This document shows positions 1-64,000 of a stretch of 64,000 nucleotides of DNA, in pieces. The stretch is from an uncultured Pelagibacteraceae bacterium. GTDB taxonomy: Bacteria; Pseudomonadota; Alphaproteobacteria; Pelagibacterales; Pelagibacteraceae. The DNA lies in NCBI GenBank assembly GCA_902595115.1, contig CACJOS010000003.1, positions 1 to 64,000 on the forward strand, given 5' to 3'. Within the stretch, counting starts at the first letter, position 1. The number at the start of each line of letters is the position of its first letter. A program made the translations under genes and the position numbers. The notes under the pieces are model-generated. The model did not search any database and was not told the DNA's origin. It worked only from the letters and a program-made list of their open reading frames with translations.

Positions 1-75
1 TAAAAAAAATAAAAAACTCCCTGTAACAAGATATTTGATAATTTTTTTAATTTGATTTTTCAATATATACTAGAC

Positions 76-1362
76 TTAATTTGAATATCCGTATTTTCTC
101 AATCGAACATCACCAGTTCTTGCGTGCGCTTCCATACCTTCGTATCTTGATATTCTAGCAGCTGCAGCGCCAACTTCTTTAGTAGACTCTTTAGTCATCC
201 TTTGGAAGCTCAATGTTTTAATAAATTTTCCCACAAATAAACCACCAGTATATTTTCCTGCACCTTTTGTTGGTAAAATATGATTTGTACCTGAACATTT
301 ATCTCCATAAGCAACAGTAGTTTCTTCACCAATAAATAATGATCCATAGTTTTTTAGACGATCATGAAACCATTTTAGATTTTTTGTTTGTACTTCTAAG
401 TGTTCTGGAGCATATTCATCACTTATTTTTGCCATTTCTTCATCAGTGTCACAAAGAATTACTTCACCATAATCTTTCCATGCCGCTTCGGCACTTGTTC
501 TTGGTAATTCTGGAAGTTCAGAAATTAATTCGGGAACTCTTTTCATAACTTGCTCAGCAAGTTTTTTACTTGTGGTGTAAAGCCATGCTGGTGAATTATA
601 TCCATGTTCGGCCTGTCCAACTAAATCCACAGCAACAATTTCTGGGTCAGCACTTTCGTCTGCTATAATTGCAATTTCTGTTGGTCCAGCAAACAAATCA
701 ATACCAACTTTTCCAAATAAAATTCTTTTAGCTTCAGCAACAAATTGATTACCAGGTCCAACTAATATATCTGCAGGTTCATTTCCAAACAGTCCATAAG
801 TCATTGCAGCAATAGCTGGAACGCCACCAAGATTTAAAATTACATCTGCCCCACAAAGATTTGCAGTATATATAATAGCTGGATGCGCACCCATTTTTTC
901 TTTTGGAGGACTACAAGCAATTATATTTTTTACACCTGCAACTTTTGCAGTTGTTACACTCATAACAGCTGATGCTATATGAGCATACCTTCCACCAGGT
1001 ATGTAACATCCTGCAGTATTAACGGGAATTAATTTTTGACCAGCATAAAGCCCTTTTGAAAGCTCTACCTCAAAATCTTGTCCATAATTTTTCAGTTGTG
1101 CTTCTGCAAATTTTCTTACTCTTTCATACGAGAATTGAATATCATCCTTAGTTTTTTGATCTAGCGACTTATTTATTTCATTAATTTTTTCTTTAGAAAC
1201 AACTATCTCTCCGTTAAATTTATCAAATTTTTTTGTAAGTTCTTTACAACCATCTTCTTTAGATTTTTCTAATTCAGATAACAATTTTTGAACAATATCT
1301 TTAGTTTTTGTATCATCTGTTGACGCGGTTTTGACGGCTTTTTTTAAATATTGAATTCCCAT
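76..1362 (-). CDS. Histidinol dehydrogenase family protein, HpsN-like (sulfopropanediol 3-dehydrogenase subgroup possible)
   Basis: 428 aa; HisD-family motifs (VGPGNQFVAEAKR, DLFAGPTEIAIIAD, EHLE, GTNHILPT) with C-terminal EGMEAHARTGDVRLRKYG typical of the HisD-like paralogs rather than biosynthetic HisD. Confidence 0.8.
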   Translation of the reverse strand: MGIQYLKKAVKTASTDDTKTKDIVQKLLSELEKSKEDGCKELTKKFDKFNGEIVVSKEKINEINKSLDQKTKDDIQFSYERVRKFAEAQLKNYGQDFEVELSKGLYAGQKLIPVNTAGCYIPGGRYAHIASAVMSVTTAKVAGVKNIIACSPPKEKMGAHPAIIYTANLCGADVILNLGGVPAIAAMTYGLFGNEPADILVGPGNQFVAEAKRILFGKVGIDLFAGPTEIAIIADESADPEIVAVDLVGQAEHGYNSPAWLYTTSKKLAEQVMKRVPELISELPELPRTSAEAAWKDYGEVILCDTDEEMAKISDEYAPEHLEVQTKNLKWFHDRLKNYGSLFIGEETTVAYGDKCSGTNHILPTKGAGKYTGGLFVGKFIKTLSFQRMTKESTKEVGAAAARISRYEGMEAHARTGDVRLRKYGYSN

Positions 1363-1387
1363 TTTGGCAGTATTTATATTTTGATTA

Positions 1388-2299
1388 TTAATCTAATGCA
1401 ACTACTGCAGCTGCTATAGATGCCATCCTAGCAGTTGCCTCATCAGATCTACTTGTTATTACTACTGGAACTTTTCCACCAACCACAACTCCAGCTGCAC
1501 ATGCACCCATGAAATATATCATCATTTTTACTAATGCATTACCAGCCTCAACATTAGGAACCAACAAAACATCGGCCTGACCAGCGACTGAATTTTTAAT
1601 ACCTTTAATTCCAGATGATTTTTTAGACACACTATTATCAAAAGCTAATGGACCAAATACATCTGCTTTAAGATTTTCTTTTTTAGCAAGCTCTGTTATT
1701 TCTTTTGCATCAATAGAACTTTGAACACTGTCTAAAACTTCTTCTGTTGCAGAAAGAACAGAAACTTTTGGTTTTTCAATACCAATTCTGTGACAAAAAT
1801 TTATTACATTTTTTAAAATATGCATTTTTGTTTTTACATTTGGTGAAACATTTAAAGCGCCATCAGTTATTATTATTGGCTGATCATTCTTTTCTAATGT
1901 CATGTGCCAAATATGGCTTAGTCTAGTCTTTCCTAACAAATTATATTCTTTCTTAATTACCTCTTTCATTAAAACATCTGTATGAATATGGCCTTTAACT
2001 ATAATTTTTATTTTTCCTTGAGAAGCTAGTTTTGCAGCTATTTTAGCTGTTGAGTTTTCTTTAGGTTCATGGATAATTTCATATTTTGAAATATCAAATT
2101 GTAATTCCTCTGCGCATTTTTGAATTTCATCTTTATCACCAATTAAAATAGGATTTATCAAATTTTCTTTGACCGCATCTATTACTGATAGCATGGGAAG
2201 CATTTTTCCAGCATTTACAATTCCTGCAGGAATATCTTTTTTTTTATGTGCAACATCTAGAAGGTTAATTGGACAAATTATTTCTTTATTTGAAAGCAT
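1388..2299 (-). CDS. Phosphate acetyl/butyryltransferase family protein (Pta/Ptb-like)
   Basis: 303 aa; ITDGALNVSPN, LLVPNVEAGNALVKMMIYFMGACAAGVVVGGKVPVVITSRSD typical of PTA_PTB domain. Confidence 0.8.
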   Translation of the reverse strand: MLSNKEIICPINLLDVAHKKKDIPAGIVNAGKMLPMLSVIDAVKENLINPILIGDKDEIQKCAEELQFDISKYEIIHEPKENSTAKIAAKLASQGKIKIIVKGHIHTDVLMKEVIKKEYNLLGKTRLSHIWHMTLEKNDQPIIITDGALNVSPNVKTKMHILKNVINFCHRIGIEKPKVSVLSATEEVLDSVQSSIDAKEITELAKKENLKADVFGPLAFDNSVSKKSSGIKGIKNSVAGQADVLLVPNVEAGNALVKMMIYFMGACAAGVVVGGKVPVVITSRSDEATARMASIAAAVVALD

Positions 2300-2354
2300 A
2301 AGTTATTTTTACATATATTTACGATGTCTATATAATAAGTTAATATGGCATAAA

Positions 2355-3203
2355 ATGGAAATTGTAACTAAAATTACACCAATTGCATTAGCTTTGATAA
2401 TGTTAACTCTAGGATTAGGACTAACAATCAAAGATTTTACAAGAGTTATTAGTCAACCAAAGGATTTTCTTTTAGGTGTCATTTGTCAATTAATTATTCT
2501 TCCAATTGTTGCTTTAATATTAATCAAAATATTTAAAACACCTTTAGAAATAGCATTGGGAGTTATGATTATAGCAGCTGCTCCAGGTGGAGTAACCTCA
2601 AATGTGTTAACTAAATTTGCAAATGGTGATGTTGCATTATCTGTCTCATTAACAGCGATTATAAGTTTAATTAGTATAATTTCGGTTCCATTTATAGTTT
2701 TTAAATCGGCAGATATTTTACAGATAGATTATTTAAATAAAGAAATTTCAATGATTGGAATTTCAATAAAGATGTTTTTGGTTGTAACCTTACCTGTAAT
2801 TATCGGGATGGTAATTAGAAAATTTGCTACAATATTTATTTCATCAAATGAGAAATTAATCCAAAGAATTTCACTTTTATTATTTGTTATAGTTTTTTTG
2901 GCGATTTGGATTGAGGAATGGGAAAATATTACAGATTATCTAAAACAAGCAGGCATTATTACATTGGTATTAAATGTAGTCATGATGATTATTGGATATT
3001 TTATCGCAAAGTTATTTGCATCAGGTATAGAACAAAGAAGATGTATTTCGCTTGAATGTGGATTACAAAACGGAACGTTGGCTGTATTTGTTGCGTCCCA
3101 AATTTTTAATGATGTAATTTACTTAGTTCCAACAGCTTCATACGCACTAATAATGTTTATGACATCAATATTTTTTGTTCTTTTTATAAGAAACACAAAT
3201 TAA
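2355..3203 (+). CDS. Bile acid:sodium symporter (BASS/SBF-like) family transporter
   Basis: ORF 2169..3203; likely start ATG at 2355 (MEIVTKITPIALALIMLTLGLGLTIKDF), because the upstream part overlaps the divergent Pta-like CDS; AAAPGGVTSNVLTKFANGDVALS motif. Confidence 0.8.
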   Translation: MEIVTKITPIALALIMLTLGLGLTIKDFTRVISQPKDFLLGVICQLIILPIVALILIKIFKTPLEIALGVMIIAAAPGGVTSNVLTKFANGDVALSVSLTAIISLISIISVPFIVFKSADILQIDYLNKEISMIGISIKMFLVVTLPVIIGMVIRKFATIFISSNEKLIQRISLLLFVIVFLAIWIEEWENITDYLKQAGIITLVLNVVMMIIGYFIAKLFASGIEQRRCISLECGLQNGTLAVFVASQIFNDVIYLVPTASYALIMFMTSIFFVLFIRNTN

Positions 3204-3257
3204 ATTCAGGACATTTTGCATCTATTTGATTGAAAAAAAATTGGTATATACACAATT

Positions 3258-3641
3258 ATGCAAATTGAGATTATTTTACCATCAGTCGTTTTGGGCATAA
3301 TGTTATTTTTTTCCTTTGGTGTTGCGCCTGTTATTTTTAAAGTTCTTAAAGAAAATGATGCAAGAAAGTTTGTTAGAACAATTTTTCCATACTATTACTT
3401 AATAAATTTAATATTGGTTTCTTTAATTTGTATATATTTATTTTACAGAAATTTTATTAGTTTTGATTTTTATCTTTTAGTAATTATTGCAACATTGTTC
3501 GCTTTTTCATTATTTGTTCTGATGCCAATGATTAATAATGCTCGAGATAAAGGAAGGGAAAAAAAGTTTAAATACTTGCATGCAGCATCAGTAATTATTA
3601 ATTTTCTGCAAATAATTATATTAATATATGTTTTATTTTAA
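3258..3641 (+). CDS. Small integral membrane protein (DUF4149/TMEM205-like)
   Basis: 127 aa, four hydrophobic segments. Confidence 0.5.
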   Translation: MQIEIILPSVVLGIMLFFSFGVAPVIFKVLKENDARKFVRTIFPYYYLINLILVSLICIYLFYRNFISFDFYLLVIIATLFAFSLFVLMPMINNARDKGREKKFKYLHAASVIINFLQIIILIYVLF

Positions 3642-4188
3642 GAATTTTTTTCTTTCATTTTTAATCTTATCATCTCTTTTTGCAAGTAAAGCATTCGCAA
3701 ACAATGAAATAATAAACTATCTTAAAGAAGGTAGTAAAATAGTTTTTATAAGACATGCAATTGCACCTGGTAATGGTGATCCAGAAAATTTTCTATTAAA
3801 TGATTGTTCTACACAAAGAAACTTGAGTAACAAAGGAATTGAACAATCGAAAAGGATAGGGAATTTTTTTAAAGATAATAAAATTCAAATAGATGCAGTT
3901 TTGAGTAGTGAGTGGTGTAGATGCAGAGATACTGCTTTGTATGCTTTTGAAAATTTTATTACTTTTGATGCGCTGAACTCATTTTATGATCCAAAATTTT
4001 CAAAAAATGAAGAAACACAAATTGCTAACCTTAAAAAATTAATTGGAAGTTGGAAAAGTGATAAAAATTTGATTCTTGTAACTCATTTTGTAGTAATTTC
4101 GTCTTTACTAGAAACCGGCTCATCTTCTGGAGAGATAATTGTTGTCAATAAAGATCTTGAAATCCAAGGAAGAATGGAGACTTTTTAA
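3628..4188 (+). CDS. Histidine phosphatase family protein, exported
   Basis: Signal peptide followed by FIRHAIAPGNGDP (RHG-type motif), LSSEWCRCRDTA, VTHFVVIS. Confidence 0.75.
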   Translation: MFYFKNFFLSFLILSSLFASKAFANNEIINYLKEGSKIVFIRHAIAPGNGDPENFLLNDCSTQRNLSNKGIEQSKRIGNFFKDNKIQIDAVLSSEWCRCRDTALYAFENFITFDALNSFYDPKFSKNEETQIANLKKLIGSWKSDKNLILVTHFVVISSLLETGSSSGEIIVVNKDLEIQGRMETF

Positions 4189-4246
4189 ATTCAACTAGGA
4201 CAATTGTTCCCATTATATGTTTCAATGAAATTTAATATTTTGATTT

Positions 4247-4390
4247 ATGGTTCCTGTTATATTTTCTTTAACTGTTCTTACAGTAATTTTATTTATCGCA
4301 TTTATGTTTAGAAAACCCTCAAAAAAAGAAATAAACAAATTTGTGAATAAAACACAGGAAAAAAGTAGCTGGTCTAAATTAGGATTTTAA
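4247..4390 (+). CDS. Candidate small membrane protein (47 aa)
   Basis: Below the ORF-track cutoff; ATG at 4247: MVPVIFSLTVLTVILFIAFMFRKPSKKEINKFVNKTQEKSSWSKLGF*; one TM helix plus charged tail. Confidence 0.45.
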   Translation: MVPVIFSLTVLTVILFIAFMFRKPSKKEINKFVNKTQEKSSWSKLGF

Positions 4391-4394
4391 ACCT

Positions 4395-4496
4395 GTGAAG
4401 AAAAAAATAAAATTTTTTATCTATTTTGTAGTTTATATAGCTCTAATATTAATTTTAGCAGTAATATTTTATGTCAATGGGATAAGTTTAATTTAA
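4395..4496 (+). CDS. Candidate small membrane protein (33 aa, GTG start)
   Basis: MKKKIKFFIYFVVYIALILILAVIFYVNGISLI*; one TM helix; fills the rest of the gap before msrB. Confidence 0.35.
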   Translation: MKKKIKFFIYFVVYIALILILAVIFYVNGISLI

Positions 4497-4502
4497 ACTA
4501 TA

Positions 4503-4964
4503 ATGAAAAAAAGAAAGTTTATTAAATTACTAGTTTCAACTTTTTCATCATTTTTTTTTATCCCCTTATCATCTTTATACGCGACCATAGAAAAAAAAAT
4601 TATAAATAAATCACTAACTGAAGAACAAAAAAAAATAATGTTTAAGGAGGGAACCGAAAGGCCATTTACAAGCAGTTTAAATTACGAAACTAGAGAAGGT
4701 TTTTATCATTGCGCTAATTGTAATGCTAAACTATTTTCCTCTAATGCCAAGTTTGATAGTGGGACAGGGTGGCCGTCATTTTCTGAAGCTCTTCCAGGTG
4801 CTTTTAAAACAAAAGTAGATTATTCATTTGGAATGAAACGTATTGAATATCATTGTGCGAATTGTGGCGCACATCATGGGCACGTATTCGATGATGGACC
4901 TTCAGAAACTGGAAAAAGATTTTGCAATAACGGTCTTTGCTTAATTTTTATACCATCTAATTAA
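4503..4964 (+). CDS. msrB: Peptide-methionine (R)-S-oxide reductase, exported
   Basis: HCANCNAKLF, SGTGWPSF, HCANCGAHHGHVFDDGP, KRFCNNG motifs; N-terminal hydrophobic signal. Confidence 0.9.
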   Translation: MKKRKFIKLLVSTFSSFFFIPLSSLYATIEKKIINKSLTEEQKKIMFKEGTERPFTSSLNYETREGFYHCANCNAKLFSSNAKFDSGTGWPSFSEALPGAFKTKVDYSFGMKRIEYHCANCGAHHGHVFDDGPSETGKRFCNNGLCLIFIPSN

Positions 4965-5404
4965 TCTATAAATTTAAGTTTAATTAATTTTTCTCTTTTT
5001 ATTTCTTTACACCAAAGTTCATAAGTTTCACACATTCTCCAAACCAGACCAAAAGCATTTTGTGAACTGGACAACGGAAAGGAACTTTTTGCAAAATAAG
5101 TTTCACTATTTTCTTGAAATTGTTTAATAACAGTATTCTTTTGTAAATTAAGTAAATCAATAGTTTCTTTAGGTATTTTAATTCCTGTTTCTTGATTAAT
5201 GAAATTATTTTCTTTTATTTTAGAAAAAAGATTATCATGGAAATTACCCTTTTTAATTTCATCAAATTCTTTAGTTGCTAAAAATCTTTCTATAAGTTCA
5301 ACGTTTGTTATATCTGGTTCTAATTCTTTTATTTTAATTAATTGTAAATAAATAGATTCAGGTAAATAGAGCATTAATGGTTTTGAAGTATCTTTTTTTT
5401 TCAT
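4961..5404 (-). CDS. Hypothetical protein (147 aa)
   Basis: Intact ORF; preceded by Fur-box-like palindromes. Confidence 0.6.
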   Translation of the reverse strand: MKKKDTSKPLMLYLPESIYLQLIKIKELEPDITNVELIERFLATKEFDEIKKGNFHDNLFSKIKENNFINQETGIKIPKETIDLLNLQKNTVIKQFQENSETYFAKSSFPLSSSQNAFGLVWRMCETYELWCKEIKREKLIKLKFID

Positions 5405-5416
5405 TTTATTTTTTGT

Positions 5417-5431
5417 TAATGATAATCATTA
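5417..5431. promoter_or_regulatory. Fur-box-like palindrome TAATGATAATCATTA
   Basis: Perfect 7-1-7 palindrome matching the core of GATAATGATAATCATTATC; 13 bp upstream of the minus-strand start codon at 5404. Confidence 0.6.
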
Positions 5432-5470
5432 CCAACTAAATTTTTTTTATCAATTTTATGCATTTTTTTT

Positions 5471-5487
5471 ATGATAATGATTATCAT
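5471..5487. promoter_or_regulatory. Fur-box-like palindrome ATGATAATGATTATCAT
   Basis: Contains TGATAATGATTATCA, a perfect match to the 7-1-7 Fur consensus TGATAATNATTATCA. Confidence 0.6.
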
Positions 5488-5557
5488 TAGTTTTGAGATT
5501 TATTATCAAAAAATTTTAAAATGTTGAAAAAATATTTTTTTTTCTTATTTTATTCAC

Positions 5558-5737
5558 ATGGAACTAGAAACACACAACTGCAGAAAATGTGGTTTAACAA
5601 TATCAGCAACATGTTCAAAATGTCATAGAGTTGTTGATGTTAAAAAACTTGATGATGGCTGTATCGTAAAAGTTACTAAGTGTGGTGATTGTGCTAATAC
5701 CCCAGTAATTAAAGATATCTGCTCTAATCAAGCTTAA
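5558..5737 (+). CDS. Cysteine-rich microprotein (59 aa), zinc-ribbon/rubredoxin-like spacing
   Basis: MELETHNCRKCGLTISATCSKCHRVVDVKKLDDGCIVKVTKCGDCANTPVIKDICSNQA*; 8 Cys including three CxxC; absent from ORF track because of length. Confidence 0.65.
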   Translation: MELETHNCRKCGLTISATCSKCHRVVDVKKLDDGCIVKVTKCGDCANTPVIKDICSNQA

Positions 5738-5743
5738 GTTAAA

Positions 5744-7324
5744 TCAATTAAGAACTAATTCTGATCCTTTTTCAGCAATCATCAGGACAGGTGCATTTAA
5801 ATTTGCACTAGGTATCTCAGGAATTACTGATGCATCGATGACTCTTAAATTTTTTATCCCTTTTACTCTTAAATTTTCATCAACCACAGCCATATCGTCA
5901 ATACCCATCTTACAAGTTCCGCATGGATGATAAGCTGTGTCAGCTTTAGATCTTATATATTCATTTAATTCATCATCTGTTTGAGCTTCTGAGCCAGGAC
6001 CTATTTCTTTGCCAGCATGTTCTAAGAGAGCAGGTTGAGATAATATTTTTCTTGCAACATGAATACACTCTCTTGTTTGTTTTAAATCCTCATCCTCTTT
6101 CAAATAATTAAATAATATTTTTGGATACTCATATGGATCAGAAGAGCTTAAAGTAATTTGTCCTCTGCTCTTTGGGTGATTAGGACTTGCATGTAATTGA
6201 TAACCATGAGTATCTGGATCTACTAGCCCATGGTTTATTACAAAAGAAGGAAAGAAATGAAATTGAATATTAGCAACTTTTCTATCTGGTGAGGATTTTG
6301 CAAATCCACCAGCTTCTAAAAATGATTTAGAGCATGGTCCTGATTTAAACAGAAACCATTGTATACCTGCTAATACTTTGGGTATTAATTTTGTATAAGT
6401 ATATAAAGTATTAGGTGTTTTACACTCTTGCTGTATATAAGTTTCTAAATGATCATGTAAATTTTTTCCAACTCCCTTAACATCATTTACTACCTCAATA
6501 CCTTTTTCTTTAAGATGATTTGCATCACCAATCCCTGACAGCATTAACAATTGTGGTGAATTAATTGAGCCACCGCTAAGTATAACTTCTTTATTTGCAT
6601 AAACTTTTTTAACTTCATTCTTTATTTTGACCTGAACACCTATAGCCTTTTTCCCATCAAATAATATTTTTTCTACATAAGAATTTTTTAAAATATTCAA
6701 ATTTTTTCTATTTTTAACTGGATTTAAATAATATTTACCAGCACCAGCTCTTTCACCTTGATGCATTGTTGTATCAAACATACCAAAACCTTCTTGCTCC
6801 TCACCATTCATATCAATGTTTGTTTTGTGACCAGCTTGTCCTGCTGCATTAATAAAAGCTTTAAATAATGGGTTTGGATTTTTAGATAAATTTATGGGAA
6901 GAGGACCTAAAGAACCTCTATACTGATTTTCACCTTCTGACCAAGTTTCAATTTTTTTAAAATATGGCAATACTTTTTCGTAAGACCAGTTTTTAAGACC
7001 AAAACTTTCCCATCTTGAATAATCATCTCTATTTCCTCTAACAAAAACCATCCCATTATGGGAAGAACAACCTCCTATCATTTTACCCCTCGGGCAAAAA
7101 ACTCTTCTATTATTTAAATATGGCTCTGGTTCTGAGTAATATTTCCAGTTATATTTCGGATCATGCATTGTATATAAAAGAGCAAGTGGCATTTTAACTT
7201 TCCACAAGTCACTTGAACCGCCTGCCTCAAAAACTGCAACTTTATTATCTGTATTTTCAGATAATCTATTTGCAAGAACACATCCTGCGGATCCAGCACC
7301 AACGATTAAATAATCATAATTCAT
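5744..7324 (-). CDS. GMC family oxidoreductase (choline/alcohol dehydrogenase-like)
   Basis: YLIVGAGSAGCVLANRL, PRGKMIGGCSSHNGMVFVRG, YHPCGTCKMG, NLRVIDASVIPEIPSANLNAPVLMIAEK. Confidence 0.9.
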   Translation of the reverse strand: MNYDYLIVGAGSAGCVLANRLSENTDNKVAVFEAGGSSDLWKVKMPLALLYTMHDPKYNWKYYSEPEPYLNNRRVFCPRGKMIGGCSSHNGMVFVRGNRDDYSRWESFGLKNWSYEKVLPYFKKIETWSEGENQYRGSLGPLPINLSKNPNPLFKAFINAAGQAGHKTNIDMNGEEQEGFGMFDTTMHQGERAGAGKYYLNPVKNRKNLNILKNSYVEKILFDGKKAIGVQVKIKNEVKKVYANKEVILSGGSINSPQLLMLSGIGDANHLKEKGIEVVNDVKGVGKNLHDHLETYIQQECKTPNTLYTYTKLIPKVLAGIQWFLFKSGPCSKSFLEAGGFAKSSPDRKVANIQFHFFPSFVINHGLVDPDTHGYQLHASPNHPKSRGQITLSSSDPYEYPKILFNYLKEDEDLKQTRECIHVARKILSQPALLEHAGKEIGPGSEAQTDDELNEYIRSKADTAYHPCGTCKMGIDDMAVVDENLRVKGIKNLRVIDASVIPEIPSANLNAPVLMIAEKGSELVLN

Positions 7325-7328
7325 AAAC

Positions 7329-8390
7329 TTATACTTTTTCCATTACCCATAAACTTTTTTTGCTTAAAAAATAGATCTTACCATTTTTAGGATGTACTTG
7401 AATATCTCTTATTCTTCCTATTTTTCTTTGAAAAATTACTTCTTCTTTAACATTTTCTAAATTAGTAAAATCTAATTTTCTTAACGACATATCTTTTAAA
7501 GAAGTTATTAAAGCATTACCATTCCATTCTTTGAATTCCTCTCCCTTATAGATAGTAATTGCACTAGTAGCTATCGATGGAACCCAGTACTGAATTGCTT
7601 TTGTGAAACCTGGTTTCCATTTTGGTCCAATTTTAGTTCCACTATAATTTGTTCCTCCCCATCCTAAAATTTTCCAACCATAATTTTCACCTTTTTTTAC
7701 TTCACCAAACCAGTCCCCACCTTTTGCACCATGGTTGCTAATGTAAATTTTTTGATCGAAAGGGGACAATGTAAGTCCTTGTGGGTTTCTTACTCCTATT
7801 TGATAAATTTCTGGCAACCAATCATTCTTATCTATAAATTTTGGATTATCTTTAGGAATTTTACCATCTATATGAATTCTTATAATACTTCCTGGGTGCT
7901 TTGAGCTATCTTGTGCAATCATGCCTTGCCCTCTTTCTCCAATAGACGCAAACAAATATTTTCCCTGTATGGCTAACCGTGATCCAAAATGATAAGGAGA
8001 GTCAATTGGTGGATAAGCTTGAAAAATATTTGTAAAATCGATTTTGTCTCTGTTAAAGGTTCCTCTTGCAACAGATGTACTAGTTTTATAATTACCTCGA
8101 TCTTCTGTATAGGAAACCCAAACCATATTATCTTTAAAAAGAATATCTAATAGTCCTCCTTGTCCATATTCGAGAACCTTAAGATTATGATCTATAGTTT
8201 TTATATCTTTATTTTTTAAATTTATAATTTTAATTTTCCCGGATTTTTCAGTAATAAGTAATTCTTCGTGATTTATAAAGGTAGATCCCCAAGGTTCATT
8301 TAGATCAACAATATTTCTTAAATTGAATTCTTTAGCTTTTAGAGGATGAATTATAAAAAAAAATAAAAAAAAAATTAAAATTTTTCTCAT
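7329..8390 (-). CDS. PQQ-dependent sugar dehydrogenase family (soluble aldose dehydrogenase/YliI-like), exported
   Basis: Signal peptide; SRLAIQGKYLFASIGERG, IGVRNPQGLTLSP, NHGAKGGDWFGEVKKGENYGWK. Confidence 0.85.
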   Translation of the reverse strand: MRKILIFFLFFFIIHPLKAKEFNLRNIVDLNEPWGSTFINHEELLITEKSGKIKIINLKNKDIKTIDHNLKVLEYGQGGLLDILFKDNMVWVSYTEDRGNYKTSTSVARGTFNRDKIDFTNIFQAYPPIDSPYHFGSRLAIQGKYLFASIGERGQGMIAQDSSKHPGSIIRIHIDGKIPKDNPKFIDKNDWLPEIYQIGVRNPQGLTLSPFDQKIYISNHGAKGGDWFGEVKKGENYGWKILGWGGTNYSGTKIGPKWKPGFTKAIQYWVPSIATSAITIYKGEEFKEWNGNALITSLKDMSLRKLDFTNLENVKEEVIFQRKIGRIRDIQVHPKNGKIYFLSKKSLWVMEKV

Positions 8391-9385
8391 AGATTTTCAA
8401 AATCTTTCAAAATAGCATGAGGTATTTTAATAGTTCCTTTCATATTTTTTTTATATCTTTTGTATTTATTTTGACCAGGGTACAAAATATCACTCGTACC
8501 TCTTATTTTAGGTAAATTCTTTACTCTTTTAATATTTTCCTTAATCCTTTGTCTAAAATTTCCAACAAATAAATTTGGTTTAAATACCATAAATAAATGA
8601 CCTACATTTTGTGGTCCGCTAAAATCATCGAATGGATCTTTAACCTTTCCAGAATGATCACTCCCAGTCAAAACTCCACTTAAAATATCAACCATCCAGG
8701 CTAGACCAGATCCTCTAAAACCTGCGATTGGTAATTGGACACCTTTCAAGGCTTTCGAAGCATTAGTAGTTGGTTGTCCTTTTTTATCGAGTGCAGTTCC
8801 TTTTGGAATTTTTGTTTTAGTTTTTGCAGCCAATCTTATTTTGCCTCTATTAATTATTGACATGGATGCATCAAAAATAAATGGCACTCTTGATGAAGTT
8901 GGAGCACCAAAGCAAATTGGGTTAGTTCCAAATAACGCTTTTCTAGATCCAAAAGGAGCTATTGCTGGGGGCGCATTGGTGAAACATAGTGCTATAAGAT
9001 TTTTTTTAATAGCTTGTTCTGCATAATATCCTGATAATCCAAAGTGGCCGCTATTTTTAACTCCAATCAAACTAAATCCAGTTTTTTTTGCACTTTTTAT
9101 CGCCCGTTTAATTGCGATATCCGCAGCTACAAACCCAATACTATTGTCTGCATCAACATGAAAAATTGAATGGGATATTTTTTTTAATTTTATCTTAGGT
9201 TTTGGATTAATAACTCTCTTTTTAATTCTATCACAATACATTTTCACTCTTGAAATACCGTGGGAACTAGCACCAACTAGTTCTGCATTTATGATGGCAT
9301 CCGAACATATTTTTGCATGCGCTTTACTTAACTTATACTTTACAAAAATCTTAATTAAATCTTTTTTAAGTTTATTTATTTTCAT
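8387..9385 (-). CDS. Ldh family oxidoreductase (malate/lactate/sulfolactate dehydrogenase-like)
   Basis: ASSHGISRVKMYCDRI, GFSLIGVKNSGHFG, FGTNPICFGAPT, GLAWMVDILSGVLTG. Confidence 0.85.
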   Translation of the reverse strand: MKINKLKKDLIKIFVKYKLSKAHAKICSDAIINAELVGASSHGISRVKMYCDRIKKRVINPKPKIKLKKISHSIFHVDADNSIGFVAADIAIKRAIKSAKKTGFSLIGVKNSGHFGLSGYYAEQAIKKNLIALCFTNAPPAIAPFGSRKALFGTNPICFGAPTSSRVPFIFDASMSIINRGKIRLAAKTKTKIPKGTALDKKGQPTTNASKALKGVQLPIAGFRGSGLAWMVDILSGVLTGSDHSGKVKDPFDDFSGPQNVGHLFMVFKPNLFVGNFRQRIKENIKRVKNLPKIRGTSDILYPGQNKYKRYKKNMKGTIKIPHAILKDFENL

Positions 9386-10272
9386 TAATTATCGAACCAA
9401 TCTTTAAACTTTTCGGTATTATTTTTTAAATATTTAGGTAAAAGCGCATTATCAATTTTTTTTAACTTATAGCTTGCTTTCCATTTCTCTGAATTAGTTT
9501 TGTCTGCAAAATGATCATAAAAAACTTCTTTATTCTTTATCTTTGACTTAATAAACTCTACATCAATACCACTTTCATCAAATTCATCATGGTGACCAAA
9601 ATTTTTAAGTTTTTCAAATAGAGCATCCGGACTTTTAATATTAGTAAAATGCCAACCTCCATCATCTATAATTTCTAAGTGTCGTGTTTTTAATTTTGAA
9701 AAAAAAGTATCAAATCTCCACCATGGATATTTTTTGTTTTTCAAATTTCTTAACCACGACATATTCTTTAAATTTTTTTTCTTACAACCTTTAGAACCAA
9801 ACCATTTTAACTTTTCATAGTGCAAGTTAAATTTATAATAGAACATCATTTGTTTAAAAATAAAAACTTTACTTTTTGACTTTAAAAATTGATCGGATTT
9901 TAAATTAGGTATTTCATCGTTATCACTTAATAAAATTAAATCATCCTCATTAGCATCTTTTAAACCATTAAACATATAGTCGTATGATTGTTCTATTCTT
10001 TTTAGTGAATTTATTCTTTTATCTAATGAATTTATTTTATCATCGTAATGAAATTTAATGTTATCTGGTTCCTTTTCAATTACTAGATAAATAATTTTGT
10101 CTTTAAACTTTGAATAATTGTTAATATCGAAATTAAGTTTTTTTTTATTTCCACTATGTGAAAATAAAGATTCTACAACTATAAATTTTTCTACTTGATC
10201 ATTTAAGGTATTAAACCTTATATCCATCATTAATTCTTCATCATAATACGTGGTGCAATCAAAAATTCTCAT
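9385..10272 (-). CDS. Glycosyltransferase family 17-like protein
   Basis: MRIFDCTTYYDEELMMDIRFNTLNDQVEKFIVVESLFSHSG, LLSDNDEIPNL, DGGWHFTNI resemble the GT17/MGAT3 fold. Confidence 0.75.
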   Translation of the reverse strand: MRIFDCTTYYDEELMMDIRFNTLNDQVEKFIVVESLFSHSGNKKKLNFDINNYSKFKDKIIYLVIEKEPDNIKFHYDDKINSLDKRINSLKRIEQSYDYMFNGLKDANEDDLILLSDNDEIPNLKSDQFLKSKSKVFIFKQMMFYYKFNLHYEKLKWFGSKGCKKKNLKNMSWLRNLKNKKYPWWRFDTFFSKLKTRHLEIIDDGGWHFTNIKSPDALFEKLKNFGHHDEFDESGIDVEFIKSKIKNKEVFYDHFADKTNSEKWKASYKLKKIDNALLPKYLKNNTEKFKDWFDN

Positions 10273-10287
10273 TAAGGGATATATTTT

Positions 10288-12213
10288 TTATCCTTTTCCT
10301 CTCCATGGAATTGTTTTATCTATTATTTTTCTTAGAGTAATATCAAATAAAAGTCCCAGCATTCCCATTATGAATATTGTTATCCAAATCACTTCATATT
10401 GAAAATATTTTTTTGCAACGTTTTCAACAAATCCAATTCCAGTTGTTCCAGCTAAAAATTCTGCTGCAACCAACGTTCCCCAGCACATACCAACTGCTAC
10501 TCTTATACCAGTAAGTATTTCAGGTAAGGAATTTGGAAATATTACGTGTCTTAATATTTGTTTTTTTGAAGCACCTAATGAGTGAGCAGCATGTATCTTA
10601 GACAATTGAGTCCCCGATGCTCCCGCTCTTGCTGAAATTATCATTATTGATAATGATACCATAAATAGTAAAAAAACTTTTCCTGTATTATCAATTCCTA
10701 AAACCGAAATAATAAGTGGGGCCCATGCGAGTGGAGGAACAGGTCTGTAAAGTTCAATTAAAGGATCAAAAAATCCTTTTGCAAATCTATTTAATCCCAT
10801 AAATAGACCAAGAGGTACACCAATTAATATTCCAAAAACTAATCCAAGAAAAACTCTTAAAAAAGAATCCCAAATATGTCCATAAGGCACTGGTACTTTA
10901 AACAAATTAAAATCACCAGTTACAATTTTTAGAACTCCACCTTTGAAGTTCTGTTTTACTATTCCATCTTTAGTGTGAACAGGATATTCACCCGGTAAAA
11001 CATCTGCAATCCAGTCTGGTAAAATGAAGCCAATCATTTTACTCACATCAACCATTTGTATCCACAATAGAGGAATATCTTTGTAACCCACACTTGGTTT
11101 TGACATTAATATGAATTTATTAAAAGTATCGGATGGTTTAGGTAGCCATCTACCTGATCCTTGTTCTGAACAACTAGGACCACTAGCAACGATAGTTCCT
11201 GCAGGAAATAAGAAAATATCGATTAATCTCAATCCACCTTGTTCTTTTTTTTGAGCATTATCAAATTTGACAATTGCTGCCTGCATCTTATCTAATGAAT
11301 TCGGAGGATAGATACTTGCAAATTCAATTCTTCTAGCAATCTTAACAATATTCTTTGCGTATGTTGATGCTACTTCCTCACTATCACTTAAGTCTTTTCT
11401 ATAAGATTTAATTTCCTCTTTTAGTTCTTTAATCCTGCTTTTAAATTGAGGGTTATGATTTCTTAACTTAAAAAATTCATCACTTATTAAATTTAATTCT
11501 TGGGCGGCGGTGTGAAACTTTAAACCCCTAGATGTTGCAGGCACCAAAGGTACCTCTAACGTATTTTCAATGGATCCTGACCCTGCATCTACTTTAGTGA
11601 TACCCCAACCACCTTCTTCATTTACAGCTTTCAGTCTTTCATTTAACTCTTGCTCGGTTTCAAACGGGTAATCAGGTTTTTGGAAATTTTCAGTTAATAG
11701 ATTAATTTTTCCAGTGATATCATCTATTTTTAGTTGGGTCTCAATTTCTAATAAATCTTCATTTGTAAGTAATGGGATGAGTTGATTAGTTTTACTTATG
11801 TAACTAATTAGTATTGTTTTTTGTTGGTTATTTAGTTCCTCAGAATTTTGAATTTCATTTTGAATTAATTTTAAATTTTTATTCTCCTTTTTGATTTGTG
11901 AAGTGCTTTTGAACTCTCTTTCCTCAATTGGGAATTGATATTTCAATCCGAGAAGAGAGTCATTCACTTTTGCAACTTGGCACAGCTCATTTGCAGATTT
12001 TGGATAAAATCCTTTAGCAATATCCCAAGAATAATAGAGCCAAATTAAAAGTAAAAAGCTACTTCCAACAATTACCCAGTGAGTACCACCTAAAGCTCTT
12101 TCTGGATTTCCAAATACTGCATCTACTTTTTCAGTTCTTATTAATCTTCGTCCATAAAGAATACAACCAACTACAGCAAAAAATATTAGAAAAGTTAATA
12201 TTTGAGTTAACAT
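10288..12213 (-). CDS. tauC: ABC transporter permease, TauC/SsuC type, with large N-terminal extension
   Basis: C-terminal about 210 aa is a canonical BPD_transp_1 domain (AAHSLGASKKQILRHVIFPNSLPEILTGIRVAVGMCWGTLVAAEF); N-terminal about 430 aa holds TM segments and a charged coiled-coil-like region. Confidence 0.8.
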   Translation of the reverse strand: MLTQILTFLIFFAVVGCILYGRRLIRTEKVDAVFGNPERALGGTHWVIVGSSFLLLIWLYYSWDIAKGFYPKSANELCQVAKVNDSLLGLKYQFPIEEREFKSTSQIKKENKNLKLIQNEIQNSEELNNQQKTILISYISKTNQLIPLLTNEDLLEIETQLKIDDITGKINLLTENFQKPDYPFETEQELNERLKAVNEEGGWGITKVDAGSGSIENTLEVPLVPATSRGLKFHTAAQELNLISDEFFKLRNHNPQFKSRIKELKEEIKSYRKDLSDSEEVASTYAKNIVKIARRIEFASIYPPNSLDKMQAAIVKFDNAQKKEQGGLRLIDIFLFPAGTIVASGPSCSEQGSGRWLPKPSDTFNKFILMSKPSVGYKDIPLLWIQMVDVSKMIGFILPDWIADVLPGEYPVHTKDGIVKQNFKGGVLKIVTGDFNLFKVPVPYGHIWDSFLRVFLGLVFGILIGVPLGLFMGLNRFAKGFFDPLIELYRPVPPLAWAPLIISVLGIDNTGKVFLLFMVSLSIMIISARAGASGTQLSKIHAAHSLGASKKQILRHVIFPNSLPEILTGIRVAVGMCWGTLVAAEFLAGTTGIGFVENVAKKYFQYEVIWITIFIMGMLGLLFDITLRKIIDKTIPWRGKG

Positions 12214-13011
12214 TTAATTATCTTTCCCCATAATTTCCTCTTCCATGTTCCAGATCATTTCAAGGATTTCTTCTCTTTTTTGTGAAAATTCTTTATTTTT
12301 TTTTATTTCTCTTAAATCTTCTTTCAAACCCATTTCTGCAAAAGGAAGATTGTATTCTTTATGAATTCTTCCTGGTCTTGGAGCCATCACATATAATCTT
12401 TCGCCAAGTAACAATGCTTCTTCAACTGAGTGAGTAATAAGAATAATCGTTTTACCAGTTTCTTTCCAAATTTTTAAAACTAGAGACTGCATTTTTTCTC
12501 TTGTTAAAGCATCAAGTGCTCCCAAGGGTTCATCCATCAAAATTAAATCTGGATCGTTAATTAAACATCTTGCAAGAGCCACTCTTTGTTGCATCCCACC
12601 CGATAATTGATAAGTAGGAGTATTACCAAAACCTTTAAGACCCACTATTTCTAACCACTCTTCAACTTTTTTAGCAGTTGAAACAGGATCTTCTTTTTTC
12701 ATTCTAAGTCCAAAGTTTACGTTTTCAGCAACTGTTAACCATTCGAATAACGCGCCTTGTTGAAATACCATACCTCTATCAACTCCTGGTCCATTAATTT
12801 CATTTCTACCCAATGTAATAGTTCCAGATGTTGGTCTTATGAAGCCTGCTGCAATATTTAAAAGTGTAGTTTTTCCACAACCTGAAGGACCTAAAACAGT
12901 TAAAAGCTCTCCTTTTTTTATTGTGAAGTTTAAATCTTTTAATGCGTGAACAGTTTCTCCTTTTGGAGATTTGAAAATCATATTTAAATTTTGAGAAACA
13001 AGATCGCTCAT
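12214..13011 (-). CDS. tauB: ABC transporter ATP-binding protein, taurine/nitrate type
   Basis: Walker A GPSGCGKTTLL, signature LSGGMQQRVALARCL, Walker B LILMDEPLGALD. Confidence 0.9.
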   Translation of the reverse strand: MSDLVSQNLNMIFKSPKGETVHALKDLNFTIKKGELLTVLGPSGCGKTTLLNIAAGFIRPTSGTITLGRNEINGPGVDRGMVFQQGALFEWLTVAENVNFGLRMKKEDPVSTAKKVEEWLEIVGLKGFGNTPTYQLSGGMQQRVALARCLINDPDLILMDEPLGALDALTREKMQSLVLKIWKETGKTIILITHSVEEALLLGERLYVMAPRPGRIHKEYNLPFAEMGLKEDLREIKKNKEFSQKREEILEMIWNMEEEIMGKDN

Positions 13012-13042
13012 AAATGCTTTATATAAAAATTTAAATAAAAAA

Positions 13043-13075
13043 AATAGGCACCAATTTAAAAAATTGGCGCCTATT
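13043..13075 (-). terminator. Intra-operon hairpin between tauA and tauB
   Basis: AATAGGC(A)CCAATTT-AAA-AAATTGGCGCCTATT; 15-bp stem with one G.U in the minus-strand transcript, followed by a U-rich tract. Confidence 0.75.
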
Positions 13076-13096
13076 AAATTTTAATTTACCTTCAAA

Positions 13097-14038
13097 TTAT
13101 AGAGGTAAGAAACTAGTATCTACGTTTCCTCTTGGTGTTCCCATTCCTTTAAGGAATGCATCAAGATTTCCACTTTCCATAGACTGTTTAGTTTCCTCAG
13201 GTGTTAGAAATTTGAATCCACTTAAAGTTTCTTTCATATCAGCAACTTTCATTTCTGAAGCTTTTGACATAGAATTCATATCGCTTTTTCCAGCTCTATA
13301 TCTTGCATTTGCTTCGTGAGTTACTTCAATAAAAGTTCTAAGCATTCCAGGATTTTCTTTCATAAACTTTGTAGTTACTGAAGTAATATCTATTCCCAAA
13401 ATACCTGCATCCCTAGCTTCTTGAACTGTAAGCAATCTTGATCCAACAGCAGTTGCAGCTTTAATAGAGTTACCACCAAACAAACATGCCATTACAACAT
13501 CACCGCTTACTAAAGCAGCAGCTCCTTCTTCAGGATCCATTTGTATGATATCCATTTTTTTTCTATCAGCACCGACTACCTTCATACTTTCATCAAACAC
13601 ATACTCAGCCATCGTTCCTAGAGGAACAGCAACTTTTTTACCTTCTAATTCAGTAGCGTTCGCTTTTGTAATACCAGATGCATTTGAAGTTACACAAGTT
13701 GTTCCACCCATTCCATATTCCATTGCTATATCTACAAGCTTGATTGGTGCTTTAGATTTAACAGCATTTATAAAAGGTACTAATCCCTGAGAATAAGAAA
13801 TATCAATGTCACCTGCTAGCATAGCATCTGTCATAGCTCCACCATTTGTGAAGTTTGTCCATTTAACTGGTACACCTAGTGCTTTTGCAAAGTTTTTTTT
13901 CATCATGTCCTCTAAATTAGGACTTGGCCATTCTAGAAAGTAAGCTACTCTAACTTCATTAGCTGCAGAATTTGCAGTAGAAATACTTAAGTTTAGAGCA
14001 ACAAAACAACCTAGAAGAAAACTAATTATTTTTTTCAT
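13097..14038 (-). CDS. tauA: Taurine/sulfonate-type ABC transporter substrate-binding protein
   Basis: Signal peptide; NMT1/TauA-like; adjacent to tauBC. Confidence 0.85.
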   Translation of the reverse strand: MKKIISFLLGCFVALNLSISTANSAANEVRVAYFLEWPSPNLEDMMKKNFAKALGVPVKWTNFTNGGAMTDAMLAGDIDISYSQGLVPFINAVKSKAPIKLVDIAMEYGMGGTTCVTSNASGITKANATELEGKKVAVPLGTMAEYVFDESMKVVGADRKKMDIIQMDPEEGAAALVSGDVVMACLFGGNSIKAATAVGSRLLTVQEARDAGILGIDITSVTTKFMKENPGMLRTFIEVTHEANARYRAGKSDMNSMSKASEMKVADMKETLSGFKFLTPEETKQSMESGNLDAFLKGMGTPRGNVDTSFLPL

Positions 14039-14174
14039 TTTTCCCCTTTTTCATTATTATTTATAAGCATATTTAAATTCAAAATTAAACTGATGTAAAT
14101 GATCATTTAGTTTAATTTAAGCCTACAGATTTGATTAAACAATCTAAGGTTGTATAATTTAATCTTAGTGTTAA

Positions 14175-14193
14175 ACTAGGAAAATTTTCTAGT
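14175..14193. promoter_or_regulatory. Near-palindromic element between tauA and the aminotransferase gene
   Basis: ACTAGGAAAATTTTCTAGT (palindrome with one inserted G) in the only 200-bp divergent gap of the block. Confidence 0.35.
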
Positions 14194-14237
14194 GTAAAAT
14201 TAATAATTAGTCTAGAAACTAAGTATCTACGAAATTT

Positions 14238-15584
14238 ATGAGTACTGATAACAAAACTAAAATTCCTAATTCTTTAAATGAGCACTGGATGCCATTTACT
14301 TCTAATAAGGATTTTAAAGAAAGACCAAGACTAATTACAGAAGCTAAAGGTTGTTATTTGAAAAACCATGAGGGTAAAACAATGATAGATGCTAGCTCTG
14401 GATTATTTTGTAACCCATTAGGACACGGTAGAAAAGAAATTATTGATGCAATTACAAATCAACTCAAGGTTCTAGATTATTGTCAACCATTTCAACAAGG
14501 TTTTGGTGGATCTTTTGATTTAGCAACTAAAATTTCTAAACATACTCCTGGAAATTTAAATAAAATATTTTATACGATCTGTGGTTCTACAGCTGTAGAA
14601 ACAGCAATAAAAATTGCAATCGCTTATCATAAAGCAAGAGGAGAGGGTCATAGATATAGATTTGTTGGTAGAGAAAGAGCTTACCACGGCATGAATATTG
14701 GTGCTACATCGGTAGGAGGAATGATTAACAACGTAAAGACTTTTGCAAGCGTTTTAATGCCTGGTGTTTTACATATGAGACATACGCATTTACCAGAACA
14801 TAAATTTGTTAGTGGTCAACCAGAAACAGGTGCTGAGATGGCGGATGATTTAGAGAGAATTTGTATTAATTTTGGTGCAGAGAATATTGCTGCATGCATT
14901 GTTGAACCTGTTGCAGGATCTACTGGCACGCTTGTTCCACCAAAAGGATATTTACAAAGGTTAAGAGAAATCTGTGACAAGCATGGGATACTTTTAATTT
15001 TTGATGAAGTAATTACTGGCTGGGGAAGAATGGGCTCACCATTTGGCTCACAAGAGTTTGGTGTAACTCCAGATATTATGACTATGGCAAAAGCAACAAC
15101 TAATGGAATTAGTCCAATGGGTGTTGTGGCTTGCAAAGATGAAATTTATGATGGAATAGTAGACAACGCTCCAAAAGGGACAATCGAGTTATTTCATGGT
15201 TATACTTACTCTGGAATTCCAATCTCAGTTGCTGCTGCTCTAGCAGTTCAAGATATTATTGAGAAAGATGATATATTTAAAAGAGCAAAAGAAATGTCTA
15301 GTTACTTTCAAGAAGGATTGTTTTCACTTCAAGATATTGATGTTGTCGACAATATTAGAGGATACGGAATGATGGGTGGAATTGATATTAAAATGGATAA
15401 AAAACCTGGTATTGCAGGCCTTACTACATTCAAGCATTGTTATGAAGCAGGAGTAAATTTTAAAGCTACAGGAGATTGTTTGATAATAGCTCCAATGTTT
15501 ATTTCAGAAAAAAAACATATTGATGAAATCATAGATAAATTAAGAAAAGGGATTACAAGCTATTCAAAAAGTAAAAAAAATTAA
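14238..15584 (+). CDS. Class III aminotransferase (taurine/omega-amino acid:pyruvate aminotransferase-like)
   Basis: HWMPFTSNKDF, GSTAVETAIKIA, IFDEVITGWGRMG, MAKATTNG (PLP Lys). Confidence 0.85.
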   Translation: MSTDNKTKIPNSLNEHWMPFTSNKDFKERPRLITEAKGCYLKNHEGKTMIDASSGLFCNPLGHGRKEIIDAITNQLKVLDYCQPFQQGFGGSFDLATKISKHTPGNLNKIFYTICGSTAVETAIKIAIAYHKARGEGHRYRFVGRERAYHGMNIGATSVGGMINNVKTFASVLMPGVLHMRHTHLPEHKFVSGQPETGAEMADDLERICINFGAENIAACIVEPVAGSTGTLVPPKGYLQRLREICDKHGILLIFDEVITGWGRMGSPFGSQEFGVTPDIMTMAKATTNGISPMGVVACKDEIYDGIVDNAPKGTIELFHGYTYSGIPISVAAALAVQDIIEKDDIFKRAKEMSSYFQEGLFSLQDIDVVDNIRGYGMMGGIDIKMDKKPGIAGLTTFKHCYEAGVNFKATGDCLIIAPMFISEKKHIDEIIDKLRKGITSYSKSKKN

Positions 15585-15601
15585 TTTTCATTTGGAGGGA
15601 T

Positions 15602-16717
15602 ATGAAAATTGGTGTTCCTAAAGAGATAAAGCCGCAAGAAAACAGAATTGGACTTACTCCAGAAAGTGTTAAAGATCTTATTGGCAATGGTCATGAGGTG
15701 TTGGTTGAAAAAAATGGGGGTTATGAGGCAGGTTTTGAGGATAAACAATATGAAGACGCTGGTGCAAAAATTGTAAATAGAGCTGAGGATATTTTTAATG
15801 ACTCTGAAATTATAGTTAAAGTAAAAGAACCTCTAGCAAATGAGGTAAAAATGATTAGAGAAGATCAAATCATTTTTACTTACTTACATCTTGCAGCGGC
15901 AAAAGATTTAACTAATGGTTTAATAAAATCAAAAGGTGTTTGTATTGCATATGAAACCGTTACAGATAATAATGGAAGACTACCATTGTTAGCACCTATG
16001 AGTGCAGTCGCTGGCAGAATGTCAGTTCAAGCTGGTGCACATTGTTTAGAAAAAAATCAAAAAGGCAGAGGTGTTTTATTAGGTGGTGCTCCAGGTGGAG
16101 ATCCTGCAGATGTTGTTATTCTTGGCGGTGGTGTTGTTGGAGAAAATGCTGCAATAATTGCTACTGGGATGAGAGCAAAAGTTCACGTGGTTGACAAGTC
16201 TCAAGATAGACTTGATCAATTAGTTAATATGTTTGGTGATAAAATTATACCTGAACTTAGTGATAAGTGTGACTTAAACAAATTGATTTCTGAGTGTGAT
16301 TTGTTGGTTGGTGGAGTTTTAATACCTGGCGCAGAGGCACCAAAATTGGTAACAAAAAAAATGTTAAAAAATATGAAACGTGGTTCAGTTATTGTTGACG
16401 TTGCAATTGATCAAGGTGGATGTGTTGAAACAAGCAAACCAACAACACATGCAAACCCTACATATATAGTAGATGATATTGTACACTATTGTGTTGCGAA
16501 TATGCCTGGGGGAGTTCCAAGAACCTCAACCTTTGCACTAAACAAAGCAACTCTACCTTTTTTAAATAAGTTAGCTAAACATGGATATAAAAAAGCTCTT
16601 AGTGAAGATAAAAATTTTCTTGCAGGGCTAAATGTTTGTAAGGGCGATGTGACATATAAAGCAGTGGCAGACGTTTTTGGACACAGTTATGTTTCACCTG
16701 ATAAAGCAATAAATTGA
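15602..16717 (+). CDS. ald: Alanine dehydrogenase
   Basis: MKIGVPKEIKPQENRIGLTPE, KVKEPL, THLHLA-type motif (TYLHLAA), GGGVVGENAA, GGVPRTSTFALNKATLPF; RBS GGAGGG upstream. Confidence 0.95.
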   Translation: MKIGVPKEIKPQENRIGLTPESVKDLIGNGHEVLVEKNGGYEAGFEDKQYEDAGAKIVNRAEDIFNDSEIIVKVKEPLANEVKMIREDQIIFTYLHLAAAKDLTNGLIKSKGVCIAYETVTDNNGRLPLLAPMSAVAGRMSVQAGAHCLEKNQKGRGVLLGGAPGGDPADVVILGGGVVGENAAIIATGMRAKVHVVDKSQDRLDQLVNMFGDKIIPELSDKCDLNKLISECDLLVGGVLIPGAEAPKLVTKKMLKNMKRGSVIVDVAIDQGGCVETSKPTTHANPTYIVDDIVHYCVANMPGGVPRTSTFALNKATLPFLNKLAKHGYKKALSEDKNFLAGLNVCKGDVTYKAVADVFGHSYVSPDKAIN

Positions 16718-16748
16718 TTGAATAATTAGTAGTTAAAGGGGGTAATAA

Positions 16749-17189
16749 ATGTATAGGCCTTTGCCAGATGGATTAACAATAAAACATTCACCAATTGAAG
16801 GATTGGGTTTGTTTACTAATGTTGATATAAAAAAAAATACATTCATAGGTGTTACTCATATAAGAGACGAACAATTTGAAAATAAGTACATAAGAACCCC
16901 TTTAGGTGGATTTTATAATCATTCCGATGATCCAACTGTTGTAAGAATGGTAACAAACACTTTACCAAAACTAAAGTTTGGGGATGCCTTAGATGTAGAT
17001 GCGACTACAAAGAAATTTCCAGGAAATGACAACGATGGTGAGAATGTATTTTTTAATTTACAAGAAAAACCTGATGCAAAATATTTTTTTATGGTTGCTG
17101 CAAAAGATATTAAAGCTGGAACTGAATTAACTGCAAATTATAATCTTTATACATATCCAAAAACTGGTGTTGGATTACAAATGATTTAA
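16749..17189 (+). CDS. SET domain-containing protein
   Basis: IEGLGLFTNVDIKKNTFIG, GGFYNHSDDPTVV, IKAGTELTANYNLY match SET motifs. Confidence 0.8.
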   Translation: MYRPLPDGLTIKHSPIEGLGLFTNVDIKKNTFIGVTHIRDEQFENKYIRTPLGGFYNHSDDPTVVRMVTNTLPKLKFGDALDVDATTKKFPGNDNDGENVFFNLQEKPDAKYFFMVAAKDIKAGTELTANYNLYTYPKTGVGLQMI

Positions 17190-17202
17190 TTTTTCTAAAT
17201 AA

Positions 17203-19647
17203 ATGAAAAAAGAACTTCCAAAAAGCACAAAAGTGGTTGTAATTGGAGGTGGTGTCGTTGGTTGTTCATGCGCTTATCATCTAGCAAAATTTGGTTGGAA
17301 AGACGTTATTCTTTTAGAAAGAGATAAACTTACATCAGGGACTACTTGGCACGCTGCTGGATTAGTCAGTCAATTAGGACCATCTGCAACAATAACTAAA
17401 ATAAGAAAGTATTCATTAGATTTATATAAGCAACTTGAAAAAAAAGTAGATCATTCAGCAGGGCTTCGTTTAAATGGTGCTATGTCTATTGCTCAAGAAG
17501 AGGGTAGATGGCAGGAATTAAAGAGACAAGCAACAACTGCTCAACTCTATGATGTTAATGTCGAAATTTTAAATAAAGATGAAATTAAAGATAAAGTTCC
17601 TTTAATAAAAAATGATGATTTACTAGGTGGAATATTTATGCCAGGAGACGGATCAGGAGATCCATCTGGAATAACACAACTTCTTGCAAAAGCAGCAAGA
17701 GCTGAAGGAGCAAAAATATTTGAAGACTCACCAGTTGATGACATTTTAATTAAAAATAAAAGAATAGATGGAGTTGTTGTAAATGGTCAAAAAATAGACT
17801 GCGAATATATTGTTTTGGCAACTGGCATGTGGTCTAGACAAATTGGAGAAAAAGTTGGGGTAAGTATCCCACTTTATCCAGCTGAGCATTTTTATGTTAT
17901 CACTGAACCAATTAAAGAAATCCCAAAAACTTTACCTGTAATAAGAGACTTTGATAGTAGAACTTATTTTAAAGAGGATGCAGGTAAATTATTGCTGGGT
18001 ATTTTTGAAGGTAAATCAATACCAGCCTTTGATGGAACAAACAAAGTTCCTGAAGATTTTTCTTTTGGAGAATTTCCTGAAAATTTAGAACATTTTGAAC
18101 CTTATCTAAATGCATGCATGAAAAGATTTCCAATTCTTGAAAAAACTGGAATTAGAAAATTCTTTGCAGGACCAGAGTCTTTTACACCTGATACAAATTC
18201 ACTTTTGGGAGAAGTGCCAGAAGTCAAGAATTTTTTTGTATGCTGTGGTCTAAATAGTATAGGGATAGCAAGTGCTGGTGGTGTAGGAAAAGTTACAGCT
18301 GAATGGATGATGAATGGACATATAAATGAGGATATATTTAATTATGATATAAAACGATTTCAAAAATTTCACTCAGAAATTAAATTTATAAAGAATAGAA
18401 TAACAGAATCTTTGGGTGATTTATATGGTATGCACTGGCCTTACAAACAACACTCTACTTCTCGAAATCAAAAACTTCTTCCTTATCACAATGAATTAAA
18501 AGATGCTGGTGCATGTTTTGGTGCAACAGCAGGTTATGAAAGACCTATGTGGTATTCTTTGAATGGAAAAGATCCAGAATATGACTATAGTTACAATTAT
18601 CAAAATTGGTATCCCTCGGCTAAACACGAAACAATAAATACAAGAAAAAATGTTGGTCTTTTTGATTTATCATCTTTTTCAAAATTTGAACTTAAAGGCG
18701 AAACAGTACACAACGAATTACAAAAAATATGCACCGCAAATGTTAAATGTGAACCAGGTAAAATAACTTATACTCAAATGCTAAATGAGGATGGTGGTAT
18801 TGAAACTGATTTAAGTGTTGTTTGTATTAATAAAAATCATTTTAGAATAGTAAGTTCTGCAGCAACAAGAGAACACGATAAAATACATATTCAGAAATAT
18901 TTGACTAATAACTTGCAGCTTTATGATGTAACTGAAGATATTTGTTGTTTCGGTTTATTTGGTCCTAGGAGTAGAGATATGATGGCAAAGTTAAGTCAGG
19001 ATGATTTTACTAATAAAAGTTTTAAATTTGGTGCTGCAAAATTTATCAAGGTTGGAGAAATAGATGTATGGGCACAACGGTTATCCTACGTAGGTGAATT
19101 AGGTTATGAACTTTACGTCAAAAACAATCATGCAAGAAAGCTATATAGTTTAATTGTTTTGGAGGGAAAAAACTTTCAAATGTCTCACTGCGGGATGCAT
19201 GCTATGGATACAATGCGAATGGAAAGTGGTTTTTTGCATTGGGGTCATGATATTTCACCTGAGGAAAATCAATATCAAGCAGGTCTAGGTTTTGCTATTA
19301 GTTACAAAAAAAATATAGATTTCATCGGGAGGAAAGCTTTATTAAAATTTAAAGAAAAATCTCCCTCTAAGCAGCTTATAATGCTAACCCTAAAAGATAA
19401 TAAACCTGGAGAACCACTTCTTTTGCATGATGAACCAATTTATTTAAATAACAAAATTATTGGAAGAACAACTTCTGGCAATTATTCTTTTTGTTTCAAT
19501 AAAAATTTAACTTTTGGCTATGTGACCGGCCATATTTCAAAAGAACAATTGCAAAAAGAGGAAATTTTTGTTGAAGTTGCTAAGACTAAATATGCGGCAG
19601 AATTGCAGTCAGAATCTTTAATCAAAAATAATTATAAATCAATTTAA
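17203..19647 (+). CDS. FAD-dependent oxidoreductase, dimethylglycine/sarcosine dehydrogenase family (DAO + GCV_T)
   Basis: N-term VVVIGGGVVGCSCAYHLAKFGW and TSGTTWHAAGLVSQL; C-term aminomethyltransferase-like domain. Confidence 0.9.
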   Translation: MKKELPKSTKVVVIGGGVVGCSCAYHLAKFGWKDVILLERDKLTSGTTWHAAGLVSQLGPSATITKIRKYSLDLYKQLEKKVDHSAGLRLNGAMSIAQEEGRWQELKRQATTAQLYDVNVEILNKDEIKDKVPLIKNDDLLGGIFMPGDGSGDPSGITQLLAKAARAEGAKIFEDSPVDDILIKNKRIDGVVVNGQKIDCEYIVLATGMWSRQIGEKVGVSIPLYPAEHFYVITEPIKEIPKTLPVIRDFDSRTYFKEDAGKLLLGIFEGKSIPAFDGTNKVPEDFSFGEFPENLEHFEPYLNACMKRFPILEKTGIRKFFAGPESFTPDTNSLLGEVPEVKNFFVCCGLNSIGIASAGGVGKVTAEWMMNGHINEDIFNYDIKRFQKFHSEIKFIKNRITESLGDLYGMHWPYKQHSTSRNQKLLPYHNELKDAGACFGATAGYERPMWYSLNGKDPEYDYSYNYQNWYPSAKHETINTRKNVGLFDLSSFSKFELKGETVHNELQKICTANVKCEPGKITYTQMLNEDGGIETDLSVVCINKNHFRIVSSAATREHDKIHIQKYLTNNLQLYDVTEDICCFGLFGPRSRDMMAKLSQDDFTNKSFKFGAAKFIKVGEIDVWAQRLSYVGELGYELYVKNNHARKLYSLIVLEGKNFQMSHCGMHAMDTMRMESGFLHWGHDISPEENQYQAGLGFAISYKKNIDFIGRKALLKFKEKSPSKQLIMLTLKDNKPGEPLLLHDEPIYLNNKIIGRTTSGNYSFCFNKNLTFGYVTGHISKEQLQKEEIFVEVAKTKYAAELQSESLIKNNYKSI

Positions 19648-19732
19648 AATTGAATCCGTAAATTTTAATTGAAACCTCAAATTGAACAACCTCAGAGTTG
19701 TAAATTTGATTCGGGCATGCTTTAATAAAATC

Positions 19733-19993
19733 ATGTCAACACATGCTGCTAAAGCGAAAAAAGATCCAGAATTTGTATTAGACTCAGATGTAAGTGATTT
19801 TGAAGTATTAGATGAAGTAAGAGAAAACACTTCAAAAGAAAGATCTCCAAAAGAAAGATCTCCAAAAGTAAATATAAATTCACTCATGGATAGAGTTAGA
19901 GAAGAGAAAAAAAAAGAGAAAAAAGAAAATCTTATTTTTTTAGGCTTAATTGCTTCGGTTGTCTTGATAACTGGCGCAATCGCGTCTTTTTAA
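19733..19993 (+). CDS. Hypothetical small protein with charged N-terminus and C-terminal TM helix
   Basis: ORF 19682..19993; plausible start ATG 19733 (MSTHAAKAKKDPEF); contains KERSPKERSPK. Confidence 0.6.
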   Translation: MSTHAAKAKKDPEFVLDSDVSDFEVLDEVRENTSKERSPKERSPKVNINSLMDRVREEKKKEKKENLIFLGLIASVVLITGAIASF

Positions 19994-19995
19994 AT

Positions 19996-20985
19996 TTAAT
20001 TTTTATAAATCCTTGCTGCGTTAAATATTTTACAAGACATTTCTGAGATTTTATTTACATTTTCAAGTCTATGCTTATCAATTTCTTTTACTTTATTTGA
20101 GTTTGATACACTGTATAAACCATTTTTATTTTTATCTACAAACCTATTCTTCATCAAAAAATTTAATTTCCTTATAACAGTTGGTCTTGGTATGCCTGTT
20201 AAATCTGAAATAGTCATAGCATTCAGGCCAAGAGTTTCTGTTAAAGATAAAAGTTCATCTAAATAAGTGTCTTTTACTTTTTCAGGATATTTAGCTGTGA
20301 TTTTTATTTTTTTATTTAACGCTAAATTTTGATTATAAACAATCATAGCCCAAATTTGCACTGTTTCATAATCTTTAAAAAATTTTTGCTTAAATGTTGT
20401 TAACATTCCAATTTGAAATTTTAAAAAATAATTCCAACAGTGTGTATAATTATTTTTTATAAGTAATTCTAAGTCAAACGAAGAAATTTGTTGTTTAATA
20501 ATATTTGATTTTTGAAGATGCTTGGATAAATTTGCTAAGAACTTGGATATTAAATGTATTGCGGTTACTGGTTTTTGTAAGTTGTATGCTTTTCTATTTA
20601 TAATAACTGCTTTTTTATTTTTGTTAATTATCCCAATTTTTTCTAATTCCAAAATTTTTCTTCTTGTTGTTTCTTTAGATATAGATAATTCCTTTGATAT
20701 ATTAACAATATTAAATTTTCTTAGTTCATATTGATCGACATTATAAAATTGGTCAAAATCATACTTTATAAAATACTCTGCATAACTATCAAAAGTTTTA
20801 CTAACAAGACTCATTAAAATAAAATATTTATCTAAGTCTTTAAAGGTTACATAAGCATTATTTAACCAAATTCTTTGAAGTTCAAAATAATCAGTGATCA
20901 CCTCAATGTAATTTTTAGTAAGTACGTTATAAACCTCATGTACACCGACCTCAGTTGAGAATTTTAATCTATTTTCCTTTGACAT
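19996..20985 (-). CDS. Putative transcriptional regulator with two winged-helix-like HTH motifs
   Basis: NISKELSISKETTRRKILELEKIGIINKN and AMTISDLTGIPRPTVIRKLNFLMKNRFVDKNKNG. Confidence 0.65.
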   Translation of the reverse strand: MSKENRLKFSTEVGVHEVYNVLTKNYIEVITDYFELQRIWLNNAYVTFKDLDKYFILMSLVSKTFDSYAEYFIKYDFDQFYNVDQYELRKFNIVNISKELSISKETTRRKILELEKIGIINKNKKAVIINRKAYNLQKPVTAIHLISKFLANLSKHLQKSNIIKQQISSFDLELLIKNNYTHCWNYFLKFQIGMLTTFKQKFFKDYETVQIWAMIVYNQNLALNKKIKITAKYPEKVKDTYLDELLSLTETLGLNAMTISDLTGIPRPTVIRKLNFLMKNRFVDKNKNGLYSVSNSNKVKEIDKHRLENVNKISEMSCKIFNAARIYKN

Positions 20986-21041
20986 TTTTATTTTTACAAA
21001 TATTTAACTTAGTAATAAAAATAAAATATGTAAAATAATTT

Positions 21042-21884
21042 ATGGAATTTGTAAAATTAGTAGGTCCTTTCGGAGTCTTTTTTATAATGTTTGCATTGGG
21101 ACTCAATCTAAATATTAAGAGATTTTTAAGAGTATTTAGTAAACCAAAAAATTTCATTATAGGGCTATTATGTCAAACTGTTGTCCTACCTTTAATTGGT
21201 TTATTAGTTATTTATTATTTTCCTATGGATAAAGAGTTTCAAATTGGAATATTTCTTTTACTGATTATGCCTTCAGCCGCAATGTCAAATTATGCAACTA
21301 GAATTGCTGATGGCAATGTTCCATTATCGATTTGTTTAACATCAATATGTGCATTATTTTCATTTTTAACTGTCCCGCTTTACCTCAATTTTTTTTCTGA
21401 ATTTCTTTACAATCAAAGTTTCGATTTACAATTATTTACTTTTTCACTTAAGACTTTTTTATTTATTACACTGCCTGTTTTTATTGGAATTTATATTAGA
21501 GAAAAATTTGGTAGCTTTGTAAAAAAATATACTTTCACACTTGATAGATTAGCATTTATTATTTTTTTAATAATAGTTTTTATAGCAATTTATACTGAGA
21601 AAGATAATTTAATAAGCTATTTCGATGATGTTGGAATGACAATGAGTTTAATTTTAGCAATGGTTTTTTTATCTTCATTTATAATTACTCAAATTTTTGT
21701 TGATGATATAAAATCAAAAAGAGCAATTCGAATTGAGGCTTTATTACAAAATGGCGCTATGGGTTTTGTTGTAGGAGCTTTAATTTTTAGCGAGGTTCAA
21801 TATCTTGTTCCCATAACTATATATGCACTTCTGCAATACTGTTTTCTTTTATTTTATTTAGGTAATATGAAAATAAAAAGTTAA
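21042..21884 (+). CDS. BASS (bile acid:sodium symporter) family transporter, second paralog
   Basis: MFALGLNLNIKRFLRVFSKPKNFIIGLLCQ; LLIMPSAAMSNYATRIADGNVPLS. Confidence 0.8.
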   Translation: MEFVKLVGPFGVFFIMFALGLNLNIKRFLRVFSKPKNFIIGLLCQTVVLPLIGLLVIYYFPMDKEFQIGIFLLLIMPSAAMSNYATRIADGNVPLSICLTSICALFSFLTVPLYLNFFSEFLYNQSFDLQLFTFSLKTFLFITLPVFIGIYIREKFGSFVKKYTFTLDRLAFIIFLIIVFIAIYTEKDNLISYFDDVGMTMSLILAMVFLSSFIITQIFVDDIKSKRAIRIEALLQNGAMGFVVGALIFSEVQYLVPITIYALLQYCFLLFYLGNMKIKS

Positions 21885-21891
21885 TCAAATA

Positions 21892-22584
21892 ATGATAAAA
21901 TTATTTTATAAGCCATACCTATATTATAATTTATATATTCGTAATAAAATTTACAATAAAAGACTCTCTTATTCACAATTTAGAGAGGATATTTTTATCA
22001 ATAATTTTTTTAAAAATAAATCTATTGGTTTTTATATAGATATTGGTTGTTACCATCCAGTAAAGTACAGTAATACTGCACTAATTTACAATAGAGGTTG
22101 GTCTGGAATAAACATAGATCTCAACCAAACATCGATTGATTTATTTAATATCGCTAGAAAAAGAGATAAAAATATTTGCGCGGCTGTATCTAATAAAAAT
22201 GATTCTGCTGAATTTTATTTTGATCACATGTTAAGTCCAGTTAATACTCTTAGCAAAGAATTTTCAGATATGAGTTATAAAAATATTTCTAAAAAAAAAT
22301 ACTCAAAAAAAATGACTCAAAAATATACTTTTGATAAAATTGTACAGCATTACAAATTAAAAATTCCTAGTATCGATTTTTTAAATATAGATGCTGAGGC
22401 TCACGATTATGAGGTAATAGAGGGTTTCAATTTAACAAAGTATAAACCTAAGCTTATATGTATTGAATTATATGATGCTAAATTAAAAATAAATGAAAAA
22501 TATTTTACAGATTTTTTGTCAAATTATAATTATTCATTGATTGAAAAAATTGGACCGAATGGAATCTTCTGTCATAAGAAATAG
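21892..22584 (+). CDS. FkbM family methyltransferase
   Basis: SQFREDIFINNFF, FYIDIGCYHPVKYSNTALIYNRGWSGINIDLN, DFLNIDAEAHDYEVIEGF. Confidence 0.85.
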   Translation: MIKLFYKPYLYYNLYIRNKIYNKRLSYSQFREDIFINNFFKNKSIGFYIDIGCYHPVKYSNTALIYNRGWSGINIDLNQTSIDLFNIARKRDKNICAAVSNKNDSAEFYFDHMLSPVNTLSKEFSDMSYKNISKKKYSKKMTQKYTFDKIVQHYKLKIPSIDFLNIDAEAHDYEVIEGFNLTKYKPKLICIELYDAKLKINEKYFTDFLSNYNYSLIEKIGPNGIFCHKK

Positions 22585-22609
22585 TTTTTTGTATATATAG
22601 AGAAATAGA

Positions 22610-23017
22610 ATGAATAAAATTAAATCACTTATTAAGCAGCACAAAATGATATCACATCCAGAGGGAGGATATTACGTAGAGATATTTAAGACTAGAGATG
22701 TAAGTCATATCTATTTTTTATTAGAAAAACATCAATATTCTCATTGGCATCGGATCTGTAAAAATGAGACCTTGCATTTTTATTCTGGAAGTCCATTAAT
22801 AATTTATACTTCAAAAGACGGTAAAGAATTTCAAACCGATAAAATTGGATCAAAAAATAATTTTATATTTAATATAAAAAAAAATACCTGGTTTGCAATG
22901 AAATCATCAGGTGAGTACAGTTTAATTGGATGTACAGTTGCACCTGCTTTTGAATTCAAGGATTTGGAGTTGGCACCAAAAAAATGGAAACCTTCTAAAT
23001 TTAATATTAATCTTTAG
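22610..23017 (+). CDS. Cupin domain protein (DUF985 family)
   Basis: MISHPEGGYYVEIF, YFLLEKHQYSHWHRICKNETLHFYSGSPL, VAPAFEFKDLELA. Confidence 0.85.
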   Translation: MNKIKSLIKQHKMISHPEGGYYVEIFKTRDVSHIYFLLEKHQYSHWHRICKNETLHFYSGSPLIIYTSKDGKEFQTDKIGSKNNFIFNIKKNTWFAMKSSGEYSLIGCTVAPAFEFKDLELAPKKWKPSKFNINL

Positions 23018-23070
23018 TATTTCTTGTTTGAAAGAAAAAAAATAAGTAGTATATATCAATGAGAATTTAA

Positions 23071-23147
23071 GGCGGGGTAGCTCAGTTGGTTAGAGCGCGG
23101 GACTCATAAGCCCGAGGTCAGTGGTTCGATCCCACTTCCCGCTACCA
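23071..23147 (+). tRNA. tRNA-Met (CAT anticodon, elongator-like, CCA encoded)
   Basis: GGCGGGG TA GCTC..GAGC, anticodon loop CTCATAA, T-arm AGTGG TTCGATC CCACT, TCCCGCT A CCA. Confidence 0.9.
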
Positions 23148-23148
23148 T
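23101..23148 (+). repeat. 48-bp direct repeat, copy 1 (3' half of tRNA-Met)
   Basis: GACTCATAAGCCCGAGGTCAGTGGTTCGATCCCACTTCCCGCTACCAT, identical to 24094..24141. Confidence 0.95.
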
Positions 23149-23181
23149 TCTAGAAGCATTGGTCTGTTTTGCGTCTCTGAG

Positions 23182-23208
23182 GCGTCAATGATATTGGTTC
23201 TTGAGTAA
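23182..23208 (+). repeat. 27-bp imperfect repeat, copy 1
   Basis: GCGTCAATGATATTGGTTCTTGAGTAA; 25/27 identical to 23974..24000. Confidence 0.85.
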
Positions 23209-23274
23209 TTGCTTTATTTATAATTTGATATTGTTATTATTTAATTAATAAAATTTCATTTTAACTAATAAATT

Positions 23275-23904
23275 ATGGCTTTAGATAACTGGGTATTATT
23301 TATAATTGCGGTTTTAGCTCTTATGAGCACACCTGGGCCAAGTCAATTATTGATGTTATCCAACAGCGCAACTTATGGCCTTAAAAATTCAGTTGCAACA
23401 ATAGTGGGGGATTTGTCAGCAAATCTTTTACAAATGATAATAGCCACAGCTGGAATTGGGTTATTGATAGCATCATTTGATAATAACATCTTAATCTACA
23501 TAAAATGGATAGGTGTTACCTATTTAGTTTGGAACGCTTTAAAATTAATTTTTGAAAAAAAGGAAAATGCTAACAAATATAAAAAAACAAATAATAAAAA
23601 AATTTATAGAAAATTGTTTTTACAAGGTTTTTTAACATCCGCATCAAACCCTAAAGCAATCTTATTTTTTGCTGCTCTCTTTCCACAATTTATATCTGTA
23701 AATGGTGGTATCTGGACTCAATGCTTAATTTTATCAATTACATATATTTTCATTGATGGAATATTTCTTTTTTTTTATGGTTTTGCGGCTTCGAAAATCA
23801 CTATGATGATAAAGAGCAATTCAAGCTTGATGATTAATAAAGTTGGAGGCTCATTAATGTTAGTTGCTGCGCTTTTATTAGGATTTAAATCGCTTGATAA
23901 ATAA
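23275..23904 (+). CDS. LysE family translocator
   Basis: LALMSTPGPSQLLMLSNSATYGLKNSVATIVGD; FLTSASNPKAILFFAALFPQF. Confidence 0.9.
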   Translation: MALDNWVLFIIAVLALMSTPGPSQLLMLSNSATYGLKNSVATIVGDLSANLLQMIIATAGIGLLIASFDNNILIYIKWIGVTYLVWNALKLIFEKKENANKYKKTNNKKIYRKLFLQGFLTSASNPKAILFFAALFPQFISVNGGIWTQCLILSITYIFIDGIFLFFYGFAASKITMMIKSNSSLMINKVGGSLMLVAALLLGFKSLDK

Positions 23905-23973
23905 TTTAAAAATTACTTAATACAATTCAGTTACAATCTACAATATAGTTAAACTGTCTCTTGCTCCATATAC

Positions 23974-24000
23974 GCGTCAATGACATTGGTTCTTGACTAA
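23974..24000 (+). repeat. 27-bp imperfect repeat, copy 2
   Basis: GCGTCAATGACATTGGTTCTTGACTAA. Confidence 0.85.
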
Positions 24001-24093
24001 GATTCTTTAATTTGATTCAATATCACTAGAAAGGAAAGAGAGCATTTACAGGAGTAATTGTTCTAGAGTAGGTGACAAGGGTTCATGGCGATA

Positions 24094-24141
24094 GACTCAT
24101 AAGCCCGAGGTCAGTGGTTCGATCCCACTTCCCGCTACCAT
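24094..24141 (+). repeat. 48-bp direct repeat, copy 2: tRNA-Met 3' fragment without recognisable 5' half
   Basis: Perfect copy of the tRNA-Met anticodon-loop-to-CCA segment; upstream sequence does not form an acceptor/D-arm. Confidence 0.95.
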
Positions 24142-24228
24142 ACTTTTTAATTATGGATCAATTGAAATTAAAATTTTTTTTAATAATAAAAATAGATAAT
24201 TAAAATAATTGAATTAAAATTACTAAAA

Positions 24229-25401
24229 GTGAATTTAAAACACAAAAACATTGTACTTTCTTTTTTATTTTTTTTGTTAATAACACTTTTGATATTTTAT
24301 AGAGGGCCCTGTTTTCTTTTAGAAGGAACTTTTCAGCAGGATGAATACGACTTTTTAAAAAATAGTATAGAGCATGGTTTTTTTAAGGGTTTGATTTACG
24401 TCTATTCTGGCGCAGGCTACTTTAATTTTTGGACAAATTTTTCAACTAGTTTTGCATCTCTTTTCCCAGAAGCAATCTCTAAAATAGTTGTTACCTATTT
24501 TGCTTTATCTGTAAAATTGTTAATTTTTTTGTACATTTATTTTAATGACTCAACTCTTTTTACAAAATTTTGGCATAAAATTTTTGCTATTTTTGTAATC
24601 TTATTTTCGCCACCTATGACACCAGAAGTTTGGATGACAACAATACATTCTAACGAATATTTTGGAATTTTTGCTTTTGTATTGTTATTTTCTAATTTCA
24701 AAAAATCATATTACTTCAAAAAAAATTTAACAATTATCCTATTATTCATATCAGGTATTAGCAGTATATACGCAGCGATTTTAACTCCAGCTTTCATAGT
24801 TAAATATATGATAAACAAATCCAAAATAAATTTATCAAAACTCATTTCAATTTTTTCAGCTTTTATTTTACAATTATTTATTGTTGTAAATAATTATTTA
24901 CTGAATGTAGGACACGGCCAAAGGTTTGAAATTGAGTTTTATAAATTTATTAGCTATGTTTATAATGTATTAGTAAGAAGTTTCTTTGGCAGCAATATAC
25001 CAAAAAATTTATTTGTAGAAACCAATTTTTATATTTTAAAATATTTTAATATTTTTGTAATCTTGCTATTTTTATTTTTAACTTTTTATTTAATATTTTA
25101 TATTTTTAAAAAGCGTGACAAAGTTCTTTATCTAATAGTATTTTGTTTATTAATTGTTTCACTTTTTATAATGATTGGATCTTTGTATTCTGATTTTGTT
25201 GGTGGAAGATATGCAGTAGTTCCAGGTATAATTGTAATTTTTTTAGTTTTCAGAATTTTTATAATAGAAACTTTTTTTCCAATAAAAAGTTTAGCATCAA
25301 TATTATTGATTTCATCTCTTATTATTGGTTTGGTTGAATTTAAGTATAAATCTCCATTACCTCAATTATTGAATTGTAGTTATTTTAGTTTAGATAAATA
25401 G
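24229..25401 (+). CDS. Polytopic membrane protein (GT-C-like or O-unit related), GTG start
   Basis: 390 aa, many TM segments; in a sugar/glycosyltransferase cluster. Confidence 0.5.
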   Translation: MNLKHKNIVLSFLFFLLITLLIFYRGPCFLLEGTFQQDEYDFLKNSIEHGFFKGLIYVYSGAGYFNFWTNFSTSFASLFPEAISKIVVTYFALSVKLLIFLYIYFNDSTLFTKFWHKIFAIFVILFSPPMTPEVWMTTIHSNEYFGIFAFVLLFSNFKKSYYFKKNLTIILLFISGISSIYAAILTPAFIVKYMINKSKINLSKLISIFSAFILQLFIVVNNYLLNVGHGQRFEIEFYKFISYVYNVLVRSFFGSNIPKNLFVETNFYILKYFNIFVILLFLFLTFYLIFYIFKKRDKVLYLIVFCLLIVSLFIMIGSLYSDFVGGRYAVVPGIIVIFLVFRIFIIETFFPIKSLASILLISSLIIGLVEFKYKSPLPQLLNCSYFSLDK

Positions 25402-25414
25402 TCTATAAATACTT

Positions 25415-26137
25415 ATGAAAAAAAAATTGTTAATTTTTATTATTACTTACAATGCATCTTTCAGACTAACTAACGTATTAAAAAAAATTGATTTAAAAAA
25501 ATTTAAAAAGTATGATGTGAAAATATTAATTAGTGATGATAAATCAAGTGACGATACAATTAATATTATAAAAGAAATATCAAAAAAAAATAAAAATATT
25601 TTTTATAAGATAAATAAGAAAAATCTTCATTACGGCGGTAATATTAAATCATGTATTAAATTTGCTGAAAAAAATAATTTTCATTATGCTGCAATGATAC
25701 ATGGTGATGACCAATATAACCCAAAATATTTACCAAAAATGTTAAAAAAAATTGAAAAATATAATTCAATTTCTGTTTGTGGTTCAAAAATGAACTTTAA
25801 AATTAAAGCTCTTAAAGCAAAGATGCCTTTTTATAAATTTATTGGAAATATAGTGTTAACAAATTTATTTAATTTATTATATAAAACTAACTTTTCCGAC
25901 TGTCATACTGGATTATGGCTATATGATGTAAATAAAATCAAAAGGAAAATAAATTTAAAAAATTTAACTAATGGTTATAACTTTGACAATCAGATGCGAA
26001 TAGAAATTATTAAGAAAAAAGCTTATATAAGTGAAGTTCCAATAATAGCAAAATACGGTGATGAAAAATCTTCAATTCACTTATTTTATGCTATTAAATT
26101 TGTCATAGAGTCATTTTACAGAAGATTTTTTATATAA
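25415..26137 (+). CDS. Glycosyltransferase family 2
   Basis: FIITYNASFRLTNVLKKI, SDDKSSDDT, AMIHGDDQYNP. Confidence 0.85.
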   Translation: MKKKLLIFIITYNASFRLTNVLKKIDLKKFKKYDVKILISDDKSSDDTINIIKEISKKNKNIFYKINKKNLHYGGNIKSCIKFAEKNNFHYAAMIHGDDQYNPKYLPKMLKKIEKYNSISVCGSKMNFKIKALKAKMPFYKFIGNIVLTNLFNLLYKTNFSDCHTGLWLYDVNKIKRKINLKNLTNGYNFDNQMRIEIIKKKAYISEVPIIAKYGDEKSSIHLFYAIKFVIESFYRRFFI

Positions 26138-26149
26138 GAAATAATTTTT

Positions 26150-27025
26150 TTAATTATTTTTGCTAATTATTTTTTTTAAATAATTTGAATATTCACAATT
26201 CCCATAAAATTTTACGGCTTTTATAATTTCATTTTTGCTTATCCATTTATTATTTAAAGCAATTTCTTCCAAACAGGCTATTTTCAAACCCTGTCTATTT
26301 TCTATAGCCGAAACAAAGGAACTAGTTTTATAAAAGTCTTTTATTGAACCAGTATCAAGCCATGCACCACCTCTACCTATTAAGTCCATTGCTAATTTAT
26401 TTTTCTTTTTATAAACGTTAAGAAGATCTACTATTTCCAGCTCACCTCTTTTTGAAGGTTTTAATTTTTTTGCGTAATTAATTACTTTATTATCAAAAAA
26501 ATATAATCCAGTTATTGCAAAAAAAGAAAAAAATTTTTTTGGTTTTTCTTTTATATTTATAATTTTATTTCTTAAAACTTTTGCTACCCCATATTTTTCT
26601 GGGTTACTTACTCTATGTAATAATACTTTTGCTCCTGTTTTGGTTTTCGTACACCTAAGCAGTGTTTTTGATAAAGATTGCCCATAAAAAAAATTATCAC
26701 CCAGTATTAGAGCAACACTGCTTTTACCAATAAATTTTTCTCCAATAATAAAAGCTTCTGGTAATCCTCTAGGTTGATTTTGAACTGCATATCTAATTTT
26801 AACACCAAGATTATTTCCATTTGGTATTATTTTTTTATATTGATCAAGCTCATTTTTGTTTACAATTATAAGAATATCTTTAATTCCTGAGAGCATCAGA
26901 ATTGATAATGGATAATAAATTAAGGGTTTGTCGTAAATTGGGAGAAGATGTTTATTCACTGCTTTTGTAAGTGGACTCATTCTGGTACCTTTTCCACCAG
27001 CTAAGATAATACCCTTTTTAATCAT
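26150..27025 (-). CDS. rfbA: Glucose-1-phosphate thymidylyltransferase
   Basis: KGIILAGGKGTRMSPLTKAVNKHLLPIYDKPLIYYPLSILM, LILGDNFFYG, GGAWLDTGS. Confidence 0.9.
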   Translation of the reverse strand: MIKKGIILAGGKGTRMSPLTKAVNKHLLPIYDKPLIYYPLSILMLSGIKDILIIVNKNELDQYKKIIPNGNNLGVKIRYAVQNQPRGLPEAFIIGEKFIGKSSVALILGDNFFYGQSLSKTLLRCTKTKTGAKVLLHRVSNPEKYGVAKVLRNKIINIKEKPKKFFSFFAITGLYFFDNKVINYAKKLKPSKRGELEIVDLLNVYKKKNKLAMDLIGRGGAWLDTGSIKDFYKTSSFVSAIENRQGLKIACLEEIALNNKWISKNEIIKAVKFYGNCEYSNYLKKIISKNN

Positions 27026-28224
27026 AAATTAATTTTAAAAAATTTTTCAAAAGTATGTTTAATATATAGTAAGTTTTTTTTTGTTAAACCTTGATGACAA
27101 CCGATAAGCAAACCATTTTTCATTATGTCATTAGACACATTTTCACTATTTTTAACTTTAAAATACTTTCTACCTTTAATTATTGGCTGTTTTAATATAT
27201 TTCCAGTAAAAATTGTTCTTGTCTGAATATTATTTTTTTCTAAAAATATTTGAAGTTTTTTTCTGTTAAAATATTTATTTTTTTTAATTACTAAAGGAAA
27301 TGCCAGCCAAGCAGTTTTAACATTTTTATTTTGTTCTGGTAGATTAAAAAAATTTGGATAATTAGAAAAAAAACTTTTCAAAAATTCAAAATTATAAGAT
27401 CTTATTTTGATATTTTTTTTTAATTTTTTAATTTGTTCTAAAGCAAATGCAGCAGAAATTTCTGAAGGTAAAAAATTATATCCTATATCTGAAAAAATAT
27501 ATTTCCTGTCGTAATCAATACCAGAGACTTTTACATTAAATCTTACATTTATATTTTCTGTTTCGTTAAATGTACTAGAGGATCTTCCCCAGCCTCTAAG
27601 TAACTTTGCTTTTTGGTAACAGTCGTAATTATTAAAACATGCAATTCCACCAAAACCAGCGCCATTTATAATGTGAGAGGCATAAAAACTATTAGTCGAT
27701 ATGTCAGAGTACTTTCCAGTATTTTTATTATTAATTTTATACCCAATCGTATCTGCAGAATCTTCAATAACTAATAATTTATATTTTTTTGCTATGAAAC
27801 TAATTTTTTCCCAGTCACAAATATTCCCCAATAAATTTGGGATCATAATTGCTGCAGTTTTTTTATTTATACATCTTTCAATTTGATTTACATCAGAGAT
27901 AAATTTATTTTTTTCTACTCCTATAAAATAAGGAATTAAACCAAGCTGATAAATTGGAGCCACCGTTGTCGAAAATGTTAAATTAGGAGTTATAACTTGT
28001 GATCCTTTTTTAAAACCACACGCTGCCAAACTTAAAAGATTTGCAGATGATCCAGAATTGACCATAAGCCCATATTTTTTGCCGAATATGTTTGACACAC
28101 TTTTTTCTAATTTTTTAACATGTGGACCATCAATAAGATTAAGACTATTTTTTTTTAATACTCTAATAACAGCATTAATTTCATTATGATCATAAACAGC
28201 TTTACCATAAAAAATTTTTTCCAT
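27022..28224 (-). CDS. DegT/DnrJ/EryC1 fold enzyme with His in place of PLP-Lys (RfbH/ColD-like sugar 3-dehydratase candidate)
   Basis: MVNSGSSANLLSLAA, VIEDSADTIG, TNSFYASHIINGAGFGG (aligned to SFxxxK), RGWGR..GIDYDRKYIFSDIGYNFLPSEISAAFALEQ. Confidence 0.8.
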   Translation of the reverse strand: MEKIFYGKAVYDHNEINAVIRVLKKNSLNLIDGPHVKKLEKSVSNIFGKKYGLMVNSGSSANLLSLAACGFKKGSQVITPNLTFSTTVAPIYQLGLIPYFIGVEKNKFISDVNQIERCINKKTAAIMIPNLLGNICDWEKISFIAKKYKLLVIEDSADTIGYKINNKNTGKYSDISTNSFYASHIINGAGFGGIACFNNYDCYQKAKLLRGWGRSSSTFNETENINVRFNVKVSGIDYDRKYIFSDIGYNFLPSEISAAFALEQIKKLKKNIKIRSYNFEFLKSFFSNYPNFFNLPEQNKNVKTAWLAFPLVIKKNKYFNRKKLQIFLEKNNIQTRTIFTGNILKQPIIKGRKYFKVKNSENVSNDIMKNGLLIGCHQGLTKKNLLYIKHTFEKFFKINL

Positions 28225-28227
28225 AAT

Positions 28228-29247
28228 TTATAATTTACCAATTCTTCTCATAATATCTTTTTTTGAAAATTTTGAAAAATATAAAGCATTTTTAAGATAC
28301 CAATCGAATGTATACTCTAAACCTCTACTTAAATTTATTTTTGCTTTCCATTTTAGTTTTTTAAAAACTTTATTACTATTTAATGCATATCTAATATCAT
28401 GGCCAGGTCTATCCTTAACAAATTTTATTTTTACATTACTTCCAAGCGCTATTTTCTTTTTTGCAATTTTTATTAGATTGTTGGCTATTAAAATATTATT
28501 ACAATTTATATTTGAACCAATATTATAAAATTCGCCAGTCTTTCCTCTATGAAATATCCTTATTAAAGCTTCACAATGATCTTTCACATAAATCCACTCT
28601 CTTGAATTAATCCCTTTGCCATAAATCGGTAATGACCTGTTATTAATAATATTATATATCAATTTTGGAATTAATTTTTCTGGGTGTTGCTTAGGTCCGT
28701 AATTATTTGAACAGTTAGTCACTATAGCATTAATATTAAAAGTTTTTACATATGCTTGAACCAAATGATCAGAAGAAGCTTTCGTCGCAGCATATGGAGA
28801 AGACGGATTATATCTGTATTTCTCGTCAGACCTCCCTTTCAAAACATCTCCATAAACTTCATCAGTAGATACGTGTATCAATTTTGTTTTTTTTTTATTT
28901 TTGGAAAATATTTTAAAAGCTTCTAAAAGTGAATAAACACCCAAGATATTGCTGTTAATAAATTGTTTAGAATTTTCTATTGATCTATCAACATGGGTTT
29001 CGGCTGCTAAATTAAATATACCCGAGGGTTTGTATTTTTTTAAAATAGTTAGAATTTTATTTTTTTCATTAAGATCTACTTTTAAAAATTTATAGTTTTT
29101 ATTCTTAATGAATTCTTTTGTATTATAAAAATTTGAAGAATAGCTTATTTTATCAATATTAATAACAAAATATTTTCTTTTTAATAACTCATTTACTAAA
29201 TTACTTCCTATAAAACCTAAACCGCCAGTTACAAGTATTTTTTGCAT
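28228..29247 (-). CDS. rfbB: dTDP-glucose 4,6-dehydratase
   Basis: ILVTGGLGFIGSNLVNELL, NLAAETHVDRSI, HVSTDEVYGD, SPYAATKASSDHL, NCSNNYGPKQHPEKLIP, WIYVKDHCEA. Confidence 0.95.
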   Translation of the reverse strand: MQKILVTGGLGFIGSNLVNELLKRKYFVINIDKISYSSNFYNTKEFIKNKNYKFLKVDLNEKNKILTILKKYKPSGIFNLAAETHVDRSIENSKQFINSNILGVYSLLEAFKIFSKNKKKTKLIHVSTDEVYGDVLKGRSDEKYRYNPSSPYAATKASSDHLVQAYVKTFNINAIVTNCSNNYGPKQHPEKLIPKLIYNIINNRSLPIYGKGINSREWIYVKDHCEALIRIFHRGKTGEFYNIGSNINCNNILIANNLIKIAKKKIALGSNVKIKFVKDRPGHDIRYALNSNKVFKKLKWKAKINLSRGLEYTFDWYLKNALYFSKFSKKDIMRRIGKL

Positions 29248-29294
29248 TATTTTTTTTACAATATTAAAATGTTTAAGTATACTTTTAATTATTC

Positions 29295-30140
29295 ATGAAT
29301 CTTTCTCTCGAAGATATTACTTTTATAATAGTTACTCACAAAAGCGAGCAAATAATAAATGACTGTTTAAAATCACTCCCTAAAAATTCAAATAAAATAA
29401 TTATTGAAAATTCACAAAATTTTAATTTAAAAAAAGAATTAAAAGAGAATTATGACAATATTGAGATTTTAATATCAGAAAATTTAGGTATGGGAGCAAC
29501 AAATAATATAGGTATAAGAAAATGCTCTACAAAGTATGCATTTGTTTTAAATCCTGATGTTAAATTCAAAAATAATACTTTAGAAAAATTATTTGAAAAT
29601 TTAAAAAGAATTGAAGATTTTGCAATAGTTTCTCCTTTAAACAGCAATGCTAAATATCCAAACTATAAGATTTTTGATAAAAATAAAATCTTAAAAAATG
29701 AAAATATTATTTCGGTAGATACAGTGGATGGTTTTTCAATGCTAATTAATAAGGAGAAATTTCCAGATAATAACTTTTTTGACGAAAATTTTTTTTTATA
29801 TTTAGAAAATGATGATTTATGTCTGAGGATAAAAAATAAAAAAGAGAATATATTTATAATTAAAGACTCCTTAATTGATCATAAGGGAGGAATTGGAAAT
29901 GATGATAAAACCCAACAGTTAAGAAACTGGCATTGGATGTGGTCAAAATTTTATTTCAACTATAAACATTTTGGTTATGCAGTTGCTTTACAAAAAGTTT
30001 TTTTTAGTCTTTTGAGTTCTTCGTTAAAATATATTTTTTTTACAATTCTGTTACAAAAAAGAAAAAAAAAAATCTATGAAATGCGTCTTAAAGGAACTAT
30101 TAACTCTATTTTGGGAAATAAAGCCTTTTTCAGAATTTAA
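29295..30140 (+). CDS. Glycosyltransferase family 2 (rhamnosyltransferase-like)
   Basis: ISENLGMGATNNIGIRKC, VLNPDVKF, ENFFLYLENDDLCLRIK. Confidence 0.85.
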   Translation: MNLSLEDITFIIVTHKSEQIINDCLKSLPKNSNKIIIENSQNFNLKKELKENYDNIEILISENLGMGATNNIGIRKCSTKYAFVLNPDVKFKNNTLEKLFENLKRIEDFAIVSPLNSNAKYPNYKIFDKNKILKNENIISVDTVDGFSMLINKEKFPDNNFFDENFFLYLENDDLCLRIKNKKENIFIIKDSLIDHKGGIGNDDKTQQLRNWHWMWSKFYFNYKHFGYAVALQKVFFSLLSSSLKYIFFTILLQKRKKKIYEMRLKGTINSILGNKAFFRI

Positions 30141-30146
30141 TTTTAC

Positions 30147-30674
30147 TTAATGACCGGGAAACTCAATTAACGTTTCCACTTTAAATCCTTCTTGAATTAA
30201 TTTTTTACAGCCATTGAGGTCAAATAGATTAATTACAAAAATGAAAGCTTCTACTTTTCCTTTCGATATATCGACCAAATTTGCTGCCGCCTCCGCTGTA
30301 CCCCCTGTAGCTATTAGGTCATCGATTATCAGAACTGAGTCATTTACATTAATCGAATCTTTATGAACCTCAATTGTCGCTTTTCCATATTCTAATTCAA
30401 AGTCAATGGAATGAGTTTCGGCAGGTAATTTATTTTTTTTTCTTAACATTATAAATGGTTTTTTTAACAAATATGATACTGCTGATGCAAAAACAAAGCC
30501 CCTAGATTCTATTGCTGCAATTTTATTAAAATTAAATTTTTTAGACTTTTCAACAATTAAGTCTATACAATGTGCGAAAGCTTCCTCATCTTTAATTAGA
30601 GTTGTTATGTCTCTAAATAGAATTCCCTTTTTTGGATAATCAGGTATCGATCTAATATAATCTTTTAAATCCAT
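30147..30674 (-). CDS. apt: Adenine phosphoribosyltransferase
   Basis: IRSIPDYPKKGILFRDITTLI, AAIESRGFVFASAVSYLL, VLIIDDLIATGGTAEAA. Confidence 0.95.
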   Translation of the reverse strand: MDLKDYIRSIPDYPKKGILFRDITTLIKDEEAFAHCIDLIVEKSKKFNFNKIAAIESRGFVFASAVSYLLKKPFIMLRKKNKLPAETHSIDFELEYGKATIEVHKDSINVNDSVLIIDDLIATGGTAEAAANLVDISKGKVEAFIFVINLFDLNGCKKLIQEGFKVETLIEFPGH

Positions 30675-30714
30675 AATTTTTTAAGTTATAAATAATTAAA
30701 GCATTTTAAATAAT

Positions 30715-31584
30715 ATGACAAATAAATTAGCAATAATTGGTGGAAGTGGGTTGTATGATGTGGAAGAATTTAAAGATAGAGAATTTTTAGATGTTAAAAC
30801 ATCTTGGGGAAGTCCATCTGATAAAATATTGAAAACCAAATATAAGGGTAAAGAAGTTTATTTTTTACCAAGACATGGAAGAGGGCATTATATTTCACCA
30901 TCTAAAATTAATTTCAGAGCAAACATTGACGCCTTAAAACAACTTGGTGTATCAGATATTGTATCTATTTCTGCTGTAGGATCTTTAAAAGAAAACCTGG
31001 AACCAGGAAAATTTGTAATTGTAGATCAATTTATTGATCGTACATTTGCTAGAAATAAAACTTTTTTTGACGACGAGATAGTTGCTCATGTTTCAATGGC
31101 TCATCCTACTTCAAATGGTCTTATGAATGCTTGCGAAGAGTCTATAAAAAAATCTGGTATTGATTACCAAAGAGGAGGAACATATCTTGTAATGGAAGGA
31201 CCACAATTTTCAACACTTGCTGAGTCAAATTTATATAGAAACTGGAAAGCTGATGTTATTGGGATGACTAACATGCCTGAAGCAAAATTAGCTAGAGAAG
31301 CAGAAATAAGATATGCATCCGTGTCAATGGTTACAGATTATGATTGTTGGCATCCAGATCATGAAAATGTTGATGTTCAAAAAGTGATTAAAGTCCTTTT
31401 GGAAAACGCTGCTAAGGCAAAGGACATGATTAAAAATTTAATCGATTGTTATGAAAAGAGTATAGAGCCAAATGATCCGACTAATAATTGTTTAGATGTT
31501 GCAATTATAACTGCTCCAGAAAAAAGAACAGAAAAAACTAAAAATAAACTTAAATTTGTAGCAGGGAGAGTTTTGGGTAAATGA
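30715..31584 (+). CDS. mtnP: S-methyl-5'-thioadenosine phosphorylase
   Basis: LAIIGGSGLYDVEEF, FLPRHGRGHYISPSKINFRANI, MTNMPEAKLAREAEI. Confidence 0.93.
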   Translation: MTNKLAIIGGSGLYDVEEFKDREFLDVKTSWGSPSDKILKTKYKGKEVYFLPRHGRGHYISPSKINFRANIDALKQLGVSDIVSISAVGSLKENLEPGKFVIVDQFIDRTFARNKTFFDDEIVAHVSMAHPTSNGLMNACEESIKKSGIDYQRGGTYLVMEGPQFSTLAESNLYRNWKADVIGMTNMPEAKLAREAEIRYASVSMVTDYDCWHPDHENVDVQKVIKVLLENAAKAKDMIKNLIDCYEKSIEPNDPTNNCLDVAIITAPEKRTEKTKNKLKFVAGRVLGK

Positions 31585-32030
31585 CAAAAAAAAAAGAATT
31601 GAAGGGTCAATGTGGATGTGGAAATGTAAAATACACTATCAAAGATGACCCGTTATTTACCCAAGCCTGTCATTGTAAAGATTGTAAAATTTCTACAGGA
31701 TCATCCTTCGTAATTCACACTATGGTCTTAGATAAAGATTTAGAAGTCAAAGGGGATGTTGCATCTATAGAATTACCGACAGGAAGTGGAAAGGGCGTGA
31801 ATGCGTATTTTTGTATTATTTGTGGTGTTTATGTTTACTGTAAATATAACATTTCTGAAGGCAGAATTGCTATCAGAACGCAAACTCTAGAAAATCCGAT
31901 TACACCTCAAGCTCATATTTTTGTAAAAGACAAAGATCCATGGATAGAAATAAGTAATAAAAAAATTTGTTATGATAAATATTATGACAGAGATAAAATT
32001 TGGCCAAAAAAAAGTTTAGATAGAATTTAA
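31581..32030 (+). CDS. GFA/CENP-V family protein
   Basis: GQCGCGNVKYTI, QACHCKDCKISTGSSF, AYFCIICGVYVY zinc-binding pattern. Confidence 0.85.
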   Translation: MTKKKELKGQCGCGNVKYTIKDDPLFTQACHCKDCKISTGSSFVIHTMVLDKDLEVKGDVASIELPTGSGKGVNAYFCIICGVYVYCKYNISEGRIAIRTQTLENPITPQAHIFVKDKDPWIEISNKKICYDKYYDRDKIWPKKSLDRI

Positions 32031-32031
32031 A

Positions 32032-33102
32032 ATGAAAATTGAGCAAAAGGAATATCGTACAATTTGGTTTGAAAATAATATTGTCAAAATAATTGATCAA
32101 ACAAAACTACCACATAGATTTGCAATTAAGGATCTTAAAACTATAAAGGATGCAGTCAATGCAATTAATATAATGGAGGTGAGAGGAGCACCATTAATAG
32201 GTGCAACGGCTGCATATGGACTTGTATTATCTATTTTAGAAAATAAAGATCTATCTTTTTTAAAAAAGTCAGCAAATGACTTAATTAAATCAAGACCTAC
32301 AGCAATAAATTTAAAATGGGCTGTTGATAGAATGATGAAAAAAATATCAGGGGTGAATAGTGATAAAATTTTTGAAATCGCTTTAAATGAAGCAAAAGAA
32401 ATTTGTGAGGAAGATGTAAAATTTTGTGAAAACATTGGATTAAATGGTCTTAAAATAATTGAGGAAATTCATAATAAAAAAAAAGATACTGTTAATATTT
32501 TAACACATTGTAATGCTGGTTGGCTTGCTACAATAAATTGGGGAACAGCAACCTCTCCTATATATCACGCACACAAGAAAGGAATTCCCCTGCATGTATG
32601 GGTGGATGAGACAAGACCAAGAAATCAAGGAGCAAATCTTACGTCATTTGAGCTTAATGAGGAGCATGTCCCAAATACAGTAATTGCAGATAATACAGGT
32701 GGATTATTAATGCAAAGAGGAAAAGTCGATATATGTATTGTTGGAACAGACAGAACTTTAGCAAACGGAGATGTATGCAACAAAATTGGCACTTATCTAA
32801 AAGCTTTGGCAGCAAAAGATAATAATATTCCTTTTTATGTAGCGCTACCTAGTTCTACAATTGACTGGAATATCAAAGATCATAAAGATATTCCTATTGA
32901 AGAGAGAAGTTCTGAGGAGTTATCACACATTGAAGGATTAGATAATAATGGGAATATTAAAAAAATACAAATTTATCCAAAAAAAAGCAAAGCAATGAAC
33001 CTAGCTTTTGATGTAACTCCAGCTAAATATGTAACAGGTTTGATTACTGAAAAAGGGGTTTGCGATGCATCAACTGAGGGACTTAAAAATTTATTCATAT
33101 GA
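32032..33102 (+). CDS. mtnA: S-methyl-5-thioribose-1-phosphate isomerase
   Basis: MEVRGAPLIGATAAYGL, ILTHCNAGWLATINWGTATSPI, VWVDETRPRNQGANLTSFEL, IVGTDRTLANGDVCNKIGTY. Confidence 0.93.
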   Translation: MKIEQKEYRTIWFENNIVKIIDQTKLPHRFAIKDLKTIKDAVNAINIMEVRGAPLIGATAAYGLVLSILENKDLSFLKKSANDLIKSRPTAINLKWAVDRMMKKISGVNSDKIFEIALNEAKEICEEDVKFCENIGLNGLKIIEEIHNKKKDTVNILTHCNAGWLATINWGTATSPIYHAHKKGIPLHVWVDETRPRNQGANLTSFELNEEHVPNTVIADNTGGLLMQRGKVDICIVGTDRTLANGDVCNKIGTYLKALAAKDNNIPFYVALPSSTIDWNIKDHKDIPIEERSSEELSHIEGLDNNGNIKKIQIYPKKSKAMNLAFDVTPAKYVTGLITEKGVCDASTEGLKNLFI

Positions 33103-33302
33103 AAAAAAATTTATATTTTATAATTTTTTTGATTATAGCCTTTATTATGCTTTATATATCGAGAATTGAATACGGATCCCATAGTTTAGATAAATCAATG
33201 AAAGCATGTATTATTGCTCAAAAAAAATTAGATAAGAGTAAAAATATTGATGATATCAAATCTTTTTGTGAAAGAGAAATTAACAAAAAACTAAAAAAAT
33301 AA
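33099..33302 (+). CDS. Small single-TM protein (67 aa)
   Basis: ATGA overlap with mtnA and 1-nt overlap with the next start codon; TM helix then a charged domain with two Cys. Confidence 0.6.
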   Translation: MKKNLYFIIFLIIAFIMLYISRIEYGSHSLDKSMKACIIAQKKLDKSKNIDDIKSFCEREINKKLKK

Positions 33303-33961
33303 TGTTAGAAATAAAGAAAGAGGTAATTAAGTATGCAAAAAAACTTAATACCGAAAACCTTTCGCCTTTGAGATCTGGTAATATTTCAATGAGAGGAACT
33401 AATGATGGAGTAGATGGTTTCTTCATTACACCTTCGGGTATTAAATATGAAGATTTAGTAGCTGAAAGTATAGTTTTTCTTGAATTAAACGAAACAAACA
33501 ATTTAAAAAAAATTTCAGACAAAACTATAAATCCATCTTCAGAATGGCGCTTTCATCAAGATATTTATATTAAAAAAATAGATGCTAAAGCAATAGTTCA
33601 TGCCCATTCAGCAAACGCCTCTGCTGTTTCAGCACACGGAAAAAATATTCCAGCATTTCATTATATGGTCGCATTAGCGGGTGGAAATAATATTAAATGT
33701 GCAGAATATGCAACCTTTGGTACAAAAGAACTCTCTGAAAATATTCTAAAGGCACTTGAGGAAAGAAAAGCTTGCCTTATGTCTAATCATGGCCAGGTTG
33801 CATTTGGCAAATCTCTTGATGAGGCATTTGAACTTGCTCAAGAGATTGAAAATATTTGTCATCAATACATAAATGTAATAAAGTTAGGAAAACCTAAGAT
33901 TCTTTCAGATAATGAAATGAAAAAAATCTTAGAAAAAACTAAAAATTATAAAAAAAATTAA
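33302..33961 (+). CDS. Class II aldolase/adducin family protein (Ald2/MtnB-like)
   Basis: SGNISMR, FFITPSGIKYEDL, SSEWRFHQDIY, IVHAHSANASAVSAHG, ACLMSNHGQVAFG. Confidence 0.88.
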   Translation: MLEIKKEVIKYAKKLNTENLSPLRSGNISMRGTNDGVDGFFITPSGIKYEDLVAESIVFLELNETNNLKKISDKTINPSSEWRFHQDIYIKKIDAKAIVHAHSANASAVSAHGKNIPAFHYMVALAGGNNIKCAEYATFGTKELSENILKALEERKACLMSNHGQVAFGKSLDEAFELAQEIENICHQYINVIKLGKPKILSDNEMKKILEKTKNYKKN

Positions 33962-33970
33962 CATTTTTTT

Positions 33971-35011
33971 ATGACAAAAGTTGGTGAACACATTACGCTG
34001 GATATCATCGGTACTGATAAAGAGTATGAGCCAAAGTTTTTTGAGAAATTGGTATATAAAATTGCAAAAAAAGCGAAGGTAACAGTTTTAGAAATATCAA
34101 AATATAAATTTGAACCTCAGGGTTTTACCCTAGTAGCTCTTTTAGCTGAAAGTCATATTAGTTTTCACACTTTCCCTGAAAAAGGAATTATAAGTTTTGA
34201 TTTTTTTACATGTGGGAAGGTAAATCCTATAGTTGCTTTAGACATTATTAAAAAAGATATTAAACACAAAAAAATTGTTAAAAAAGAGTTTAATAGAGAT
34301 AATATTATTTACTATGATGATATTTATAGCTCACCAGGACTTAAAAAATATTATTTGGTAAAAGATGTTTTGGAAGATTTCAATTCTAAAGTTGGTCAGC
34401 ATATAGAAATTTTAAATCTTGAACAGTTTGGAAAATCTTTATTTATTGATAACGAACTTCAAGTCGCAGAAAGTGATGAACACTTGTATAGTTCAACCTT
34501 CGTTAATTCTGGTATTAAACTAAATCCTCAAAAAGATAAATCTGCAATAATTGGTGGTGGTGATGGAGGTGTTGCAAGAGAGTGCATATCGCAAGGATTT
34601 AATTATATAGACTGGTTTGAGTTGGATCCCGAAGTGGTCGAAGTTTGTGAAAAACATCTAAGTAAAATAGGTAAAAAAGCTACCACAAAAAATTCAGTTA
34701 AATGTGTTTGGGGAGATGCTTTTGAAAGTATTAAAAAAATTGAGGATAATAAATACGATAAAATATTTGTAGACCTTAATGATGATCAGTATTGTATTGA
34801 TCTTGCGGCAAAAAATATAAATTCACTTAAAAGAATTTTGAAGCCAAATGGAACAATTACAGCACAAGTTGGTAGCCAAGATAAAAAACCAAAACAAGTT
34901 AAAAAATGGCTGAGTTTGTTTGAAAAAAGCTTTGGTAATACATCTATAGATAGAATTTACATACCAAGCTTTGACTGTTCTTGGAATTTTGCTTCCTCAC
35001 TAAATAAATAA
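33971..35011 (+). CDS. Fused S-adenosylmethionine decarboxylase - spermidine synthase
   Basis: N-term SpeD class 1b motif LLAESHISFHTFPEKG and DFFTCG; C-term SpeE motifs LQVAESDEHLYSS, AIIGGGDGGVARE, WFELDPEVVEVC, KIFVDLNDDQY. Confidence 0.92.
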   Translation: MTKVGEHITLDIIGTDKEYEPKFFEKLVYKIAKKAKVTVLEISKYKFEPQGFTLVALLAESHISFHTFPEKGIISFDFFTCGKVNPIVALDIIKKDIKHKKIVKKEFNRDNIIYYDDIYSSPGLKKYYLVKDVLEDFNSKVGQHIEILNLEQFGKSLFIDNELQVAESDEHLYSSTFVNSGIKLNPQKDKSAIIGGGDGGVARECISQGFNYIDWFELDPEVVEVCEKHLSKIGKKATTKNSVKCVWGDAFESIKKIEDNKYDKIFVDLNDDQYCIDLAAKNINSLKRILKPNGTITAQVGSQDKKPKQVKKWLSLFEKSFGNTSIDRIYIPSFDCSWNFASSLNK

Positions 35012-35068
35012 TTTCTTTTTAAATCTTTTAATTTGTGAAATACTTATTAAAAAAATATTGGAGGCGAT

Positions 35069-35896
35069 ATGAATATTATAAAAAAATTTAGCTTAGGAGT
35101 TTTGATTACTTTATTTTTATCATTTTCTGCTAATGCTGATAAAATTAAAATAGGTACAGAGGGAGCATACCCACCTTGGAATTCAAAAGATGCTTCTGGT
35201 AAACTTATTGGATTCGAAGTTGAACTTGCTTGGACACTTTGTAGATATATAGGTCAACAATGTGAAATAGTTGAGCAAGATTGGGATGGAATGATACCAG
35301 CTCTTATAATGAGAAAATTCGATGCAATAATGGCAGGAATGTCAATTACTGCTGAAAGACAAAAAGCGATTAGTTTTTCTCAAGGTTATGCTGACGAAGT
35401 TGCTTCATTAGCTGTAATGAAAGGTTCAGATTTAGAGGGTATGGATACACCCGCAGGAATTAATCTTACTAAACCAAATGCTGGAGCAAAAAAAGCACTT
35501 AAAACACTTACTGCTGCACTAGCGGGTAAAACAGTTTGTGTACAAACTGCAACAATTCACCAAAATTTTTTAGACTCAGGTGATGTTGGAAAAGTAAATG
35601 TTAGAACATACAAAACTCAAGACGAGGTAAACTTAGATTTAGCATCGGGTAGATGTGATGCTGCGCTAGCTGCTGCGGTTGCATTTAGTGATTATGCAGA
35701 GAAATCTGGTAAACCAGTTGTATTAGTTGGACCAACTTTTTCAGGCGGTGCATTTGGTAATGGTGTAGGTGTTGGTATAAGAAAAGATGATACAGAGTTA
35801 CTAAACGCTTTTAACAAAGCTATCGATAAAGCAAGAAAGAACGGTGATATTAGTAGAATTGCTACTAAATGGTTCGGCTTCGATGCATCTATGTAG
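35069..35896 (+). CDS. Polar amino acid ABC transporter substrate-binding protein (ArgT/HisJ/OccT-like)
   Basis: Signal peptide; IGTEGAYPPWNSKDASGKLIGFEVELA; FDAIMAGMSITAERQKAISFS. Confidence 0.9.
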   Translation: MNIIKKFSLGVLITLFLSFSANADKIKIGTEGAYPPWNSKDASGKLIGFEVELAWTLCRYIGQQCEIVEQDWDGMIPALIMRKFDAIMAGMSITAERQKAISFSQGYADEVASLAVMKGSDLEGMDTPAGINLTKPNAGAKKALKTLTAALAGKTVCVQTATIHQNFLDSGDVGKVNVRTYKTQDEVNLDLASGRCDAALAAAVAFSDYAEKSGKPVVLVGPTFSGGAFGNGVGVGIRKDDTELLNAFNKAIDKARKNGDISRIATKWFGFDASM

Positions 35897-35910
35897 ATAA
35901 TTTTAGATTT

Positions 35911-35933
35911 GGCGACTATAATATATAGTCGCC
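35911..35933 (+). other. Hairpin after the binding-protein gene
   Basis: GGCGACTATA-ATA-TATAGTCGCC, perfect 10-bp stem, 7 bp upstream of the permease ATG, no U-tract. Confidence 0.8.
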
Positions 35934-35940
35934 AGTCTGT

Positions 35941-36633
35941 ATGGAACTTCTTTCATTCGGAAAAACTGGTTGGGGCGATGAACTTTTAATCGCAACAATG
36001 ATGACAATTGCTGTTTCTATAACAGCTATGATCATAGGTTTTCTTTTTGCTTTAATATTTACCCCACTTAAATTATCCAAAAGTAAATTTTTAAATCTTA
36101 TTGGCAATAGTTACACCACAATTATCAGAGGAGTTCCTGAATTATTAGTTATATACTTATTTTTCTTTGGTGGTAGCGGTGCTGTTATGTATGTAGCTTC
36201 TATTTTTGGATATAATGAATATATTGAAATTAATGCATTTATTACTGGATCATTTGCAATCGGTATTATTTCAGGAGCATATTCGACAGAAGTTTTTAGG
36301 GGGGCAATTCAATCAATTGATAAAGGACAATTTGAGGCTTCTAAGGTTTTAGGTTTAAAAAAACCAGTTCATTTTTTTAAAGTGATTATGCCTCAAATGT
36401 TAAGACTTGCCATTCCTAACTTAAGTAATGTTTGGCAAATTACTTTAAAAGATACTTCACTTATATCTGTAACAGGTTTAGTTGAAATAATGAGGCAGTC
36501 TTACATTGCAGCTGGATCGACAAGAGATCCTTTATTTTTTTATTCATTTGCAGCAGTTTTATATTTATTGCTTACATTTTTAAGTATGAAGTTAATAAAT
36601 AAATTAGAAATTAGATACAGCAGAGGTTATTGA
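35941..36633 (+). CDS. Polar amino acid ABC transporter permease
   Basis: YTTIIRGVPELLVIYLFFFGG; EASKVLGLKKPVHFFKVIMPQMLRLAIPNLSN. Confidence 0.9.
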   Translation: MELLSFGKTGWGDELLIATMMTIAVSITAMIIGFLFALIFTPLKLSKSKFLNLIGNSYTTIIRGVPELLVIYLFFFGGSGAVMYVASIFGYNEYIEINAFITGSFAIGIISGAYSTEVFRGAIQSIDKGQFEASKVLGLKKPVHFFKVIMPQMLRLAIPNLSNVWQITLKDTSLISVTGLVEIMRQSYIAAGSTRDPLFFYSFAAVLYLLLTFLSMKLINKLEIRYSRGY

Positions 36634-37304
36634 TGGATTTTGAATTAATGATAAATAGTTTCCCAAAACTACTGAATGCTACTTTAATAACACTAAAACT
36701 ATTATCTGCATCATTAATTTTTGGATTATTTATTGGTCTCTTTTTTGCAATTCTAAGAGTTAATAATAACCCAATTGTAAATAAATTTGCTTATGGTTAT
36801 TCGTATGTATTTAGAGGAACGCCTCTATTGGTTCAAATATTTATTATTTATTTTGGTTTAGGTCAGATAGAGTATTTAAGATCAACAATATTATGGGTAA
36901 TTTTAAAAGAACCTTATTGGTGTGCAATAATTGCTTTTTCGCTGAATACTGGAGCTTATACATCTGAAATATTACGATCTGCATTTCAAACAATTAAACC
37001 TGGAATAATCGAAGCAGGTCAGAGTTTGGGAATATCAAAAAAGATTATATTTTATAAAATTCAAATTCCTATTGCTATCAGACAATCTTTACCAGCTTAT
37101 GGTAATGAAATCATTTTAATGATGAAAGGTACTTCTTTGGCAAGTACTGTTACTCTGATGGATCTTACAGGTGTTGCAAAATATATAATATCTACAACAT
37201 TCAAACCAATTGAGGTTTTTATAGTTGCGGGTGGTATATATCTATTTATGACTTTTATTATCCATAATGTCATAAAGTTTTTAGAGAAAAAATACAGTTA
37301 TTAA
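36630..37304 (+). CDS. Polar amino acid ABC transporter permease
   Basis: FRGTPLLVQIFIIYFGLG; EAGQSLGISKKIIFYKIQIPIAIRQSLPAYGNE. Confidence 0.9.
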   Translation: MMDFELMINSFPKLLNATLITLKLLSASLIFGLFIGLFFAILRVNNNPIVNKFAYGYSYVFRGTPLLVQIFIIYFGLGQIEYLRSTILWVILKEPYWCAIIAFSLNTGAYTSEILRSAFQTIKPGIIEAGQSLGISKKIIFYKIQIPIAIRQSLPAYGNEIILMMKGTSLASTVTLMDLTGVAKYIISTTFKPIEVFIVAGGIYLFMTFIIHNVIKFLEKKYSY

Positions 37305-37690
37305 TACGATGTATATTCTTTAATTTCTTTAATTTTAGATCCAGTATGATTATTCATCTCAAGTTTAATTTTTCCTCTTTCATCATTCAAGAAATGAATA
37401 TCCCTCGATGTTTTAATAAAAACATCGCCGAAATCTGAATTTTTTTCACATAATCTTTTTTCATTTTCAATATTCCATAATTTATTATTTATTTCTTTAA
37501 GTGCATTAAATAGTTTATTGATTTTATCATCTGGTTTTACATTTTTATCGTATTGATCTTTTAATAACTTAAATTCTTCGTTTATAAATTTTAGTTTATT
37601 TTGATCTTTTATCTTTTCTTTTTTAATCTCTAAAATAGAAATTTTATCTAATAATTCACCAACCGAAACTTCAACAAGTATTTTATTCAT
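37301..37690 (-). CDS. DUF6165-like protein
   Basis: ILVEVSVGELLDKISILEIKKEKI. Confidence 0.65.
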   Translation of the reverse strand: MNKILVEVSVGELLDKISILEIKKEKIKDQNKLKFINEEFKLLKDQYDKNVKPDDKINKLFNALKEINNKLWNIENEKRLCEKNSDFGDVFIKTSRDIHFLNDERGKIKLEMNNHTGSKIKEIKEYTSY

Positions 37691-37722
37691 AAATTTTTAT
37701 ATTATGTTAAGTTGTTTAAAAT

Positions 37723-38655
37723 ATGTCTAATATTTTAATTATTAAACATGGATCTTTAGGTGATATAGCCCAAGCAAGTGGTGCAATTCAAGATATTTAT
37801 GAAAACAACAAGGAACATAAGCTTTATATTATGACCTCTAAACCTTATTTTGATTTGTTTAAAAAAAATCCTTTTATTACTGAAGTTATTTTAGATAAGA
37901 GATTATCAAGATTTAATCTCATTTATTTATATTTGTTAATGAGAAAAATAAAAAAACTTAAATTTATTAAAGTCTTTGATTTACAAAATTCATCAAGAAC
38001 ATCATTTTATAAAAAAATTTTATTTCCAAATTCAAATCAATATTCATGGTCATCTTCCAATACAACATTACCCACAAATAAAAGTAAAGTGGAGTTTGAT
38101 AAATTACCAGTCTTAGAAAGATTTGATCATCAATTAAAGACTTCTGGATTACATACAAAATTTACTCTTAAACCTGATTTTAATTGGTCATGTACTGATA
38201 TATCTGAAATTAATTATAAGTTCGAACTCGAAAAATATATTGTCTTATTTCCGTTCTGCTCTCCACATCTAAAGCTTAAGAAGTGGCCGTACTTTAATGA
38301 ACTTATAAAAATCATACATGATGAATTTAAAAATAAATATAAAGTTGTAATTGCACCTGGGCCAAATGAAGTTAAAGAATCAAAACACTTTAATGCAGAA
38401 TGTATTTTAGATAATGGCAAATCTCTTAATATTCCTCAACTAGCGTCTCTTATAAAAAATAGTTCATTTGTAATTGCTAACGACACAGGGCCAGCACATA
38501 TCTCTGCTCATCTTAATGCAAAAGGTGTTGCATTATTCGGATCTCATACTACAGCATATAAAGTAAGTATTGAGAGAGAAAATTTTAAAGCAATTCAAGT
38601 TGAAGATTTAAATAAACTAAGTGCAAGAAAAGTATTCGAAAAAATAAATTTATAA
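37723..38655 (+). CDS. Glycosyltransferase family 9 (heptosyltransferase-like)
   Basis: ILIIKHGSLGDIAQASGAI; ANDTGPAHISAHL. Confidence 0.85.
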   Translation: MSNILIIKHGSLGDIAQASGAIQDIYENNKEHKLYIMTSKPYFDLFKKNPFITEVILDKRLSRFNLIYLYLLMRKIKKLKFIKVFDLQNSSRTSFYKKILFPNSNQYSWSSSNTTLPTNKSKVEFDKLPVLERFDHQLKTSGLHTKFTLKPDFNWSCTDISEINYKFELEKYIVLFPFCSPHLKLKKWPYFNELIKIIHDEFKNKYKVVIAPGPNEVKESKHFNAECILDNGKSLNIPQLASLIKNSSFVIANDTGPAHISAHLNAKGVALFGSHTTAYKVSIERENFKAIQVEDLNKLSARKVFEKINL

Positions 38656-39732
38656 AATTTTCTGATAACTTTTGATTATTTTTTTCCAATTAAACTTCTC
38701 TGAAAACTCCTTTGCAGCTTTTCCATATTCTTTATATCTGTGGTCTTTAAGTAATTTATCTATGGATGAATATATTTCTTCAAGATTATTACCATCACAA
38801 ATAATACCTGTTTTTTCGTGTATGATAGCATCAGATGCACCACCATCTTTTCCACCAATTGAAGGAACACCATATTGAGCTGCCTCAATATAAGCAATTC
38901 CAAAACCCTCAACAGATTTGTTATGCACTATTGAAGGCATTATGAAAATATTTGATTTTGATAATAAAGCATTTTTGAGTCCTGTTTTAATATTTTTTAG
39001 AAAGATAACGTGGTTGTTTAGATTTAGCTCATTAACCAATTTTTTTAAGTTTTCTTCTTCGGTTCCATATCCAATACAAACATAAATTATATTTGGATAA
39101 AGTTCTTTTAAATTTCTTAAAGCCATAATCACTTTTTCGTGATTTTTTCTCTTATCAAACCTTGAGACAGTTATTAATCTATTCGATTTACCTTGAAATA
39201 TTTTTTCAGCTTCTTCATCATCAGTTTTAGAAATTTCTATAGCATCATCAATACCTGGATTAATAACACTTATTTTATCCTCATTAACACCCACTCTTAT
39301 TGCTAATTCTTTTGTAAACAACGAATTTGAAATTACATGATCAACATTATTTAAAATATTTATTAATTTTCTATTTTGTCTTGAACCTTTTTCATGATTG
39401 ATTTCCTTAGAGTGAATCAAACATATCTTTTTTTTATTTGTTTTTATAAGTTCAAGGCTTTTCCAATGATCAGCTATAATACAATTAACATTTTTATTAT
39501 TTTTTAAAAAATCGTTGATTAAATAAGATTTTCTGTATTTTCTTAGTAATTTAGGGCCACCAACTCTTTCTATTGAAAAATTTACACTATTATCAAAAAC
39601 AGAATAATTTTCGTGATAATCTGCAAAAACTTTTACAATATTTAATTTAGATAAAGACTTTGTTAGGCCATGCATTAAATTTTGCATGCCTCCAATTTCA
39701 GGTGGAAAATTTCTTGTTAGAATTAAGAACAT
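38650..39732 (-). CDS. Glycosyltransferase family 4
   Basis: FPPEIGGMQNLMHGL; TVSRFDKRKNHEKVI; EGFGIAYIEAAQYGVPSIGGKDGGASDAI. Confidence 0.9.
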   Translation of the reverse strand: MFLILTRNFPPEIGGMQNLMHGLTKSLSKLNIVKVFADYHENYSVFDNSVNFSIERVGGPKLLRKYRKSYLINDFLKNNKNVNCIIADHWKSLELIKTNKKKICLIHSKEINHEKGSRQNRKLINILNNVDHVISNSLFTKELAIRVGVNEDKISVINPGIDDAIEISKTDDEEAEKIFQGKSNRLITVSRFDKRKNHEKVIMALRNLKELYPNIIYVCIGYGTEEENLKKLVNELNLNNHVIFLKNIKTGLKNALLSKSNIFIMPSIVHNKSVEGFGIAYIEAAQYGVPSIGGKDGGASDAIIHEKTGIICDGNNLEEIYSSIDKLLKDHRYKEYGKAAKEFSEKFNWKKIIKSYQKIL

Positions 39733-40287
39733 TTATTTAATCCATTTAATATTACAGCCCATGCTTGGATGCTGTTCTTCTGGTCCTTTACCAGTTTTTG
39801 AAATTAATTTTAAAGCCTTAAATAATTCACTTTCACCACTGTTTATTGGTTTTAGATCTTTAAGTTGTTTAATTCGACCTCTGTACTGTAACTCCAAGTT
39901 TCCATTATATGCAAAAAAATCTGGTGTACAAACAGCATTATATATTTTAGCTACTTCTTGAGTTTCATCATGAAGATATGGAAAAGAAAAATTATTTTCT
40001 TTTGAAAAAGTAATCATGTTTTCAAAAGAATCCTCAGGATAATTTTTTACATCATTAGAACATATTGCAGCTGAATTAATTCCAAATTTTTCTAAATTTT
40101 TACAGTCTTGAACTAAATCCTCAATTATCGCTTTAACGTAAGGACAGTGATTACAAATAAACATTAACAATGTTCCTTTTTCACCTTTTATATCATTTAA
40201 AGAAATTATTTTATTATCTGTGGATTTCAGTTTGAAATCTTCAGCTTTTTTTCCAAAATCGCATATTGGAGTTTTTGTAAGAGCCAT
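39733..40287 (-). CDS. Thioredoxin-like/redoxin family protein
   Basis: LLMFICNHCPYVKAII; TPDFFAYNGNLELQYRGRI. Confidence 0.85.
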   Translation of the reverse strand: MALTKTPICDFGKKAEDFKLKSTDNKIISLNDIKGEKGTLLMFICNHCPYVKAIIEDLVQDCKNLEKFGINSAAICSNDVKNYPEDSFENMITFSKENNFSFPYLHDETQEVAKIYNAVCTPDFFAYNGNLELQYRGRIKQLKDLKPINSGESELFKALKLISKTGKGPEEQHPSMGCNIKWIK

Positions 40288-40307
40288 GGTACAACAATAT
40301 ATAATTT

Positions 40308-40820
40308 ATGTTTTATGATTTAAAAGATAAAAAACCAAAAAACTCTGGCGAAAATTGGGTAGCCCCGAATGCAGTTGTAATAGGAGACGTAACTTTAGAA
40401 AAAAATACAAGTATATGGTTTAATGCAACTTTAAGAGGCGATTTAGAAAATATTCATATAGGCGAGGGATCAAATGTGCAAGATGGATGTGTACTTCATA
40501 CTGATCCAGGTTATCCCTTAAAGGTAGGAAAAAATGTTACAGTTGGCCATTTGGTTATGCTTCATGGGTGTTCAATAGGTGACAACAGTCTGATTGGAAT
40601 TGGAGCAGTTATTTTGAATAATGCTAAGATTGGAAAAAATTGTATAATTGGTGCAAAAGCATTAATTACTGAGAATAAAGTGATACCAGATAATTCACTT
40701 GTAATTGGATCGCCTGGCAAAGTAGTGAGAGAAGTTACAGAAGATGAAAAAATAGCAGTCTCAGAAAATACTAAACATTATCAAGATAATTGGAAAAAAT
40801 ACTCTAAGTCAATATTTTAG
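40308..40820 (+). CDS. Gamma carbonic anhydrase family protein
   Basis: WVAPNAVVIGDVTLEKNTSIWFNATLRGD; hexapeptide repeats; TVGHLVMLHGCSIGDNSLIGIGA. Confidence 0.92.
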   Translation: MFYDLKDKKPKNSGENWVAPNAVVIGDVTLEKNTSIWFNATLRGDLENIHIGEGSNVQDGCVLHTDPGYPLKVGKNVTVGHLVMLHGCSIGDNSLIGIGAVILNNAKIGKNCIIGAKALITENKVIPDNSLVIGSPGKVVREVTEDEKIAVSENTKHYQDNWKKYSKSIF

Positions 40821-40822
40821 AA

Positions 40823-41635
40823 ATGTCAGAAACTAAAAATCTCAAATCAGTTGCAGAGATTTATAAATCAGACAAAATTGAGCATGGATATATCGAGATT
40901 TATGAAAGTTATTTTGAAAAAATAAGAGACGAAAAGTTAAAAATATTTGAAATTGGAATAGCGGATGGAAAATCTTTATTAACTTGGGCTGATTATTTTA
41001 AAAACTCAACAATTATAGGTATAGATATTCATAAGATTAACCCTATAGAAAAAAAACTTAATAAAAATAATATAGAAATTCACCAAGGCTCTCAAAGTGA
41101 CAAATATTTTATTGAGGAACTAATTTCAAAATATAAAGAATTCGATATCATTATTGACGATGGAAGTCATTTGTCTAAAGACGTTAAAAAAAGCTTTGAG
41201 CTACTTTTCCCAGCATTAAAGGATAATGGATTGTATATTGTTGAAGATATGCAGACTAGCTATAACCATTTTTTTGGTGGCAATCCATTTGATCTAAAAT
41301 ATTCAAATTCACATATGAATTTTTTTAAAAATTTAACAGATAGATTAAATTATCAAGAAATAGCTAATCCTTTTTATATAAAAAATAAATATGATGGAAA
41401 AATTACAAATATTTCATTTTATCACAATATGGTTTTTATAAAAAAAGGTGAAAACAATCAATTAAGTAGAGAGGTGATTAACCATTCTTACGAAAATATG
41501 AAATTTAAAGAAAAATCAAACAGATCTGGAAACCATTTCAGATATTTTTTAAAATATAAAATTTTTTATAAATTTTTTACATTAATTTTGTATATTTATA
41601 ATTTATTAAAAAGAATACTTTTATTTAGATTCTAA
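40823..41635 (+). CDS. Class I SAM-dependent methyltransferase
   Basis: IFEIGIADGKSLLTWADYFKNSTIIGIDI; FDIIIDDGSHLSKDV. Confidence 0.8.
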   Translation: MSETKNLKSVAEIYKSDKIEHGYIEIYESYFEKIRDEKLKIFEIGIADGKSLLTWADYFKNSTIIGIDIHKINPIEKKLNKNNIEIHQGSQSDKYFIEELISKYKEFDIIIDDGSHLSKDVKKSFELLFPALKDNGLYIVEDMQTSYNHFFGGNPFDLKYSNSHMNFFKNLTDRLNYQEIANPFYIKNKYDGKITNISFYHNMVFIKKGENNQLSREVINHSYENMKFKEKSNRSGNHFRYFLKYKIFYKFFTLILYIYNLLKRILLFRF

Positions 41636-41653
41636 GCAATATAACAATATTCA

Positions 41654-42250
41654 ATGAAAAAAATATTTATTATTATAATTACAATATTATTCTTGCCATG
41701 TGTTGCTATAGCTAATGAAAGATTTATACCTTTAGAATTGTTCACAGGTGGTGAAATTAGAGATGACCAAGAAATAAGATATACCTCTGCAGACACCATC
41801 TTTGGTGAAAAACGTAGAAAGAAAATTGTTGGACCAATTGATTGGAAATATCCAGGTACTAATGAAATTATTAAAGTTTACAAGAGAACACAAAAAAATA
41901 AATCTGGCAAAGTAAGAAAAACACAATTATTTACTGTTACTAATGATGGTCAGTGTATGGGACGAGTTTACGATCAAAGAAGATCAGGAACTAAATATAT
42001 TAAAAATGGATGCAAGTTTCCCTTAGGTTTGTGGAAAAAAGGTGAAACCAGAACTTTTTCAGTTACAGACCGGGGAGCGAGAACTGTAGAATTGAAAATA
42101 TTGAGTTTAGGAAAAAAACAAACAAGTTGTGTTAAATATAATTGGAAATTGTTTGATGATGCAACAGGAAAAAAATTGGCGGACAATGACTATAAGTTTT
42201 GTAAAAAAAGAGCTATGACTAGTTTACTTATAAGAAAAATTAAAGACTAA
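41654..42250 (+). CDS. Hypothetical exported protein
   Basis: Signal peptide (MKKIFIIIITILFLPCVAIANE); no recognised domain. Confidence 0.65.
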   Translation: MKKIFIIIITILFLPCVAIANERFIPLELFTGGEIRDDQEIRYTSADTIFGEKRRKKIVGPIDWKYPGTNEIIKVYKRTQKNKSGKVRKTQLFTVTNDGQCMGRVYDQRRSGTKYIKNGCKFPLGLWKKGETRTFSVTDRGARTVELKILSLGKKQTSCVKYNWKLFDDATGKKLADNDYKFCKKRAMTSLLIRKIKD

Positions 42251-42846
42251 GGAACTAGCCAAGCATTTTTGCTGTTTTCAAAGTCAAACTTAGCTCTTCT
42301 ATGACCTTTAGCTGCAAGATATAGCCATTCAATTGATTTAATTTTGCACTTAATAACAGTAAAGTTTTTATAACCTTCTTCACTTTGCTCCATTGAGTAA
42401 TCAAAATCTTCCAATTGGGATATCATACCCGAGGTTGGATTTTTTGAAATTGTACCTGGAGGACTATCAGTTAAATAGCATCTTCTACTTATGTGTTGAG
42501 TTTTTTTCCAAGATTCTTCTGTTGTAGAGTTTTGATTATTTATTTCACAATCTACTTTCACTCTTAATTGTATTTTCTCTTCCTTATCATAAAAAAGTAA
42601 TGATGCTTTGTTATTTTTTTTTAATATTTCCACCTTTAGTGACCTAAAATCGGTATGAAATTGTAATAAATTATTTTTTCTATCTGATTTTCTTAAAACA
42701 ACAATTCTACCGTCTATTTCATTCTGATTTGCACACATGAAAACAGGAATTCTGAAAGGAGAACTTCTGTTGGTCACAGCATCATCCAGCATAGACCAAT
42801 ACTTATTTTGAATTTCTACTAAATTTTCGTAGTATGCTGGTTGCAT
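42247..42846 (-). CDS. Pyridoxamine 5'-phosphate oxidase-like flavoprotein
   Basis: GRIVVLRKSDRKNNLLQFHTDFRSLKVEIL; C-terminal WLYLAAKGHRRAKF. Confidence 0.8.
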   Translation of the reverse strand: MQPAYYENLVEIQNKYWSMLDDAVTNRSSPFRIPVFMCANQNEIDGRIVVLRKSDRKNNLLQFHTDFRSLKVEILKKNNKASLLFYDKEEKIQLRVKVDCEINNQNSTTEESWKKTQHISRRCYLTDSPPGTISKNPTSGMISQLEDFDYSMEQSEEGYKNFTVIKCKIKSIEWLYLAAKGHRRAKFDFENSKNAWLVP

Positions 42847-42852
42847 ACTTTT

Positions 42853-43722
42853 TTACTTCCTAAATCTTTTAATTAAACTTGATGTATCCCATCGGTTTCC
42901 ACCCATTCCTTGAATTTCACCATAATATTTATCTACTAGTTCTGTTACAGGTAATAGTGATCCATTATTTTTTGCCTCTTCCATTGCAATTTTTAAATCT
43001 TTTCTCATCCAATCAACTGCAAATCCAAAATCAAATTTGTCGTCAATCATTGTTTTAAATCTATTTTCCATTTGCCAGGATTGAGCCGCTCCTTTAGAAA
43101 TTACCTCGATTACGTCTTCCATATTTAATCCTGCTTTTATCCCAAAATTAATAGCTTCTGATAGCCCTTGAACTAATCCTGCAATACAAATTTGATTCAC
43201 CATTTTTGCCAACTGTCCATTTCCAGCTTTACCTAGTAATTTCATTTTTTTGCTATAACAGTCGATTTTATCTTTTGCTTTATCAAAATCTTTTTTATCT
43301 CCGCCTATCATAACTGTAAGAGCACCGTTTTCAGCACCAGCTTGACCACCTGATACTGGAGCATCTAATGCACCAAATCCAGTTTTCTTTGCATATTCAT
43401 AAATTTCCTTTGCAATTGTCGCGGACGCTGTTGTGTTATCAACATAAATCGCTCCCTTTTTAATTGTCTTAAATACACCATTGTCACCAAAGGTAACTTC
43501 TCTTAAATCATTATCATTTCCTACGCAGGTAAAAATATATTCTGCATCTTTTGCGGCTTCTGCCGGAGTTTTAGCCATTTTGCCTTTGAATTCTTTTATC
43601 CATTTTTCTGCTTTTGACTGTGTTCTGTTAAAAACAGTTACATTGTGTCCGCCTTTTGATATATATCCAGCCATTGGATAACCCATTACACCAAGACCTA
43701 TGAAAGCAACATTACAAGTCAT
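42853..43722 (-). CDS. NAD(P)-dependent beta-hydroxyacid dehydrogenase (HIBADH/GarR family)
   Basis: VAFIGLGVMGYPMAGYISKGGHNVTVFNRT; DAPVSGGQAGAENGALTVMIGG; NGQLAKMVNQ. Confidence 0.92.
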   Translation of the reverse strand: MTCNVAFIGLGVMGYPMAGYISKGGHNVTVFNRTQSKAEKWIKEFKGKMAKTPAEAAKDAEYIFTCVGNDNDLREVTFGDNGVFKTIKKGAIYVDNTTASATIAKEIYEYAKKTGFGALDAPVSGGQAGAENGALTVMIGGDKKDFDKAKDKIDCYSKKMKLLGKAGNGQLAKMVNQICIAGLVQGLSEAINFGIKAGLNMEDVIEVISKGAAQSWQMENRFKTMIDDKFDFGFAVDWMRKDLKIAMEEAKNNGSLLPVTELVDKYYGEIQGMGGNRWDTSSLIKRFRK

Positions 43723-43730
43723 AATTTTTT

Positions 43731-44939
43731 ATGTTTAAAAGTTTAAGTATAAAAGTAATTTTATTTGGTTTCATCTTTACATTTTTTTCAAGTTTTGGAC
43801 AGAGTTTTTTTCTTGGCTTATTCAATTCAAGTATTAGAGATACACTTTCGATTAGTCATGGACAATTTGGCTCAATATATGCAGCAGCAACATTGATTAG
43901 CAGTTTAATTCTAGTTTGGTTTGGAAAAAAAATTGATGATATAAATATTCTCAAATTTTCTTACATAGTAATATTTTTATTAGCATTTTCTTGTTTTTTC
44001 TTTTCAAAGATATCTTCAATTTATATTTTATTCTTTGCAATTCTCTTTATGAGATTTTCAGGTCAAGGTATGATGTCTCATACAGCTTCGACAACTATTT
44101 CGAGATTTTTTACTAAGTCTCGAGGAAAAGCATTAAGTACTTCGTGGTTTGGTTTATCAACATCAGAATTTATTTTACCTGTACTAATTATTTATCTTTT
44201 AACAATTTATGAATGGAGACATATTTGGATAACAATATCATTAATAGTAATTTTATTTTTACCAATTGCCTCATTTATTTTAGTGAAAAATTTAAATTTA
44301 GAATCAAGAGAGACTGAACAAGAAAAAAATAAACCTAGTAAAAAAATTAAAGATTGGAAAAGAATAGAAGTTTTAAAAGATTATAGATTTTATATTATAA
44401 GTGCAAATATGCTTGCTATGCCATGGATCGCTACAGGTACTTTCGTTTACCAATCTTTCATCCTGGAGTCAAAAAATTGGGGACCTTATGTTATAGCACA
44501 GTCATTCATGGTTTATTCATTAATGTCTGTAGTCACTTTATTTATATCTGGATTTTTAATTGATAAATTTACTAGTAGAAAAATATTAATATATATGAAT
44601 ATCCCTCTTCTTTTAGCAACACTAGTTATCATTTATTACGATGATCCATTTACAGCATTTATCTTTTTAGGTTTAATTGGTATCTCAAATGGATTTGCAA
44701 ACGTTTTAGGATCTTCAACTTGGGCAGAGATTTATGGTGTTAAGCATATTGGATCGATTAAAGCATTAACAACTGCATTGATGGTATTTTCTACTGCTTT
44801 TGGAACAGCTTTTTTTGGTATTTTAATTGATAATGGTTTTTCGATTGAAGAAATTGCTGTAATATCCGGAGTTTATATATCTTTATCTTTGATTATGCTT
44901 TTTATAATCAGATCTAAATTGAACCCAGTTCCAGTTTAG
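43731..44939 (+). CDS. MFS transporter
   Basis: 402 aa, 12 TM-like; RFSGQGMMSHTASTTISRFFTKSRGKALSTSWFG. Confidence 0.85.
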   Translation: MFKSLSIKVILFGFIFTFFSSFGQSFFLGLFNSSIRDTLSISHGQFGSIYAAATLISSLILVWFGKKIDDINILKFSYIVIFLLAFSCFFFSKISSIYILFFAILFMRFSGQGMMSHTASTTISRFFTKSRGKALSTSWFGLSTSEFILPVLIIYLLTIYEWRHIWITISLIVILFLPIASFILVKNLNLESRETEQEKNKPSKKIKDWKRIEVLKDYRFYIISANMLAMPWIATGTFVYQSFILESKNWGPYVIAQSFMVYSLMSVVTLFISGFLIDKFTSRKILIYMNIPLLLATLVIIYYDDPFTAFIFLGLIGISNGFANVLGSSTWAEIYGVKHIGSIKALTTALMVFSTAFGTAFFGILIDNGFSIEEIAVISGVYISLSLIMLFIIRSKLNPVPV

Positions 44940-44981
44940 AAATATCTTGATTTTATTTATCAGCAGGTATAAATACCTCGC

Positions 44982-45491
44982 ATGGCTAGGGTTACTGTTG
45001 AAGATTGCGTAGATAAAGTTGAAAGTCCTTACGAATTAGTTTTGGTTGCTAAAGAAAGAACAACTCAATTAAATTCAGGTGTTGAACCAACTGTAAGCAT
45101 AGATAACGACAAAAATACTGTAATTTCGTTAAGGGAAATAGCTGACGAAAATATTAAAGTTCCAGATTTAATTGAAAGCGCTGTTTATAAATTGAGAAAA
45201 CACGTTGAGCAGATAGATGATAATCTTTCTGAGGACGAAGATATAGGAGATGATTTTGAAAATTTATATAAAGGAGAAATCTCAAAAAGTGGTACTCCGA
45301 TATTACCATCAAAAAGAGCCAGAAAAATTCCTGAAAAAACTCAAGTTTTTTCAAAAGAAGATATAGCAGAGAGTTCTCCAACTCAACCAACTGAGCAATC
45401 AGAACCATCTGGTGAAACTGATGATGCTTCTATAGAAGATTTAAAAGAACAAGAGAATAAAGAACCTAGCGAAGATACTACTCAGAGTTAA
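44982..45491 (+). CDS. rpoZ: RNA polymerase subunit omega with long acidic tail
   Basis: [50 protein letters not shown]. Confidence 0.92.
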
Positions 45492-46633
45492 TTACAAAAC
45501 TCTTTAATAATTTTTTCCCGATGCTCATCTAAGTCAGGTATATCTCCTCTTTTAGTTTCGTCTTTATAAGAAGACATTTTAATCGGATTACCGGCTGTTT
45601 TAAAATCACCAACAACTTTATGAAAGGTATTGACTATCATATTCCTAGACTTTACCTGAGGATTTTCAACAGCATCTTTAATATTAAAAATTGGACCACA
45701 TGGAATTTTATCTTTCTCCATTTTCTTTATCCATTCTTTTGTATTATGCGACTTAAGTTTTTCTTCCATAATAGATTTCAGTTCGTTCATATTCTCGCAT
45801 CGTGATGAATTGTTTTTAAATTTTTCATCCTTAGGTAAATCATTCAAGCTAAGAACGTTACACAATTTTTCAAAAAGCTTATCATTTCCAGCTGCAATAA
45901 TTATGTAACTATCTTTAGTTTTAAATGCTTCAAAGGGAGCAATTGATGGATGACGAGACCCCATTGGCTTTGGTATCTCGTTTTTTGATAAATAACGTGC
46001 TATTGCATTTTCTAAAATTGCAATTTGACAATCAAGCATCGAAACATCTATGAACATTCCTTTACCTGTTTTTTCCCTATCATAAAGCGCAGCATTTATT
46101 CCAATTGTTGTAAATAATGCGGCTGTAATATCTCCTATAGAAGTCCCAACTCTTGTTGGTTCTGAGTTTGGTTGTCCAGTAACACTCATAAGTCCACCCA
46201 TTCCTTGAACCACCATATCGTAAGCTGGTAATTCTTTTAATGGTCCAGTTTGACCAAAACCAGATGCAGAAGCATAAATTAATTTTGGAAATTTCTTGCA
46301 CATATCTTTCCAACCAAAACCCCATTTTTCTAATGTTCCAGGCTTGAAATTCTCAACAAGGATATCTGCTTTACTTAATATATTTAAAAATATTTTTTTA
46401 TCTTCTTCATCTTTTAAATTTAAAGCAATACTTTCTTTTCCTCTGTTTAATGACATGAAATAAGCTGAATTATCTTTTACAAAAGGACCAAATTTTCTAG
46501 AGTCATCACCAATTCCTGGTGCTTCTACTTTTATTACTCTCGCACCCATATCTGAGAGCATCATTGTACAATAAGGACCCACTAATACTCTTGTTAAATC
46601 AACAACTAGCAAGTTTTTTAAAGGTCCATCCAT
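45488..46633 (-). CDS. CaiB/BaiF family CoA-transferase
   Basis: [63 protein letters not shown]. Confidence 0.95.
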
Positions 46634-46727
46634 AAATTAACAATATATATGAGTTAATAGCGAACTTGACTCTTAATCATATCTTATCTTTAATACACTC
46701 TTTTTAATAACTAAAGAAGGGGAAAAA

Positions 46728-47738
46728 ATGTTTAAAAAAATATCTTTATTTTTAACTTCATTAGTATTTGTCTTTACTACAATTGGATCGGCTTCTGCGG
46801 TTACATTAAAAGCAAGTCATCAATGGCCAGGTACGCCGAGAGCGGATGGTTCTTATGATCCAAGACACGAAATGGTGCAGATAATTGCTGATGAAATGAA
46901 AAAAGCAAATGTAGGGGTAGATATAAGAATTTATCCTGCAAAATCACTTTACAAACCTAAAGAACAGTGGAAACCAATGACAACTGGTCAATTGGATATT
47001 TCTGCTTTTCCATTAGCGTATGCATCTAAGTTTCATCCAGAATTTGATGCAACTTTAATGCCAGGAACAGTTAAAAATCATGATCATGCATTGAGATTTA
47101 ATAAAGGTCCAATGATGACCGAGATTAAAAAAATTATTAATGATGCTGGCGTAGTTGTATTATCTGATGCTTGGTTAGGTGGAGGTTTTGCATCTAAATC
47201 AAAATGCATTAAAAATCCTAGTGATGCTAAAGGACAAGTTATGAGAGCAGCTGGTAAAGCATTTAACCAAATGTTAGAGGCAGCTGGTGCAGGTATACAA
47301 AGTATGCCATCATCTGAAATTTATACTGGTCTTCAAACTGGAGTACTTACTGGTGCAAATACAAGTTCAGGAAGTTTTGTAAGTTATAAGATTTATGAAC
47401 AAGTAACTTGCGCAACTCCTCCAGGTAAGTTTGGATTATGGTTTATGTACGAGCCAATTTTAATGTCAAAAATGAGTTTCGATAAATTAAACTCTAAACA
47501 ACAAGATGCTTTAATGAAAGCTGGAAAAGTTGCAGAAAAATATATGACTGCTCAAGTCGAAAATTTAGATAAAAAATTTGAAGACGCTTACAAAGCAGCA
47601 GGTGTAAAATTAGTATATATGAATGCAAAAGATCATGCAGCTTGGGTAGAGATTGCAAAAAAATCTTCTCATAAAGCATTTGCTGAAAAAGTTCCAGGTG
47701 GCGACAAGCTAATGGAAATGGCTTTATCAGTTAAGTAA
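46728..47738 (+). CDS. dctP: TRAP transporter substrate-binding protein
   Basis: Signal peptide; DctP-type; followed by DctQ and DctM. Confidence 0.9.
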   Translation: MFKKISLFLTSLVFVFTTIGSASAVTLKASHQWPGTPRADGSYDPRHEMVQIIADEMKKANVGVDIRIYPAKSLYKPKEQWKPMTTGQLDISAFPLAYASKFHPEFDATLMPGTVKNHDHALRFNKGPMMTEIKKIINDAGVVVLSDAWLGGGFASKSKCIKNPSDAKGQVMRAAGKAFNQMLEAAGAGIQSMPSSEIYTGLQTGVLTGANTSSGSFVSYKIYEQVTCATPPGKFGLWFMYEPILMSKMSFDKLNSKQQDALMKAGKVAEKYMTAQVENLDKKFEDAYKAAGVKLVYMNAKDHAAWVEIAKKSSHKAFAEKVPGGDKLMEMALSVK

Positions 47739-47755
47739 AAAAATATATAAAGAAG

Positions 47756-47789
47756 AACCCCTATTTAATTTTAAATAGGGGTTTTTTTT
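47756..47789 (+). terminator. Intrinsic-terminator-like hairpin between dctP and dctQ
   Basis: AACCCCTATTTAA-TT-TTAAATAGGGGTT then T-tract; T-tract abuts the dctQ ATG at 47790. Confidence 0.85.
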
Positions 47790-48284
47790 ATGAAGAAAAA
47801 GTATTTAAAGTTTTGTGATCTTATCGCACAGGCCTGTGGAGCGTTTGCTGTATTAGCATTATTATTATCTATTTTGGTTATTGTTGAATTAGTATTTGAA
47901 AGATACTTTTTTCAAAGAGCGATTACTTGGCAAACAGAATTAGTAACAATGCTTTTGGTTGCATCAACATTTATTGGTAGTGCATACGTGTTAAGTGAAA
48001 AAGCACATGTTAGTATGGAATGGATATATGATTTTTTATCTAATAAAAATATTATTAGATTAAAAATCTTTACATCGTTTTTAAGCCTACTTTTCTTCTT
48101 AATACTATTTTATTTTGGATTTTTAATGGTTGAAGAAGCATTTACAAAGAATTATTCAACAGGAACTGTTTGGGATCCTCCACTTTGGATACCGTATTCT
48201 TCAATGATGATTGGAGCTATTCTAATGATACTTCAATACATAGCAGAAATTATAAAATTAGTTGATGATAAGGATTATAAATAA
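47790..48284 (+). CDS. dctQ: TRAP transporter small permease
   Basis: RAITWQTELVTMLLVASTFIGSAYVLSEKAHVSMEW. Confidence 0.9.
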   Translation: MKKKYLKFCDLIAQACGAFAVLALLLSILVIVELVFERYFFQRAITWQTELVTMLLVASTFIGSAYVLSEKAHVSMEWIYDFLSNKNIIRLKIFTSFLSLLFFLILFYFGFLMVEEAFTKNYSTGTVWDPPLWIPYSSMMIGAILMILQYIAEIIKLVDDKDYK

Positions 48285-49615
48285 TGGATCCACTAATAAT
48301 AGCATTGATCGTTGCGGTTTTTACTTTGATAGTTCTATTTTCAGGAATCCCAATTGCTTTTGGTTTGAGTTTCGTTTCGATAGCATTACTTGTTTCTTTT
48401 GAAGGTTTCCAAATGTTAGATGTTTTTGCTGAAACATTCTATGCAGGTCTTAATTCCTTCGTATTACTTTCAATACCAATGTTTATTTTAATGGGAATGG
48501 CGGTAGCTAATTCACCAGCAGGTAAAGATTTATATATTGGTTTAGATAGATGGTTATGGAGAGTTCCAGGTGGATTAGTTATTTCTAACATTGGTGCGTG
48601 TTCTATTTTTGCAGCTTTAAGCGGATCAAGCCCAGCAACTTGTGCAGCTATAGGAACAATGGGAATACCCGAAATGCGAAAGAGAGGATATTCAGACCAA
48701 ATTGCTACAGGCACTATTGCAGCTGGAGGAACATTAGGAGTTTTAATTCCACCAAGTATAGTTCTTATTGTTTATGGAATAGCCACTGGTACTTCAATCG
48801 GAAGATTATTTTTATGTGGTTTAATTCCAGGTTTCATGCTAGCGGGCATGTTTGCAATATGGGCATTAATCCATAGTTACTTTATTGATAAAGATGCAGC
48901 TAAAGCTTTAAAGAATAGAAAGCGTCCAACACTAAAAGAAAAACTTGAAGTGCTACCGAGGATTTTTCCTTTTTTAGCAATTATTGCTGGAGTTTTGTAT
49001 GTTTTATATGGAGGAGTAGCCACTCCGTCGGAAGCTTCAGGAGTTGGAGCATTCTTGGTTTTTGTGATGATAGCAGTTGTTTATAAAATTTATCAACCAA
49101 AAAAAATATGGAATATAGTTAAAGTTTCAATGAAAGAAAGTGTAATGATAATGTTCATCATCGCAGCCTCTTATCTTTTTGCATTTACTCTCTCACAACT
49201 TTATGTAACTCAATCTTTAGCTCAGAGCATGGTAGAGTTAAGTTCAAATAAATGGGTTATTTTTATTTTAATAAATATTTTTCTTTTAATAGCTGGTTTC
49301 TTTTTACCTCCTGTTGCAGTAATTGTAATGACCTCAGCAATATTATTGCCAGTAATTACCACTCTTGGCTTTGATCCTTATTGGTTTGCAATAGTATTTA
49401 CAATTAATATGGAGATAGGTTTAATTACTCCACCAGTAGGTCTTAATCTATATATAATTAAAGGTATTACTCCCGATGTTAGCTTGAAAGAAATTTTAAA
49501 AGGATCGGTGCCTTTTATGATAATAATGGCTTTAGCAATTCTAATACTATGTATTTTTCCAGAAATTGTTACGTGGTTACCTGATAAAGTAATGGGTAAA
49601 GCTCTTGGATATTAA
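48284..49615 (+). CDS. dctM: TRAP transporter large permease
   Basis: SGSSPATCAAIGTMGIPEMRKRGY; GGTLGVLIPPSIVLIVYG; TPSEASGVGA. Confidence 0.95.
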   Translation: MDPLIIALIVAVFTLIVLFSGIPIAFGLSFVSIALLVSFEGFQMLDVFAETFYAGLNSFVLLSIPMFILMGMAVANSPAGKDLYIGLDRWLWRVPGGLVISNIGACSIFAALSGSSPATCAAIGTMGIPEMRKRGYSDQIATGTIAAGGTLGVLIPPSIVLIVYGIATGTSIGRLFLCGLIPGFMLAGMFAIWALIHSYFIDKDAAKALKNRKRPTLKEKLEVLPRIFPFLAIIAGVLYVLYGGVATPSEASGVGAFLVFVMIAVVYKIYQPKKIWNIVKVSMKESVMIMFIIAASYLFAFTLSQLYVTQSLAQSMVELSSNKWVIFILINIFLLIAGFFLPPVAVIVMTSAILLPVITTLGFDPYWFAIVFTINMEIGLITPPVGLNLYIIKGITPDVSLKEILKGSVPFMIIMALAILILCIFPEIVTWLPDKVMGKALGY

Positions 49616-50609
49616 AAAAAAAATTAATAGAAAAATTTCAGTTGCTCCAATGATGGATTGTACTGACCGTCATGATAGATATTTCTTAAGACTTATTAGT
49701 AAAAATGTAATGCTTTACACGGAGATGGTTGTTACTAAAGCAGTATTACGTGGTGACAAGCAAAAATTACTGAAGTTTAATGAGTTAGAAAAACCATTAG
49801 CTTTACAAGTGGGTGGTTCTGATAAAAAAGAATTAGCAGAAGTTGCTAAAATTGCCGAAGATTTTGGTTATGATGAGATAAATATAAATTTAGGTTGCCC
49901 AAGTAAAAAAGTTCAAAAAAATTCTTTTGGGGCTTGTTTAATGAAAGAGCCAGATCTTGTATCTGAATGTTTGTCCGAGATGAAAAAATCTTGCAACATT
50001 CCTGTTACAGCCAAAACAAGAATAGGTTTTGATCATACTGAGGAATTTGATTATTTAAATATGTTTGTTAATAAAATGAAACAAACTGGGTGTAAAACTA
50101 TTATTTTACATGCCAGAAAGGCAATTTTAAAAGGCCTTACACCAAAGCAAAACTTGAATATTCCAAAATTAAACTATGGAATGGTTTATGAAATTAAGAA
50201 ATTCAATCCAGATTTAGAAATTATAATTAATGGAGGAATTACTACTACGGATCAGATAAAAAACCATTTAAATTATTGTGATGGTGTGATGATAGGTAGA
50301 GCAATTTACCAAAATCCTTATTTTTTAAAAGATATTGAGAACACGATATTTAATAATTTAAATGTTCCATCGAGAGAAGATATTGTTAAACAAATTCTAG
50401 AATATCTTGAAAAAGAACTTAAAACAGGAACTAGAGTAAATCAAGTAATGAGACATACCGTTGGACTTTATTACGGTCAACCAGGTTCGAAAGAATGGAA
50501 AAAATATTTAAGTGATAATATGATGGCAAGAGATTCTGACTTCCAAAAAGCAAAACATATTATGGACATTGCTCAAAATAATGAAAAAGTAAATCAATTA
50601 ACTGCATAA
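49605..50609 (+). CDS. dusA: tRNA-dihydrouridine(20/20a) synthase
   Basis: VAPMMDCTDRHDRYFLRLI; NLGCPSKKVQKNSFGACLM; IILHARKAILKGLTPKQN; NGGI; MRHTVGLYYGQPGSKEWK. Confidence 0.95.
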   Translation: MDIKKKINRKISVAPMMDCTDRHDRYFLRLISKNVMLYTEMVVTKAVLRGDKQKLLKFNELEKPLALQVGGSDKKELAEVAKIAEDFGYDEININLGCPSKKVQKNSFGACLMKEPDLVSECLSEMKKSCNIPVTAKTRIGFDHTEEFDYLNMFVNKMKQTGCKTIILHARKAILKGLTPKQNLNIPKLNYGMVYEIKKFNPDLEIIINGGITTTDQIKNHLNYCDGVMIGRAIYQNPYFLKDIENTIFNNLNVPSREDIVKQILEYLEKELKTGTRVNQVMRHTVGLYYGQPGSKEWKKYLSDNMMARDSDFQKAKHIMDIAQNNEKVNQLTA

Positions 50610-51445
50610 TGGAAAATATTGATTCAGAGGTAGTAATAAATCTTTTAACAGTATTAGCTATTGCTGCAGCTGTTGCGGGTTTTATGGCAGGATTACTTGG
50701 AGTAGGAGGAGGAATAATAATGGTTCCTGCTCTCTATTACGCATTCAGTGTTCTTGACTTTGATATTGTTACAAGAATGCATTTGTCTGTTGGAACATCT
50801 CTTGCAATAATTATTCCAACTTCAATAATCTCGACAAAAACTCATATGGAATATGATGCGGTAGATTTTAAAATGGTAAAGACTTTTGGTGTTTTAATTG
50901 TCTTGGGTGTTTTGGCCGGAACTTTTTTAGCAGTAAACTTAAAAACTCCAGCATTAGTTTTATTTTTTGCTATTTTTTCATGTTTTGTAGGATTATTTTT
51001 TATTTTCTTAAGAGAAAAACTCGTTGAAAGCCCAAAAAAAATATCAAATACAATTAAAAATATTTCAGGTTTGTTAATTGGGTTTATTTCTGTCCCTTTA
51101 GGAATTGGCGGTGGTTCATTAATGGTACCATTTATGAGAACCTTTGGTTATGATATCAGAAAATCTATAGGAACTGCGGCTGCAGTTGGATTTTTAATAG
51201 CTGTGACAGGTACAACTACAATGATAATAGGCGGAAATATAATTGATAATGTTAATACACCATATAGCGTTGGTTATATAAATCTTTTAGGGTTTGCTGT
51301 ATTTGTACCAGTAACAATGGTTATGGCCAGAATAGGTGCTAAGGTTGTATATAAAATTGACAAAAAATTATTAAGTAGAATATTTGGCTGTTTTTTACTA
51401 ATTGTATCTGCTAGATCGTTTTTCGAATACTTTAGTATAACTTAA
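50609..51445 (+). CDS. TauE/SafE (TSUP) family permease
   Basis: AGFMAGLLGVGGGIIMVPALYY; PLGIGGGSLMVPFMRTFGYDIRKSIGTAA. Confidence 0.9.
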   Translation: MENIDSEVVINLLTVLAIAAAVAGFMAGLLGVGGGIIMVPALYYAFSVLDFDIVTRMHLSVGTSLAIIIPTSIISTKTHMEYDAVDFKMVKTFGVLIVLGVLAGTFLAVNLKTPALVLFFAIFSCFVGLFFIFLREKLVESPKKISNTIKNISGLLIGFISVPLGIGGGSLMVPFMRTFGYDIRKSIGTAAAVGFLIAVTGTTTMIIGGNIIDNVNTPYSVGYINLLGFAVFVPVTMVMARIGAKVVYKIDKKLLSRIFGCFLLIVSARSFFEYFSIT

Positions 51446-51458
51446 TTAAAAGGATTTT

Positions 51459-52292
51459 CTGTCACTAACATACCTCATAAATGAATATTGGTATTTCTTA
51501 TTATTGATAATATTTGCAGCTACTGCGGTTGGTTTTTTTGCAGGATTATTTGGGATCGGAGGCGGTTTAATTTCTGTTCCATGTCTTTTCTTTATTTTTG
51601 AAACATTAAATTTCGATAAAAATTACTTAATGCATTTAACTGTAGGTACAGCATTTACTATTACTATTTTTACATCAACAGTTTCGGTAATGACTCACCA
51701 TAAAAACAAACTAGTAGATTTAAGTGTGGTTAAAACTTTTGGTATATTCGTAGTTATTGGAGTTCTGATTGGTACCACTTTTGCATCTGTTATGAAGACT
51801 AAAATGTTGGTTCTATTTTTCTCAGTTGTTGTGTACGTATTTGGCGCCTATCTGATGTTAGCTCAAGAAAGAATTCGTAAAATTAGGCCAAATTCATCAC
51901 TTTCTCCACGTATTATATTTGGTTTATTATCTGGTTTTATTTCAGCACCAATGGGTATTACTGGTGCAATGATGAATGTTCCAATACTTAGATACTTGGG
52001 ATACCCGATCAGTAAATCTATTGGAAGTGCTGCCGCTATTGGTTTTTTTATATCTTTTACAGGATCCATAGGATTTTTAATTTCTGGATTCTATTTTGAT
52101 GTAAATTTACCTTTTAGCATTGGATTTATTAATATTCCTGCATTTATTTTATTTGTTCCCATTACAAGTTTAATGGCAAGAGTGGGTGCAAATACAGTAT
52201 ATAAAATGAATAAAACAAAAGCTCAAAGATTATTTGGAGTATTTTTATATACAGTTGGTACAATATTTATTTATAGATATTTTAATATCTGA
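51459..52292 (+). CDS. TauE/SafE (TSUP) family permease, second copy (start uncertain: CTG 51459 or TTG 51504)
   Basis: AGLFGIGGGLISVPCLFFIF; PMGITGAMMNVPILRYLGYPISKSIGSAAA; frame open back to 51450 with AAGGA just upstream of CTG. Confidence 0.8.
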   Translation: MSLTYLINEYWYFLLLIIFAATAVGFFAGLFGIGGGLISVPCLFFIFETLNFDKNYLMHLTVGTAFTITIFTSTVSVMTHHKNKLVDLSVVKTFGIFVVIGVLIGTTFASVMKTKMLVLFFSVVVYVFGAYLMLAQERIRKIRPNSSLSPRIIFGLLSGFISAPMGITGAMMNVPILRYLGYPISKSIGSAAAIGFFISFTGSIGFLISGFYFDVNLPFSIGFINIPAFILFVPITSLMARVGANTVYKMNKTKAQRLFGVFLYTVGTIFIYRYFNI

Positions 52293-53738
52293 TTAAATTT
52301 TTTGATCATATTCTCCAATTTTTCCAGTCTCTTGTAGAAGTTTGTCTATAAAATTAAAAATTTCTTTTTTAATTTTATCAGAAGTCGGGCTTTCAGTAAC
52401 AATAACCAACGAAGGTTTATTTGATGATGCTCTAATTAAACCCCAAGAGCCATCATTTAGAGTAAATCTTATTCCATTAACTGTTAAAATATCAACTATT
52501 TCTTGACCTTCTATTTTTATGTTTTTATTTTTTAAATCTTTAATTTTCAAAGTTATATTGTCTATCACGTCATATTTTTCATTATCTTTACAAAATGGAC
52601 CCATGGTTGGGCTTTGATATGTTTTCGGTAAAGCACTGATTAAGTCATCTAAATTTTCATCCTGATTATCTAACAATTTACATACTTGAATTGCCGAGTT
52701 AATTCCATCATCAAACCCATAACCTAGTGGTTTATTAAAAAAGAAATGACCACTCTTTTCAAATCCAGCTATTGCATTATCTTCTTTTACTTTTCTTTTG
52801 ATATACGAGTGTCCAGTTTTCCAATAAATAGTTTCACAATTATTTCTTTTTAAAACATCATCTTTCATAAATAATCCTGTTGATTTAACATCTACAACAA
52901 ACTTTGAATTTTTATGTATATTAGAAATATCTCTTGCAATTAATAGTCCTATTTTATCTGCAAATATTTCATTTCCTTTATTATCAATAACACCAACTCT
53001 ATCGCCATCTCCATCAAATCCAAAACCAACATCTGCTTTATTTTCTCTAACACACTTAGCAATTTCATGGAGCATCTTCATATCCTCAGGATTAGGATTA
53101 TACCTTGGAAAGGTATAATCTAGTTTACAATCTAATTCTATAACATCACAACCTATTCCTCTCAAAATATCAGGTGCAAATATTCCTGCTGTTCCATTAC
53201 CACATGCGGCAACAACTTTTATTTTTTTTTTTATTTTATTTTTAGATAGCTCGCTTATATAAATCTTATTAAAATCTTTAATTTCTTCTAATTTTCCAGA
53301 TCCTTTTAAGAACTTTTCATTCAGAACAATATCTTTTAGATCTGACATTTCCTCCTTACAGTGTGTCAAGCCTTTTTCAATACCCATTTTTATTCCAGTC
53401 CATCCGTTTTCATTATGACTAGCTGTTATCATTGCAACCGCATCTGATTTTAATTTAAATTGAGAAAAATAAACTGTAGGAGAAAGACACAATCCAATAT
53501 CTTTCACATTACATCCAGTAGATAACAATCCTTTTATAAAATTTTTTTTTACTTTTTCGCTATATGATCGATAATCATGTCCCACTATTACAGTTGGATT
53601 TTTTATTTGGGATATAATTTGAGTTCCAAAGCCTTTTCCAACCGACTCGATTCCCAGTTCATTGATGCTTTCAGGGAATAACCATCTTGCATCATATTCT
53701 CTAAAACCTAGAGGATCTATTTTTTTTTGATTAGACAT
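52293..53738 (-). CDS. Phosphomannomutase/phosphoglucomutase
   Basis: MITASHNENGWTGIKMG; VGFGFDGDGDRVGVIDNKG; GFEKSGHFFFNKPLGYGFDDGI. Confidence 0.93.
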   Translation of the reverse strand: MSNQKKIDPLGFREYDARWLFPESINELGIESVGKGFGTQIISQIKNPTVIVGHDYRSYSEKVKKNFIKGLLSTGCNVKDIGLCLSPTVYFSQFKLKSDAVAMITASHNENGWTGIKMGIEKGLTHCKEEMSDLKDIVLNEKFLKGSGKLEEIKDFNKIYISELSKNKIKKKIKVVAACGNGTAGIFAPDILRGIGCDVIELDCKLDYTFPRYNPNPEDMKMLHEIAKCVRENKADVGFGFDGDGDRVGVIDNKGNEIFADKIGLLIARDISNIHKNSKFVVDVKSTGLFMKDDVLKRNNCETIYWKTGHSYIKRKVKEDNAIAGFEKSGHFFFNKPLGYGFDDGINSAIQVCKLLDNQDENLDDLISALPKTYQSPTMGPFCKDNEKYDVIDNITLKIKDLKNKNIKIEGQEIVDILTVNGIRFTLNDGSWGLIRASSNKPSLVIVTESPTSDKIKKEIFNFIDKLLQETGKIGEYDQKI

Positions 53739-53814
53739 GTTGATATTTGTATATTTTTTTTATTTTTTTATTGCTAAAATTTTTACAATGTTCTATATAT
53801 GTTCTGTTGATTTT

Positions 53815-53861
53815 TAATTCATATAGTGTATTAAAGATATCTTCATACAACATATAGTTGT
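53815..53861. promoter_or_regulatory. Candidate tandem NrdR boxes upstream of nrdA
   Basis: ATATAGTGT at 53821 and ACAACATATAGTTGT at 53847-53861; the shared ATATAGT cores are 31 bp apart. Confidence 0.45.
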
Positions 53862-53882
53862 TTAACAAATTTTAAGGGATTT

Positions 53883-55823
53883 ATGAATAAATTAGTGTCT
53901 CAGGCAATAAAGAAAGCTGTCTCAGAATATAGCAATAACAACCAGGAGTTGATTAATAAGGATAAAAGACCCGATCTATTCTCCTTAAACAATAATACTG
54001 AATTATTCCAAAACTCTAAAGGGGTAACCATCAAAATTGACAGATCTAGAGATAGTAATTTAACTGATTTTGGTAAGGCAACTTTGAGCGACAGGTATTT
54101 AGGGGAAAATGAATCATTTCAAGATTTATTTGCAAGAGTAGCAAGTCATTATGCAGATGATAATTTACACGCACAAAGACTTTATAATTATATTAGCCAA
54201 CTTTGGTTTATGCCGGCCACACCAGTTTTATCTAACGGCGGAACATCAAGAGGTCTTCCTATTTCGTGTTTTTTAAATGAAGCAGGAGATAGTCTAAATG
54301 GAATTTTAGATTTATGGAGTGAGAATGTTTGGCTTGCTGCAAGAGGCGGAGGTATTGGAAGTTATTGGGGTAACCTTAGATCTATTGGTGAAAAAATTGG
54401 AAGAGTAGGTAAAACTTCTGGAATAATTCCGTTTATTAAGGTTATGGACTCTTTAACAATGGCAATCAGCCAAGGATCTTTAAGACGAGGATCAGCAGCG
54501 TGTTATTTGCCAATCGATCATCCTGAGATTGAGGAATTTATAGAAATGAGAAGACCAACTGGAGGCGATCCTAACAGGAAAGCATTAAATTTACATCATG
54601 GTGTTTTAGTTTCAGATGCTTTTATGAGAGCAGTAGAAATAGATGAGCAATGGGCGCTCAAAAGTCCAAAAGATGGAGCTGTTCAAGGAACAGTATCAGC
54701 AAGAAATTTATGGATTAGACTTCTAACTGCTAGAATTGAAACTGGAGAACCTTATATAATTTATATTGATACAGTTAATAGAATGATACCACAGCATCAC
54801 AAACTGGCAGGTTTAACGGTTAAAACTTCTAATCTTTGTAGCGAAATAACTTTGCCAACAGGTATTGATAAAGAGGGAAGAGATAGGACAGCAGTTTGTT
54901 GTTTATCATCTCTGAATGTAGAAAAGTATGATGAATGGAAAGATGATGAAAATTTTATTGGTGATGTTATGAGATTTTTAGATAACGTTCTCACAGATTT
55001 CATTGAAAATGCGCCAGAACAGTTTAGTGACGCAACATACTCTGCACTTAAAGAAAGAAGTGTCGGATTGGGTGTTATGGGCCTCCACTCATTTTTTCAA
55101 AAGAAAATGATTCCACTAGAATCTGTTATGAGCAAAGCTTGGAATAAAAAAATATTTGAACACATTCATAAACATGTCGATAAAGCTTCAAAAGACCTAG
55201 CTGAGGAAAGAGGACCATGTCCTGATGCAGCTGAGTATGGGATTAATGAAAGATTTTCAAACAAAACTGCTATTGCTCCAACAGCATCTATCTCTATCAT
55301 TTGCGGCGGAACTTCACCAGGTGTTGAGCCAATAGCTGCTAACAGCTATACTCACAAAACTTTATCAGGGTCTTTTAATGTAAGGAATAGACATTTAAAA
55401 CAAATCCTTGCAAAATATGGTAAAGACAATGATGAGGTTTGGTCGAGCATTACAACTAATCAAGGTTCAGTTTCACACTTAGATTTTTTGACTCAAAATG
55501 AAAAAGATGTATTCAAAACAGCTTTTGAACTTGATCAAAAATGGATAATAGAATTAAGTGCTGACAGAACACCACATATATCACAAGCACAATCAATAAA
55601 CATATTTTTACCTGCAGATGTACATAAAAAAGAGTTACATCAAATTCACTTTCAAGCTTGGAAAAAAGGTTTGAAAAGCTTGTATTATTGTAGGTCAAAA
55701 TCAATTCAACGTGCTGAAAATGTTAATGATGCAAAATCAACCGACATTACAGCCAACGTTTATAAATCAAACAAACAACAAGACGATCAACCAGAATACG
55801 AGGAGTGTTTATCATGTCAGTAA
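53883..55823 (+). CDS. nrdA: Ribonucleoside-diphosphate reductase alpha subunit
   Basis: ATPVLSNGGTSRGLPISCFLNE; NLCSEI; APTASISIICGGTSPGVEP; C-terminal CLSCQ. Confidence 0.95.
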   Translation: MNKLVSQAIKKAVSEYSNNNQELINKDKRPDLFSLNNNTELFQNSKGVTIKIDRSRDSNLTDFGKATLSDRYLGENESFQDLFARVASHYADDNLHAQRLYNYISQLWFMPATPVLSNGGTSRGLPISCFLNEAGDSLNGILDLWSENVWLAARGGGIGSYWGNLRSIGEKIGRVGKTSGIIPFIKVMDSLTMAISQGSLRRGSAACYLPIDHPEIEEFIEMRRPTGGDPNRKALNLHHGVLVSDAFMRAVEIDEQWALKSPKDGAVQGTVSARNLWIRLLTARIETGEPYIIYIDTVNRMIPQHHKLAGLTVKTSNLCSEITLPTGIDKEGRDRTAVCCLSSLNVEKYDEWKDDENFIGDVMRFLDNVLTDFIENAPEQFSDATYSALKERSVGLGVMGLHSFFQKKMIPLESVMSKAWNKKIFEHIHKHVDKASKDLAEERGPCPDAAEYGINERFSNKTAIAPTASISIICGGTSPGVEPIAANSYTHKTLSGSFNVRNRHLKQILAKYGKDNDEVWSSITTNQGSVSHLDFLTQNEKDVFKTAFELDQKWIIELSADRTPHISQAQSINIFLPADVHKKELHQIHFQAWKKGLKSLYYCRSKSIQRAENVNDAKSTDITANVYKSNKQQDDQPEYEECLSCQ

Positions 55824-56821
55824 TTAAACAAGAAAAAAAAGAAATTATTCAACCAAAAAAAATGGGTCTTCTAGTAGAGAACCCAGTATATAAGCCATTT
55901 AGATATCCATGGTGTTATGATGCATGGCTAACACAACAAAGAATTCACTGGCTTCCAGAGGAAGTGCCTTTAGGTGATGATGTGAGAGATTGGCAAAAAA
56001 ACTTATCTCAAGCTGAAAAGAATTTATTAACACAGATTTTTAGATTTTTCACTCAAGCAGATGTTGAGGTAAACAACTGTTATCTAAGACATTACACAAC
56101 AGTTTTTAAACCAACAGAAGTATTAATGATGATGACTGCTTTTGCAGCAATGGAAACAGTTCATATCGCTGCCTACTCACATTTATTAGATACAATTGGA
56201 ATGCCGGAGTCAGAATACTCTGCATTTATGAAATATAAAGAGATGAAAGATAAGTACGATTATATGCAAAACTTTAATGTGAATTCAAAAGAAGATATCG
56301 CAAAAACTGTTGCTGTGTTTAGTGCTTTTACTGAAGGGCTTCAATTGTTTGCTAGTTTTGCAATTCTTTTAAATTTCCCGAGATTTAATAAAATGAAAGG
56401 AATGGGTCAGATTGTGACTTGGTCAGTCAGAGATGAAACACTTCACTGCAATTCCATGATTAGAGTGTTTAAAGAATTTATAAAAGAAAATCCTGAAGTT
56501 TGGACACCTCAACTTAAGAAAGAGTTGTATGAGGCTTGCAGAACAATTATCGAGCATGAGGATGCATTTATTGATCTAGCATTTGAAATGGGACCTATGC
56601 AAGGACTTACTGCTCAAGAAGTAAAAGACTACATCAGGTTTATTGGAAATAGAAGATTATCTCAATTAGGATTAGAACCAATTTACAAAGTTGATAAAAA
56701 TCCTCTTACTTGGTTAGACACAATGCTAAATGCTGTTGAGCACATGAACTTCTTTGAAGGAAGAGCAACAGAATATTCTAAAGCGTCAACAAGAGGAAAT
56801 TGGACAGAAGCTTTTAGTTAA
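55814..56821 (+). CDS. nrdB: Ribonucleoside-diphosphate reductase beta subunit
   Basis: ORF from 55805 (GTG); ATG 55814 with AGGAG upstream; FAAMETVHIAAYSHLL, FTEGLQLFASF, WSVRDETLHCNSM metal/radical motifs. Confidence 0.95.
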   Translation: MSVIKQEKKEIIQPKKMGLLVENPVYKPFRYPWCYDAWLTQQRIHWLPEEVPLGDDVRDWQKNLSQAEKNLLTQIFRFFTQADVEVNNCYLRHYTTVFKPTEVLMMMTAFAAMETVHIAAYSHLLDTIGMPESEYSAFMKYKEMKDKYDYMQNFNVNSKEDIAKTVAVFSAFTEGLQLFASFAILLNFPRFNKMKGMGQIVTWSVRDETLHCNSMIRVFKEFIKENPEVWTPQLKKELYEACRTIIEHEDAFIDLAFEMGPMQGLTAQEVKDYIRFIGNRRLSQLGLEPIYKVDKNPLTWLDTMLNAVEHMNFFEGRATEYSKASTRGNWTEAFS

Positions 56822-57946
56822 TTATCGATTATTGATTGATAAGACCTGCCTGTGCTTATTACCATTGTAAGCAGCTAAGGGTCTTATAAGTTTGTTAGTA
56901 GAATGTTGTTCAATTATATGCGCAGACCATCCGGTAATTCTTGAAATTACAAAAATTGGTGTAAAGAAATCAGTATCAAACCCCATTAAATGGTAGGTAG
57001 GTCCTGTTGGATAATCCACGTTTGGATGAATATTTTTTCTATCAATCATAACTTTTTCTACAATGTCATATATTTTTTCAAACTTTTTATCTTTTTTAAT
57101 ATTTGCAACTTTTCCAAAATATTTTCTCATTGTAGGTACCCTTGAGTCTCCACTTTTATAAACTCTATGACCAAATCCCATAACAACTTCTTTTTTATCT
57201 AAAGCGTTGTTGATCCATTTAAGTGCATTTTCAGGTTTCTTTATTTTATTCATCATATGCATTACTTCTTCATTTGCACCTCCATGAAGTGGTCCTTTTA
57301 AACTTGCGATAGCCCCAGTTATTGCTCCATGTATATCAGACAAACTGCTTGTAATAGTTCTTGCTGTAAAGGTTGAAACATTAAAACTATGTTCAGCGTA
57401 TAGTATTAAAGATACGTCAAATGCTTTTACAATTTCATTTTTTGGAACTTTTCCAAAGCACATATGAAAAAAATTTTCAGCAAACGACAAATTTTTCTTT
57501 GGTGGTATTATTTTTTTCCCTTTTCTCAGTCTGTAAAATGCAGCTAATGCCACAGGAGTTTTTGCGAATATTCTCATAGCTTTTCTATAATTTGCTTGAG
57601 GTGAGTTATCTGAAGTTTCTTTATCTTCTAGACCCATGACGCTAACAGCTGTTCTTGCAACATCCATAGGATGGGATTTTTTAGGCATTTCTTTTATTAC
57701 ATTTAAAAGTGTTTTAGAAAGTTTTCTCTCATTTCTCTCTTGTTTTACAAACTTTTGTAATTGATTTTTGTTTGGTAATTCCCCATTTAAAATTAGATAT
57801 GCTACTTCTTCAAAATCACAATTAGCGCAGAGATCCTGAGCCGCGTAACCCCTGTAAGTGAGAGAATTAATTTCAGGCATAACTTTTGAGATTGAGGTTT
57901 CATCAACTGTTACGCCCATTAAACCTTTTTTAATATCATCACTCAT
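56822..57946 (-). CDS. prpC: 2-methylcitrate synthase/citrate synthase
   Basis: SLTYRGYAAQDLC; AEHSFNVSTFTARTITSSLSDIHGAITGAIASLKGPLHGGANE; GFGHRVYKSGDSR. Confidence 0.9.
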   Translation of the reverse strand: MSDDIKKGLMGVTVDETSISKVMPEINSLTYRGYAAQDLCANCDFEEVAYLILNGELPNKNQLQKFVKQERNERKLSKTLLNVIKEMPKKSHPMDVARTAVSVMGLEDKETSDNSPQANYRKAMRIFAKTPVALAAFYRLRKGKKIIPPKKNLSFAENFFHMCFGKVPKNEIVKAFDVSLILYAEHSFNVSTFTARTITSSLSDIHGAITGAIASLKGPLHGGANEEVMHMMNKIKKPENALKWINNALDKKEVVMGFGHRVYKSGDSRVPTMRKYFGKVANIKKDKKFEKIYDIVEKVMIDRKNIHPNVDYPTGPTYHLMGFDTDFFTPIFVISRITGWSAHIIEQHSTNKLIRPLAAYNGNKHRQVLSINNR

Positions 57947-58842
57947 TATTCGTGGTCCTTTGTACTAAAATTATAAATTTTTTCATCTAAAGAATTGTAC
58001 TTTTCGTATTCAACTAGTTCGTACAATCTTTTTCGAGTTTGCATTTTACTTATAATATTGTTCTGATGTCCATTAGAATAAATGTCTCTAAGACCGTCCT
58101 CTACATTTTTCATGGCCAATCTTTGCGTTGTTACTGGATAAATTACTATATTGTATCCTAAATTTTCCAACTGTTTATAGTTTAATAGTTTTGTTTTTCC
58201 AAACTCTGTCATATTAGCTAACAAATAACACGAGAGTTCTTTCCTTACTTTTTCAAAATCTTTTTCATCTGCTAACGCTTCTGGAAAAATTATTTCAGCT
58301 CCAGCATCAATATATGATTTGCATCTATCAATCATCTTATCAATACCTTCAACACTTTTTGCATCAGATCTTGCAATTATCTTAAAATTTTTATCTTTTC
58401 TTGCTGATACACAATCTTTTATTTTTTTTACCATTTCATCTTTTGATATGAGTTCTTTATTATCTAAGTGACCACATCTTTTTCTCTCAATTTGATCTTC
58501 CAAATGTACAGCTGCAAGACCAAATTCTTCAAACGTCTCGATTGTTTCTTTACAAGATTTAAAACCAGTATCAATATCAACAATTGTTGGAAGGTCGGTT
58601 ACCCTTGAAATGAGATATGATCTTGTACTTACATCCTGAATAGTAGTTAATCCTATGTCAGGAAATCCAAGATCATTAGCCATTACACCACCAGATACAT
58701 ACACGGCGTCATATCCTATTTCTTGAATTAATTTTGCTGTTAAAGGATTATAAGCACCTGGTGCTCTAATGATTTTTTTAGATTTTAATTTTTTATCAAA
58801 ATCTACTCTTTTTTGACCAGGATCTTTTTCAACAAAATGCAT
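57946..58842 (-). CDS. prpB: Methylisocitrate lyase
   Basis: APGAYNPLTAKLIQEIGYDAVYVSGG; IVDIDTGF; HLEDQIERKRCGHLDNKEL. Confidence 0.93.
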   Translation of the reverse strand: MHFVEKDPGQKRVDFDKKLKSKKIIRAPGAYNPLTAKLIQEIGYDAVYVSGGVMANDLGFPDIGLTTIQDVSTRSYLISRVTDLPTIVDIDTGFKSCKETIETFEEFGLAAVHLEDQIERKRCGHLDNKELISKDEMVKKIKDCVSARKDKNFKIIARSDAKSVEGIDKMIDRCKSYIDAGAEIIFPEALADEKDFEKVRKELSCYLLANMTEFGKTKLLNYKQLENLGYNIVIYPVTTQRLAMKNVEDGLRDIYSNGHQNNIISKMQTRKRLYELVEYEKYNSLDEKIYNFSTKDHE

Positions 58843-60344
58843 TAAAATATAGCTTTTTTAAAATTTCTTTTTAATTTACTTTTTTTAACTACTAAATTCA
58901 ATTTTCCAAGTTGACCTGGCTTTAGTTTTTTCAGTTTTTGAACAATTTTAATAAATCTATCACTTTCTTTTTTATCAAGGATACCCTTAGTTAAATTTAA
59001 AAATTTATTTATATAATTGTTTCTTTTAAACGGTCTTGCTCCATATGGATGAGCATCGGCCCTTTCAAGTGAGTCGGTGACTTTTTTTCCATTATTTAAA
59101 GTAATCACAACCTTTGCTCCAAAAGATTTTCTTTTTGGGTTTGGATCATGATATTTCTTTGTCCATTTTTTATCTTCATGTGTTTGTATTGATTTCCAAA
59201 TTTTTATTGTTGATTTTTTATTAGCTCTAGATTTTGTATATGATTTTACATGATGCCAATCCCCATCTTCTAGTGCTACTGCAAAAATATACATAATTGA
59301 GTGATCTAAAGTTTCCCTACTTGCATTTGGATCCATTTTTTGTGGGTCGTTAGCACCGGTTCCTATTACATAATGAGTATGGTGACTCGTAAAAATATCA
59401 ATTTTTTTTATCTGATTTAAATTTCTAATTTTCTTTTTAAATTTTTTTGCTAGATCAATTAATGCCTGAGATTGATATTCAGCTGAATATTCCTTAGTGT
59501 ATGTTTCTAGAATTGCTTTTTTTGATTCACCCCTTTTTGGTAATGGAACTTTGTATAAAGCTTTTTTACCATCTAATATTCTCGCAATAACACTATCTTC
59601 GCCCTCATAAATTGGACTAGGAGCACCCTCTCCACGCATAACTCTATCTACTGCTTCAATAGCAAGCTTACCTGCATGTGCAGGAGCGAATGCTTTCCAA
59701 CTTGAAATTTCGCCTTTTCTAGATTGTCTTGTTGAAACAGTTGTGTGCAAAGCCTGCTGTATTGCTTGATAAATTGTTTCAGTGTTTAATCTTAGCATTG
59801 ATCCAATCCCTGCGGCAACACTCGGTCCTAAATGGGCTATGTGATCAACCTTATGTTTGTGTAAACATATACCTTTAACAAGATTTACTTGGACTTCATA
59901 TGCAGTAATAATTCCTCTTAAAAGGTCTATACCACTTCTTTTTTTTTGTTGAGCTACACTTAGAAGCGGAGGGATATTGTCACCTGGGTGACTGTAATCT
60001 GCAGCTAAAAAAGTATCATGAAAATCTAATTCTCTTACAGCTGTCCCGTTTGACCATGCAGTCCATTCACAATCGTATTTTAGATTAGAATTAACACCAA
60101 ATAAAGTTGCTCCATTTTTTCGTTGATGTTTGAATGCCATTTCTCTTGATGAAATAACTGGTTTCCTATTTAAAGATGCAATAGCTACAGCTGCATTATC
60201 TATAATTCTGTTAATAACCATCTCAACAGACTCTTTATTTAGTTTAGCATTATCACTTGCTATTTCAGCAATTTTCCATGCTAATTGTTTTTTTTTGGGG
60301 CAATCTTTTTTTGATGGATAAACTTTTACTTTGTGTATAATCAA
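58842..60344 (-). CDS. prpD: MmgE/PrpD family protein, 2-methylcitrate dehydratase
   Basis: [58 protein letters not shown]; operon with prpCB. Confidence 0.9.
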
Positions 60345-60382
60345 ATTATCTCCTTAAATTCTCATACAGTAATAATGACTTA

Positions 60383-60982
60383 TTAATCAATTACAATCAA
60401 AATGGCGGTTATCAAAAGTAAAAATGCTAAAAAAAACTCTATTATTACTTTTATTTTATTATTCTTTACCAAATTTTTAATACCTGATCCAAAAGCTGCC
60501 CAAGGAGAAATTGAAATTGGACAAATTATAAGCGCAATACATGAGATAAATAATATAGATAAAATCAAATTACCGTCTTTTGGCAAAAAACCAGAAGCGG
60601 CCATACTTGAAATAGTCCACGCTTTTGGATTTACTATTTGAAATAAAGCTGCCTCATAGAATTTCAGTGGCCTGGAATCATCATCTTTAATTTTGCTAAA
60701 TGAACCAATAATTTTATAACCAAGATAAATTAAGTAAATTGCGCATAGTATTTTCAGTATATTCTGTAACTCTGGAAATATTTGAAAAATTTTTCCTAAT
60801 CCAAGACAAACTAAAATTAATTGAGTTACGTGACCAATAGTTATACCAGTCATGTGAGGAATACTTTTTAAAAAACCGAATTTTAATCCTGAAGCAAGAA
60901 CCATAGCATTATTTGGTCCTGGAGTTACATACATGACAAAATAAAAACTTACTAGGGCAAAGATTAAATTTGTATCAACCAT
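60383..60982 (-). CDS. LysE family translocator
   Basis: YVTPGPNNAMVLASGLKFGFLKSIPHMTGITIGH; FQIVNPKAWT. Confidence 0.9.
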   Translation of the reverse strand: MVDTNLIFALVSFYFVMYVTPGPNNAMVLASGLKFGFLKSIPHMTGITIGHVTQLILVCLGLGKIFQIFPELQNILKILCAIYLIYLGYKIIGSFSKIKDDDSRPLKFYEAALFQIVNPKAWTISSMAASGFLPKDGNLILSILFISCIALIICPISISPWAAFGSGIKNLVKNNKIKVIIEFFLAFLLLITAILIVID

Positions 60983-61664
60983 TTAAGTATTTGGATACAA
61001 TTTTATCAACATTTACAAAATCAGTTATAAGATGATTGTGATAAATTTGTTCTATTTTTTTATCAGTATAACCATCTTCTAAAAGAATCATTGGAATATT
61101 AGCAGCCCTTGCAGCGTCTGCATCATTTTCACTATCACCAAACATTAAACACTTATCTAATTTTCCATTAATTATTTCAACTATACTAGTTAAATGTCTT
61201 GGGTCAGGTTTGCAGTAATCAAATGTATTACCTCCAGCCACATACTCAAAATAATGATAAATATTAATTTTTTTTAACAAGTCTATTGCAAGATGCTCTT
61301 GCTTATTTGTACATACTGCCATTGAGATATCTTTAGATTTTGCCCAATCCAAAAATTCTTGAACACCTTTAATCAACTTACTTTCAACAACCAAATTTTT
61401 TCCATAAAAATTTATAAATTCCTTTACCATTTCATTTTTAATTTTTTCATCTGTAATTTTTGAAAACTCTTTTTTTGCAGCACCCCAAATTGATCTACCA
61501 ATTAAAACAGAAGCTCCTTTGCCAACCAAGTTCCTAATTTCATCTACACTTTTTGTACTATACCCAAATTTTTTCATTACGTGATTATGTGCAGCCATCA
61601 AGTCAGGTGCTGTATCAACCAATGTACCGTCTAGATCAAATAGAAATGTATATTTTTGACTCAT
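60975..61664 (-). CDS. gph: Phosphoglycolate phosphatase (HAD family)
   Basis: FLFDLDGTLVDTAPDL; VCTNKQEHLA; KPDPRHL; MFGDSENDADAARAANIP. Confidence 0.88.
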   Translation of the reverse strand: MSQKYTFLFDLDGTLVDTAPDLMAAHNHVMKKFGYSTKSVDEIRNLVGKGASVLIGRSIWGAAKKEFSKITDEKIKNEMVKEFINFYGKNLVVESKLIKGVQEFLDWAKSKDISMAVCTNKQEHLAIDLLKKINIYHYFEYVAGGNTFDYCKPDPRHLTSIVEIINGKLDKCLMFGDSENDADAARAANIPMILLEDGYTDKKIEQIYHNHLITDFVNVDKIVSKYLNG

Positions 61665-61734
61665 TTTAAAAGTATTATTAAGAAATAATTTGTGAATTAA
61701 AGATCATACATACTTAATTATAAGAAAAAACTAA

Positions 61735-62349
61735 ATGAGACAAACAAATTTAAACATAAAATTAAGAGAAAAATTTATCAAGCAAGGAGTTAAAATGATT
61801 GCTCCTGAAACTGTATTTTTTTCAAAAGATACTAAAATTGGTAAAAATGTAATTATAGAACCTTACGTCGTATTCGGTAAAAAAGTAAAAATTAAAAATA
61901 ATGTTAAAATTTTAGGCTTTTCTCATGTTGAAGGAGTTGTTATAGAGCAAAATTGTGTAATAGGACCTTTTGTTAGATTAAGACCTGGGACAAAATTAGA
62001 AAAAAATTCTAAAGTTGGAAATTTTGTTGAAATTAAAAAAAGTACACTTAAAAAAAATTCTAAAGTAAATCATCTCTCTTATATTGGTGATAGTATGGTT
62101 GGCAAGTCGTCAAACATTGGTGCTGGGACTATTACTTGTAATTATGATGGTGTGAGTAAAAATAAAACAATAATTGAAGATAATGTTTTTATCGGATCTA
62201 ATTCATCTTTAGTAGCTCCCTTAAAAATTAGGAGAAACGCTGTCATCGGAGCAGGTTCTGTTATTACAAAAAATGTAAATAAAAATAGTTTAGCTTTAAC
62301 TAGACCTAACCAGATCGAAAAAAAAAATTATAAAAAAAAGAAAAAATAA
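61735..62349 (+). CDS. GlmU C-terminal acetyltransferase domain (left-handed beta-helix) only
   Basis: VIGPFVRLRPGT, NFVEIKKS, HLSYIGDS, NIGAGTITCNYDGVSKNKTIIEDNVFIGSNSSLVAPL; no pyrophosphorylase domain. Confidence 0.85.
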   Translation: MRQTNLNIKLREKFIKQGVKMIAPETVFFSKDTKIGKNVIIEPYVVFGKKVKIKNNVKILGFSHVEGVVIEQNCVIGPFVRLRPGTKLEKNSKVGNFVEIKKSTLKKNSKVNHLSYIGDSMVGKSSNIGAGTITCNYDGVSKNKTIIEDNVFIGSNSSLVAPLKIRRNAVIGAGSVITKNVNKNSLALTRPNQIEKKNYKKKKK

Positions 62350-64000
62350 TGTGTGGAATTATTGGAATTACTAGCAATAAACCTGTCTCTTCATCGATAT
62401 TAAATTCCTTAAAAAAACTTGAATACAGAGGGTATGACTCTGCTGGTATAGCAACAATAAACGAAGGTTTAATAAATGAAGTTAAATGCCAGGGTAGAGT
62501 TGATGTATTAGAAAAAAATATTTCACAAATTAATCTTTTAGGAAATGTTGGAATTGGTCATGTAAGATGGGCAACGCATGGTATGCCAAGTACGATTAAT
62601 GCACATCCTCATTCGACTGAAAGTATTTCAGTTGTTCACAATGGAATAATTGAAAATTCGACTATTTTAAAAAAACAATTAATTGAAAAAGGACATAAAT
62701 TTAAATCGCAAACTGACACTGAAGTTATTGTCCATTTGTTAACTGAATATTTAAAAAAAAATGAATTAAACGACGCAATTATTAAAACTTTAAATGATTT
62801 AGATGGAAGTTTCGCTTTGGGTATAATTTTTAAAGAAATGCCTGATTTGATTATTGGCGCAAGAAGAGGATCACCATTAGCTGTTGGATATGGTCCAAAC
62901 GAAAATTACCTAGGTTCTGACTCATATGCTTTAAAATCAATGACAAATAAAATTACTTATCTTAATGATGGCGAGTTTTGTGTAATAAGAAAAAAAGAAA
63001 TCGATTTCTTTGATTCCAAAGGGAAAAAAGTAAATAAAAAAATATTACATTTATCAGCGAGTGATCAAAATTATGAAAAAGGTGAGTACAAACATTTCAT
63101 GGCAAAAGAAATAGATGAACAACCAATTACAATTAAAAATTGTATTAATGAATATATTGATAAAATTAATAACGAAATAAATCTTCTTAATTTTCCATGG
63201 AAAAAAGATGAAATTAAATCAATCAAACTTATTGGATGTGGCACAGCATTTCATTCTTGTTTAGTAGGGAAATATTGGTTTGAACAATTAACTAATTTAG
63301 ATGTCCAAGTAGATATAGCATCTGAATTTAGATATAGAAAAAATAAGTTCAATAAAGATTGCTTATATATTTTTATTTCCCAATCTGGTGAAACGGCAGA
63401 TACTTATGCTGCTTTAGATTTATGTAATAAAAATGACATGAAAACGTGTAGTATCGTAAATGTAGTAGAAAGCTCTATCGCAAGAGACTCTAAATTTGTC
63501 TTGCCAATTCATTGTGGTCCAGAAATTGGCGTTGCATCCACAAAAGCATTTTTAGGACAAATGTTGGTAATTTATTTATTATGTGTAAAAATTTCATTTT
63601 TCAAAGGTGATATTAATAAACACAAATATATTGAAAAAATTAAAAATCTTAAATTACTTTCTGATTTAGTTAATAAAACAATCTCTGCAGAAAATAAAAT
63701 TCAATTAATTTGCAATACTTTTGCTAACGCAAAAGGATCAATGTTTTTAGGTAGAGGTTACTCATATCCTATTGCACTTGAAGGAGCTTTAAAATTGAAA
63801 GAATTAGCATATATACATGCCGAGGGATATCCAGCAGGTGAAATGAAACATGGTCCATTAGCATTAATTGAAGATGGAATGCCAGTTGTAGTGATTGCTC
63901 CAAAAGACGAGCATTACAAAAAAACTATTTCAAATATGCAAGAAGTAATAGCAAGAGGTGCGAAAGTTTTACTGATAACTAACAAAGAAGATGACCAAGT
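62349..64000 (+). CDS. glmS: Glutamine--fructose-6-phosphate aminotransferase (isomerizing), truncated by window end
   Basis: Starts ATGTGTGGAATTATTGGAATT (MCGIIGI); YDSAGIA, GHVRWATHG, SQSGETADT, EGYPAGEMKHGPLALIE. Confidence 0.95.
   Translation, partial: MCGIIGITSNKPVSSSILNSLKKLEYRGYDSAGIATINEGLINEVKCQGRVDVLEKNISQINLLGNVGIGHVRWATHGMPSTINAHPHSTESISVVHNGIIENSTILKKQLIEKGHKFKSQTDTEVIVHLLTEYLKKNELNDAIIKTLNDLDGSFALGIIFKEMPDLIIGARRGSPLAVGYGPNENYLGSDSYALKSMTNKITYLNDGEFCVIRKKEIDFFDSKGKKVNKKILHLSASDQNYEKGEYKHFMAKEIDEQPITIKNCINEYIDKINNEINLLNFPWKKDEIKSIKLIGCGTAFHSCLVGKYWFEQLTNLDVQVDIASEFRYRKNKFNKDCLYIFISQSGETADTYAALDLCNKNDMKTCSIVNVVESSIARDSKFVLPIHCGPEIGVASTKAFLGQMLVIYLLCVKISFFKGDINKHKYIEKIKNLKLLSDLVNKTISAENKIQLICNTFANAKGSMFLGRGYSYPIALEGALKLKELAYIHAEGYPAGEMKHGPLALIEDGMPVVVIAPKDEHYKKTISNMQEVIARGAKVLLITNKEDDQ

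Follow-up and report, generated by a model that had tools for sequence, protein, structure and literature searches.

The window, by which we mean the whole 64,000-nucleotide stretch analysed here, belongs to an uncultured Pelagibacteraceae genome (G000, a 0.92-Mb assembly that is 72% complete) and contains a single tRNA gene, a tRNA-Met predicted by ARAGORN on the forward strand. Positions 23101-23148 are duplicated exactly at 24094-24141, forming a 48-nt direct repeat that extends to 51 nt with one mismatch. The repeat begins at tRNA base 31, the final base ahead of the anticodon loop, and ends with the CCA plus one T, and a chance origin of a perfect match of this length is out of the question. 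A search of both strands of the window, allowing up to 14 mismatches, returned no third copy of the tRNA half. Because the sequence ahead of the second copy (24064-24093) does not match the tRNA 5' half, this copy is not a gene. The only gene between the copies codes for a LysE-family transporter (PF01810, 98.5 bits against a cut-off of 25.6), and a shorter repeat (23182-23208 versus 23974-24000; 27 nt, 93%) is located in the two arms of the segment. An earlier note on this DNA had claimed the perfect 48-bp repeat, a second copy devoid of a usable 5' half and an enclosed LysE gene with no integrase, and all three claims hold. A promoter scan of the region revealed no excess over shuffled sequence. 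The features of the locus are as follows.

23071..23147, + strand: tRNA-Met (CAT), functional copy, supported by ARAGORN, the repeat and an intact tRNA of the same sequence at this site in relatives
23101-23147, + strand: attachment core on the attL side, corresponding to the tRNA 3' part, from the repeat comparison
23148..23208, + strand: left cassette end, starting TTCTAGAAG, also conserved next to CCA in cassettes from other genomes
23170-23191, + strand: left 11-bp-period repeat, TGCGTCTCTGA followed by GGCGTCAATGA, resembling an arm site (lag-11 test)
23275..23904, + strand: cargo, a LysE-family efflux transporter of 209 aa (PF01810), with the same protein in the cassettes of G169, L215 and L223
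23962..24093, + strand: right cassette end, class I, with its motif in 13 of 399 genomes of the genus, and with 18 contigs from the GTDB r220 species set matching the junction exactly
23962-23983, + strand: right arm-like repeat, TGCTCCATATA followed by CGCGTCAATGA, and after it conserved sequence containing AAAGAGAGCATTTACAGGAGTAATTG and then TTCATGGCGATA
24094..24141, + strand: second copy of the tRNA-Met 3' part, attR-like, interpreted from the repeat and the empty sites of relatives as the displaced original tRNA end

Sugar-nucleotide and glycosyltransferase genes occupy positions 24229-30140, between the second copy and the core gene apt (30147-30674), which directly follows the tRNA half in G106, G423 and G426. 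No third tRNA copy marking an insertion of this cluster was detected in the window; what was observed is its position beyond copy 2, and its membership in the cassette is unsupported.

The tRNA half (47 nt) was present in 297 of 399 genomes of the genus (SAR11/Pelagibacteraceae). We examined 20 genomes with extra copies, together with G000 and G020; most are partial single-cell assemblies, in which missing genes are likely. Of all these, 20 presented a second or third copy on the same strand, 0.55-3.5 kb downstream of the tRNA, enclosing segments of 0.5-3.4 kb and giving 23 cassettes in total, and two of the examined genomes differed in harboring a 12-kb element (G106) or a prophage (G417).

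The content of these small segments ended by a partial tRNA repeat varies among relatives. LysE is the cargo in G000 and G169; G260 and G145 carry ArsR together with an ArsP-family permease, G357 carries a tautomerase-family protein, and trypsin-like proteases are encoded in G228 and others, while the 575-bp cassette of G419 and G140 has no open reading frame reaching 70 aa. A scan of GTDB added class I cassettes encoding a sigma factor and an EF-hand-like protein (L213, L229), an ArsI/CadI-family enzyme (L215, L223; 130 bits versus a cut-off of 116), a DmdA-like demethylase (L219; 388.7 bits, below the cut-off of 410) and a TRAP transporter accompanied by an amidohydrolase (L231). The same LysE gene is found within the 4.76-kb composite cassette of L215 and as the first gene of a 2.1-kb cassette in L223. 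The titles of the 18 contigs with the exact class I junction designate nearly all of them as Pelagibacter or Pelagibacteraceae single cells or MAGs, and one simply as Proteobacteria, which places the host of the window in SAR11. Searches of class III cargo for defence genes returned no PADLOC or Pfam match. Chimeric assembly cannot explain precise junctions that are common to dozens of genomes.

Unrelated cassette proteins from G228 (L060), G125 (L065), G133 (L066), G020 (L072) and G271 (L063) share a near-identical signal-peptide start, MKKLLGIVVLGLL, which is also conserved at the DNA level (ATGAAAAAACTTTTAGGGATCGTGGTTCTGGG). This start occurs 7 times in 50 kb of cassette DNA and 4 times in 1.46 Mb of other loci, with two of the latter four instances mapping to the class II locus L111 and the candidate helper element L230. 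It may be a portable secretion leader or a recombination handle.

The cassettes also have defined ends. At the left end, TTCTAGA or a near variant comes straight after CCA in nearly all cassettes and is followed, after about 15 nt, by a direct repeat with an 11-bp period (TGCTCCAATAG with TGCTCCAATGA, the window's own pair, or TGACACACATA with TGACACACTCA). The right ends fall into four classes and present a similar repeat, whose distance from the core is roughly 110 nt in class I and 65-70 nt in classes II-IV. At lag 11, 21 of the 29 left ends reach 6/7 matches (shuffle mean 0.47, maximum 3; other lags, 0-4), as do 20 of the 29 right ends (shuffle mean 4.1, maximum 12), with lag 13 raised as well in right ends (15) and related cassettes counted separately throughout. 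The arm repeats of the window itself are imperfect (5/7 on the left, at most 4/7 for the right pair) and weaker than in most cassettes. Heterobivalent tyrosine integrases, the lambda-type family, require paired arm repeats flanking the core. The cassette repeats resemble the arm sites of such integrases and constitute putative binding sites.

Within the 399 genomes, the class I motif lies beside a tRNA 3'-half copy in each of the 13 genomes that carry it, and so does the class II motif at each of its 8 places in 7 genomes. An ordinary tandem duplication of the tRNA was considered and ruled out, since the second copy is preceded by this conserved cassette end and not by tRNA sequence. In G012, G156 and G410 copy 2 is decayed and copy 1 intact, as expected if selection acts on copy 1 only. 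In the L060, L230 and L231 lineages the tRNA anticodon stem reads CAG/CTG, and the second copies carry the CTG side too. The arm of the G228 cassette retains CGG, hinting at the position of the exchange point.

The comparison of flanking sequences uncovered empty sites. In two genomes, G022 and G406, the tRNA runs straight into the flank that lies beyond the last copy in G419, G076, G233, L213, L229 and L215, with 88-94% identity starting at the first or second base, and in G013 it likewise runs into the flanks of G260 and L226 (82% and 94%). No empty twin of the G000 locus was found among 70 single-copy loci. The first six loci combine five cargoes and two end classes with one flank type. Furthermore, individual cassettes recur in diverged surroundings. 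G000 and G169 share 95.5% identity over the 1126 nt spanning tRNA, cassette and copy 2, against 74-79% in their flanks, and their common cassette body has different left arms (GCGTC-type versus GCTCC-type); the equivalent values are 97.2% against 77-79% for the ArsR/ArsP cassette of G260 and G145, and 95.1% against 78.9% for the 575-bp cassette of G419 and G140. The earlier note had interpreted the repeat as an attachment-site footprint and had suggested looking among relatives for a lone tRNA-Met without the segment and for other cargo at the same place. Both were found, and together with the LysE cassette shared across diverged flanks they support the attachment-site reading. An arrangement with LysE fixed in all relatives, which would have spoken against it, is not what the genomes present, given that cargo varies and empty sites exist.

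These comparisons also bear on two other accounts of the segment. In the first, a larger element would have lost its integrase and most of its genes by deletion, leaving a cassette that is now immobile. The lack of an integrase in the segment, an integrase relic just past copy 2 in G271, and the decayed copies noted above are in line with this possibility, but a LysE cassette of identical size and ends in two genomes with diverged flanks, the many cargoes with intact ends and the flawless second copies point to cassettes that moved recently as units of their own, and we regard a dead remnant as unlikely. In the second, the cassettes would have entered only once and then passed from one SAR11 cell to another through double crossovers located in the tRNA and the shared ends. 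SAR11 bacteria recombine frequently, which makes such spread possible, and the identity between G000 and G169 encompasses the tRNA and copy 2 besides the cassette. Homologous recombination alone nonetheless leaves unexplained the precise junctions at base 31, the arm-like repeats and the finding of cassettes from two end classes beside the same type of flank, and appears quite improbable.

An integrase gene is absent from all the small cassettes. Searches of 26 genomes for PF00589 genes identified one or none in each, mostly of 298-327 aa in open frame, and this lone gene was taken to be the host Xer enzyme. Only G106 and G417 encode more, with the extra genes lying in each case inside the genome's own element at this tRNA. 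A distant integrase could have been overlooked, as most of the genomes are partial single-cell assemblies. An enzyme acting in trans is the most likely source of integrase activity.

A candidate for this role was identified in a MAG, G423, in which a 6.4-kb element between two tRNA halves encodes a 327-aa tyrosine integrase (PF00589, 2.6e-21) in which the R, HxxR and Y motifs can be recognised by eye. The gene adjoins a class I arm repeat (TGCTCCACTCA with TGCTCCAATGA), and the right end of the element is identical to the class I right end of the window at 127 of 136 positions, compared with about 50% for the other classes. On the strength of this one MAG, the G423 element is a candidate helper for class I cassettes. 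Its left end is devoid of the TTCTAGA motif, and it could represent two nested insertions instead of one element. The relic beyond copy 2 in G271 is a truncated relative, and related integrases have 11-bp-period repeats or repeat-like sequence alongside at L245 (tRNA-Met) and L248 (an apparent tRNA-Gly), and a scan of viral contigs with the G423 integrase returned one remote match, at 23%.

We also considered the 340-aa integrase that lies by the right end of the 12-kb element of G106. It shares with the cassettes the site and the 11-bp period of the arms, but its own arm sequence (TGTGACAGAGT with TGTGACAAGCG) is a different one and it was rejected as the class I enzyme. Relatives with 60-65% identity (L198, L199, L200, L201 and L202) are located immediately ahead of an entire tRNA-Met gene that is followed by core sequence, a geometry different from that of the cassettes. 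In G239 and G413, a search tolerating 3 mismatches revealed no second tRNA copy. In the closed G106 genome (L094:9012-12209), the tRNA 3' half and the same 60-nt arm also occur inverted at 9012, resulting in a 3.1-kb integrase-bearing piece with inverted att-like ends.

This same tRNA-Met is also the site of temperate pelagiphages whose integrase is 424-425 aa long (L024, L025, L026, L095, L096 and L232), and the L024-L026 phages and the G417 prophage carry a complete tRNA copy. The cassettes might be satellites that borrow the integrase of such a phage, and prophages of this type are indeed present at the tRNA in G417 and G426, the latter of 33 kb and stacked on a cassette. The phage arms (GTACCATATACGTACC), however, are unlike those of the cassettes, 2.9 million viral contigs contained neither the class I nor the class II end motif, and neither phage genes nor phage attachment arms were identified in the cassette. 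Comparison of phage records with this tRNA yielded only phage tRNA genes, at 74-87% identity among the best 40 matches. A pelagiphage was rejected as the direct source on the grounds of its arms and of the viral contigs, and a satellite origin seems very improbable.

Our preferred interpretation, with a probability of roughly 0.78, is that positions 23148-24093 constitute a non-autonomous, att-flanked class I cassette that was integrated site-specifically and is mobilised in trans. The integration event postulated by the earlier note is supported, but the segment is not a lone remnant: it falls within a recurrent family of cassettes that lack an integrase, and this family has a candidate relative that encodes one. 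A tyrosine integrase would recombine the tRNA-Met 3' part, serving as attB, with an identical attP sequence carried by the cassette in circular form, so that the 3' half brought by the cassette rebuilds the tRNA and the host's own 3' half is pushed to the far end as copy 2. The cassette would comprise nothing but its cargo, here LysE, and two flanking att arms whose repeats have an 11-bp period, and the integrase would come from related autonomous elements sharing the right end, such as the G423 element. The rebuilt tRNA would again be a full site, and later cassettes would insert beside it, generating arrays that grow outward from the tRNA. Arrays mixing two end classes (G199, G125, L223), a single-class array (G133) and the stacked prophage of G426 are consistent with a rebuilt tRNA that remains a target. 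We infer excision, the circular form, mobilisation in trans, the order of growth and travel between cells; neither an excised circle nor an attP sequence was encountered. More tentatively, and with slightly less than even odds, SAR11 may possess a minimal integron-like system in which single-gene cassettes are loaded at one tRNA-Met through at least four arm families, each recognised by a dedicated tyrosine integrase acting in trans, are stacked in arrays and spread LysE, ArsI, ArsP and DmdA-like genes across the clade.

SAR11 bacteria rank among the most numerous cells of the ocean; their genomes are small, contain few recognised mobile elements and differ widely in accessory genes. The cassettes are a likely route for the trade of single genes among these abundant and streamlined organisms. 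Their recognisable ends provide a searchable signature of single-gene transfer and, with a candidate enzyme named, gene gain by streamlined bacteria becomes directly testable through reads and a laboratory integrase assay.

Cassettes at tRNA repeats are already known in the Actinomarinales and the Methylophilaceae, as seen in the accessible parts of two reports (PMC7771536, PMC10872708). 'Ca. Actinomarinales' carry additive flexible genomic island cassettes at tRNAs, with tRNA repeats; they belong to another phylum and use tRNAs other than that of the SAR11 cassettes, and the accessible text mentions neither conserved ends or end classes nor arm repeats or an associated integrase (PMC7771536). 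In fGI-2 of 'Ca. Methylopumilus', the last 20 bp of a tRNA-Lys are repeated around variable islands of 330 bp to 42 kb, which differ from the SAR11 cassettes in the tRNA and the shorter repeat; the available portion of the source describes neither end classes nor a helper (PMC10872708). In the literature searched, mostly outside subscription journals, no plain description of such cassettes in SAR11 was found, and the defined end classes, stacking and candidate helper are new to that literature.

In the field of integrative and conjugative elements, cis-mobilizable elements (CIMEs) are att-flanked DNA without recombination genes. The SAR11 segment matches this description, with direct repeats of the tRNA 3' part flanking DNA that encodes no recombinase and with one case, the G423 element, of an autonomous relative combining a matching end and an integrase; unlike CIMEs, no conjugative partner was seen. 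The abstract of the original tycheposon paper reportedly mentions similar elements in co-occurring microbes. The tycheposons of Prochlorococcus, as described in the accessible part of a later source, span 4-200 kb and encode their own recombinase (PMC10872708). They share with the SAR11 cassettes integration at a tRNA gene, cargo genes and a tyrosine recombinase in the autonomous relative, and differ in that the latter are mostly of 0.5-3.4 kb and lack a recombinase, with LysE alone between the copies in the window (PMC10872708). The sites of the SAR11 cassettes are tRNA halves with arm repeats, unlike the attC hairpins of CALIN, the integron cassettes that lack an integrase, or the transposon inverted repeats of MITEs, and with the integron-integrase model the candidate helper reaches 34.8 bits, against a cut-off of 265; like both, the cassettes combine cargo or ends only, an enzyme presumably supplied in trans and an array at a fixed site (PMC11389934).
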